Assembly (NCBI GenBank): GCA_024711295.1
Contig: JANJTB010000011.1
Span: forward strand, 1-41,090
Length of the DNA: 41,090 bases
Source of the DNA: a bacterium
GTDB taxonomy: Bacteria; Bacteroidota; Ignavibacteria; Kapaibacteriales; UBA2268
Reading direction: 5' to 3'
A model generated the notes under the pieces. That model made no database searches. It was given only the letters and a program-made list of their open reading frames with translations, and was not told where the DNA came from. This document shows positions 1-41,090 of the stretch, piece after piece. Within the stretch, counting starts at the first letter, position 1. Each line of letters opens with the position of its first letter. Made by a program: the position numbers and the translations under genes.

Positions 1-864
1 GTTTGAGATATATTTATTTGAAAAATAAATTTCATCAGAATTGACAATTTTCCTGATAGATTGCCCACTCATAAATACATATTCATCATTAATAAATCCA
101 AGACTATGAAAATTTTCTCCAAATGAATTATGAAATTCCCATTTTTGGTAAGGAGATTCACAACTGAAAAAAGTTGCTTTTGGCTTACCGCCAGTCAACT
201 GACCATACCCCACATACTTAGCATTTTCAGAAAATTGAATGAACTCAATTGTTCTGCCTTCGGCTGGAACGTCTTCAAGTTCTCTAATTAATTTCATTGT
301 TTGTGCATCATAGAGGTAAAAGTGGGTGTGTTCCTGTGTTTCTCCATCTAAAGAAGCAACAGCTAAAAACCTACCATCATTCGAGACATCTATAGAAGTA
401 ACAAACGTATTGATTTTATATCCTTTAGATGTTTCCTCATTTATATTCCAAACAATCCAACTGTATTCTTTTTGATTATATAACCTTATAACAAGTTGAT
501 TATTATCAGGGTGAAGAAACTTAATTTTTGATGTTTTTTCAGGTAATTCTGCAATTACTTCACCTGTAGCATAATCCACAACTTTTTTTGCAATAGTGAG
601 CCGTGTTCCATCTTTTGATATAGCAATTTGATTTGGGTCAATATCTGATACAGGTACAGATATTCTTCTAATCAATTCACCGGTAAGTCCGTTAAGTTCA
701 ATAACATCAGCTTTATTTCGATCACCGATAAGTACATTACCATTTGGGTGTATTGCAGGGTAAGTAGAGAAACTTGCGTCTTTGTACGTCCACATCACAT
801 TAGGGTCTTCCTGTGCGTAGAGCATACAGGCGCTAAAGAGAAAAATAAGTATTAAACGCATCAT
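1..864 (-). CDS. Secreted protein, probable beta-propeller (3' end outside window)
   Basis: The frame is open from the ATG at 864 to the window edge, giving 288 codons with no stop. The product starts MMRLILIFLFSACMLYAQED, a signal peptide with a likely cleavage after YAQ. A lipoprotein site at the Cys is possible but the lipobox is poor. The mature part has repeated short blocks of the kind seen in WD40/PQQ-like propellers, for example IHPNGNVLIGD, ISKDGTRLTIA and VSNDGRFLAVAS, each with a D/N-G turn followed by hydrophobic strands. A GGGGTGA ribosome-binding site lies just upstream, and a promoter match sits at 900-930. The function is unknown. A cell-surface or periplasmic binding role is an inference. 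No C-terminal sorting domain can be judged because the end is missing. Confidence 0.8.
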   Translation of the reverse strand, partial: MMRLILIFLFSACMLYAQEDPNVMWTYKDASFSTYPAIHPNGNVLIGDRNKADVIELNGLTGELIRRISVPVSDIDPNQIAISKDGTRLTIAKKVVDYATGEVIAELPEKTSKIKFLHPDNNQLVIRLYNQKEYSWIVWNINEETSKGYKINTFVTSIDVSNDGRFLAVASLDGETQEHTHFYLYDAQTMKLIRELEDVPAEGRTIEFIQFSENAKYVGYGQLTGGKPKATFFSCESPYQKWEFHNSFGENFHSLGFINDEYVFMSGQSIRKIVNSDEIYFSNKYISN

Positions 865-899
865 AGCATTCACCCCAAAAGAATGTTTTTCAATATTTG

Positions 900-930
900 C
901 AAATATACCTATTTATAAAGACACATCAAT
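900..930 (-). promoter_or_regulatory. Bacteroidota-type promoter for the left-end gene
   Basis: On the minus strand TATATTTGC (positions 907 to 899) fits the TAnnTTTG -7 box, and TTG at 929-927 lies exactly 19 nt upstream, matching the -33 box spacing known for Bacteroidota sigma-ABfr promoters. The start codon is about 36 nt downstream. This is a consensus match only. Confidence 0.45.
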
Positions 931-1004
931 TTGATTTTTGTCCCAAAATATTTGAAAAAAGTAAAAAAAATACATATTTTTATCAATTCCCTTCATTGAG
1001 GGGT

Positions 1005-1020
1005 GCCTGCCCAAGCAGGC
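1005..1020. repeat. Small perfect hairpin within the repeat-rich spacer
   Basis: GCCTGC-CCAA-GCAGGC forms a 6-bp stem with a 4-nt loop. It is directly preceded by a weaker CCCT/AGGG pairing (989-1002) and directly followed by the first copy of the 25-bp direct repeat. It is GC-rich against AT-rich surroundings, which suggests part of a dispersed intergenic element rather than a terminator. Confidence 0.5.
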
Positions 1021-1206
1021 GGGGTGGATGGATTTCCAAAACACCTGCAACAATATATCATCTTCATACTTTCTTAACTTGTCAGAACCTTGATTTTTGT
1101 GATTATCCTGATTTTTCTGATTTTTAAAAATCATATTAATCAAATAAATCATGCAAATCATAGTTCAGACATTTATATTGCGCGGGGTGGATGGATTTCC
1201 AAAACA
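1019..1206. repeat. Direct-repeat-bracketed intergenic element
   Basis: A 25-bp sequence beginning GCGGGGTGGATGGATTTCCA occurs identically at 1019-1043 and 1182-1206. The 138 bases between are AT-rich and contain runs of ATCATxxxAATCA-type near-repeats. Both strands give short open frames here (897-1127 plus, 913-1161 minus), but they only translate the repeats and have no ribosome-binding site. I see no gene in the whole spacer 865-1340. It also holds a promoter for the left-end gene and a 13-bp hairpin. It is best read as one or more dispersed repeats, possibly the footprint of an old insertion. Confidence 0.6.
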
Positions 1207-1223
1207 AGACTTTTTATAAACAA

Positions 1224-1252
1224 ATGTCCGACACTTTTGAAGTGTCGGACAT
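1224..1252 (-). terminator. Long hairpin downstream of porV, terminator or repeat unit
   Basis: ATGTCCGACACTT and AAGTGTCGGACAT form a perfect 13-bp stem around a 3-nt loop. Read on the minus strand it lies about 90 nt after the porV stop and is followed by a T-rich stretch (ATTTGTTTAT), so it could end the porU-porV transcript. The stem is unusually long and GC-rich and could equally be a mobile palindromic repeat. Confidence 0.45.
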
Positions 1253-1340
1253 CTTAATGTTGCATATTGAAAAATTTCTAAATAATGGAGCAAGCTCCAT
1301 TGCTACCAACTATTCTCAAAGAATATACTTGATACCGATT

Positions 1341-2441
1341 TTAGTTAAAGTCAATCAATAGAGAAAATCTCATTGTATTTGCAAGTGGATGATTTTCTTC
1401 GATAGTATTGATAAAGCTAAAATCAAGATTGAAAATATCATATCTGACACCTGCACCGAAGTTCCAGTACTGGCGATTACCCAAAGCAGCAGGTTCGGTG
1501 AAATATCCAGCTCTGAATGCAACTACTTTTTCGTACCAGTACTCAGCACCAAAAGCCCACTCTGCACCCGGATTTTCCCATGCTGTAACAAGTGATGTAG
1601 GTAATGGATCAGAGCCAAAGCCATCGCGTTTGACTAACAATTTAGCAAAATCAACCGCAAATTTCAAATCGTTAAATTCATCTTTGAGGACAGTGAATGC
1701 AGTACCAATTCTTAATGTAGTAGGTAGTGGATCTGATTCTCTGATATAAGTTACTTTAGGACCAACATTTTGCAGGTTAAGTCCAAGAGAGAATTTATCT
1801 TTAATATCTAGGAATTCAATATCAGTAGGCTTCCAGAGGATACCAAGGTCGAAAGAAGCACTTATACCTGTTCCTGCTTCACCACCTGTAGATGCCGAAG
1901 TCGGTGTAAGATTGGAATGTATATACCTAAGTTGAAACCCAACACCAAGATCTGGAGCAACGATAGTACCATAAGATAACCCTACGGAGAATTCATTAGA
2001 AATGAATTTACCTAAAATTCTTCCATCTTCGGCAGTACGTGTAAATTCGCCCAAATTCATAAAAACGAAATTGAAAGCAACAGTACCATCGAGATCTTCA
2101 ACAAATCTTCCTACCGTGCCATAGCTGTAAAACAAATCAGCATTAAATTGAGGCAGCCATGGAGAAAAAGATAAAGCTACCTGAGTATATGGCTTTTCTT
2201 CCTGATTGCCAACCGCTGGGAAATAATCCAAAAATGCCAAGCCACCCGGATTCCAGTATATAGCATTAATGTTATCAGCAATAGCTGTACCGGTCTCACC
2301 CATTCCGCTTGCTCTTGCATCAGGCGATATCAGCAAGAATGGTACTGCAGAACCTCCGGCCTGGGAGTGAGCCGTAAATGGGAGCATCATGCCTGCAGTC
2401 AATATAGCTATTGTCAAACTTATTTTGAGATTATAACTCAT
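1341..2441 (-). CDS. porV: Type IX secretion outer-membrane protein PorV
   Basis: PorV (LptO/PG27 family) is an outer-membrane barrel that shuttles type IX cargo from the translocon to the attachment complex with PorU. The product is about 366 residues. It has a signal peptide ending near AHSQA, then the family's conserved N-terminal block SPDARASGMGETGTAIADN and YWNPGGLAF, then alternating amphipathic strands of a FadL-like barrel and an aromatic-rich end (FSLLIDFN). An open frame extends upstream to an ATG at 2465, but GGAGGA lies at the right distance before the ATG at 2441, so I start there. It follows porU by 47 nt on the same strand, the same order as in Porphyromonas. The related PorQ is an alternative, but linkage to porU favours PorV. 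Confidence 0.9.
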   Translation of the reverse strand: MSYNLKISLTIAILTAGMMLPFTAHSQAGGSAVPFLLISPDARASGMGETGTAIADNINAIYWNPGGLAFLDYFPAVGNQEEKPYTQVALSFSPWLPQFNADLFYSYGTVGRFVEDLDGTVAFNFVFMNLGEFTRTAEDGRILGKFISNEFSVGLSYGTIVAPDLGVGFQLRYIHSNLTPTSASTGGEAGTGISASFDLGILWKPTDIEFLDIKDKFSLGLNLQNVGPKVTYIRESDPLPTTLRIGTAFTVLKDEFNDLKFAVDFAKLLVKRDGFGSDPLPTSLVTAWENPGAEWAFGAEYWYEKVVAFRAGYFTEPAALGNRQYWNFGAGVRYDIFNLDFSFINTIEENHPLANTMRFSLLIDFN

Positions 2442-2488
2442 TATTTTAAATCCTCCGGAAAACATATTATTTTTTTTATTGATTAATT

Positions 2489-5400
2489 TCAGTTACTTAA
2501 TTTGATTAATTTTCCTCTGCCTATTGACTCACCATTATCGTGCTGAATCCTTACATTGTAAAGGTAAATTCCGGCAGGTATCAAAAAACCGCTATTATCG
2601 AATCCATCCCAATAAACTTGAGATGTATGCAAAGTGCTTATGTTAGTTTTTATATTTCGTATTAATACGCCGTTAATTGTATAAATATCAATATTTACGT
2701 CAAATGGCGGGATTGCATTATGGCGAAATACAATATTGGTAAACGACGAAAAAGGATTAGGATAATTAATTAAATTTGTAATTAATCTACCGTCTCCATC
2801 AGCCGGTATGATAAACTTTGCTTCGCCGATTGCAAAATTATTAAATACGTCCCATGCTCTTACTCTGATGGAATGCTCACCAGGTGACAATCCGAATAAT
2901 ATATCTTCTACTGTGCCACGACGTGAGTCGGTCAGTGAAGATGAGAATTTATCGGTAAGGTCAATCGAAAGCGGAGAATTATCAATCCAAGCTTCAATTT
3001 TGTGTCCGATTCCAAGCCCTGTAGTGTTGATACCTGATTCGTCGAATAAATCAACAATAAGTCTCGGATTAGTTGTCACAATATCGCCTGTCTTGAAATT
3101 ACGACCATCAAGAAAAACCTGAATTTCAGGTGAAATTGTATCTTTAATTTGACTGTCTGCAAATCCAGTGATTTTCAGATTTTGATAGCTACCGCTTCCA
3201 TAACGCCCGTCATCTGATGCTGAATACAGGAATATTCTGCTATTCGAATCACTGAAACTAATATCCTTTGGAATAATAAATTCGGCTTCGAACACACCAT
3301 TTGTAACTTTGTATGAACTTCGGTTAAGCATACCACCCAGTTTATTGAAATTGTAAATATCTCGGGGAGAATTATTAAATAGCTCTCTTAAAGACATGTT
3401 TTGGTCACCATCACGCAATGTAACAACAACTGTGCCATTATATGAATTTTCTAATGATTGATTTTGGGGATTTCGAACTTCACCCTTGATTGTTATTTTA
3501 GATAATGCTTTTAGCTCAATTTCATTTCCATCAACAGCAACACCGTTTATTTCACTTATACTAAGGCGATAATCAGGTATAAGAAGTCTCATCGTCGGAT
3601 CGCCAATTAAGAAATATTTTCTGTCATTTGTAGATGTAGAATTTTGCTTAATTGTATTTACAACCTGACCTAAAGTAGGGAATTTACCTGTATGTGAATC
3701 ACGGGTAAGCAGTCTGGTATAAAATAAATTTGCCAAACGGGCATTTTCGGAAGCAAACACAACTCTAGTTGCCGAGAATACACCGATAGCACCACCGCTT
3801 TTACTCAGGAACATATCCTCAGCCCCGCTACGCACTTCAGGGTTGTCAAACCTTCCGTAATCGCAGGTGGCAGCTGTAAGGAAAAACAATTTATCAAGGT
3901 TACGCATTCTCGGAATAGTAATATCGCGGTCGAGAATCTGCTCATGAGCCCAAACCCTTGGATTTCCATGGCCTATCCAATTCATCAACAAAGCTCCGGT
4001 TGTATTAACCCTAGTGAGCATATCTTCGGTGACAGCAGGTTTTCTTCTGCCCGAGCCCATAAATACAGTCGGGAATTCTACAAGATAAATTTTGTCGTAT
4101 TGGAAATCAGGATTATGTTTGCTGATAAAATTAGCTTGTAAGTTTTCTGTTTGATGTGTAAAAAGATTACCATCATATTTTTCATTTTCTGCGGGACCAT
4201 CATCAGCAATAAATATGATATTGGTTCTCCAGATATCGTCAGCTGATGAAGTTTCATAATGTTTGATTTTGTCAACCATCCAAAAACCAAGATCAGGATT
4301 ATCTATTGTAACCCTGCCGAAATTAATATCCACCAACAGGTCGTCACCATCAAGCAATGCAAGATAATCGTCTGTTGCATAACCGTCATAAATTTCATTA
4401 AAAGAGGATAAATCATAGGTAAATGTTTGGTATGCAGGTACATAGTTAGTCTTTTTGGTAGCAATATTTTTATAGTCGTAATGACCATCTCCCCAAATGA
4501 CTAAATACTCAGGTTTTGTATCCCAACGCATATAGGCATTTATTAAAAAATCTCTGATAGCAGTTATATCAGGTATGCTTCCAGCAAATTCATTATAAAT
4601 ATGGTCTGTGCGATAAACTTCAACTTTTAGATTATGTGTTTGCTCTCGGTAAACTTTGTACTTTAAGGCAGACTCGTACAGGTCAGGATGAGTAACGACA
4701 ACGATAGGAGCATTATCCATTTTGTCACGCAAATTTACTATTTCCAAGGTTTCGAGTTTCGCTTTTTTCAAATTACCCGAAATAAAAAATCTGTTGACTT
4801 TGTTGGCTGAAATAATATGATTGAATGTAAAAATACTTCCTGTCGAAGATTTATTTGCAAGCAATTTGGGATTTTTTAAGTCAGATATATCAAAACCAAA
4901 AACTTCGCCCGAAAAGCCATTTATGCTAAACTCGGTATTGCCGGTAATCTTGTTATCAGCAATAAATCCTATAGAATTATTTATAGCAAAAAACCTTCTG
5001 GGATAAGCAATTTCATAATAATCAAAATAGCCAACGCCTGAAATTTGTGGGCTTTGGTATTGAAGTCTGATAATACTTCTGTTATCACCCGAAATTTGTG
5101 AAGCGGGTACAGTTGCATTAGCAAATCCTCTTACAGCGGCTACATAATTATCATTTCTTGGGAATAAGTTCAGAGTCTGAATTTGGTTGTTGTTTTCAAA
5201 AATTGTAAAAGAAGAGGTTGATTCTGATTTGTGCGCCAGTGCAAATCTATAGCTCACTTCGCCGCTGCGGTCTAGGTCGTGTAGCATTATCGGAGGGAAT
5301 GGTGAATTAAAAAAGCTCCTGCCAAACCAATCTCTTCCTGCACCCGGGTTATAAGGGTTGACAATATCTTCATCAAAAAATAATCTTGCTGTGTAAGTGC

Positions 5401-6469
5401 CCGGACGGTTCACAACTTCATCATCAGGACTTTCCGGTGCTGATGCTCTCTTGCCTTCGTCACCACCCCATGTTATCAAATAATAGTTTCTGTCGCTGTA
5501 ATAATTTTTATAATGGCGTAAGTTGTTGCCTACGAGCTCAAATCCGTTTGTATAGGCAGCATAAAATATCACATGATCAATAGTACCGTCAGCTTTAGTT
5601 CTAACAATAATTTCCTGCTCATCCATGTTGTTTTGTGCACCGTCGCTGACTCTTTCGCTTAGTGCCTTACCGCCCTTGCCGAATATTTTTAAAGTGCGTG
5701 CCGCAGATGAATTTACCGGTATTCCAATTGATTGAAGATCTGACGGGTCTAACCTGTAAACACCTTCTTCTTCAATAACAATTCTGCCCCATTGACCGTT
5801 TGATAATGCAGTCATAGATTTGGCATCCGGTGATAATAATTTTTCGCCGGTGCTTTGTTTGACCCAAAATTTAGCGGATTCGAAATTAAGTGCGAGAAGT
5901 GAGTTGAAATGAACAGGATTTTGCGAGTATGATGCTTTTTTTACATCAAAGTCAATTTGCAAATTTATTTCTTTTAAGATACGAATGGATTCATTATCAG
6001 AATTGTAATAGATATTACTGATGATTAATTCGGCAATATGCTGACCACCTGATACACCTGCATATCTAAGGATAAAAGGTTTACCGCCAAAATTATAATC
6101 AGCGGCATCTGAATATTGACTTGCAGGGTTTTTATACAATTTATAGTTTTCAAAATTCTCAAATTGAGAACCAATTTCTCGTATTCTGAATGCGTTGGGC
6201 GAGGGAACAATAAATATTGATTTGCTTATATACTGAGGTGTACCTTCTTTATCAAAGAGATTGTAAACACCATCGAATAATGGAAGTTTTTGTTCAATAC
6301 CATTTAGTGTTATTAAGGAGTCACCATTATAATTGGATTTGTAAACCAATTTAATGAAACTTTCGGATTCTTCGAGTAATGTGAAATTTGAATGAGGCTT
6401 TGTTGCAAATGCTGATACTGTTCCTAAAAGGAAAGTAAGAAGTATATATTTGAATTTATTATTCTGCAT
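2489..6469 (-). CDS. porU: Type IX secretion signal peptidase PorU (C25 family)
   Basis: PorU is a surface gingipain-like (C25) peptidase. It removes the C-terminal signal of type IX cargo and attaches the cargo to lipopolysaccharide. The 1326-residue product begins with a signal peptide (FKYILLTFLLGTVSAFA). The large N-terminal region is beta-rich. The caspase-like domain spans about residues 590-960, with catalytic His834 in NWIGHGNPRVW and Cys869 in TAATCDYGRFD. Immunoglobulin-like stretches follow. The last 90 residues (YPNPFSSFTNIVF, then PAGIYLYNVRI) are a FlgD/type A sorting-like domain, as usual for PorU. It is transcribed just ahead of porV. The length fits the longer PorU forms seen outside Bacteroidia. 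No strong ribosome-binding site precedes the ATG. The upstream 190 nt are AT-rich and non-coding. Confidence 0.93.
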   Translation of the reverse strand: MQNNKFKYILLTFLLGTVSAFATKPHSNFTLLEESESFIKLVYKSNYNGDSLITLNGIEQKLPLFDGVYNLFDKEGTPQYISKSIFIVPSPNAFRIREIGSQFENFENYKLYKNPASQYSDAADYNFGGKPFILRYAGVSGGQHIAELIISNIYYNSDNESIRILKEINLQIDFDVKKASYSQNPVHFNSLLALNFESAKFWVKQSTGEKLLSPDAKSMTALSNGQWGRIVIEEEGVYRLDPSDLQSIGIPVNSSAARTLKIFGKGGKALSERVSDGAQNNMDEQEIIVRTKADGTIDHVIFYAAYTNGFELVGNNLRHYKNYYSDRNYYLITWGGDEGKRASAPESPDDEVVNRPGTYTARLFFDEDIVNPYNPGAGRDWFGRSFFNSPFPPIMLHDLDRSGEVSYRFALAHKSESTSSFTIFENNNQIQTLNLFPRNDNYVAAVRGFANATVPASQISGDNRSIIRLQYQSPQISGVGYFDYYEIAYPRRFFAINNSIGFIADNKITGNTEFSINGFSGEVFGFDISDLKNPKLLANKSSTGSIFTFNHIISANKVNRFFISGNLKKAKLETLEIVNLRDKMDNAPIVVVTHPDLYESALKYKVYREQTHNLKVEVYRTDHIYNEFAGSIPDITAIRDFLINAYMRWDTKPEYLVIWGDGHYDYKNIATKKTNYVPAYQTFTYDLSSFNEIYDGYATDDYLALLDGDDLLVDINFGRVTIDNPDLGFWMVDKIKHYETSSADDIWRTNIIFIADDGPAENEKYDGNLFTHQTENLQANFISKHNPDFQYDKIYLVEFPTVFMGSGRRKPAVTEDMLTRVNTTGALLMNWIGHGNPRVWAHEQILDRDITIPRMRNLDKLFFLTAATCDYGRFDNPEVRSGAEDMFLSKSGGAIGVFSATRVVFASENARLANLFYTRLLTRDSHTGKFPTLGQVVNTIKQNSTSTNDRKYFLIGDPTMRLLIPDYRLSISEINGVAVDGNEIELKALSKITIKGEVRNPQNQSLENSYNGTVVVTLRDGDQNMSLRELFNNSPRDIYNFNKLGGMLNRSSYKVTNGVFEAEFIIPKDISFSDSNSRIFLYSASDDGRYGSGSYQNLKITGFADSQIKDTISPEIQVFLDGRNFKTGDIVTTNPRLIVDLFDESGINTTGLGIGHKIEAWIDNSPLSIDLTDKFSSSLTDSRRGTVEDILFGLSPGEHSIRVRAWDVFNNFAIGEAKFIIPADGDGRLITNLINYPNPFSSFTNIVFRHNAIPPFDVNIDIYTINGVLIRNIKTNISTLHTSQVYWDGFDNSGFLIPAGIYLYNVRIQHDNGESIGRGKLIKLSN

Positions 6470-6662
6470 AATTATTTACCATTAAAGTAACCACATGTAG
6501 AGTATATAACACAAAACTCAGTATTTAGTTACTAAAATAACTCATTATTTTTTTTCACAAAGTAATAATTATGCAATAATATTAACCTAATATATTTTCA
6601 AAGATTTTATTCTCAAATAACGATACAAAAATAATATATTTTAGATACTGAAAGAAAAAATA

Positions 6663-7067
6663 TTATTTTTTGCTACTTAATTTTAAAAAAATATAAATTT
6701 TCTTTGCAGGAAAGAGTGAAATCAATATTCCTGCCATATCAGCAAAAAAATCCCAAACCGAAGAAAATCTGCCGGGTTGCAGAGATTGATAGATTTCATC
6801 TGACATTGCTATTGAAATGCCAATGAAAAATGATAAAAGAAGATTGTTCCTGAACGATAGTTTCTCAAAATTCGAAAAAGATAATATTTGAATTGAAATG
6901 CCATAAGCAAAATATACAACAAAGTGGATTATCTTGTCAAAACCTGTAAATATCGCATTAAAGTCGTACATTGGGGGCTGTGATGACAATAATGCAACAG
7001 TTAGTGTCAATAACGCAAAAGGTACTACGCTGATTATCTTCTTATCAATCTTGTCGAGCATTGACAT
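6663..7067 (-). CDS. VanZ-like membrane protein
   Basis: The 134-residue product has four predicted membrane segments (about 11-30, 42-62, 74-92 and 105-124) and the conserved features of the VanZ family: FDKIIHFVVYFAYG after the first segment, then SDEIYQSLQPGRFSSVWDFFADMAG. VanZ was named for low-level teicoplanin resistance, but most family members have no proven role and act in or near the envelope. The start codon follows the stop of the NAD(P)HX repair gene with no base between, so the two are probably translated together. There is no obvious functional link between them. Confidence 0.85.
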   Translation of the reverse strand: MSMLDKIDKKIISVVPFALLTLTVALLSSQPPMYDFNAIFTGFDKIIHFVVYFAYGISIQILSFSNFEKLSFRNNLLLSFFIGISIAMSDEIYQSLQPGRFSSVWDFFADMAGILISLFPAKKIYIFLKLSSKK

Positions 7068-8564
7068 TTACTCAAAACAATATTTCAAGTTTTCAATTAA
7101 GTCACTCGCTGCCAGTGACTCTTTATTTTGCTTTTTGATACAGATATCACCCGAAAGAGCATGAACAAATGCAGCTGTGGAAATTGCTGACAAAGGTTTT
7201 AGCCCTTGTGAAAGGTATGCACCCGCAATACCACTCAGTACATCTCCGCTGCCACCACTAGACATCCCTGCATTACCATTAATCGTTAAGAATGATTTTT
7301 TGCCATCCGTACTTATTGATGGTTTATACTTAAGGTGGATAATACAGTTCATTTTTTTTGAGTATTCAATTGCAGTATTCAACTCATTTGTTCTGAATTC
7401 ATTTACATTCTGACAGATTAATCGTGAAAATTCATAAATATGTGGAGTTATAATCAGATTTTTATTATATACTTTTTCAGCACTTATTGATAATAGTCCA
7501 TCAGCATCGAGCAGGACTTTCTTTTCAGGAAAATTATCAATGATTTTACGAAAAAGATTCAATGTGCCATCGTTTGTACCCGCTCCGGGACCTATCACCA
7601 ATGCATCTGATTTATCAATATATGGCAGTAGTGTATCGTAATTATCCTCAGCTATAAACATGTCGTTATCAGGTTTCAGTTTTATCTTAATTATTTCGGG
7701 CATCAATGATTTATGAAAACATGTAGAGGCAATATACACCAGTCCTGCTCCGGACCTCAGAGCCGCATTGGATGCAAGAGCACCGGCTCCGCTGTACTTT
7801 TCTGAACCGGCGATTACCAACACTTTTCCAAAATCATGCTTTGAACTGTTGTCATCTCGCAAAGGTAAGTTTGCACGTATGTCGGATTTTTCTAATATTT
7901 TCACATCACTGAAGTTATCGCAAATATTTGTAGGAACACCAAGATAAGCCGTATATATTTTACCGGAAATTTTTTTCCCGTCATTAAGATATAATCCAAT
8001 TTTTGGAGCAAACATTGAAATTGTCAGGTCTGCTTTGAATGCGTCCTTGTGTGCAATGCCCGTATCGGCGTTCAGACCTGCAGGAACATCAACAGCAATC
8101 TTTAATCCTTCACATGCATTAATTTTTTTAAGCAATTTTGCGGTGTTGGATTTGATTTTTTCATCACCTCCTACACCAATCAATGCTTCGACATATACTC
8201 TATAACTGTTTAAATCAGAAACATTACATTCATGATTGTGATTTTCAATAATATTAATTCCCAATGATTTGACAGCGTTGTAATTATCAAATGTCTCAGG
8301 GCTCATTCTGCTCTTGGCACCTAAACTCAACACAGTAACATCATAGCCGTGTGAATGTAGGTGTCGAGCAATTGCATATCCATCACCGCCATTATTTCCT
8401 GAGCCGCAAATAATTATGATTCTATCATCAGTATTTACATAACTTCTTATAATATTAAATGAAGAAATGGCAGCATTTTCCATTAAAATTGCCGATTTAA
8501 TTCCAAAATTATTCATGGCATAATCATCAGCCAGTCTTGATGCATTTTTGCTTAATAAATTCAT
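7068..8564 (-). CDS. nnr: Bifunctional NAD(P)H-hydrate epimerase / ADP-dependent dehydratase
   Basis: This enzyme repairs damaged NADH and NADPH hydrates. The N-terminal half (about 1-210) epimerises the R and S forms and the C-terminal half (about 220-498) dehydrates the S form using ADP. Visible epimerase motifs are MENAA, GSGNNGGDGYA (Asp61) and DVPAGLNADTG. Visible dehydratase (ribokinase-like) motifs are VIAGSEKYSGAGALA, LDADGL, TPH and GMSSGGSGDVLSGI with the expected catalytic Asp441. The length of 498 residues is normal for the bacterial fusion. The gene starts a two-gene unit with the VanZ-like protein and is divergent from the rsbU-like gene across 111 nt. A TATTTTTG box on the minus strand (8599 to 8592) could be its -7 element. 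Confidence 0.93.
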   Translation of the reverse strand: MNLLSKNASRLADDYAMNNFGIKSAILMENAAISSFNIIRSYVNTDDRIIIICGSGNNGGDGYAIARHLHSHGYDVTVLSLGAKSRMSPETFDNYNAVKSLGINIIENHNHECNVSDLNSYRVYVEALIGVGGDEKIKSNTAKLLKKINACEGLKIAVDVPAGLNADTGIAHKDAFKADLTISMFAPKIGLYLNDGKKISGKIYTAYLGVPTNICDNFSDVKILEKSDIRANLPLRDDNSSKHDFGKVLVIAGSEKYSGAGALASNAALRSGAGLVYIASTCFHKSLMPEIIKIKLKPDNDMFIAEDNYDTLLPYIDKSDALVIGPGAGTNDGTLNLFRKIIDNFPEKKVLLDADGLLSISAEKVYNKNLIITPHIYEFSRLICQNVNEFRTNELNTAIEYSKKMNCIIHLKYKPSISTDGKKSFLTINGNAGMSSGGSGDVLSGIAGAYLSQGLKPLSAISTAAFVHALSGDICIKKQNKESLAASDLIENLKYCFE

Positions 8565-8627
8565 TTACTATTTCCTGTCAAAAATCGATTTCAAAAATAA
8601 CTTAAAAAAAATTTAAGTAACATTTAT

Positions 8628-8648
8628 AATTTTTTTTCGTAATTTTTG
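8628..8648 (+). promoter_or_regulatory. Possible promoter, T-tract plus CGTAA box
   Basis: The run AA-T8-CGTAATTTTTG ends 27 nt before the rsbU start. It nearly equals the sequence at 11621-11641 before ccmC. The -7 box is one base too long for a strict TAnnTTTG, so the call rests on the shared pattern and position. Confidence 0.3.
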
Positions 8649-8675
8649 TATATAAATTAATGATAATTTTGATAA

Positions 8676-10769
8676 ATGTCGAAAAATAAACTAATATTTC
8701 TAGTAACGGGTATAATAATTTTTCTTGTTAGATTAGCAGGGGATTTACTATTATACTCACTTGATTTTATCAAAGGAAGTACCGCAGTTTATTGGCATTA
8801 TTCAACCACATTGTTGATAATGCTCTCATTCAGTGCCTATTATTTTTCGATTTTCCTTGAAAAAGACAAAACAAAAAAAGAACTCACCGGTGATGATTTC
8901 TTTAATTCACTCTATCAAAACTTCGTATTGTCGTTAATAATATTACTACTTGTTATTTTCTTTTCCTTCAAAGACACATCTGCACTTTTTCGACGTTCTT
9001 ATGTAGGACTGATATTAGCAGATTTTTTCTTTTTGTATGTAGTAATTGTAACACTTAATAATTTTCATTTTACTTATAGGTGGTTGTGGTATCGTCGGCA
9101 CAAACTGACAAAATTTTATCTAACGCTCCTTAGTTTCCTGATATTAATATTGTCTGTTAACTACTCAGTGAAGATATTTTTGCCAAATTTGAATAAAATT
9201 GGTGTTCAATGGCTCGATATTTCATCTACAGTGTTGTTTGTACTGACTGCTTTGATAACATTCCTCACGAACAAAAAAACTCACTGGATGGCTGAGTTGC
9301 CCCGCTCGCAGAAGAGTAAATTCTTCTGGATAATGATGCTTAATGTAATCATAGCAATAAAACTATTGATGGAAACCAAAAGCGCAGATACTATGGTATT
9401 TGCGGGATTCGAAAGATTTTATCCCTTAGCTCTTCAGATGCTTAGTGTTTCATTTTTGCTTTACGGGATTTACTTATTCAGGTTGTTCATGAGTTTGCTT
9501 GCAGTTATTCCTTCATCAATGATAGTGGAAAAAAAATCAAGCGAAATAAGCTCACTGGCATATCTCAATAAGATTGTAGCTGAAGCACCCAATAATTCCA
9601 AAAAAGTATTAATTGACCAGGTTACAAATCTTGCTTTGCAGGCAAGTTCAGCTTATGGTGCCTGGACTGAAATTTACGAATCTGATAATGTTTATATCAA
9701 TACTTGTGTCAATATTAATCCCGAAAATATATCAGAATTAGAGAAAAACTACAGAATATCAGAGTTTTTTAAAAGAGTTAGCACTCCTGTATTAATAGAA
9801 TCAGTTCATGAGTACAGAGATTTGTCCAAAATGTTGAGTCATCTGACTGCTATTAAGTCAATGATAATTATTCCGCTAAATTCATCGCAGATGCGGGAAG
9901 GTACTTTGATAGTCTTCGATTCTGAAGATTTTTCGCTCGAAGCAGATGACTTAAAGATACTAACTGCATTTGGTGATAATGTCAAGATTGCTTTAGACAA
10001 TTCAAGACTTGTAAAGGAATCAATCGAAAAGGAAAGATTCCGAAACGAGATGATTCTTGCCAGAAATATGCAGCAAAAACTTTTACCTCAGACATTACCT
10101 TTAATACCCGGGTACAAAGTATCTGCTTTTTCGATACCGGCTACAGAGGTTGGAGGTGATTATTACGACCTGGTGATTTTAAAAAATGGTAAGCAATGTA
10201 TATTGATTGGTGATGTCTCCGGCAAGGGAATATCTGCCGCATTTTATATGGCACAGCTCAAAGGTGTAGTATTATCTGAGGCACTTGAATCTGAAAGTGC
10301 TCAGGAATTATTGTCAAAAATTAATTACGTTTTGTATGGCAAAATTGAATCTCAAATTTTTGTTACAATGTCAGCCATCACATTTGAGAATGAATCGAAT
10401 AAATTGATTTTAGCCAGGGCCGGGCACATGCCATTCCTGATAAAGAGGGAAAATTATGTTGAAGAACTAATACCCAAAGGAATTGGCATAGGACTTGCAG
10501 GCAAAAGTATATTCGACAAGCATATACGCCAAACAGAAATTACGCTTAAAGAACACGATACCGTTATTATGTTTACCGACGGTCTCAATGAAGTAAGAAA
10601 CACTGACGGAACCGAATTTGGAATGAAGAGAATAATTGAAATAGTAGAGCACAATAATGGACTGGACAGCGAAGAACTTACTAAGTTGTTAAAAAACAAA
10701 GTACGTGAATTTGCTGAAAGCTCTGATTATCATGATGATATGACTTTCATTTCGATAACAAAAATCTGA
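8676..10769 (+). CDS. Membrane-bound GAF-PP2C phosphatase, RsbU/SpoIIE type
   Basis: This is likely the input phosphatase of a partner-switching pathway: it removes phosphate from the STAS antagonist encoded next door. The first 290 residues hold about seven or eight membrane helices, starting LIFLVTGIIIFLVRLAGDLLL. A GAF-like sensor follows (about 310-445), then the PP2C/SpoIIE domain (about 460-697). The catalytic domain shows the linker ARNMQQKLLPQTLP and the metal-binding motifs EVGGDYYD, IGDVSGKGISAAFYMA, MFTDGLNEVRN and HDDMTFI, all intact. The gene is 34 nt ahead of the STAS gene on the same strand. The signal sensed by the membrane part cannot be read from the sequence. Confidence 0.9.
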   Translation: MSKNKLIFLVTGIIIFLVRLAGDLLLYSLDFIKGSTAVYWHYSTTLLIMLSFSAYYFSIFLEKDKTKKELTGDDFFNSLYQNFVLSLIILLLVIFFSFKDTSALFRRSYVGLILADFFFLYVVIVTLNNFHFTYRWLWYRRHKLTKFYLTLLSFLILILSVNYSVKIFLPNLNKIGVQWLDISSTVLFVLTALITFLTNKKTHWMAELPRSQKSKFFWIMMLNVIIAIKLLMETKSADTMVFAGFERFYPLALQMLSVSFLLYGIYLFRLFMSLLAVIPSSMIVEKKSSEISSLAYLNKIVAEAPNNSKKVLIDQVTNLALQASSAYGAWTEIYESDNVYINTCVNINPENISELEKNYRISEFFKRVSTPVLIESVHEYRDLSKMLSHLTAIKSMIIIPLNSSQMREGTLIVFDSEDFSLEADDLKILTAFGDNVKIALDNSRLVKESIEKERFRNEMILARNMQQKLLPQTLPLIPGYKVSAFSIPATEVGGDYYDLVILKNGKQCILIGDVSGKGISAAFYMAQLKGVVLSEALESESAQELLSKINYVLYGKIESQIFVTMSAITFENESNKLILARAGHMPFLIKRENYVEELIPKGIGIGLAGKSIFDKHIRQTEITLKEHDTVIMFTDGLNEVRNTDGTEFGMKRIIEIVEHNNGLDSEELTKLLKNKVREFAESSDYHDDMTFISITKI

Positions 10770-10803
10770 TGTTTATCAATAATTATAGGATTTATAAAGT
10801 AAA

Positions 10804-11172
10804 ATGACAACAGAAGAGAAATTCAGAGTAGAAAGGCGGCAAATACATGATATTGAGTGTCTCGAACTCAACGGTTTTCTTGATGCGCATACAGCTCCGA
10901 TATTAGAGAATGAAATCGGTAAGTCCTTGTCGCAATCAAAATATAAGTTGTTGATGAATTTCAGGAACCTTGACTATATCAGCAGTGCCGGACTTGGTGT
11001 TTTTATGTCTTTTATTGAAGAGGTACGTGACAAAGGTGGCGACATAAAAATGTCTTCGATGAACGATAAAGTTTTTTCGGTGTTTGATTTATTGGGATTC
11101 CCTATGCTGTTTGATATTCACCGCGAAGAAGAGTATTTGATAGATAAGTTTTTTAACCCTGCAAAGGAATAA
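10804..11172 (+). CDS. STAS-domain anti-sigma factor antagonist, RsbV type
   Basis: The 122-residue single STAS domain matches RsbV/SpoIIAA in length and layout. The phosphorylation site motif is YISSAGLGVF, where Ser61 aligns with the phosphorylated serine of SpoIIAA. In this family the unphosphorylated form binds the switch kinase and frees its target. The substrate kinase and the phosphatase are the flanking genes, which supports the assignment strongly. Its stop codon touches the ATG of the kinase gene directly. Confidence 0.9.
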   Translation: MTTEEKFRVERRQIHDIECLELNGFLDAHTAPILENEIGKSLSQSKYKLLMNFRNLDYISSAGLGVFMSFIEEVRDKGGDIKMSSMNDKVFSVFDLLGFPMLFDIHREEEYLIDKFFNPAKE

Positions 11173-11613
11173 ATGCGAACAATTTCTGAAAATGACAGCT
11201 GCTATTGCACAATCAACGACAGCACCGAACTCGAAAAGATAAGGGGGTTTGTCATTGATTATTCTAAAAGATTCGGCTTCGACGACGGCTTAAGCTACAA
11301 AATTGCTCTGGCCGTTGATGAAGTATGCTCAAATCTTATTAAGCATGCATTCAGAAATGATAAAACTAAGGAAATTCATATTTCTGTCAGAATTGCCAAT
11401 TTTAAAACTCTCGAGATAATCATTCAGGACGATGCCGATCCATTCGACCCGCTAAACACAAAATCACCTGATATGATTGAATACTTCAAAAACTTCAAAA
11501 AAGGTGGTCTTGGTATTCATATAATGAAACTTATAATGGATGAAATTCAATACATCCCAAAAAATAATGTGAATAAATGGAACACATTAATATTAAAAAA
11601 GCATCTCTCTTAA
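11173..11613 (+). CDS. Switch-protein serine kinase (anti-sigma), RsbW type
   Basis: The 146-residue protein is a GHKL ATPase of the RsbW/SpoIIAB family. It shows the N box AVDEVCSNLIKHAF, the G1 box DDADPFDP and the G2 box KGGLGIHIM. Such kinases phosphorylate the STAS partner and sequester a sigma factor or another output protein. No sigma factor is adjacent: the only one in the window is an ECF type 28 kb away. The output could therefore be unlinked or not a sigma factor at all. Translation is probably coupled to the preceding gene. Confidence 0.9.
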   Translation: MRTISENDSCYCTINDSTELEKIRGFVIDYSKRFGFDDGLSYKIALAVDEVCSNLIKHAFRNDKTKEIHISVRIANFKTLEIIIQDDADPFDPLNTKSPDMIEYFKNFKKGGLGIHIMKLIMDEIQYIPKNNVNKWNTLILKKHLS

Positions 11614-11620
11614 AATAATT

Positions 11621-11641
11621 AATTTTTTTTTCGTAAATTTG
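11621..11641 (+). promoter_or_regulatory. Probable promoter for the ccm cluster
   Basis: A T9 tract followed by CGTAAATTTG contains an exact TAnnTTTG box (TAAATTTG, 11634-11641) 34 nt before the ccmC ATG. No TTG is seen at the -33 distance; the T tract may replace it. The same T-tract-CGTAA design precedes the rsbU-like gene. Confidence 0.4.
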
Positions 11642-11675
11642 ATTTTAATAATTTTTTCATTTTGATACATATTTT

Positions 11676-12731
11676 ATGAAATACATAATAATGTTTGGTG
11701 CAATAATTCTTGCCACCTTATTTTCGGTGTATCCCAATCTGACAAAACCGAAACCTTTGTGGTGGAAGATAGTAGTTTCTTTATTGGTTATCTCAGCATT
11801 AATACTGACCATTGGGCCCCCCGTAGCTGGAAATCTCGGTACAGCAAAGTATATGAAAGAGGGATTTTATCCTGAACTTAATATTCATATTCAGGTCAGG
11901 AAAGAACACTTTAAATATGATGAACAAAAAGGATTTTGGATAAAAGCATTAGGTAATTCTGATATTAATAAATATGAATCACTTGAGTTTAACCGAAAAC
12001 TTATTATTCGCGACAAAGAATTGCCACCTGAGTTCAAAGATAATAATGAATTAGTAATCAAGGCAAAGTATAACAAGGATCATGATGCACTAGAGTATAT
12101 CCAAACAAAAGCAGTCAATCCACTTTTTGATTATCCTTTTGTTCCATCACTTGACGAAAGAATAAAAATCCTAAACCTTCATGTACCTCTGGCCTGGATA
12201 GCAGTAATTGCATATTTACTCTCTATGATTTATTCTATTAAATATCTGCGAACCAATGATGTAAAATGGGACATTTATAATGCTTCGGCAGCAAGTCTCG
12301 GAACCATTTTTGCAATACTTGCAACGGTAACCGGAATGCTTTGGGCTAAATATAACTGGGGCAGCTATTGGAATTGGGACCCGCGGCAGACATCAATATT
12401 TATACTGATAATGATTTATGCTGCATTCTTTGCTTTGCGCTCAGCAATTGAAAACGAAGACCGAAGAGCAAAACTATCCAGTGTTTATTCAATTATTTCT
12501 TTTGTTACTGTACCATTCCTGGTTTTTGTATTGCCAAGACTAGCAGGTGGTCTTCACCCGGGCTCGAAGGGTGATGTTAATGCAGGTCCTTTGGTATCAA
12601 GTCAGCCAAGTGCACTTGATACTAACCTTGTATTTGGATTTGGCCTGTCATTGTTAGCTTTTACACTTGTATTTTACTGGATTCTAAATTTATTAATCAG
12701 AGCAAACATACTTAAACATAAAACTAATTAG
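11676..12731 (+). CDS. ccmC: Haem-handling protein CcmC with an inserted CcmE-like segment
   Basis: CcmC loads haem onto the chaperone CcmE at the outer face of the inner membrane. The tryptophan-rich haem motif is WGSYWNWDPRQT (W228-D235), and the flanking haem-ligand histidines are H169 in NLHVPLAW and H294 in GGLHPGS. The protein is 351 residues, against about 230-250 for usual CcmC. The extra part is two N-terminal helices (2-20 and 31-50) followed by a soluble stretch, about 60-150, before the HVP helix. That stretch aligns with the adjacent CcmE: P117-A146 matches CcmE P85-C114 without gaps, with eight identities including VIK.K and TK. The CcmE Cys is Ala146 here and the Tyr is absent. 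It heads the ccm run 62 nt after the rsbW-like gene. A CcsA-family name is an alternative, but order and motifs favour CcmC. Confidence 0.87.
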   Translation: MKYIIMFGAIILATLFSVYPNLTKPKPLWWKIVVSLLVISALILTIGPPVAGNLGTAKYMKEGFYPELNIHIQVRKEHFKYDEQKGFWIKALGNSDINKYESLEFNRKLIIRDKELPPEFKDNNELVIKAKYNKDHDALEYIQTKAVNPLFDYPFVPSLDERIKILNLHVPLAWIAVIAYLLSMIYSIKYLRTNDVKWDIYNASAASLGTIFAILATVTGMLWAKYNWGSYWNWDPRQTSIFILIMIYAAFFALRSAIENEDRRAKLSSVYSIISFVTVPFLVFVLPRLAGGLHPGSKGDVNAGPLVSSQPSALDTNLVFGFGLSLLAFTLVFYWILNLLIRANILKHKTN

Positions 12732-12742
12732 GAATTAAATCT

Positions 12743-12901
12743 ATGGAAGCGTTTTTGACTGCAAATTCCCTTTTTGTCGTGCTAGGTATAGCATTAATAA
12801 TTTGGGTGGGACTTGGGATATATTTGGCATTGATAGACAGAAAGATAACTAAACTAGAGCAAATGGTAGAGGACTTTGTATCAACTAAAACTAATGAATA
12901 A
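12743..12901 (+). CDS. ccmD: CcmD-like small membrane protein
   Basis: This 52-residue frame begins MEAFLTANSLFVVLGIALII and has one membrane helix (about 10-31). After the helix come a basic residue pair (DRK) and a charged coiled tail (ITKLEQMVEDF). Size, single helix, charged C-terminal tail and position between ccmC and ccmE are those of CcmD, which in other bacteria helps release holo-CcmE from CcmC. TAGGAATT upstream can serve as ribosome-binding site. It starts 11 nt after the ccmC stop. The sequence itself is poorly conserved in this family, so position carries much of the weight. Confidence 0.75.
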   Translation: MEAFLTANSLFVVLGIALIIWVGLGIYLALIDRKITKLEQMVEDFVSTKTNE

Positions 12902-12999
12902 ATTGACATATAACGATTTTTCTATATTATGTGAAAAAAAAGTTATATATTACAATTTAATAATTAAACATTTTTTAAAAATTATTTCATGAGTATAAT

Positions 13000-13398
13000 A
13001 TGAAATTAAAATATATAATCGGTATAGCAGTAGCAGCTGCATTTGTAGTAATTGCAGTAATGTCTTTTGATTCCAACAAAATAGAGTACGCCGATTTTCC
13101 GAAAGCAAAAGAAAGCGGAAAGGTTGTCCAGGTTATTGGCTCCTGGGACAAAACAGAAAATTACCATTACGACTCTGACAAAAATGAATTTGTATTCAAA
13201 ATGATAGACGAGCAGGGCAATTCATCAAAAGTAGTATGTCAGGGAGCCAAACCAAATAACTTTGATGTGGCTCCGATGGTCGTTATCAAAGGTAAATTTG
13301 AGGGTGAGAGATTTCATGCTCATGAAGTCCTCACAAAATGCCCGTCTAAATACGAAGGACAATTCGATGAGCTAAAAGGTGCTCAGCTTTATAATTAA
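13000..13398 (+). CDS. ccmE: Haem chaperone CcmE, CxxxY variant
   Basis: CcmE is a membrane-anchored OB-fold protein that carries haem from CcmC to CcmF. The 132-residue product has an N-terminal anchor (about 3-22) and a beta-rich domain. The haem site, normally HxxxY, reads LTKCPSKYEG, so the covalent haem ligand is Cys114 and the second residue is Tyr118. The CxxxY form is known from archaea and sulfate reducers with the system I* variant that lacks CcmH, and no ccmH is seen here either. A second Cys (C80) lies in KVVCQGAKP. Ninety-eight AT-rich bases separate it from ccmD; ccmF follows after 35 nt. Its middle region is similar to the insert in CcmC. Confidence 0.93.
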   Translation: MKLKYIIGIAVAAAFVVIAVMSFDSNKIEYADFPKAKESGKVVQVIGSWDKTENYHYDSDKNEFVFKMIDEQGNSSKVVCQGAKPNNFDVAPMVVIKGKFEGERFHAHEVLTKCPSKYEGQFDELKGAQLYN

Positions 13399-13433
13399 TT
13401 CTTTATTTTAACATAATAATATGTGAGAATGTA

Positions 13434-15737
13434 ATGCTTGGAAAAGTATTTATATATGTAACCGTTTTGCTTTCTGCTCTGTCTGTTTTTGCTTTTCTAA
13501 GAGCAAACAAAACAGGCAGCAAAAAGTTATCTGATATCGGTGGCTATTTTTATTACGGCACAGTTGCCGCCGTACTGGCTTCTTCAATTTATTTGCTTGC
13601 AAATATTTTAGCTCATAATTTCCAATTCACCTATATTTGGGAATATTCATCAACAGAATTGCATGATTACTTCCTGGTTGCTTCGTTCTATTCAGGGCAG
13701 CAGGGTTCATTTATGCTATGGATGTTGATTATGGCAATTGTAGGTATGTTTGTTTATGTGCGAACTACCGACAAAGACCATCATGCTTTATCTATGGGTA
13801 TTTTTACTTCGATAATTCTGTTCATTGCAGTAATACTAATTTTCAAGAGTCCATTTGACTATGTTTGGGAAACTTTTGCCGCAGAGAACCTTCCTGTTGG
13901 ATATATGCCTGCAAATGGCAGAGGCTTAAATCCAATACTTCAAAACTATTGGATCACTATACACCCGCCTATATTGTTCCTTGGATACTCTATGATGGCT
14001 ATTCCATATTCATTCGCACTTGCAGCCCTTATCAGAAAGAGTTATAAAAACTGGGTTGACGATGTGATGCCATGGACTCTGGTAGGAACAGGCATTCTTG
14101 GACTTGGTATAATGATGGGCGGATATTGGGCTTACGAAACATTAGGTTGGGGCGGTTTCTGGGCATGGGACCCTGTAGAGAATTCATCTCTTATTCCTTG
14201 GATGATAGCAGTTGCTTTTATTCATACCCTTATTATTCAAAAGAAAACCAACGCACTTATCAAGACAAATTTCATACTTGCCTTACTGACTTTTATCTTT
14301 GTAGTATATGCAACATTCCTGACACGCAGCGGTATCCTTGGAGATACTTCGGTGCACTCATTTGTAACACCTGGAGCTATAGTCTATAATCTGTTGATAG
14401 CATTTCAGGTAGTATCCTTAGGTCTGGGCATATTCTATATAGTAATTCGTTTTGGAGATATAAACAAATATATCGGCAAAAAGGCTATGTCGCCTACTAC
14501 CAAAGAGTATTCAATGGCATTGGGCTCGATAGTATGGCTTGCACTCGCTGCTGTAGTTATTATAGGCACATCTTGGCCCGCAATGGCGGAATTGTTTGGT
14601 CAGGAAAAAGTAGCTGTAGATATATCAAATTATAATAAATTTGGCAGTATATTTGCCGTTATCTTCTTGATTCTAAATGGTATTTCATTGTATCAACGAT
14701 GGATTAACAGTAAAATTTCGGATGTTCTTGGTAAATTGATATTACCAACAGCAGCATCGGTGATACTTGTGCTGGTATTTTATTTTATCGGTCTTGATGA
14801 CATGAACTTCATTTTCTTAATGTTTGCTACATTCTTTACCATTGTTACCAATCTTGATTACCTCATCCGTAATGCAAGCAAGAATCCAAAGCTTATTGGT
14901 GCATATGTTTCTCACCTTGGTGTAGCATTACTGGTACTTGGTGCTGTTGTAAGCGGTGCTTATTCAGTAACTAAACAAGTACGTCTCAAAATGAACGAAA
15001 CTAAATCAGCTTTGGGCTATAACTTTACATTCGAAGGTTACAAGCAAATCGAAACACAGTTCAATGATAGAGAAAAATATAAGTACAATGTAAAAATAGA
15101 AAAAGAAGGCAAGTTTAATGTGGCAAGCCCTGTAGTATATTGGAGTGATTTCAACGAAAGACAGTCACCTTTTCTTGAGCCGGGCGTTTATAATAAGATA
15201 GATAAAGATATTTATTTATCTCCAAAAGCCATTGAGCAGGAAATTGATATTCCAAAAATTGCTCTCCGAAAAGATGATATTGAAGACAATCCTATTGATA
15301 AATCTTTCAAAGTTTCTGTTGTAACTTTTGTTATGGACAAAAATAATGCGATTATGGGAGACAGAGTTAAACTATCCACTGTAGTAAAATTCTTATTCCC
15401 TGATGGAAGCGAGTCTAAAGATACCTTGGTTTCTATGCTTGATGCAAATACCTGGGAAGCTGAGCCATCCTGGAAAATTGTAAACGGTTCAAACCTTGAA
15501 ATTGCTATGACAAAATTAATCAGAGATGTTGATAATATTAAGAACACTAAAGCGGTACTAAGCTTTAAGGAAGCAGGAAAACCATTACCACAACCTGTTG
15601 ATGTATTTACTTTTGACGTAACACTTAAGCCATTTATTAACCTTGTTTGGTTAGGAACCTTGGCATTGGTTGCAGGATTTTTTGTATCATTGTCAAAATA
15701 CCGTAAATCATCTAAAAAAGATATTGCTGAAGAGTAA
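13434..15737 (+). CDS. ccmF: Cytochrome c haem lyase subunit CcmF
   Basis: CcmF receives haem from CcmE and attaches it to apocytochrome c on the outer face of the inner membrane. The 767-residue product is a polytopic membrane protein with the haem motif GWGGFWAWDPVENSS (about 236-250). Four histidines fall where E. coli CcmF has its functional ones: H177 (TIHPP), H264 (FIHT), H308 (VHSF) and H494 (SHLG). The large soluble loop near the C terminus (about 520-735) precedes a last helix and a lysine-rich tail. It is about 100 residues longer than typical CcmF, mostly in that loop. It is co-directional with ccmE and the thioredoxin gene. Confidence 0.95.
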   Translation: MLGKVFIYVTVLLSALSVFAFLRANKTGSKKLSDIGGYFYYGTVAAVLASSIYLLANILAHNFQFTYIWEYSSTELHDYFLVASFYSGQQGSFMLWMLIMAIVGMFVYVRTTDKDHHALSMGIFTSIILFIAVILIFKSPFDYVWETFAAENLPVGYMPANGRGLNPILQNYWITIHPPILFLGYSMMAIPYSFALAALIRKSYKNWVDDVMPWTLVGTGILGLGIMMGGYWAYETLGWGGFWAWDPVENSSLIPWMIAVAFIHTLIIQKKTNALIKTNFILALLTFIFVVYATFLTRSGILGDTSVHSFVTPGAIVYNLLIAFQVVSLGLGIFYIVIRFGDINKYIGKKAMSPTTKEYSMALGSIVWLALAAVVIIGTSWPAMAELFGQEKVAVDISNYNKFGSIFAVIFLILNGISLYQRWINSKISDVLGKLILPTAASVILVLVFYFIGLDDMNFIFLMFATFFTIVTNLDYLIRNASKNPKLIGAYVSHLGVALLVLGAVVSGAYSVTKQVRLKMNETKSALGYNFTFEGYKQIETQFNDREKYKYNVKIEKEGKFNVASPVVYWSDFNERQSPFLEPGVYNKIDKDIYLSPKAIEQEIDIPKIALRKDDIEDNPIDKSFKVSVVTFVMDKNNAIMGDRVKLSTVVKFLFPDGSESKDTLVSMLDANTWEAEPSWKIVNGSNLEIAMTKLIRDVDNIKNTKAVLSFKEAGKPLPQPVDVFTFDVTLKPFINLVWLGTLALVAGFFVSLSKYRKSSKKDIAEE

Positions 15738-15805
15738 TATTGTTGTAATGTTTTTCTTTTTATATCGTCTTTGTATTGAAGATATTTTTAAAATTGGAGA
15801 ATAAA

Positions 15806-16369
15806 ATGTTAAAAAAAATTATCGCACTTGCTTTAGTGGTTGCCTTATATTTTGGAATCAGTTCCATAATGGAAACCAAGGCTGAGGCGAATCAGAAGAA
15901 ATCAACACCTGTTTACCAGATTAACAGTGTAGCCTCCCCAAAAGATGGTCATATTGTTGATTTCAAGTTCACTCAAGATGGTAAAGAACGCTCCTTTGCA
16001 GAGCTAACAAAGAACAAAGTACTTTTTATAAATTTCTGGGGAACCTGGTGTGGTCCTTGCCGCAGAGAAATACCCGATATCATCGAAATCAGCAAAGACC
16101 TCAAAGGCAAAGATTTCATGGTTATAGGTATAGCTCTTGAGCACGCTACAGCTACTGCAGCTGCTACCAAAGTATCTGAATATGGCACAGATAAGGGCAT
16201 TGAATATATCAATTTTATTGGTAATGATGACTTGAAGAGAGCTTACGGTGGCATTCCTGCTGTTCCGACTACACTGATTGTTGACAAAACCGGTAAAATA
16301 GTTGAGAAAATAGTTGGTATGCGCGACAAAAATACTTTTATGGCATCAATCAACAGAGTTCTTAAATAA
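15806..16369 (+). CDS. TlpA/CcmG-type thiol-disulfide protein
   Basis: The 187-residue product is a periplasmic thioredoxin-fold protein anchored by one N-terminal helix (MLKKIIALALVVALYFGISS). The active site is WGTWCGPCRREIP with Cys82 and Cys85. A cis-proline region GGIPAVPTTLIVDKTGK follows, as in TlpA/ResA/CcmG. Its likely task is to keep the CXXCH thiols of apocytochromes reduced for haem attachment, given its place at the end of the ccm run. An in-frame ATG lies at 15776, but GGAGA at 15796-15800 fits the ATG at 15806, which also gives a normal signal anchor. It ends before a strong terminator. Confidence 0.92.
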   Translation: MLKKIIALALVVALYFGISSIMETKAEANQKKSTPVYQINSVASPKDGHIVDFKFTQDGKERSFAELTKNKVLFINFWGTWCGPCRREIPDIIEISKDLKGKDFMVIGIALEHATATAAATKVSEYGTDKGIEYINFIGNDDLKRAYGGIPAVPTTLIVDKTGKIVEKIVGMRDKNTFMASINRVLK

Positions 16370-16402
16370 TCAACAGAGCTTAAAATCTGTGAATGTTAAT
16401 AT

Positions 16403-16433
16403 AAAAAAAGGTTGCCGTTTGGCAACCTTTTTT
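16403..16433. terminator. Bidirectional intrinsic terminator between the ccm run and rplT
   Basis: AAAAGGTTGCC-GTTT-GGCAACCTTTT pairs perfectly around a 4-nt loop, with A-rich and T-rich flanks on both sides. It can end transcription from the plus-strand ccm genes and from the minus-strand rpmI-rplT unit. Confidence 0.9.
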
Positions 16434-16490
16434 ATTTTTGGGCTCTTTAATCAGCCCTTATTTGATTTCGTCACTAAGCAGGAAGCAAGA

Positions 16491-16838
16491 TTATTTTAAC
16501 ACCTGAGAAACAATAGTTTTAAATACTTCCGGTCTGTTCATAGCAAAATCAGCAAGAACTTTACGGTTAATATTTACATTGTTAATCTTCAGGGCATGCA
16601 TCAAACGTGAATAAGTAGTACCGTTTTCGCGGGCAGCAGCGTTAATACGCACAATCCACAAGCTGCGATAGCTGCGTTTTTTGAGTTTACGTCCAACATA
16701 AGCATGCAAAAGACCTTTTTCGATGTGGTTTTTCGCCACGGTCCATACATTCTTACGACGTCCCCAGTAACCTTTAGCTAACTTTAAAAATTTTCTACGT
16801 CTGTTTCTTGCCGCTACTTTATTGGCTGAACGTGCCAT
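16491..16838 (-). CDS. rplT: Ribosomal protein L20
   Basis: The 115-residue basic protein is full length and shows the L20 hallmarks: the arginine-rich start [19 protein letters not shown], then [33 protein letters not shown] and the closing [11 protein letters not shown]20 binds 23S rRNA early in 50S assembly. GAGGAGTT precedes the ATG. It follows rpmI by 67 nt. In many bacteria L20 represses its own operon by binding a leader; the rpmI-rplT spacer has GC-rich blocks that could fold, but I cannot show such a site. Confidence 0.98.
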
Positions 16839-16905
16839 ATTTTAACTCCTCAATTGGCTGGGGGAGAGCAACATTTCCCTTGCGCCGGTTAATAAAAAAT
16901 GTTAA

Positions 16906-17103
16906 TTATGCTAGAGCTAACAATCTTTTAACTCTTTTTACATCCACATCAGCTATTACTGATGACTGACCAAGATTACGTTTTCTCTTGGCAGATTTTT
17001 TAGTCAAGATGTGGCGGTGATACGCCTTTTTTCTCTTGATAGTTCCGCTCGAAGAGAGTTTAAATCTCTTTTTTGCAGAGCCGCTTGACTTCATTTTTGG
17101 CAT
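16906..17103 (-). CDS. rpmI: Ribosomal protein L35
   Basis: The 65-residue protein [20 protein letters not shown]... is a standard L35 with the [22 protein letters not shown] core. A longer frame reaches 17157, but the L35 consensus start MPKMK and an AAAGGAAG ribosome-binding site place the start at 17103. It is first in the unit with rplT. The usual infC gene is not upstream: the next gene is divergent and unrelated, so the common infC-rpmI-rplT operon is split here. Confidence 0.97.
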
Positions 17104-17336
17104 AATGCTTCCTTTTAGAGAATATTGAAAATCAAAGAACCACAAAAATACAAACATTTACTAAATTTACAAAAAAATAAATCCTTTTGTACTAAGCATT
17201 TGTTACTTTTTTTGCTATTTAGAGAGTTTGCTGTACATTTTTTTGTCAAATCGAGCTAAATTATTGATTTTTCTTGTTTATGAATAAAAAATATGTTAAT
17301 TTCATGTTTATTTTTTATTTAAAATTCAAAACAATT

Positions 17337-19943
17337 ATGAAAAAAGCAATTTACCTAATAGCCCTATTAATATTGATAGCCCCTTACTTCTTAGAGGCAG
17401 CCGATGGCGACCGCTCAGTTGTCCGAACAATAGAGTTCACTCAACGCCGAATAGGATGGTTTGATTTCCCTGCTAACGGAAAGAAATATCACCAGATTTT
17501 GATGCACTTCAAGCTAAGATGTCCTCCGGGCCGACCATGCGGAGAATGGGATTATACATCAAATGTTTTCCTGAATAAATGGTATGCTCCAAGCTTTAGA
17601 GCAGACAAAAAGGTTGTTAATAAGTTCAGCTATATGAACGACACAAGCTGGTCATACAAACAAATTGAAGAAAATGGTCAAAAAGTTGTCGTCAAAAGTC
17701 CCAAGAATAAAATCAAAATTGAGTTCTTTAATGATAGCCAAAATCCGACAAAGCTAACCGACACATTATGGGTATGGCCCGATTATTACACGGATTATAA
17801 GTTCGACGCAAGCGGCAAAGCAATTGATTCCATTTATGTCGAGCCCGATGAAACATTGATTTTAAGTAAGAAACAAGTATTTTATAATGATGATGTTACT
17901 TTTAGCGAAAGATGGGAATTATTCAGATTTATTACTCCTTACGGTAATAATTTGAATCTGGGAACAGGCGTGACCTGGACAATGGATGTTACTGATTTTG
18001 CACCTTTACTTACCGGAAAAGTTCATCTGGCATCCCCTAACGGTGGTTGGGGTGATCCTTATGAGCAGGTGACTCAAGAAGATCTTGAGCTGACATTCGA
18101 ATTTATCGAAGGTACACCACCTAGAAATGTAATCAATGTAATGAAGCTTTGGGAATTTTACGGACTTACTTATGATAAGTTTTTCGAGGATAATGTAAAA
18201 GCTTACGATTATACTTTTGCCGAAAATGAGAAAACAGCAATGATGAGAGTTGTACAGACAGGTCATGGTTTTGGGGGAACAGCAGATAATTGCGCTGAAT
18301 TTTGCTCAAAGCTGGGTATGGCTAAAGTTGACGGAGTAAAGCGTTACGAACAGCAGGTATGGCGTGAGTGTGGTGATAATCCTGTTTATCCTCAGGGTGG
18401 TACATGGATTTACGATAGGAGCAACTGGTGCCCGGGTGCAGAAGTTGACCCTTACGATTACGAGCTGACTCCTTTTATAAAGCCCGGAAGTAAACATTCA
18501 ATAGACTACGATATGGAATACTACGATTTGCAGTGGAGTGGAGGAAGCAATACAAAACCACAATATATCCTAACCGGATTTCTCTTTACTTATTCCGATT
18601 TAAATTTTAATCTTGATGCAAGAATGACAGCTGTGATTTCTCCAAATTCGGCAAGGTATTATAATAGATTTAACCCAAGTTGCGGCAATCCGATTATCAG
18701 TGTCCAAAACTCAGGAAAGGAAATCATTAAAAAACTGAAATTCAGATATGGCAATAAACCTGATGGGCTTGTAACCGCAGAAGTTGACCTCGAAAATGAG
18801 CTCAATTTTATGGAAATTACAGAAATTGAACTACCAAACAATGGTTTCTACAAACCTACTGCAGAAAATAAATTTCTTGTCGAAATTATCGAAGTTAATG
18901 GTAAATCAGATGATGTAGAATACAACAATTCGATGACTGTAGATTTTGATACCGCTTTACCCGAGTATTTCAATGAATTTACAATCAATTTGCTCACTCC
19001 TAATTCAAATGTACTGGGTGTAAGCTCACCTATAACATATAAATTGCAGGATATAAACGGCAAGGTATTATATTCACGTGAAACAACCGATAATAGTAAA
19101 CTATACGAAGACAAGGTCAACTTACCTAATGGTTGCTATAAGTTTACAGTAGAGAACAAACTGGGTTACGGATTAGGTTTTTGGGCATACCAGAGTGCCG
19201 GTTTAATCAATGGTAGTCTTACTTTCGATAAAGATGGCGCAATCTTCAAACAATTCCCTACAGACTGGGGAAATTTCTTTTCTCACGAGTTCGTAATTAG
19301 CGAAAAACCTGCTATTCAAATTAACCTCGATAGCGATACACTCGATTTTGGGAATGTGGTACTCGGCAGTTCAAAGGAGTTATCATTCGAGATTAGTCCT
19401 AAAAATGAAAAAGGTCTCGTAATCGAAAACTTGTCAATAATTTTAGGTAATTCTAAGAAATTTGAAGTTACTTCGATTACACCTCCAATTGCAAAATATC
19501 CTCATACTCTTAAGTTTGGAGAAAAGGTCGAAGTTAAAGTTGCATTTACACCTACAGGTGAAGGTTTAAAAACCTCACCGCTCAGAATAAAAAGCAATGA
19601 TTTTCTTAATTGGCAAAAAGAGATTACTCTGTCAGGTATCGGACGTGACCCCAGTAGTGTAAGTGACAATACCCAATACCCAATGGTAGAAGTAGATTAT
19701 TCATACAGCCAAAGCGCTAATAATCTGAGCATTAAACTGACAACAGATACTCCCGGCTCAACCGCAGAATTACGAGTATTCAACTTAATGGGTGATAATG
19801 CCATGTCAACTCAAAATTTTGTTGTCAGTGATTATTATCATGAATTGAATTTAGACTTAAGTTCATTACCACAGGGATATTATCAGGCAGTTCTTGTTTA
19901 CAGAAATAATGTTAAAACAATTCCTGTGATAATAATTAAGTAA
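17337..19943 (+). CDS. Secreted PNGase F-like protein with a type IX sorting-like C terminus
   Basis: The N-terminal half (about 25-400) matches the two jelly-roll domains of peptide-N-glycosidase F-related proteins: LMHFKLRCPPGRPCGEWDYT (C62, C68), then NCAEFCSKLGM and WRECGDNPVYPQGGTWIYDR with SNWCPG nearby. PNGase F releases N-glycans from glycoproteins; activity here is not proven, as I could not align the catalytic acids with certainty. A HYDIN/ASPM-like domain follows (about 660-770, LDFGNVVLGSSKELSFEI). The last 90 residues (ELRVFNLMGD, then LSSLPQGYYQAVLVY) look like a type IX sorting domain, so it is probably cargo of the PorU/PorV system. A frame from a TTG at 17274 adds 21 residues, but the ATG at 17337 starts a clean signal peptide (MKKAIYLIALLILIAPYFLEA). 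Confidence 0.83.
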   Translation: MKKAIYLIALLILIAPYFLEAADGDRSVVRTIEFTQRRIGWFDFPANGKKYHQILMHFKLRCPPGRPCGEWDYTSNVFLNKWYAPSFRADKKVVNKFSYMNDTSWSYKQIEENGQKVVVKSPKNKIKIEFFNDSQNPTKLTDTLWVWPDYYTDYKFDASGKAIDSIYVEPDETLILSKKQVFYNDDVTFSERWELFRFITPYGNNLNLGTGVTWTMDVTDFAPLLTGKVHLASPNGGWGDPYEQVTQEDLELTFEFIEGTPPRNVINVMKLWEFYGLTYDKFFEDNVKAYDYTFAENEKTAMMRVVQTGHGFGGTADNCAEFCSKLGMAKVDGVKRYEQQVWRECGDNPVYPQGGTWIYDRSNWCPGAEVDPYDYELTPFIKPGSKHSIDYDMEYYDLQWSGGSNTKPQYILTGFLFTYSDLNFNLDARMTAVISPNSARYYNRFNPSCGNPIISVQNSGKEIIKKLKFRYGNKPDGLVTAEVDLENELNFMEITEIELPNNGFYKPTAENKFLVEIIEVNGKSDDVEYNNSMTVDFDTALPEYFNEFTINLLTPNSNVLGVSSPITYKLQDINGKVLYSRETTDNSKLYEDKVNLPNGCYKFTVENKLGYGLGFWAYQSAGLINGSLTFDKDGAIFKQFPTDWGNFFSHEFVISEKPAIQINLDSDTLDFGNVVLGSSKELSFEISPKNEKGLVIENLSIILGNSKKFEVTSITPPIAKYPHTLKFGEKVEVKVAFTPTGEGLKTSPLRIKSNDFLNWQKEITLSGIGRDPSSVSDNTQYPMVEVDYSYSQSANNLSIKLTTDTPGSTAELRVFNLMGDNAMSTQNFVVSDYYHELNLDLSSLPQGYYQAVLVYRNNVKTIPVIIIK

Positions 19944-20059
19944 GCAAGCTCATTTTTTCAAATTTTATTTAGAATGTTAATGAAAGAATAACAATTAAAC
20001 CTTGATAAATAACTGTAAGCTTGAATATACAACATCATGAAGTATTTAACTTTTAAAAA

Positions 20060-20092
20060 AAAAGAACCCCTGATCAGTTACGGGGTTCTTTT
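20060..20092. terminator. Bidirectional intrinsic terminator
   Basis: AAAAGAACCCC and GGGGTTCTTTT form an 11-bp stem with an 11-nt loop, flanked by an A run on the left and T residues on the right. It sits between the convergent PNGase F-like and metallophosphatase genes and can serve both. Confidence 0.88.
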
Positions 20093-20121
20093 AGTATTTA
20101 TTGAATTGTTGTAAAGATATC

Positions 20122-22020
20122 CTATCTAAGTTTTACGGTTTCCAATAACTCGAGAGTTTCGGGATTGTGTACTTCGAGATTAACATTTTTTCCATCAACC
20201 TCTATAATACAAAGAATGTGCTCAGCAGTGAAAAACTCAACAGCATCAGACCAGGGTAGTTTTTCCTGTGAATAATACGGAGCGCCTGCTGCACCATTAA
20301 TCAACTGCCAAATAGGATTTTTTATTTCTAGTTTTGGCAAACTCCAGTTTGCCGGATATCGTTCTATTTTATTGCTGACCAGCATTCTGGAGTAATTATG
20401 CTCATCACCAGTCAGAAGAGCCACAACTTTGCTTGTTTTGTTACAAAGAATGTTAAGAAATTCATCACGACGCTCTATAATTCCCATTTCTGTTTTCTTG
20501 CCAAAAAGCACAGGCCTGTAGCTGTTGTTTCCATCATACCACATAGCATCATAGGCATGGCCTCCGTTAGGAAATGCAGGAGTGTGAATAGTTACAAAAA
20601 TATTATCAATATTCTTGTCCTTTTCGAGTTTTTCTACAGTTCCATCTAACCACTCAAGCTGATTATCCATGATATAACCATGCAGATTACCCCCAATTTT
20701 ATCAAGCGAATTTGATGAAGGTGTATAAAGATAATTTGAATTTAGTACAATCATTGCAGTATTAGCGACAATGTAGTAATATACCTGTTCATTGTACTTT
20801 GGAAAATCGATACTATTTGGATAAGGATCATATTTGGAGTTATCTTCGCTATCCGGTCCATTATCAAAACCTACAAAAACTTCAGAGAAAGCACTCTCAG
20901 AACTTGAGTCTGCAAATGGGAATCTGTCAATAGCCAAGCCGTACTGAGATTTATCATCAAAAATATATCCAATATTTTCGTGGTTGCCCATACCATAATT
21001 GAATGGCATATAAGCTGCAAACTGCTCGATACCCCTCTTGAAATTTCTGTACTGAAGCAGTGATGCATCATAATTATCCAAATATCCGGTAATCATGTCT
21101 CCTGTAAATTGAAAGAATTTAGCTCCAAGCTTGTTTGCAAGTGCAGCACTTTTCTTCATCACATAAACATTGGAACCGTAAATATCCCTTTCTCCGCCTC
21201 CAAAACCTTTTCTGCTGTCACTCGAAAAAGCAAACCTGAATTTCTCCTTACTTCCTAAATGTGGATTAGTCCTGAAACTATAAGATTCTTCATAATCGCC
21301 AATTTTAATAGAATATTTATATTCTGTATTACTTCTGAGACCGGTAATATTGATTTCGTGATAATTCCTTTTGCCTGCATCTGCAAATTCTCTGTTATTT
21401 ACAATAAGAGATACCTTCGTGTCAATATTTGTACTGAATGAAATTACACCACTGCTGTCAGTAACCTTATTAATGAATGGTCCCTCAATTATATGTGGTT
21501 CAATATTGAATGGTCCTTTTCCTGATATAACGATCTTGCCATCATAAATAAAGTTACCTGACTTATCAACAAGTCTGTAACCCAGCTTTGTAATGCCGGT
21601 TTTTTGCCAATTAGAGATATCTTTTTTTCCGCTAAGATTATCGCTAATATTGATTGATGCCTTTCCGTCGTTAACTTTTGAAGAAGAATTCAGGTAAATT
21701 GGAAATTTAAACTTACTGCTGTTCTCCTGAAAAAGTCCGTAATATAGGATTCCCTCAATTCTGCTGTTTCCAAAATCAAATTCAATTCCATTATCGGTAC
21801 CGATCGCAGGATTTATGAAATTTTTGACTGTAAAATTGTGCTTACCCCGATTTAAATAGTACTTTTTGTTGCTTTCGGAGTCAACAAAAACAGGATTGCC
21901 ATCTTCGATAATAATATTTTTGTAAACCTTTGGAATATCCTTATCGGATAATTCTCTTGCAAAAGAAGTAGTGAAAGCAAAGGAAAACATAAACTGAATT
22001 ACTAAAAATACATTTTTCAT
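20122..22020 (-). CDS. Secreted metallophosphoesterase, purple acid phosphatase-like
   Basis: The 632-residue product has a signal peptide (to about TSFA-REL), a beta-rich N-terminal part and a fibronectin-like domain (about 185-252, ending LRSNTEYKYSI). A calcineurin-type phosphoesterase follows (about 258-560). Metal-binding motifs are visible in order: FSSDSR (D268), QFTGDM (D308), GMGNHEN, TIHTPAF and TGDEHNYS. The layout of fibronectin domain plus phosphoesterase is that of bacterial purple acid phosphatase-like proteins, which act on phosphate esters outside the cytoplasm; the substrate is unknown. No type IX sorting domain is evident at the C terminus. It is a single gene, divergent from the large kinase. 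Confidence 0.85.
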   Translation of the reverse strand: MKNVFLVIQFMFSFAFTTSFARELSDKDIPKVYKNIIIEDGNPVFVDSESNKKYYLNRGKHNFTVKNFINPAIGTDNGIEFDFGNSRIEGILYYGLFQENSSKFKFPIYLNSSSKVNDGKASINISDNLSGKKDISNWQKTGITKLGYRLVDKSGNFIYDGKIVISGKGPFNIEPHIIEGPFINKVTDSSGVISFSTNIDTKVSLIVNNREFADAGKRNYHEINITGLRSNTEYKYSIKIGDYEESYSFRTNPHLGSKEKFRFAFSSDSRKGFGGGERDIYGSNVYVMKKSAALANKLGAKFFQFTGDMITGYLDNYDASLLQYRNFKRGIEQFAAYMPFNYGMGNHENIGYIFDDKSQYGLAIDRFPFADSSSESAFSEVFVGFDNGPDSEDNSKYDPYPNSIDFPKYNEQVYYYIVANTAMIVLNSNYLYTPSSNSLDKIGGNLHGYIMDNQLEWLDGTVEKLEKDKNIDNIFVTIHTPAFPNGGHAYDAMWYDGNNSYRPVLFGKKTEMGIIERRDEFLNILCNKTSKVVALLTGDEHNYSRMLVSNKIERYPANWSLPKLEIKNPIWQLINGAAGAPYYSQEKLPWSDAVEFFTAEHILCIIEVDGKNVNLEVHNPETLELLETVKLR

Positions 22021-22293
22021 TTCAATTATTTTACTGAATTTTTAAAATTATTAAGTTCAAAACTAATTAATAATTATGAAATAATTATAAATTTGCTTAA
22101 AAAAAGTAATTAATGAAGAATTTATTTTTTCAATCAAGAAAAATTACTTATTTTCTACTTAATAAATGAATGCAAGGAGATAAATCAAGATTAGTATTTT
22201 AGCATAAAAAAATAAAAGTGTAGTTCAACCTCGAAAATTTAAAAGAAATTTATACTATAGATGATATTTTAATACCTTAATCAATAACTTATA
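22021..22293. other. AT-rich divergent promoter region
   Basis: The 273 nt between the metallophosphatase and the hybrid kinase contain no reading frame of note. A plus-strand TAAATTTG at 22088-22095 fits a -7 box, about 200 nt before the kinase ATG, but no -33 TTG is found. No hairpin of note was seen. Confidence 0.35.
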
Positions 22294-25200
22294 ATGTTAC
22301 TTAGCGAGAATAGTGTAATCCTTGATTATCTTCCTGTTGGTGTATATAAAACTGACAGTGAAGGGAATATAATATATGCCAACAAGGTATTGCTGACAAT
22401 TCTCGGGCTTGACGAAACAAGCGAGATTTTTTCCTCGCAAGCTATGGAATTCTTTTCTAATCCCGAGCAAAGAATGATTTTGTTTGAAGGATTAAAAAGC
22501 AATACGGAAAATCAGAAAGAATTTGAACTTGTAAGAAAAGACGGAAAAAGAATATGGGTAAAAGATACATTTCGAAAATATTCTCTTGATGGAAAAGATT
22601 ATTACGAGGGCATCCTCGAAGACATCACTCATCTTAAAAGCCAATATAATAAATTATCTCAGGAGCTTGAAAAACAGTTCTTATATACTTCAATTTTGTT
22701 CGATAAATCCAATGACGTTATTTTTATCTACGACTTAAACTCCAAGAGTACAGAGATTAATCCTTATGGTTTAGAAATAGCAGGATATAGCAATGATGAT
22801 ATTAACAATTATTCACTTTTTGAATTGGTTTCGCCCGACCAATATGAGTTATTGCTGCTTCTATTAGAGGAGTTCAATTCTGACCGAGTTAAAGATTCTA
22901 TTACTGAACTTAAAATCAAGAAAAAAAATGGTGGTTATATATGGGTTGAATTTAAATTCTCTCTGATGCATCGAGGAAACAAGCCTGTAGCTGTATTTGG
23001 AATTGGCAGGGATATTACAGATCGAAAGTTGGCTGAGCATAAAATAACAGAGTCAGAAAAGCAATACAGAGAGCTATTGGAGCTAATTCCGGACCCAGTC
23101 ATAATTTATAATAAGGGCTTAATTGTATATGCAAATCTTGCAACCTACAAAGTAACAGAAATGACCGAAAGTGAGCTTATCGGGAAGAGTATTCTTGCTC
23201 ATGTACCTGACGAGTTTAAATCTAAAATTGCTGACTATATGTCAAGGCGGTTGTCAGGTGAAGAACTTGACGAATATGAGCTGAAATTAGAGTTCAACAA
23301 TAAGGAATTATGGGCACGGGTTAATGCAAGCGTTGTTCACTTTAACAACGAGCGTTCGATACTCGCTATTTTGAATGATATAACGGAAGTAAGAAAAAAA
23401 GAAATCCAATTAAATGAAAATAGCAGGTTTTTGAGTGATATCATTAACTCACTTGATTCTGCAATTATGGTTGCAGACAAAAATCATCAAATTATTGACT
23501 ATAATAACAATGCTAAAGACTTCCTTGAATTTATAAACATTAAATTTGATCATATTAAGTCAAATCATTTTCTGGATGACTTATTCAGTGCAATTTGCAA
23601 TAAATCAAAAGATGATATTAATGAACTTAAAGCACAATTCAATGCTGTAATTAGTTCTAAAATTAATAACTTCCGCAAAGAATACCAGATAAAAAATAAT
23701 GGATCTGCAAAGTGGTTCAAAACAAGCTTTATTGCATTGAGTGGTTCGCAGAAAGGCGTATTGATAAAAAATGAAGATATCAGTAAAAGTAAAAATGATA
23801 CTATCGAGATTGAGGATGCAAAAGCACGATTGAGAACAATTCTTGATAATTCTGTACAATCATTTATTCTTGCAGATACCAAGCGTAAAGTATTGGCATT
23901 TAATAAGCCGGCTGAAATCTCCACCAAAAAGACCTTAGACAAGATTCTTGATATTGGAGAATTGATAGATAATTACATATATCCTAAAGACTTAGACAAC
24001 TTCTTATGGAATTACAACTTATGTCTGGAAGGCCAAACCATAAGTAACGAAAGACTAACCACCGATGATTTAGGCAATGCTAAGTGGCTACAATATTATT
24101 ATATTCCCGTTTTTGTCGAGGATGAAGTAATTTCTGTAGTATTTAATACTATTGATATCACAGAAAAAAGAAAGTCCGAAATAAAGATGATCGAATACCA
24201 ACGTAAGCTTGAAAGTCAAAATCTTGAGCTCAGCAAACTAAATGCTGCAATTGAGCAAACTGTAAATTCGATAATCATAACTGATAAAAATGGAGAGATC
24301 GAATACATCAATACTTCTGCGTTAGAGCTAACAGGTAATAGAGGCAGAGACCTGATAGCAAGGGGTATAAATGAAATCTCATATTTTGATTATAATGATG
24401 CCGAGTTGTTGGAAATATTTGAATATGTCGGCAAGGGAAATATCTGGAAAGGAGAACTTTCAAGAAAAAATATAAATGGAAGAGATATTCATGAGTTCAC
24501 TACTATCACACCAATTTATAATGCTGAAGGTACGCTCACAAATTTTATTATCATTGGTGAAGACGTAAGTGATGAAATCCAAATACAGCGCGAAGTAACA
24601 GATAAGGAAGAAAAACTCGGTGCCTTCGTAAATGCACTACCTGACTTGATGTTTGTATGCGATTCAATGGGTGTTATCCATGAGCTTTTTGTACCTGATT
24701 ATGATGAATACAAGTTATTTAACACTCTTCAAACCGGTATGAATATTAATGCCGATGATTGTGCACTTAAAGCAGTTTACGACAACATAAAATCAAATTG
24801 CAATATTCGCAATCAAATGACAAAATTTGATTTCGAAATAAGCAATTATGACCTTACCGAGTATTTTGAATCCAGAACAGTCAGTTACGGTGAGAATAAA
24901 TATGTCGTAATTATAAGGAATATCTCCCAATCCAAAATTGACGAGTTGCAAATACTTAATCAGAATAAAGTCAAGGAAGTTCTGACCAGGTGGGCTGGCG
25001 AGTTCATAAATGTAGCCCCCGAAGAAGTCGAAGTAACCATTAACAATGCAATCAAAGATATCGGCAAAGCTCTTGATGTGGATAGAGTGTATATTTTTGA
25101 TTATAATTTTAATCTGGGTATTGCTACCAATACTTATGAATGGTGTAATGACGGTATAAGTGCTGAAATAGACAACCTCAGAGAAGTACCGATTGAAGAA

Positions 25201-27171
25201 ATGCTCGAGTGGCCTCAAGAACATTCTAAAGGAAGGATAGTTCATGTAGAGAATGTTATTAGCTTACCTGCCGACAATTCAGTAAGAAAATGGCTCGAAC
25301 CACAAGGCATCAAAACCTTGATTTCCATTCCAATTATGCAAGAGAAATCTTGCATGGGTTTTGTCGGATTTGATTCATGCAGATACTACAAAAACTGGTC
25401 TCATGAAGACCAATTAGTATTAAAATTTCTAGCTGAATTGCTTTCAAACCTGTTCGATAGAATCAGTAAAGTTACAGAAAATAAAATGATGGAGTCAGCC
25501 CTCGTCAAACATATCAGGATGAAGGAAATTCTGTCAATTTGGGCAAATAGGTTTATCAATTTGCCAATTGAAGAGACTAAGGCAACAATTGATCAGTTAT
25601 TATCTGAAGTAGGTAATTTGGTACTGGCAGACAGAGTTTATATATTTGAGTATGACTTTGATAAATTGGTGGCATACAACACTCATGAATGGTGTAATGG
25701 TGATATTATGCCTGCTATTGACAAATATCCTGCCGTTCCGTTTCAATATATGCTTAGCTGGGTTGACGAGCATAAAGTCGGCAAATCAATCAGATTTGAT
25801 GATGTAAGTAAGATTGACGACAGCGATCCGCTCAAACAGATACTTTTATCTCAGAATACTGCCTCTGCACTCAGTGCTCCAATTTATGGCAAAAGCATGT
25901 GTCTGGGATTTGTTGGTTTTGACTCTGTAGAGAATACAAGAGTTTGGTCTGATGATGAATATGTTGTACTTAGGTTTTTAGCTGATTTGATTTTCAATCT
26001 CAGAGACAGAATAAATACTGAGAAAGAGCTGATATCAGCTAAAACTAAAGCCGAAGAAAGCGACAAGTTGAAATCTGCTTTTATTGCCAATATGAGCCAC
26101 GAAATCCGTACCCCGATGAATGGCATCATCGGTTTCTCAAAATTGTTGATGTCGAATGATTTGTCCGACGACGATAAAGTTGAATATTCACGCATCATAA
26201 GAGCATCGAGCAACAGACTAATAGACCTGGTGAACAACATATTGGATATATCGAAAATTGAATCCGGACAGATGGAAATTGTAAATTCAGTTGTAGATGT
26301 TAACAAACTGATTATGGAGATATTCTATCTTTATGAATATGCTGCTATTGACAAGGGTATTGAATTAATAACCGAATTGCCCAAATCTGATGAATCATTC
26401 AATATTGTCACAGACCATACCAAACTTAATTCTATCATTGTTAATATTGTTGACAATGCTATCAAATTCACTGAAAAAGGAAAAGTCACTTTTGGATTTT
26501 TTGTTGATGAAGAGAATCTTACGATATTTGTAAAAGATACAGGCATAGGAGTTTCTGAATCCTATTTACCATTTTTATTTGAACGATTCAGACAGGAGGA
26601 TGTGGGCCTGAGCAGAGCACACGAAGGTGCGGGTCTTGGCCTTGCAATCAGCAAAGGTATGGCAGAATTAATTAATGCCGAAATTACAGTAGAAACACAA
26701 AAAGGTGTAGGGAGTTCGTTTATAGTAACAATGCCTTTGAACAAAACAAATTTAAAAAATGTAACAAAAATGAGTCAGGAGTTAGTCATGATTATGGATT
26801 GGAAAGAATCTGTTATTTTAATTGCTGAAGATGATGAAGTGAATTACAAATATATCGAAAAGTTACTCACACGCATCAAAGGAATTACAACTATTCGGGC
26901 ACGCAATGGCAAAGAAGTTGTTGAAATTGCTCTAAACCAACCAGAAGTTTCATTGGTTTTGATGGATGTAAAAATGCCGGTTATGGATGGTTATGCTGCT
27001 ACTAGGCAAATTAAAGAAAACAGACCTGAACTTCCTGTAATTGCTGTTACTGCTTTCGCTATGCTTCATGACAAAATCAATGCTCAGAATGCTGGTTGCG
27101 ACGATTATATTTCAAAACCATACGAAGCCGACGATATTCTAAGAATTATTGACAAATTCTTGAAAAAGTAA
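22294..27171 (+). CDS. Hybrid sensor histidine kinase: seven PAS, two GAF, kinase, receiver
   Basis: The 1625-residue protein has no membrane segment. It starts with seven PAS-like domains (about 5-110, 130-245, 250-365, 376-500, 513-630, 649-770 and 772-890). Two similar GAF domains follow (892-1060 and 1072-1245). The dimerisation domain carries His1269 in ANMSHEIRTPMNGIIGF. The ATPase domain (about 1365-1480) has NIVDNAIKF, KDTGIGVSE and GAGLGLAIS. The C-terminal receiver (about 1507-1622) has Asp1558 in VLMDVKMPVMDGY and the conserved KP near the end. The two GAF domains share DRVYIF, EWCN and GFVGFDS, pointing to an internal duplication. It is a soluble sensor able to integrate several signals. 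No output regulator is adjacent, so its partner is unknown. Confidence 0.93.
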   Translation: MLLSENSVILDYLPVGVYKTDSEGNIIYANKVLLTILGLDETSEIFSSQAMEFFSNPEQRMILFEGLKSNTENQKEFELVRKDGKRIWVKDTFRKYSLDGKDYYEGILEDITHLKSQYNKLSQELEKQFLYTSILFDKSNDVIFIYDLNSKSTEINPYGLEIAGYSNDDINNYSLFELVSPDQYELLLLLLEEFNSDRVKDSITELKIKKKNGGYIWVEFKFSLMHRGNKPVAVFGIGRDITDRKLAEHKITESEKQYRELLELIPDPVIIYNKGLIVYANLATYKVTEMTESELIGKSILAHVPDEFKSKIADYMSRRLSGEELDEYELKLEFNNKELWARVNASVVHFNNERSILAILNDITEVRKKEIQLNENSRFLSDIINSLDSAIMVADKNHQIIDYNNNAKDFLEFINIKFDHIKSNHFLDDLFSAICNKSKDDINELKAQFNAVISSKINNFRKEYQIKNNGSAKWFKTSFIALSGSQKGVLIKNEDISKSKNDTIEIEDAKARLRTILDNSVQSFILADTKRKVLAFNKPAEISTKKTLDKILDIGELIDNYIYPKDLDNFLWNYNLCLEGQTISNERLTTDDLGNAKWLQYYYIPVFVEDEVISVVFNTIDITEKRKSEIKMIEYQRKLESQNLELSKLNAAIEQTVNSIIITDKNGEIEYINTSALELTGNRGRDLIARGINEISYFDYNDAELLEIFEYVGKGNIWKGELSRKNINGRDIHEFTTITPIYNAEGTLTNFIIIGEDVSDEIQIQREVTDKEEKLGAFVNALPDLMFVCDSMGVIHELFVPDYDEYKLFNTLQTGMNINADDCALKAVYDNIKSNCNIRNQMTKFDFEISNYDLTEYFESRTVSYGENKYVVIIRNISQSKIDELQILNQNKVKEVLTRWAGEFINVAPEEVEVTINNAIKDIGKALDVDRVYIFDYNFNLGIATNTYEWCNDGISAEIDNLREVPIEEMLEWPQEHSKGRIVHVENVISLPADNSVRKWLEPQGIKTLISIPIMQEKSCMGFVGFDSCRYYKNWSHEDQLVLKFLAELLSNLFDRISKVTENKMMESALVKHIRMKEILSIWANRFINLPIEETKATIDQLLSEVGNLVLADRVYIFEYDFDKLVAYNTHEWCNGDIMPAIDKYPAVPFQYMLSWVDEHKVGKSIRFDDVSKIDDSDPLKQILLSQNTASALSAPIYGKSMCLGFVGFDSVENTRVWSDDEYVVLRFLADLIFNLRDRINTEKELISAKTKAEESDKLKSAFIANMSHEIRTPMNGIIGFSKLLMSNDLSDDDKVEYSRIIRASSNRLIDLVNNILDISKIESGQMEIVNSVVDVNKLIMEIFYLYEYAAIDKGIELITELPKSDESFNIVTDHTKLNSIIVNIVDNAIKFTEKGKVTFGFFVDEENLTIFVKDTGIGVSESYLPFLFERFRQEDVGLSRAHEGAGLGLAISKGMAELINAEITVETQKGVGSSFIVTMPLNKTNLKNVTKMSQELVMIMDWKESVILIAEDDEVNYKYIEKLLTRIKGITTIRARNGKEVVEIALNQPEVSLVLMDVKMPVMDGYAATRQIKENRPELPVIAVTAFAMLHDKINAQNAGCDDYISKPYEADDILRIIDKFLKK

Positions 27172-27617
27172 ACTTGATGATTATTTGATTCTTAGCAGTA
27201 ATATTGAGGTCATTGTTTTGAAAATGTAGGTTGGTTTGTATAATAATCAGAACAATAAATAATAATATTAAATCATAATTAATGTAACAATTGTTCCTAA
27301 TTCATGTTGAATTTAGTCCTGAATTTCAATTAACCAATTCAGATAATTCAGAACCGGAATGCTAACTTTAAGCCAAAATATTTTGAATTATCAGCCAAAA
27401 GTTGATTTAACCTTTAATTATCTTAGCAATTCTTTTTATTTAAAAAATGCTGGTAATTATTGCATTGCTTTTAAAGAAAATAGTTTGATAAATATGAATT
27501 AGCAAATGAATTTTAGATTAGAAATAATTAAATCAGTAATTTTGTATTTACAAACTGTGCAAAAACAATAAACAAAATTATTCAAGCATTAATAAAAGTA
27601 ATTTAAACCCAATATAT
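27172..27617. other. Non-coding AT-rich spacer
   Basis: These 446 nt between the kinase and the DJ-1 gene contain no convincing frame on either strand, no tRNA and no strong terminator. The only signal I see is a TAATTTTG box at 27537-27544. Confidence 0.6.
27537..27544 (+). promoter_or_regulatory. Possible -7 box for the DJ-1 operon
   Basis: TAATTTTG fits TAnnTTTG exactly and lies about 73 nt upstream of the DJ-1 start. No clear TTTG is found at the -33 distance, and in AT-rich DNA such a match can occur by chance. Confidence 0.3.
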
Positions 27618-28166
27618 ATGAAAGTACTGATACCTATAGCAAGCGGTTCTGAAGAAATGGAAGTTACAATTATTTGTGATTTATTTCGCAGAGCAGGTGC
27701 TGAAGTAACTTTAGCCGGTTTAGAGCCGGTTTGTGTATGCTCACGCGGTTTAAAAATTATACCTGATAAATTACTCATCGAGGTAAATTTGAATGAAAAC
27801 TTTGACGTTATCATTTTGCCCGGTGGTATGGTTGGAGTTAATAATCTAATTAGTTCGGAAAAATTAAAGGAGATTATGCTCAGCCACAAGTCGTCAATCA
27901 TTGGCGCTATTTGCGCTTCCCCGCTGATTTTACATGAGTTTGGTTTGTTGCAAAGTAAAGATGTAATTACATCACACCCCTCGGTCAGAGATAGTCTGAT
28001 TAAATATAATTATACAGAAGATATGATTGCTGAATCTGGAAAAATTATCAGCAGTCGTGGAGCCGGAACGGCTATTGAGTTTTCACTCAGGTTAATTGAA
28101 ATACTGTTCGGTTCCGAAACAAGCAGAAAGATTGCATCAGATATTGTTTTTTTGAGGGAGATGTAA
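27618..28166 (+). CDS. DJ-1/PfpI family protein
   Basis: The 182-residue product is a single DJ-1/ThiJ domain. The conserved acid lies in GSEEMEVT (E15, aligning with Glu18 of human DJ-1), and the reactive cysteine is C99 in GAICASPLIL at the nucleophile elbow. ILPGGM and SHPSVRD are also typical. Family members are reported as glyoxalases, protein or nucleotide deglycases, or oxidative stress sensors; the exact reaction cannot be read from the sequence. It is first in a four-gene run, two bases before the acylphosphatase gene. No Shine-Dalgarno sequence is evident before its ATG. Confidence 0.9.
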   Translation: MKVLIPIASGSEEMEVTIICDLFRRAGAEVTLAGLEPVCVCSRGLKIIPDKLLIEVNLNENFDVIILPGGMVGVNNLISSEKLKEIMLSHKSSIIGAICASPLILHEFGLLQSKDVITSHPSVRDSLIKYNYTEDMIAESGKIISSRGAGTAIEFSLRLIEILFGSETSRKIASDIVFLREM

Positions 28167-28168
28167 TT

Positions 28169-28450
28169 TTGAACAAAAAGATTGGAGTAGAGATAACCGT
28201 CAGGGGATTGGTTCAGGGCGTAGGCTTCAGATATTTCATACATAGACGATGTAATGAACTTGGGCTTGCTGGCTTTGTGAAAAATCAGACAGATGGCTCG
28301 GTATTTATTTATGCTGAAGGAAGTCAGGAATCCATTAATCAGATTATTGAATTATCCTCTCAAGGACCTTCGCGTTCAGATGTAAGAGAACAAAAATTGA
28401 AAAAAGTTTCCTATTCAGGTATTTATACTGAGTTTATTATTAGTAGATAA
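28169..28450 (+). CDS. acyP: Acylphosphatase
   Basis: This small enzyme hydrolyses acyl phosphates such as 1,3-bisphosphoglycerate or carbamoyl phosphate. The 93-residue product has both signature regions with the catalytic residues: GLVQGVGFRYF (Arg21) and GFVKNQTDGSV (Asn39). It starts with TTG, supported by GAGGGAG upstream; no in-frame ATG gives a complete domain. It begins 2 nt after the DJ-1 stop, and its TAA overlaps the next ATG by one base, so translation is coupled on both sides. Confidence 0.93.
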   Translation: MNKKIGVEITVRGLVQGVGFRYFIHRRCNELGLAGFVKNQTDGSVFIYAEGSQESINQIIELSSQGPSRSDVREQKLKKVSYSGIYTEFIISR

Positions 28451-31125
28451 TGGCAAAAAAGATATTCCAATATATTACCTTATTTACCATACAGATAATT
28501 GTTTGTTACTATCTTGCTGCGGAGGAAATATCCATTGAATTGCCTCCAAGAGACAGTTTGTTGCCCCGTACTGCCTTAGTCCTAAGCGGAGGTGGTGCAA
28601 GAGGCTTGGCACAGATAGGTGTTCTGAAAGGGTTCAGAGATACAGGCATCAATATTGATTATGTTGTTGGCACAAGTATAGGTGCAATAGTCGGTGGAAT
28701 GTATGCATCCGGGCATACACCCGAAGAATTAGAGCAAGTGCTTAATTCTGAAGACTGGAAAAATGCTGTTGCCTTATCCAGTAGCAAGCTTCGTAGCCAG
28801 CTGTTTTTTGACCAAAAGCAACTTTATGACAGAAATTTACTAACATTAAAATTCAGAGACTTCGTTTTCGAAGTGCCCGAAGCTGCAACCGAAGGGCGGG
28901 ATTTTGACCTTTTTCTTCAGAAAATAATCTGGCAGGGAACTTATCAACCTGAAGTGGACTTCGACAAATTAAAAATTCCTTTCAGAGCAATATCTACTGA
29001 TTTAGTGTCAGGTAAATCAATTTCTCTCAAAAAAGGGAATCTTTCAAAAGCATTAAGGGCTAGCGCAACTATCCCCCTAAGGTACACACCCATACGGGTA
29101 GATTCGATGATATTGGTGGACGGTGGAATTTTAGCAAATATGCCTACAAAGTTTGCTGAAGAGTTTAATCCCGACATAATAATTTCTGTAAATACAACTT
29201 CGCCCCTGCTGAAAAGCAACAATCTGAATTCTGTAGTTAATATTGCTGATCAGGTAATCTCGATTGCTATGGAAGAATTATCCAATGATAACCTTAAGCG
29301 AAGTAACTTAGTTATTACTCCTAAATTAGAAGGTTACTTAAACGATGATTTCAGCAATTCTGATACATTGATTCAGATTGGTTATTTGGAATTCCTTTCA
29401 AATTATACAGAAATTCAAGAAATTATAACAAGAAAGATTAATGAAAAGTTACTCAGTGTTCTGAGCAATGCAGTAAGCGAAGTTAATAGTTTCAACTTTG
29501 AAACTGTATTTACAGGATTTGAAGATGAACAAAAAAACTATCTAAGCAATCGGTACAGGCAAATATTATCAAAAAATGACTTGTCGAGGTTGATACTGAA
29601 TTTGTATCTTATTGACAATCGAAACTACTCAGGATTTAAAATTTATACAAATGGCAATGGCAAATTATACATAATAGCAAACAACTACCCTGTTGTTAAA
29701 TCCATCAATGTTGAATTACCGGCAAATTTGAAAGAAGAAGCAAAAGCGCTGACTGATAATTATCTTTCTAAACCCTACAACAACAATTTTAGAACAGAAC
29801 TCAGCGAAGCTTTGCTAAGATTACTTCATTTGCAGGGATATACGTTCGCGAGTGTTTCAGGAATTTCGCAAAGAGACGGCATAGTAAACTTAAAATTCAA
29901 TCTTGGCAGAATTGACAGCATATACTACAAAATACCTTCTTCTGTTAAGCAAATTCTTGTTGAGAGAGAATTAGCATTTATGATAGGTGATATTGCAGGT
30001 ACAGATAAATTTGTTCAAAGTCTCGAAAATCTCAATTCCTCAATGATTTTCAAGAATGTTGAAATAATACCTGTAAGAAATTCAAGGAATGGAGTAGATA
30101 TCATAGTTTCGCTCGAAGAAGAGCCAAACCAAACTATAAGAGTTGGCGGAAGAGTGGATAACGAGCGTAATGCTCAGGCAGGGATTGACCTGGTCTATGA
30201 TAACTTCAATTTCTTCGGAACCAGATTTGCACTTCGAAATGTGGTAGCTCCTACATATTATCGAGGAATTCTTAGCTTCGACAATACAAGAATATTCAAT
30301 TCTTCGATTAGTTCATCTTTGAGTCTGTACTATACAAGCAGAGAAATGTACGAATACTTCCCAAGGCAGGGAGTATCGTCGGATAGATTCGGCAATTTAC
30401 GTGCTTTCAATTTCGAGGAAGAAAGATATGGTGTCAAAGCTCTACTAGGTACACAACTTGATAAAAATGGAAGGCTTTATACCGAATTAAGACACGAATA
30501 CCAACGATTGCTCAGAAATAGCGATTCCATTAAATCTAGCTTTACCAACTTTTCTACTCTCAAAGTTGGATTAATCGTTGACAATCAAGACCGTGCTTAT
30601 TTCCCTAAGAACGGGCAATATATTGACTTATCACTTGAGAGCAACGTATTCTCTGATGAATCAAGCGTAGGTTTTTCGAAAGCAAGCTTTTATTATCACA
30701 ATAATTTTAACTTTGGTAGTCTTACACTAAGACCTTCATTGATGTTTGGAGTCGCAGATGCAACACTACCATTCTTAGAATTTTTTAATCTCGGTGGCGA
30801 AGGCAGTTTCTTTGGATTGCGTGAAGAAGAAGAGCGAGGAAGACAACTGTTCAAAGGCAGTATGTCATATTTTTACGAGCTTCCTTTTTCTTTATTTTTT
30901 GATACTTATATCTATGGTAGATATGATATTGGTGCAATCTGGCTGCTCCCCGACGAAATAAAAATATCTAATTTAAGAAACGGTTTTGGTCTCGGATTAG
31001 CATTTGATACACCTCTTGGTCCTGCCAGATTTTCTTCAGGAAAAAGCTGGTATTATAAACAGAATCCAAACTCGATTGTATGGGGTCCTACAGAATACTA
31101 CTTTGTAATAGGAATTAACCTTTAG
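28450..31125 (+). CDS. Patatin-like phospholipase fused to a BamA-type barrel
   Basis: The 891-residue protein has a signal peptide (to about residue 24), a patatin domain (about 40-300), a linker with POTRA-like character (about 390-540) and a C-terminal 16-strand-type barrel of the bacterial surface antigen family ending FVIGINL. The catalytic dyad is intact: Ser76 in GTSIG, with the oxyanion-hole GGGARGLA, and Asp224 in VDGG. This layout is that of type Vd autotransporters such as PlpD, which place a lipase domain across the outer membrane. It overlaps acyP by one base and is followed after 7 nt by the antiporter. Substrates are probably phospholipids, by family. Confidence 0.92.
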   Translation: MAKKIFQYITLFTIQIIVCYYLAAEEISIELPPRDSLLPRTALVLSGGGARGLAQIGVLKGFRDTGINIDYVVGTSIGAIVGGMYASGHTPEELEQVLNSEDWKNAVALSSSKLRSQLFFDQKQLYDRNLLTLKFRDFVFEVPEAATEGRDFDLFLQKIIWQGTYQPEVDFDKLKIPFRAISTDLVSGKSISLKKGNLSKALRASATIPLRYTPIRVDSMILVDGGILANMPTKFAEEFNPDIIISVNTTSPLLKSNNLNSVVNIADQVISIAMEELSNDNLKRSNLVITPKLEGYLNDDFSNSDTLIQIGYLEFLSNYTEIQEIITRKINEKLLSVLSNAVSEVNSFNFETVFTGFEDEQKNYLSNRYRQILSKNDLSRLILNLYLIDNRNYSGFKIYTNGNGKLYIIANNYPVVKSINVELPANLKEEAKALTDNYLSKPYNNNFRTELSEALLRLLHLQGYTFASVSGISQRDGIVNLKFNLGRIDSIYYKIPSSVKQILVERELAFMIGDIAGTDKFVQSLENLNSSMIFKNVEIIPVRNSRNGVDIIVSLEEEPNQTIRVGGRVDNERNAQAGIDLVYDNFNFFGTRFALRNVVAPTYYRGILSFDNTRIFNSSISSSLSLYYTSREMYEYFPRQGVSSDRFGNLRAFNFEEERYGVKALLGTQLDKNGRLYTELRHEYQRLLRNSDSIKSSFTNFSTLKVGLIVDNQDRAYFPKNGQYIDLSLESNVFSDESSVGFSKASFYYHNNFNFGSLTLRPSLMFGVADATLPFLEFFNLGGEGSFFGLREEEERGRQLFKGSMSYFYELPFSLFFDTYIYGRYDIGAIWLLPDEIKISNLRNGFGLGLAFDTPLGPARFSSGKSWYYKQNPNSIVWGPTEYYFVIGINL

Positions 31126-31132
31126 AGTTTAG

Positions 31133-33103
31133 ATGGAAATACCTTTATTATACGAAATATTTGTGCTTTTAGGAGCATCAGTAATTGTTGTACTGATAAG
31201 TAACAAACTAAAACTACCCTCAATACTTGGCTTTTTGATTACCGGCATGCTGATTGGTCCTTATGGATTAGGACTCACCGATGGCTCAAACAATGTGGAA
31301 ATGTTGGCTGAGATAGGTGTAATACTACTACTATTCATAATAGGATTAGAGTTTTCGCTCAAATCACTTGAATCAATCAAAAATGCAGTATTTATTGGAG
31401 GTCCTTTTCAGGTTTTACTGACTACCTTAATTGTATGTATTGCCTTGTATAGTTTCGGAGTGGCACTTCCAACAGCTGTGTTTATTGGCTTCATGGTTTC
31501 ACATAGCAGTACTTCAATATCAATGAAAGTGTTTCAGGATACCGGTACAACATCATCTCCACATGTAAAAATATCCTTAGCTATTTCAATATTTCAGGAT
31601 ATAATGTCAGTTCCTATGATTCTTTTAGCACCGATGCTGGCAGGTAAAACAAGTGACTTAAGCGGAGAACTTATTACCCTTTTAATTAAAATTGTCGCAA
31701 TATTGATTATGGTTTATTTGGGTGCTAAATATATTGTTCCTAAACTTTTACACGAAGTTGCAAAGTCAAAAAGCAAAGAGCTTTTCATTCTAACAATAGT
31801 TGTAATATGTGTGTCAACCGCTTGGGCAACTAATCAGGCTGGACTATCTCTGGCTTTGGGAGCATTTTTAGCAGGTTTAATCATCTCTGAGTCGGATTAC
31901 AGCCATCAGGCTACAGGTAATATTTTACCATTTAGAGAAGTGTTTACAAGCATCTTTTTTGTCTCGATAGGTATGTTGCTTGACTTATCATTCTTATTTA
32001 GTAACATCTCAATAATCATTTTATTAGTAATTTGTGTCATTCTAATTAAGTTTACTATTGGGGCATTATCTGCAAAAATCCTGAAATACCCTACCAGAAC
32101 GGTATTGCTAACAGGATTAACATTATTGCAAATTGGAGAGTTTGGTTTTATACTTTCTCAAGTGGGTGTATCAAACAATTTGTTTTCTAGGGAGATTTAT
32201 CAGTATTTTATCGCTGTTTCAATTATTACAATGGCATTAACACCCTTTACCATAATGTATGGCGAAAAGTTTCTGAAGTTTCTTTTGACTAAAATTGGAC
32301 TCAATATATATAATAAAGTTGAAAAAGAAGATGAAATCAGTGATTTTATGAATGACCATGTGATAATAATCGGTTATGGAATCAACGGAAGGAATGTAGC
32401 CAGAGCAGCAAAATCACTGCATATTCCTTACATAATTATTGAGATGAATGCAGAGACAGTCAAAAATGAAAAAGCCAACGGTGAAAACATTGTTTATGGA
32501 GATGGAATCAACAGACACCTTTTAGAGCATGTTAATATTGAAACTGCAAGGGTAGTCGTAATTGCAATATCAGACCCAACGGCTATAAACAAAATACTGG
32601 CTGCAATAAGACAAATTAATCAAACCGTTCATATTATCGTTAGAACAAGATTTCTTGCCCAGACAGAAGAACATATAAATCTGGGAGCTGATGAAGTTGT
32701 TCCGGAAGAATTTGAAACATCAATCGAGATATTTTCTAGGGTATTATATAAGTATTTGGTGCCCGTTGATACCATTAACGAAATTGCGGAATCCATAAGG
32801 TATGATAATTATAAGCTTTTCAGTCCTTTGAACAAACCCAATGAAGTTCACAGAAGCGTCAGTTACCCTAACCTAAATATTACAATTTTGACTGTAAATA
32901 AATCCCGAACTCATGTAGTTGGAAAATCATTAGGCGAATCAGACATAAGAAGTAATTTTGGTGTTAATGTCATTGCAATACGTCGTGATGAGAAATTTTT
33001 GGATGAGATTACAGTAAATACAACAATCCAAAAAGACGATATTCTTTATCTTCTTGGCAGTTCAGATTCTATAAGAAAATTAAGACATGAGATACAATAT
33101 TAA
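31133..33103 (+). CDS. KefB-like monovalent cation:proton antiporter (CPA2) with TrkA domains
   Basis: The 656-residue product has about 12-13 membrane helices (1-390), including the CPA2 motifs LGFLITGMLIGPYGLG and GLEFS. A Rossmann RCK/TrkA-N domain follows (about 405-525), with IIGYGINGRNVARAA (Gly414) and the acidic E in IIEMN, then a TrkA-C domain (about 570-655). Kef-type proteins export K+ in exchange for H+ and are gated through the RCK domain. It closes the DJ-1 operon. Its stop overlaps the stop of the convergent glgP gene by 4 bp. Confidence 0.92.
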   Translation: MEIPLLYEIFVLLGASVIVVLISNKLKLPSILGFLITGMLIGPYGLGLTDGSNNVEMLAEIGVILLLFIIGLEFSLKSLESIKNAVFIGGPFQVLLTTLIVCIALYSFGVALPTAVFIGFMVSHSSTSISMKVFQDTGTTSSPHVKISLAISIFQDIMSVPMILLAPMLAGKTSDLSGELITLLIKIVAILIMVYLGAKYIVPKLLHEVAKSKSKELFILTIVVICVSTAWATNQAGLSLALGAFLAGLIISESDYSHQATGNILPFREVFTSIFFVSIGMLLDLSFLFSNISIIILLVICVILIKFTIGALSAKILKYPTRTVLLTGLTLLQIGEFGFILSQVGVSNNLFSREIYQYFIAVSIITMALTPFTIMYGEKFLKFLLTKIGLNIYNKVEKEDEISDFMNDHVIIIGYGINGRNVARAAKSLHIPYIIIEMNAETVKNEKANGENIVYGDGINRHLLEHVNIETARVVVIAISDPTAINKILAAIRQINQTVHIIVRTRFLAQTEEHINLGADEVVPEEFETSIEIFSRVLYKYLVPVDTINEIAESIRYDNYKLFSPLNKPNEVHRSVSYPNLNITILTVNKSRTHVVGKSLGESDIRSNFGVNVIAIRRDEKFLDEITVNTTIQKDDILYLLGSSDSIRKLRHEIQY

Positions 33104-35106
33104 ATGCTTTTATTATAGAAATTTTTATATTCACGCATCATTGATTTTGAAGTAAATTTGCTAATGATAGTAATTGCAGATTCCCGCATCATATCAGCTC
33201 TTATTTTACTTTTTGAAGGGTCTGAATAAAGCGGTAGTACTTCATTCAATAGTGTATTATTAATTCTGCTGCTGACTTCGAAAGATTCTTTTGAGTCTTC
33301 GATTCTGAACCCGTTATTATTGCTGAAAGCCTCGTACCACCAGCCATCATCAACACTTAGATTAATGCCCATATTTAAAGCAGATTTCATTCCAGATGTG
33401 CCACATGCCTCCAGCGGTTTAACAGGTGTATTCAGCCATATATCACTTGCCTGAACCAGTAAGCGGCCTACCTGAATGTCATAATCGCTAATAAAGTGAA
33501 AACTCCCCAGCAAAAGACTATTTGAAATTTTCTCCAGTACATTTGAAAGTACTACTTTACCCTGAGTATCTTTGGGGTGTGCTTTTCCACTAAAGAAAAA
33601 CATAATTTTTTTCTCAGAATTTTTAAGTAATTCAATTAATGAATCTATGTCGCTAAAGAGTAAATCAGCTCTTTTATACTCCGCAAATCGTCTTGCAAAT
33701 CCAACAAAAATTGTATTATCCAAATCTAATTCACTAATATTATTAGGAATTTCAGGAATAAATCTATCTTTAATTATTGATTTAGCAGTTTTTAAGAAAT
33801 GAATTTTTGTTTTCAATTTAGCTTCAAATATTTCATTATCGTGAATTTTATAAATTTGCTCCCTGAACTTGTTAGAATCATTAAAGTTTATTTCGTATTT
33901 TTCAAACAATACGGATAAAAAGGGGGATAACCACGATTGTAGGTGAATGCCATTTGTAATTGCCTCACTTTCTCCGATATTATCATTATTATCAATCAGA
34001 TTCTTCCACATATCGTTTGCTGTAACAGAGTGAAGTTTGCTTACACCATTCGACTTAGAAGCTAAATTCAAAGCCAGTGCTGTCATCGAAATTTTACTTT
34101 TCTCCAACCCTCTGAATGTAGATAGCTTGCGGAATTCCTCTGTAATCAATCCAAGCTCAGCCAAATATTCTGAAAGGTACTTAATCACAGTACTAAGTTG
34201 GAATTCCTCATTACCATGAATAACAGGCGTATGTGTGGTAAATATATTCCCATGCCTGGATAAATTAAGGGCTTCGCCAAAATTGATATTATTGCTTTTC
34301 ATTAATTTATTAATTTTCTCAAGAAAAGCAAAAGCAGCGTGGCCTTCGTTCAGATGTAGCACATCATAGAGCAATCCCATTCTATCCAAAAATTTTAATC
34401 CACCAATACCTAAAACAATTTCCTGTAAAAACCGCTCTGTTCGATCTCCGGTATATAGCTTCTCAGTCAGCCGTGAAAAAGTTAAATTTTCCGGAAAATC
34501 AGTAGTAAGATAAATCATTTTTGATTTGTTAATTAATTGCTCGTAAGCTCTGATCTTTATTTCGGAATTGCCAAGATTAAGACATACTTCCATTGGCTCA
34601 TTATGAATCTTAATCAGCTTGAGACCATGGCTCTCGGGCTTGATTTTTTTGTAGGATTCAGACTGCTTGTTGCCATTTTTTATACTTTGATGGAAGTAAC
34701 CTTTTGAATAAAAGAGAGTAAGTCCGATAATATCATAATCCGAATCAAAACCTGTTTTAATAATATCGCCTGCCAAAATACCCAATCCGCCGGCGTAACT
34801 TTGAAAAGATTCGTGAAATCCAAATTCTGGGCTGATATATAAAACTGTTTTAGGATAGCTGTTTATATTCTGATTTGTAATACTTTTGTATGGTTGAAGT
34901 AAGTAATCATTAATCAAATCATGATTAATCCTTCTTGATATTTCGAAAGAATCAAATTTGTAATTTTTTATGAATAAATGAGGATTATATGATGTTTTTT
35001 TCCATATTTTCGCATCAAGAATTTCGAAAAAAATGGAAAATCTGTTGTCTAAATAATATAAGTTCCTTTCTACTATGTCATTAAGTATATATATTATATT
35101 TTTCAT
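33100..35106 (-). CDS. glgP: Alpha-glucan (glycogen) phosphorylase
   Basis: This enzyme releases glucose-1-phosphate from glycogen or maltodextrin. The 668-residue protein is of the shorter alpha-glucan phosphorylase type. It has YISPEFGFHESFQSYAGGLG near the N terminus, LNEGHAAFAFLE and THTPVIHGNEEF in the middle, GFARRFAEYKRADL, and the pyridoxal phosphate region PLEACGTSGMKSALNMG with Lys574. A frame extends to 35196, but this would run into the divergent gene; the ATG at 35106 gives a sensible start. No other glycogen gene is nearby. Confidence 0.93.
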   Translation of the reverse strand: MKNIIYILNDIVERNLYYLDNRFSIFFEILDAKIWKKTSYNPHLFIKNYKFDSFEISRRINHDLINDYLLQPYKSITNQNINSYPKTVLYISPEFGFHESFQSYAGGLGILAGDIIKTGFDSDYDIIGLTLFYSKGYFHQSIKNGNKQSESYKKIKPESHGLKLIKIHNEPMEVCLNLGNSEIKIRAYEQLINKSKMIYLTTDFPENLTFSRLTEKLYTGDRTERFLQEIVLGIGGLKFLDRMGLLYDVLHLNEGHAAFAFLEKINKLMKSNNINFGEALNLSRHGNIFTTHTPVIHGNEEFQLSTVIKYLSEYLAELGLITEEFRKLSTFRGLEKSKISMTALALNLASKSNGVSKLHSVTANDMWKNLIDNNDNIGESEAITNGIHLQSWLSPFLSVLFEKYEINFNDSNKFREQIYKIHDNEIFEAKLKTKIHFLKTAKSIIKDRFIPEIPNNISELDLDNTIFVGFARRFAEYKRADLLFSDIDSLIELLKNSEKKIMFFFSGKAHPKDTQGKVVLSNVLEKISNSLLLGSFHFISDYDIQVGRLLVQASDIWLNTPVKPLEACGTSGMKSALNMGINLSVDDGWWYEAFSNNNGFRIEDSKESFEVSSRINNTLLNEVLPLYSDPSKSKIRADMMRESAITIISKFTSKSMMREYKNFYNKSI

Positions 35107-35171
35107 TATTATTCTGGTAAGTAATAAAATTAAATGCAGAGAGTCAAAAATAGAATTATTATAGGTCGAAT

Positions 35172-36125
35172 ATGAATACAGAAATATTGGATGCAATTAA
35201 TTTTGAGGATTCATCTATCAAACAGGCGCTGGATTGGTTAAGAAACGGATATCCCGTGGCATTCCCAACTGAAACAGTCTATGGTATAGGTGCAGGTATT
35301 TACGACACTTATGCAGTCGAAAAGGTGTTTAAAATTAAGGGACGCGATTTTCGAAATCCACTTTCAGCACACATATCAAGACTGGAAGATGCTTTAGAGC
35401 TTTGTCTGGATATTCCTGATGAATTTTATATGATTGCAGAAAAATTTCTACCCGGGCCCATTTCCATAGTAATGAAGAAAAAAAACAGTGTACCCGACAT
35501 TGTGACCGGTGGTGGAAATACAATTTCAATAAGATATCCGGATAATAATGTATTTCTGAAAATGGCAGGCTTATTTGTTCAGCCAATAGCGGCTACTTCT
35601 GCAAATAGGTCAGGCAGACCATCACCAACATCAGCTGCCGACGTTTTTGATGATTTGACAGGATTGATTCCTGCTATTATTGATACAGGCACCTGCAAGT
35701 ATCAGATCGAGTCAACAGTTATAAGTCTGGCAGACAAAAAAGTTGAGCTAATCAGACCCGGTGCAATTCCACAATCAGCCATCAAAGCTGTTATCGGAAA
35801 AGAAATTTTGTCAAGGAATAGGCAGATTATACTCAAAGAAGATTATAAGAGTTCATTAAATGCGACTAAATTGAATATTGAGTGTTTTGACAATTTAGAA
35901 AAAATATATGAATTTGCTAATCTTAATACCAACAAAAAAATACTCATTATGGCTTTTGATACGTCTATTATTAATTCAAGTTGTGATATTACCAAGACTG
36001 ATGAACTGACTTTCTTCAGCACTCTAAGGAAAGCTGAAAAAGAATCTTACGACTTTCTTTTGGTGTTGGTTGATGACTATGTCAGGAGTAGTGAGGTATT
36101 AAGTCACAGACTGAGAATTTCTTAG
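35172..36125 (+). CDS. tsaC: Threonylcarbamoyl-AMP synthase, YrdC/Sua5 family
   Basis: The enzyme makes threonylcarbamoyl-AMP, the first step of t6A37 modification of tRNAs that read ANN codons. The YrdC domain (about 15-205) is well kept: FPTETVYGIGAG, KIKGRDFRNPLSAHI, FLPGPISIV, SIRYPDN, TSANRSGRPSP and ESTVISL, ending with LIRPGAI. The total of 317 residues is Sua5-like, but after residue 210 I do not see the SPGxxxxHY linker typical of Sua5, and the C-terminal part is weakly conserved. It may be a reduced Sua5. It is divergent from glgP and probably co-transcribed with the TPR gene 34 nt downstream. Confidence 0.92.
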   Translation: MNTEILDAINFEDSSIKQALDWLRNGYPVAFPTETVYGIGAGIYDTYAVEKVFKIKGRDFRNPLSAHISRLEDALELCLDIPDEFYMIAEKFLPGPISIVMKKKNSVPDIVTGGGNTISIRYPDNNVFLKMAGLFVQPIAATSANRSGRPSPTSAADVFDDLTGLIPAIIDTGTCKYQIESTVISLADKKVELIRPGAIPQSAIKAVIGKEILSRNRQIILKEDYKSSLNATKLNIECFDNLEKIYEFANLNTNKKILIMAFDTSIINSSCDITKTDELTFFSTLRKAEKESYDFLLVLVDDYVRSSEVLSHRLRIS

Positions 36126-36159
36126 CTGTTTATTAAATGTTAATGTATCCGAGGAACAC

Positions 36160-37479
36160 ATGAGAATCAAAGCTCAGATTTATTTTATCGTAATATTTTT
36201 ATTGATTAATGTATTAAATTTATATTCTCAGAAAAGTAAGCATTTGGAGCTTGGCGATAATTTTATGGAAATCCGCCAATATGAAAAGGCAATTGAGGAA
36301 TTTTCGAAAGCCCTCGAAAATGATGATAAAGACCCTTACACTTACTATAAGCGTGGCATTGCCTTTCTTTATGCTAACCAGTTCGACGGCGCCATTAGCG
36401 ATTTTACTCAGGTATTAAATCTCAGCAAAGACGATCCTGACAGTTACAATAATCGAGGACTTGCATACAGTTATAAAGGTGATTTGAACTCTGCAATGAA
36501 GGATTTTGACAAAGCTATCAAATTAGACCCCAATTTTGCACAGGCATATATCAATAGAGGCAGCGCTTATATTACACTCAAGGACTTTGATAAAGCAGTC
36601 AAGGACTTTGACAAGGCTATCAAACTTGATACAAAAAATCCTGAATTATACATACAAAGAGCAAGACTCCAATATTTGAAAGAGGACTACAAGAAATCAA
36701 TTAAAGATTATTCCACGGCAATTGCACTCGGAATAGGCAGTTCAAAAATATATTACAACAGAGGTAACGCATATTTCAAACTCGAAATGTACGAAGAAGC
36801 AATCAAAGATTATACGAAAGCTTTGCAACTTGACCCTGACGAACTTGATGCTTTGAATAATCGCTCATTTACATACAAAATGCTCAACAAAGAAAAAGAG
36901 GCAGAAGCTGACAGAGCATTATTTGAATCTAAAAGAAGTGCAGTATTTACACCATTTGAGAAGCTGAATTTTAAACAATTCTTCTCCAAAGGGAATGAAA
37001 TCTCAATTGAATTGCCGGATAATTGGAAAGTAATCGAAATGCCCGAAGAAATGTCGAGCAAGAGTGAAATAATAATTACACCCGAAAATATTGATTATCA
37101 AACTCAGGGTATGAATGTAGGTGTAACCATCGGGGTGATCAAAAATCTCAGCAAACAAGTCCCTGTCCAGAATGAACCCGACATATTAGACTTTTGGAAA
37201 GGCAGTATGGACAAGAGTAATGAAGATATGTTTATTTACAGGGTCAATTGGCAGCGCCACATGCAATTTTTTGCACATGCTACAATACTTAACCGCTCAA
37301 CAATACAGGCAACAGAAAGCCACATTCCATTTGGATTGTATGAATATGCTATTGCATGGGGCGATAATCTGATTTATATTTACTTCCAGGCACCAGAAGA
37401 AGGATTTGACTATTTCGACAAGATTTTCGAAAAATCTTATAAGTCTTTGCAAGTCAACAATGATAAATTTGATATGTGA
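36160..37479 (+). CDS. Secreted TPR-repeat protein
   Basis: The 439-residue product has a signal peptide (to about NLYSQ, residue 24) and six tandem tetratricopeptide repeats (about 27-230), for example DSYNNRGLAYSYKGDLNSAM and KAIKLDPNFAQAYINRGSAY, with the usual G/A/Y/P spacing. A separate mixed alpha/beta domain follows (about 265-435), beginning ISIELPDNWKVIEMP and ending YFDKIFEKSYKSLQV. It recalls PsbP/DUF1795-like folds; this is a weak call. GAGGAACAC precedes the ATG. A scaffold role in the periplasm is likely from the repeats; the partner is unknown. It ends directly against the stop of the convergent gene. Confidence 0.85.
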   Translation: MRIKAQIYFIVIFLLINVLNLYSQKSKHLELGDNFMEIRQYEKAIEEFSKALENDDKDPYTYYKRGIAFLYANQFDGAISDFTQVLNLSKDDPDSYNNRGLAYSYKGDLNSAMKDFDKAIKLDPNFAQAYINRGSAYITLKDFDKAVKDFDKAIKLDTKNPELYIQRARLQYLKEDYKKSIKDYSTAIALGIGSSKIYYNRGNAYFKLEMYEEAIKDYTKALQLDPDELDALNNRSFTYKMLNKEKEAEADRALFESKRSAVFTPFEKLNFKQFFSKGNEISIELPDNWKVIEMPEEMSSKSEIIITPENIDYQTQGMNVGVTIGVIKNLSKQVPVQNEPDILDFWKGSMDKSNEDMFIYRVNWQRHMQFFAHATILNRSTIQATESHIPFGLYEYAIAWGDNLIYIYFQAPEEGFDYFDKIFEKSYKSLQVNNDKFDM

Positions 37480-38715
37480 TTAAAATCTTTTTGGTGCAGC
37501 GCAAGTCATAAGATAAATTCTGTTATTGATGACGCCTAAAGCTTCGTAACGATTATCAAATCTGTTGAATCTTGCCGGAGTGACAAAATCAGCCATCATT
37601 CCGGAATGTAATGCGTGTGTTTCGAGATAATAAACCATTAATGATGTATTGGTAGTATAAGCAAAGGTTTTGGTTCCGGGTGCAACAGCAATTTGTCCGC
37701 CGGGTTCGAGTCTGATTTTCATATTGTAGCGTTTGCCATTCAGGTACATAAAACAATCAATATCGCAGCTGATAAAGTAAAGCTCATCACCATCGTAAGT
37801 GAATTGTGGAGGTCCGGGTTGCACACCGGCAAAGTACTCTGCAGAATTCATTGACACATATCTGATAGTTTGAAATATGGAGCTAAATCCTGAAATAGCA
37901 TAATAGGGATGCAGCACAAGATTATTAACTGCTTCGTATTGCTTGCTGATAATCGGTTCGTAAAGTTCGTTGGAATATAATACAACCTGCTGCCTGCCGG
38001 TAAAAGTCCTGCATGCAAAAGCATAGCAAGTACCTTCTCTGTTAATTGCAAACTCATATATATCTGGGTAAATCTCCGAAACTGTTTTATTATCTGCATA
38101 AACCTGCCAGCCATTACCTAGATAAGCTGCATAAATAAATTTATTCTCCACATCGAATCCAAATGGCAAAACTCTATCATAAAGTGTAGATTCGCGACCG
38201 TTAATATTGATTGCATACGAGCTGCCTCTTTTTACCGGATAAGCTATTCTTGTAGCATTTTGATTAACATAGTATCCACCACTTTTGTTCATCATCTCAA
38301 CTGTTCTTCCTGGCAAAACGGCATACTCAATACTACCTCTTCTATAGCTGTAAACAAGCTGATTAGTAATACTCGAAAATTTAATCTCTCCGGGCTCTGA
38401 TGCATATAAAAATATTGTTGAATCATTGGTAAGTAATGTAGTAACACCCTGGTCTATAACAAAGCTTCCCCACTTAAATCCATCATAAGAAAATACAGGT
38501 TTTTCAACTTTACTGAACAATCCACTCTCTCCACCATTTATAATAAGGCGATATCTGTCTGTTGTAGGATTAGTGATTGCCCACCAGTTGAAAGTAGTAT
38601 CAATGCCAATACTAAACAATGGTTCGTCGCCATCATAGATCCTGTAATCTTTGCAAATATCCTGTGATTTCGCGGTGTAAACAAACAAAAATATTATTGC
38701 AAACAGATACTTCAT
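37480..38715 (-). CDS. Secreted protein of unknown function, propeller-like
   Basis: I do not recognise this 411-residue protein. It has a signal peptide (MKYLFAIIFLFVYTAKSQ). The rest is a series of short beta-strand pairs, rich in Tyr, Phe and Asn, with recurring units such as FSYDGFKWGSFVID, NQNATRIAYPVKRG, FDVENKFIYAAYLG and FTYDGDELYFIS. That periodicity resembles WD40-like/TolB-type propellers. A C-D-I-D-C segment lies near residue 324 and a TCAAP near the end. No sorting domain is evident. The gene stands alone: its stop abuts the TPR gene and 105 non-coding bases separate it from the sigma/membrane pair upstream. Confidence 0.75.
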   Translation of the reverse strand: MKYLFAIIFLFVYTAKSQDICKDYRIYDGDEPLFSIGIDTTFNWWAITNPTTDRYRLIINGGESGLFSKVEKPVFSYDGFKWGSFVIDQGVTTLLTNDSTIFLYASEPGEIKFSSITNQLVYSYRRGSIEYAVLPGRTVEMMNKSGGYYVNQNATRIAYPVKRGSSYAININGRESTLYDRVLPFGFDVENKFIYAAYLGNGWQVYADNKTVSEIYPDIYEFAINREGTCYAFACRTFTGRQQVVLYSNELYEPIISKQYEAVNNLVLHPYYAISGFSSIFQTIRYVSMNSAEYFAGVQPGPPQFTYDGDELYFISCDIDCFMYLNGKRYNMKIRLEPGGQIAVAPGTKTFAYTTNTSLMVYYLETHALHSGMMADFVTPARFNRFDNRYEALGVINNRIYLMTCAAPKRF

Positions 38716-38820
38716 TTCTTAAACCATTAATTCTTTTACTTTACATTCACCAAAAAGACGGATTAATATTATGATAGTATATATTTTCTTAATTATTGTA
38801 GCAAATTGAATTCTAAACAA

Positions 38821-39204
38821 TCAATTCCTGTAAATTCTTCGACTGAATGATTTTCTTAGAATCAAATCAAAAACCAAAAGAATGACAACAACTAAGTACA
38901 GGTAAAAGTAGTCATGAACAGTACTATGTACGAAGTTTGATACTTTAAAGACAATTTCTGTTATATAAGGGAATACATTATTACCTGAAGATTCAGGCAT
39001 ATTAACAATTGATAAATAAACCAGTATAGAAGTAATAATTGTAACTATAACTACTACTACCTTATTGCTTATCAAAGGACGATAGACAGGATTTCTTGCT
39101 TCGGTTAGTATTTGTGAAATAACTTTTTCGGTAAAATTATCAGATAATTCTACCTGAAATCTTTTATTTAGATTTTTCTTAATTAAATTATCAAACTTAT
39201 CCAT
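38821..39204 (-). CDS. Small membrane protein, possible anti-sigma factor
   Basis: The 127-residue product has a hydrophilic N-terminal part of about 45 residues (MDKFDNLIKKNLNKRFQVEL), two membrane helices (about 47-68 and 99-119) and a basic C terminus. Its start overlaps the ECF sigma gene by 8 bp, the position typical of cognate anti-sigma factors. No ZAS (HxxxCxxC) motif is present, so the regulatory role is inferred from position and topology only. Confidence 0.7.
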   Translation of the reverse strand: MDKFDNLIKKNLNKRFQVELSDNFTEKVISQILTEARNPVYRPLISNKVVVVIVTIITSILVYLSIVNMPESSGNNVFPYITEIVFKVSNFVHSTVHDYFYLYLVVVILLVFDLILRKSFSRRIYRN

Positions 39205-39769
39205 TTATCCAGTCTCCTAATTCATTTTGATACTGACTGAAAAGTTCCTTTTTTAGTCTCAATCGGGCTCTGTGAAGCAAGGTTTTTGCGTTTCCGTATC
39301 CTAGACCTAAGACCTCTGTAATCTCTGCTAAATCCAAATCTTCGTAATAGTATAATTTAAGTATAATTGAATATTGGTCAGGAATTTTCTCCATACAAGT
39401 CTGAATTGCATTTGACAAGTCAATATCCTCAAATCTCTCATGAATATCATCCGGAATTTCAACATCATCAATACTTATTATCTCTCTGAAATACTTTGCA
39501 GAGTTGCTTCTTATTGTCATAAGTGCATTATTCATTACGATTTTGTATAACCATGTCGAAAATTTAACAGAGAAATTAAATTTCCCGATATTCTTATAAA
39601 TAGCAACAAATGAGTCCTGAACAGCATCTTCGGCTCTATGCTTATCCTTTATAATCTTGAAAGCGATAGCCATAGCAATGTTTTTGTGAGAATCAACAAT
39701 ATACCTGAATGAATTTAAGTCACCATTCTGCACATTTACAATATGATATTTAAGTTGCTCTTCTGACAT
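39197..39769 (-). CDS. ECF-type RNA polymerase sigma factor
   Basis: The 190-residue protein has region 2 (about 15-85: DLNSFRYIVDSHKN, then HRAEDAVQDSFVAIYKNI and FSTWLYKIVMNNALM) and region 4 (about 125-180: EKIPDQYSIILKLYYYEDLDLAEITEVLG followed by LLHRARLRLKKEL), as in RpoE-type extracytoplasmic sigma factors. A TTG start at 39784 would add five residues; I prefer the ATG at 39769. It overlaps the membrane protein gene by 8 bp. The regulon is unknown. Confidence 0.92.
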   Translation of the reverse strand: MSEEQLKYHIVNVQNGDLNSFRYIVDSHKNIAMAIAFKIIKDKHRAEDAVQDSFVAIYKNIGKFNFSVKFSTWLYKIVMNNALMTIRSNSAKYFREIISIDDVEIPDDIHERFEDIDLSNAIQTCMEKIPDQYSIILKLYYYEDLDLAEITEVLGLGYGNAKTLLHRARLRLKKELFSQYQNELGDWING

Positions 39770-39885
39770 ACCGATTATATGCAAAAAATCAAAAATAGTT
39801 ACATCAAAATAAAAGTGTAACCAAAATTAATTTCACGCATATAATTTACAAATGAAATTTTTTATATTAATTAGGAGACAAAATC

Positions 39886-40236
39886 ATGGCAGTAGAAATT
39901 ATAGTTCCGGTAGCATTCTTTCTGTTCATTTTCGGTGTAGTATTTGTAATCGTAACAGCAAGAAATCGCGAAAGGATGGCAATAATTGACAAGGGCTTTG
40001 ATGCGAGTTTATTGTACAGAGAAAACAAAAAATCTGCATTTATACGTTATGGATTCACTTTGGTCGGTTTAGGATTGGGGTCTTTGGTAGGAATTTTTAT
40101 CGAACAGTGGATCAACAAACCAAACATGGAGGGTGTAATAATTGCCAGCATACTTGTTTTTGGTGGATTATTCATGATACTGGGATATTTAGTTGAAATG
40201 AAAATTCAAAAGAAAAATGAACAAGAGCTTCTTTAA
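39886..40236 (+). CDS. DUF6249-type small membrane protein
   Basis: The 116-residue protein has three membrane helices (about 4-24, 54-72 and 82-102). The cytoplasmic loop after the first helix, TARNRERMAIIDKGFDASLL, is the hallmark of DUF6249 proteins common in Bacteroidota. Such genes are often near ECF sigma factors, as here, where it is divergent from one. The molecular role is unknown. TTAGGAGAC is a good ribosome-binding site. Confidence 0.82.
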   Translation: MAVEIIVPVAFFLFIFGVVFVIVTARNRERMAIIDKGFDASLLYRENKKSAFIRYGFTLVGLGLGSLVGIFIEQWINKPNMEGVIIASILVFGGLFMILGYLVEMKIQKKNEQELL

Positions 40237-40248
40237 CTCTTTATAAAA

Positions 40249-40282
40249 CAACAGAGGACCGAAATAAATCAGTCCTCTGTTG
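40249..40282. terminator. Bidirectional hairpin terminator
   Basis: CAACAGAGGAC and GTCCTCTGTTG form an 11-bp stem around a 12-nt loop between two convergent genes. The minus-strand side is followed by TTTTATAAAG; the plus-strand side has only a weak T run. Confidence 0.75.
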
Positions 40283-40310
40283 CATTAAAAATTCATAATT
40301 ATAGTATCTA

Positions 40311-40712
40311 TTAATGATGGCCGCCGCCACTTCCACAACCGCAAGTTTTAGCATTATTCGGATTATTGAAAACAAAACCGCTGCCATAAGCATCATCAAC
40401 ATAATCAAGAGTAACACCCATCAAATAAAAAATGCTCTTATTATCAATTACCATGTTGATATTGCTAAGCTCGATAAGCTTGTCGCTGGCATTAACATCA
40501 GAATCAAAACCTAATATATAATTCATTCCTGAACACCCGCCGCTCTGTGTGCCTAAGCGAAGAGCATACTCAGCCGGAACTTGATTTTCTTCTCTGATAG
40601 AATTAATTTTGTCCAAAGCACGACGTGTTACCATGATTGCATCCTGCTCTTCTGTGCCTGTCACACCTGTGTGGATAAGTTCCACGTCTATGTCATTAAT
40701 CACTGCATTCAT
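40311..40712 (-). CDS. IscA/ErpA/HesB-type iron-sulfur carrier
   Basis: A-type carriers bind Fe-S clusters and pass them to target proteins. The 133-residue product has the three conserved cysteines, C60 in SGGCSGMNY and C124/C126 in AKTCGCGSG, plus the family motif DYVDDAYGSGFVFNNPN. The N terminus is about 25 residues longer than in E. coli ErpA/IscA, and the C terminus ends in a Gly-rich GGGHH. AAGAGGTAAAG precedes the ATG. No isc or suf gene is adjacent. Confidence 0.93.
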   Translation of the reverse strand: MNAVINDIDVELIHTGVTGTEEQDAIMVTRRALDKINSIREENQVPAEYALRLGTQSGGCSGMNYILGFDSDVNASDKLIELSNINMVIDNKSIFYLMGVTLDYVDDAYGSGFVFNNPNNAKTCGCGSGGGHH

Positions 40713-40792
40713 TCTTTACCTCTTTTAAATAAGACAGTTTCAAAAATTATATAAACGAATTCGTTAAAAAATATTATTTCTATTTCCAAAAT

Positions 40793-40948
40793 TCATTTGA
40801 GCTGAAATTTACGACATGTTTCAGTATCGTACATTCTTACTCCTTTCATTTGCAGTTCGGACTCGGGGTCGAAAATACTGCCCTCCAGACCTTCACGCAG
40901 GTGAGAGCCATCACTCGACCAGTATAGCTCGCCAAAGGGTTTGTAGTC
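40793..40948 (-). pseudogene. RHS-repeat core fragment
   Basis: A 51-codon frame without a start codon, entered right after an in-frame TAA, reads DYKPFGELYWSSDGSHLREG then FDPESELQMKGVRMYDTETC. This follows the end of RHS core domains (YxPFGE... then DPETGLxxxGARYYDPExGRF), with several consensus positions altered. Base composition is clearly more GC-rich than the flanks. It is a broken relic of an RHS or YD-repeat toxin/surface gene; both the upstream repeats and a downstream toxin domain are missing. Confidence 0.6.
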
Positions 40949-40985
40949 TTATTTTTTCATATCATGTATTTAATCTTCTAATTAA

Positions 40986-41090
40986 TTACTTAGCTACTTC
41001 TGGATATTTTCTTAATAATTCTTCGATTGTATTCTTCATTAGTGAATCATTATTGCTTTTTAATATTTCAATAATTTCCTTATATTGTTC
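40986..41090 (-). CDS. C-terminal end of an unknown gene (5' part outside window)
   Basis: From the window edge 34 codons run in frame to a TAA at 40988-40986, with charged, helical character (EQYKEIIEILKSNNDSLMKN and a Lys-Tyr-Pro end). Too short to name. It could be a gene end or chance. Confidence 0.4.
   Translation of the reverse strand, partial: EQYKEIIEILKSNNDSLMKNTIEELLRKYPEVAK

Follow-up and report, generated by a model that had tools for sequence, protein, structure and literature searches.

The window, as the whole stretch of 41,090 nucleotides analysed here is called, encodes a CcmC of 351 amino acids, compared with 218-257 amino acids in relatives that lack the additional segment. 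The question raised by this locus is what the added residues are and what they may do in a haem loader. A preliminary description had observed, correctly, that this CcmC is about 100 residues longer than usual, and had proposed that it contains a degenerate CcmE-like domain. The analysis bears out most of that idea, but on other evidence than was offered there. The genes and protein features referred to below are the following.

11676 to 12731, + strand: ccmC, 351 amino acids, with the CcmE-like insert (Pfam PF01578, 1.3e-24 over residues 164-293)
11679 to 11813, + strand: two N-terminal transmembrane helices, in the full-length model residues 2-18 (extra, TM0) and 28-46 (counterpart of canonical TM1)
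11835 to 12122, + strand: predicted CcmE-like OB domain, residues 54-149 (profile comparison, HMM search, predicted model, Foldseek and VIA)
12021 to 12035, + strand: Leu-Pro-Pro-Glu-Phe, residues 116-120, counterpart of the CcmE PxxF loop
12117 to 12122, + strand: Asn148-Pro149, where CcmE has its haem Cys followed by Pro (profile register and structural range)
12180 to 12182, + strand: His169, P-His1 (E. coli His60), 20 residues past the insert
12357 to 12383, + strand: WWD motif WGSYWNWDP, residues 228-236 (invariance in alignment A4 and alignment to E. coli CcmC)
12555 to 12557, + strand: His294, P-His2 (E. coli His184; invariance in A4 and alignment to E. coli CcmC)
12743 to 12901, + strand: open reading frame of 52 amino acids, CcmD-like by place and length only
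13000 to 13398, + strand: ccmE, 132 amino acids, of the CxxxY type (CPSKY at residues 114-118; Cys114 at 13339-13341)
13434 to 15737, + strand: ccmF

The extra residues of CcmC

The HVP motif was found at residue 169 of the window CcmC and at residues 41-74 of the insert-less relatives. The extra segment comprises ~95 residues (about 54-149) that come after TM1 and before the HVP helix, and a further ~20-25 extra residues form an additional N-terminal transmembrane helix. The span 11867-12130, to which the CcmE-like domain had been assigned, lies within the segment at 11835-12122 except for its last eight bases, which fall outside. TM0 (11679-11729) was present in the rows from the order and in the f12 rows that were inspected, and by reading it was absent from L036 and L037 (family f14) and from L087-L091, all of which carry the insert.

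The haem-site residues of CcmC are intact in the window. His169, the WGxxWNWDP motif and His294 were invariant in all 50 aligned rows of A4 and aligned with E. coli CcmC, in which the haem ligands are H60 and H184 (available part of PMC9616876). In some long CcmC proteins outside A4 (L006, L075 and L080) the HVP motif was kept and the WWD motif was altered, being read as WNNDPR, YSGDPR and FFNWDKK. The full-length CcmC model (pLDDT 83.3, pTM 0.84) matched E. coli CcmC at Z 21.0 (7f02_C) and 20.3, and the haem-handling fold, P-His1, P-His2 and the WWD motif are common to the window protein and E. coli CcmC (PDB 7f02, 8ce1). The window protein differs from its E. coli counterpart in having a CcmE-like domain of ~95 residues in periplasmic loop 1 and one additional N-terminal transmembrane helix; a short first periplasmic loop with six transmembrane helices is not the layout seen in the model. 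The NCBIfam TIGR01191 cut-off of 186 bits was missed by the window CcmC, which scored 102.4 bits.

The insert is predicted to be an OB barrel

An insert-only AlphaFold model was prepared from window residues 50-158 with 52 rows, none of which was a stand-alone CcmE. The model (pLDDT 76.4, pTM 0.72, with model residues 48-56 below 50) supports an OB fold for the insert: the predicted structure is an OB barrel, the fold for which a check had been set beforehand, with a short helix in front of it. Its elements are a helix at residues 54-61, strands at 67-73, 79-82, 86-93 and 107-111, a helix at 118-121 and strands at 125-133 and 138-147.

When the insert model was compared by Foldseek with 350,542 PDB chains, CcmE structures took rank 1 (8ce8_E, E 9.4e-3, which is CcmE within the E. 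coli CcmABCDE complex), rank 2 (1lm0) and ranks 15 and 16 (1j6q and 1sr3), with RPA, SSB and further OB proteins among many of the other entries listed. VIA aligned 90 residues of the model with 1j6q at Z 6.9 and an rmsd of 3.5. No Foldseek match of the insert lay at E <0.001, and the VIA Z-scores of other OB folds, namely SSB and RPA domains, tied with that of CcmE (2hql_C reached 7.3); both results count against reading the insert as a CcmE mimic, and because of them CcmE, although ranked first, does not stand clearly apart from the other structural matches of the predicted fold. The structural alignment range ended at model residue 99 (window Asn148) and at residue 131 of 1j6q, which we take to be the His to which that CcmE binds haem. 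This end point gives the same register as the profile alignment.

Comparison of the insert with CcmE

The preliminary description had based the likeness on pairwise alignment. Its ungapped pairing of CcmC residues 117-146 with CcmE residues 85-114 does contain the eight identities claimed, but 8/30 is chance level, since at least eight identities were reached in 62 of 200 shuffled inserts, and pairwise identity alone therefore proves nothing. In the profile alignment that register held for residues 118-132, residue 117 being unaligned and a slip of two residues following after 132. From a second pairing, of residues 79-90 with CcmE 55-67, FWIK/FVFK (87-90 with 64-67) fitted the profile, and the preceding part was shifted by one or two residues. 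The profile alignment paired CcmE Cys114 with Asn148 and CcmE Pro115 with Pro149.

Comparison of 63 inserts with 46 local CcmE sequences using hhalign gave 93.7% (P 1.9e-7, score 39.2), the best score of column-shuffled CcmE decoys against the same inserts being 16.0 in 100 trials. With the five most CcmE-like inserts (L087-L091) taken out, the value was 74.5% (P 2.7e-5, score 29.4; decoy maximum 18.0), and those five alone gave 77.5% (P 1.9e-5, score 32.5; decoy maximum 18.3). A set of 71 inserts matched CcmE at 89.1% (P 2.3e-6), or at 73.2% (P 3e-5) without L087-L091; 17 rows, made up of 12 from families f55, f60 and f61 together with L087-L091, matched at 89.3% (P 2.1e-6); and all inserts including 20 more loci, at least four of these from genomes already included, matched at 90.9% (P 1.1e-6). 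The f12/f14 insert set (0.6%, P 0.092), a comparison of 26 inserts with 21 CcmE sequences (P 0.012, not significant) and the window family alone with four rows (P 0.33) count against the mimic reading. With 12 rows the window family reached P 0.034, but with 11 columns in another register. The profile check against CcmE that had been proposed was thus significant once relatives were added, though not for the window family alone.

A calibrated test was carried out with an HMM of 66 inserts (L087-L091 excluded) against 6310 open reading frames from all loci; the TKCPS motif served to label the CcmE frames, and six of the CcmC frames were recognised by reading. The first 38 non-CcmC matches were all CcmE (E 4.8e-4 to 0.34, six of them <0.01), the 39th was a cut-off CcmE and the first other frame was the 44th. 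In the reverse search, a CcmE HMM found the CcmC of L087 at E 8.3e-4 and that of L088 at 0.0048, with L086 and L041 at <0.1. Several null results count against the mimic reading here as well: the CcmE HMM found no CcmC frame of the set at <0.1 beyond these four, and CcmE was identified on the insert neither by single-sequence Pfam (PF03100) and NCBIfam searches nor by a profile search of the inserts against the PDB. For the insert family as a whole, the profile-level evidence nevertheless indicates that the insert is homologous to CcmE.

Residues at the place of the haem ligand

Asn148 occupies the place of CcmE Cys114. Neither Cys nor His was found there in any of the 71 inserts, or in 20 further rows (of which at least four came from genomes already included), and Pro149 was kept in 71/71 inserts. 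The insert does not carry the (H/C)xxxY haem-binding motif of CcmE. The haem Cys and the Tyr had been described as lost, and both are indeed absent, at positions 148 and 152 and not at Ala146. Covalent carriage of haem and its delivery to CcmF are not to be expected of the insert, because the ligand is absent.

The PxxF loop of CcmE reads PDLFRE in E. coli and PNNF in local CcmE. The PxxF pattern was kept in the window insert and in seven of eight close relatives (L133-L137, L139 and L140; L138 has PSEL), and it was also present in f60 and f61; Pro-x-x-Leu was found in 7 of 10 f55 rows, and elsewhere the pattern was not clear. The predicted OB fold is common to the insert and CcmE (PF03100; 8ce8_E, 1lm0/1j6q, 1sr3, 2kct), the PxxF loop has its counterpart in the window-family insert, and the Pro after the haem-ligand position is shared with local CcmE. 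Unlike CcmE, the insert lacks the haem-binding His/Cys, the Tyr of the xxxY motif and a free C-terminal tail; it is part of another protein and gives no single-sequence Pfam match.

Occurrence, divergence and origin of the insert

Of the 296 genomes in the phylum sample, 292 had a CcmC, as did 114 of the 123 genomes of the order, across which presence of the insert was judged by frame length. The order matches lay in open frames of at least 294 amino acids, except for seven shorter ones (G327, G329, G303, G304, two of G350 and one of G352) that are taken to be cut or split genes. A survey of class CcmC proteins for the insert had been suggested, and an insert profile with short flanks (A3) indeed gave matches in 110 of 391 class genomes, spread over 14 families (f1-f5, f12, f14, f51-f55, f60 and f61). 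This count is a lower bound because A3 misses long-form genomes (for example G128, G243 and G043). The other class families that were inspected had a short CcmC. A scan of named genomes covered 80 loci, with a long CcmC in 51 of 54 (L038-L091; L074, L075 and L080 were outside the search pattern yet long) and a short CcmC in 25 of 26 (L092-L117; L109 had none).

Most loci of the named-genome scan come from records named Candidatus Kapaibacterium, Ignavibacteria or Bacteroidetes, and a few from records that carry the names of unrelated taxa. The records of L073 and L091 are named Bradyrhizobiaceae and Ectothiorhodospiraceae, respectively; their CcmC groups with Ignavibacteria-type rows in the core tree, and they are probably mislabelled MAGs. 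One in-frame TAG was seen in the CcmC match of G332 and G333, which belong to the window's family (genus g148). Long frames outside the insert families were considered as extra cases and rejected: a CcmC frame was present in ten of the 15 regions, and none of the ten contained the insert, only upstream read-through.

Mean identity over 26 rows was 20.6% for the insert and 52.6% for the core, which counts against the mimic reading. Among L135-L137, which are from one genus of the family and provide the three least saturated pairs (pS 0.50-0.63), the insert had dN/dS values of 0.08, 0.05 and 0.03 (core 0.03-0.04), and in these pairs it looks constrained. Four other pairs (pS 0.66-0.69) gave insert values of 0.19, 0.42, 0.44 and 0.58, which likewise count against that reading; pairs beyond these seven gave no value. 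The term 'degenerate' used in the preliminary description suits the haem-binding motif; the domain itself is present in 14 families and, in the three pairs furthest from saturation, looks to be under constraint.

In the CcmC core tree (61 rows thinned from 123) the insert-bearing rows fell into three groups, with 3 changes; with 57 rows (L035, L114, L117 and L119 dropped) there were 2 changes, and a single insert-bearing clade was not rejected (AU p 0.289). An origin by fusion, with the CcmE transmembrane helix replacing TM1, was rejected on visual inspection: the TM1 of L087 is like that of a short CcmC (L097), and the insert comes after its Pro-Ile.

The ccm genes of the window genome

The window genome comprises 3.45 Mb in 40 contigs. 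The ccmE gene lies two genes downstream of ccmC, as had been stated, with the CcmD-like frame between them, and ccmB sits on a different contig. No match to CcmH (PF03918) was found in the genome at E 0.001, and for this reason the ccm system looks like a reduced one with a CxxxY CcmE. Replacement of HxxxY by CxxxY is known from archaea, which are without ccmH, and from a few bacteria (available part of PMC9084895). On the 5' side of ccmC (8676-11613) are a 697-amino-acid membrane protein resembling a PP2C-type phosphatase, a STAS-like frame and a HATPase-like frame, which were read as a putative partner-switch module, the names being from reading alone.

A possible part in haem hand-over

The insert is located in the CcmC loop that has been mapped in E. 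coli as the CcmE docking site: according to the available part of PMC6204919, loop 1 of CcmC (Asp47, Gln50, Arg55; Gln49) docks Arg73, Asp101 and Glu105 (Arg104) of CcmE. By counting along the chain, CcmE Asp101-Glu105 were found to be the DLFRE of PDLFRE. In a modelled complex CcmE extends into the CcmC pocket (available part of PMC8975832). In E. coli cryo-EM CcmE contacts CcmB only (available part of PMC10457321), which counts against the mimic reading.

Most likely the insert mimics CcmE but lacks the haem ligand, and is tethered at the haem pocket of CcmC. This reading is suggested by the profile match, the HMM ranking, Foldseek ranks 1-2, the lack of Cys/His at 148 and the invariant Pro149, and also by the intact haem-site residues, the low dN/dS among L135-L137 and the mapped docking loop. 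In its fuller form, in which this non-catalytic mimic would cap the haem and shape the place of hand-over to CcmE, we give the reading an even chance. The first periplasmic loop of CcmC would house a copy of the periplasmic OB domain of CcmE, inserted there and now without the residue that attaches haem. The C-terminal strand of the insert, where CcmE has its haem Cys/His, runs within ~20 residues into P-His1. The insert would thereby cap the haem held by CcmC and would shape the spot where the true CcmE (CxxxY, two genes downstream) takes haem, and at each loading it may either move aside for the true CcmE or pair with it. We infer this role in hand-over and, from the connectivity of the chain, the position over the haem. 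More tentatively, the insert might be a gate, a catalytically dead copy of the client chaperone that keeps the haem covered on CcmC until displaced by the true CcmE; if so, such a pseudo-chaperone gate would be a control element of the cytochrome c maturation system.

A possible alternative, put forward with similar reserve, is that the insert serves as a docking platform, the OB domain replacing the short E. coli-type loop and binding the true CcmE barrel-to-barrel while the haem is left uncovered. Such a role would suit a domain located in the very loop used for CcmE docking in E. coli (available part of PMC6204919). It would also suit the correlation between insert and CcmE distances that remains once the CcmC core is accounted for (partial r 0.215, permutation p 0.017; 37 genomes thinned to 29), although that correlation is weak, has no other protein pair as control and concerns a poorly conserved insert. 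The insert could also be an inherited CcmE copy that is now a spacer or remnant with no role in haem hand-over, as the absence of Cys/His at the ligand place in all 71 inserts and the fast divergence, with dN/dS of 0.19-0.58 in four near-saturated pairs, might indicate. This is improbable given its occurrence in 110/391 class genomes and 14 families, the dN/dS of 0.03-0.08 in the three least saturated pairs, the invariant Pro149 and the predicted fold kept in the window.

It is very improbable that the insert is a generic OB domain that did not come from CcmE and resembles it by OB-fold convergence. The VIA Z-scores for SSB and RPA domains equal that of CcmE and the window family alone is not significant, but CcmE came first both with the insert HMM over 6310 frames and with Foldseek, profile and structure agree in register at the haem-ligand place, and a PxxF loop is common to part of the insert family. 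Least probable of all is that the insert itself binds or stores haem through other side chains, such as the Tyr at 148 in f55. Of 32 aligned rows, 11 do have a Tyr at the haem-ligand place, including 8 of 10 from f55; however, no His/Cys is conserved, 13 of 71 inserts having no His and 51 of 71 no Cys, and E. coli holo- and apo-CcmE are reported to have no haem site on the protein core (available part of PMC6204919).

As to how CcmE docks on CcmC, mutagenesis points to CcmC loop 1 (available part of PMC6204919), while in the cryo-EM structure CcmE contacts CcmB only (available part of PMC10457321). Where a CcmE-like domain is naturally fixed in loop 1, as in this CcmC, the tethered complex may prove stable enough for structure determination, and insert-bearing CcmC offers a direct test of loop 1 as the hand-over site. 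A ligand-less carrier fold built into the haem loader may likewise help to show how haem is handed over. Among the matches listed, at the level of titles and the starts of abstracts and with subscription papers and preprints mostly outside the scope, no description of a CcmE-like domain in CcmC was found; at the same level, none of the matches listed described a gate-type control element for cytochrome c maturation. The loop terms were not found in the available part of PMC12077264.

A separate ligand-less relative of CcmE

Elsewhere in the order, other families have near or downstream of ccmE a further CcmE-like gene that is without the haem ligand; it is here given the working name CcmE2 and encodes a transmembrane helix and an OB domain (for example L047:7475-7855 and, on the minus strand, L035:4112-4528). 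By profile at E 1e-6, CcmE2 was present in 44 of 123 order genomes and had no match in the window genome. One order relative, G275, had the CcmE2 gene and no CcmC match at E 1e-10. Comparison of CcmE2 with CcmE (hhalign, 29 rows) gave 94.7% (P 5.9e-8), while its match to the insert (P 0.023) was weaker than that of CcmE to the insert; CcmE2 as the source of the insert is accordingly not supported. As in the insert, the CcmE-related OB domain of CcmE2 ends before the haem ligand, but unlike the insert CcmE2 is a separate, membrane-anchored protein. It typically ends in GHVHGG..PYFHATQV, with the G-H and H-A pairs invariant in ten rows.
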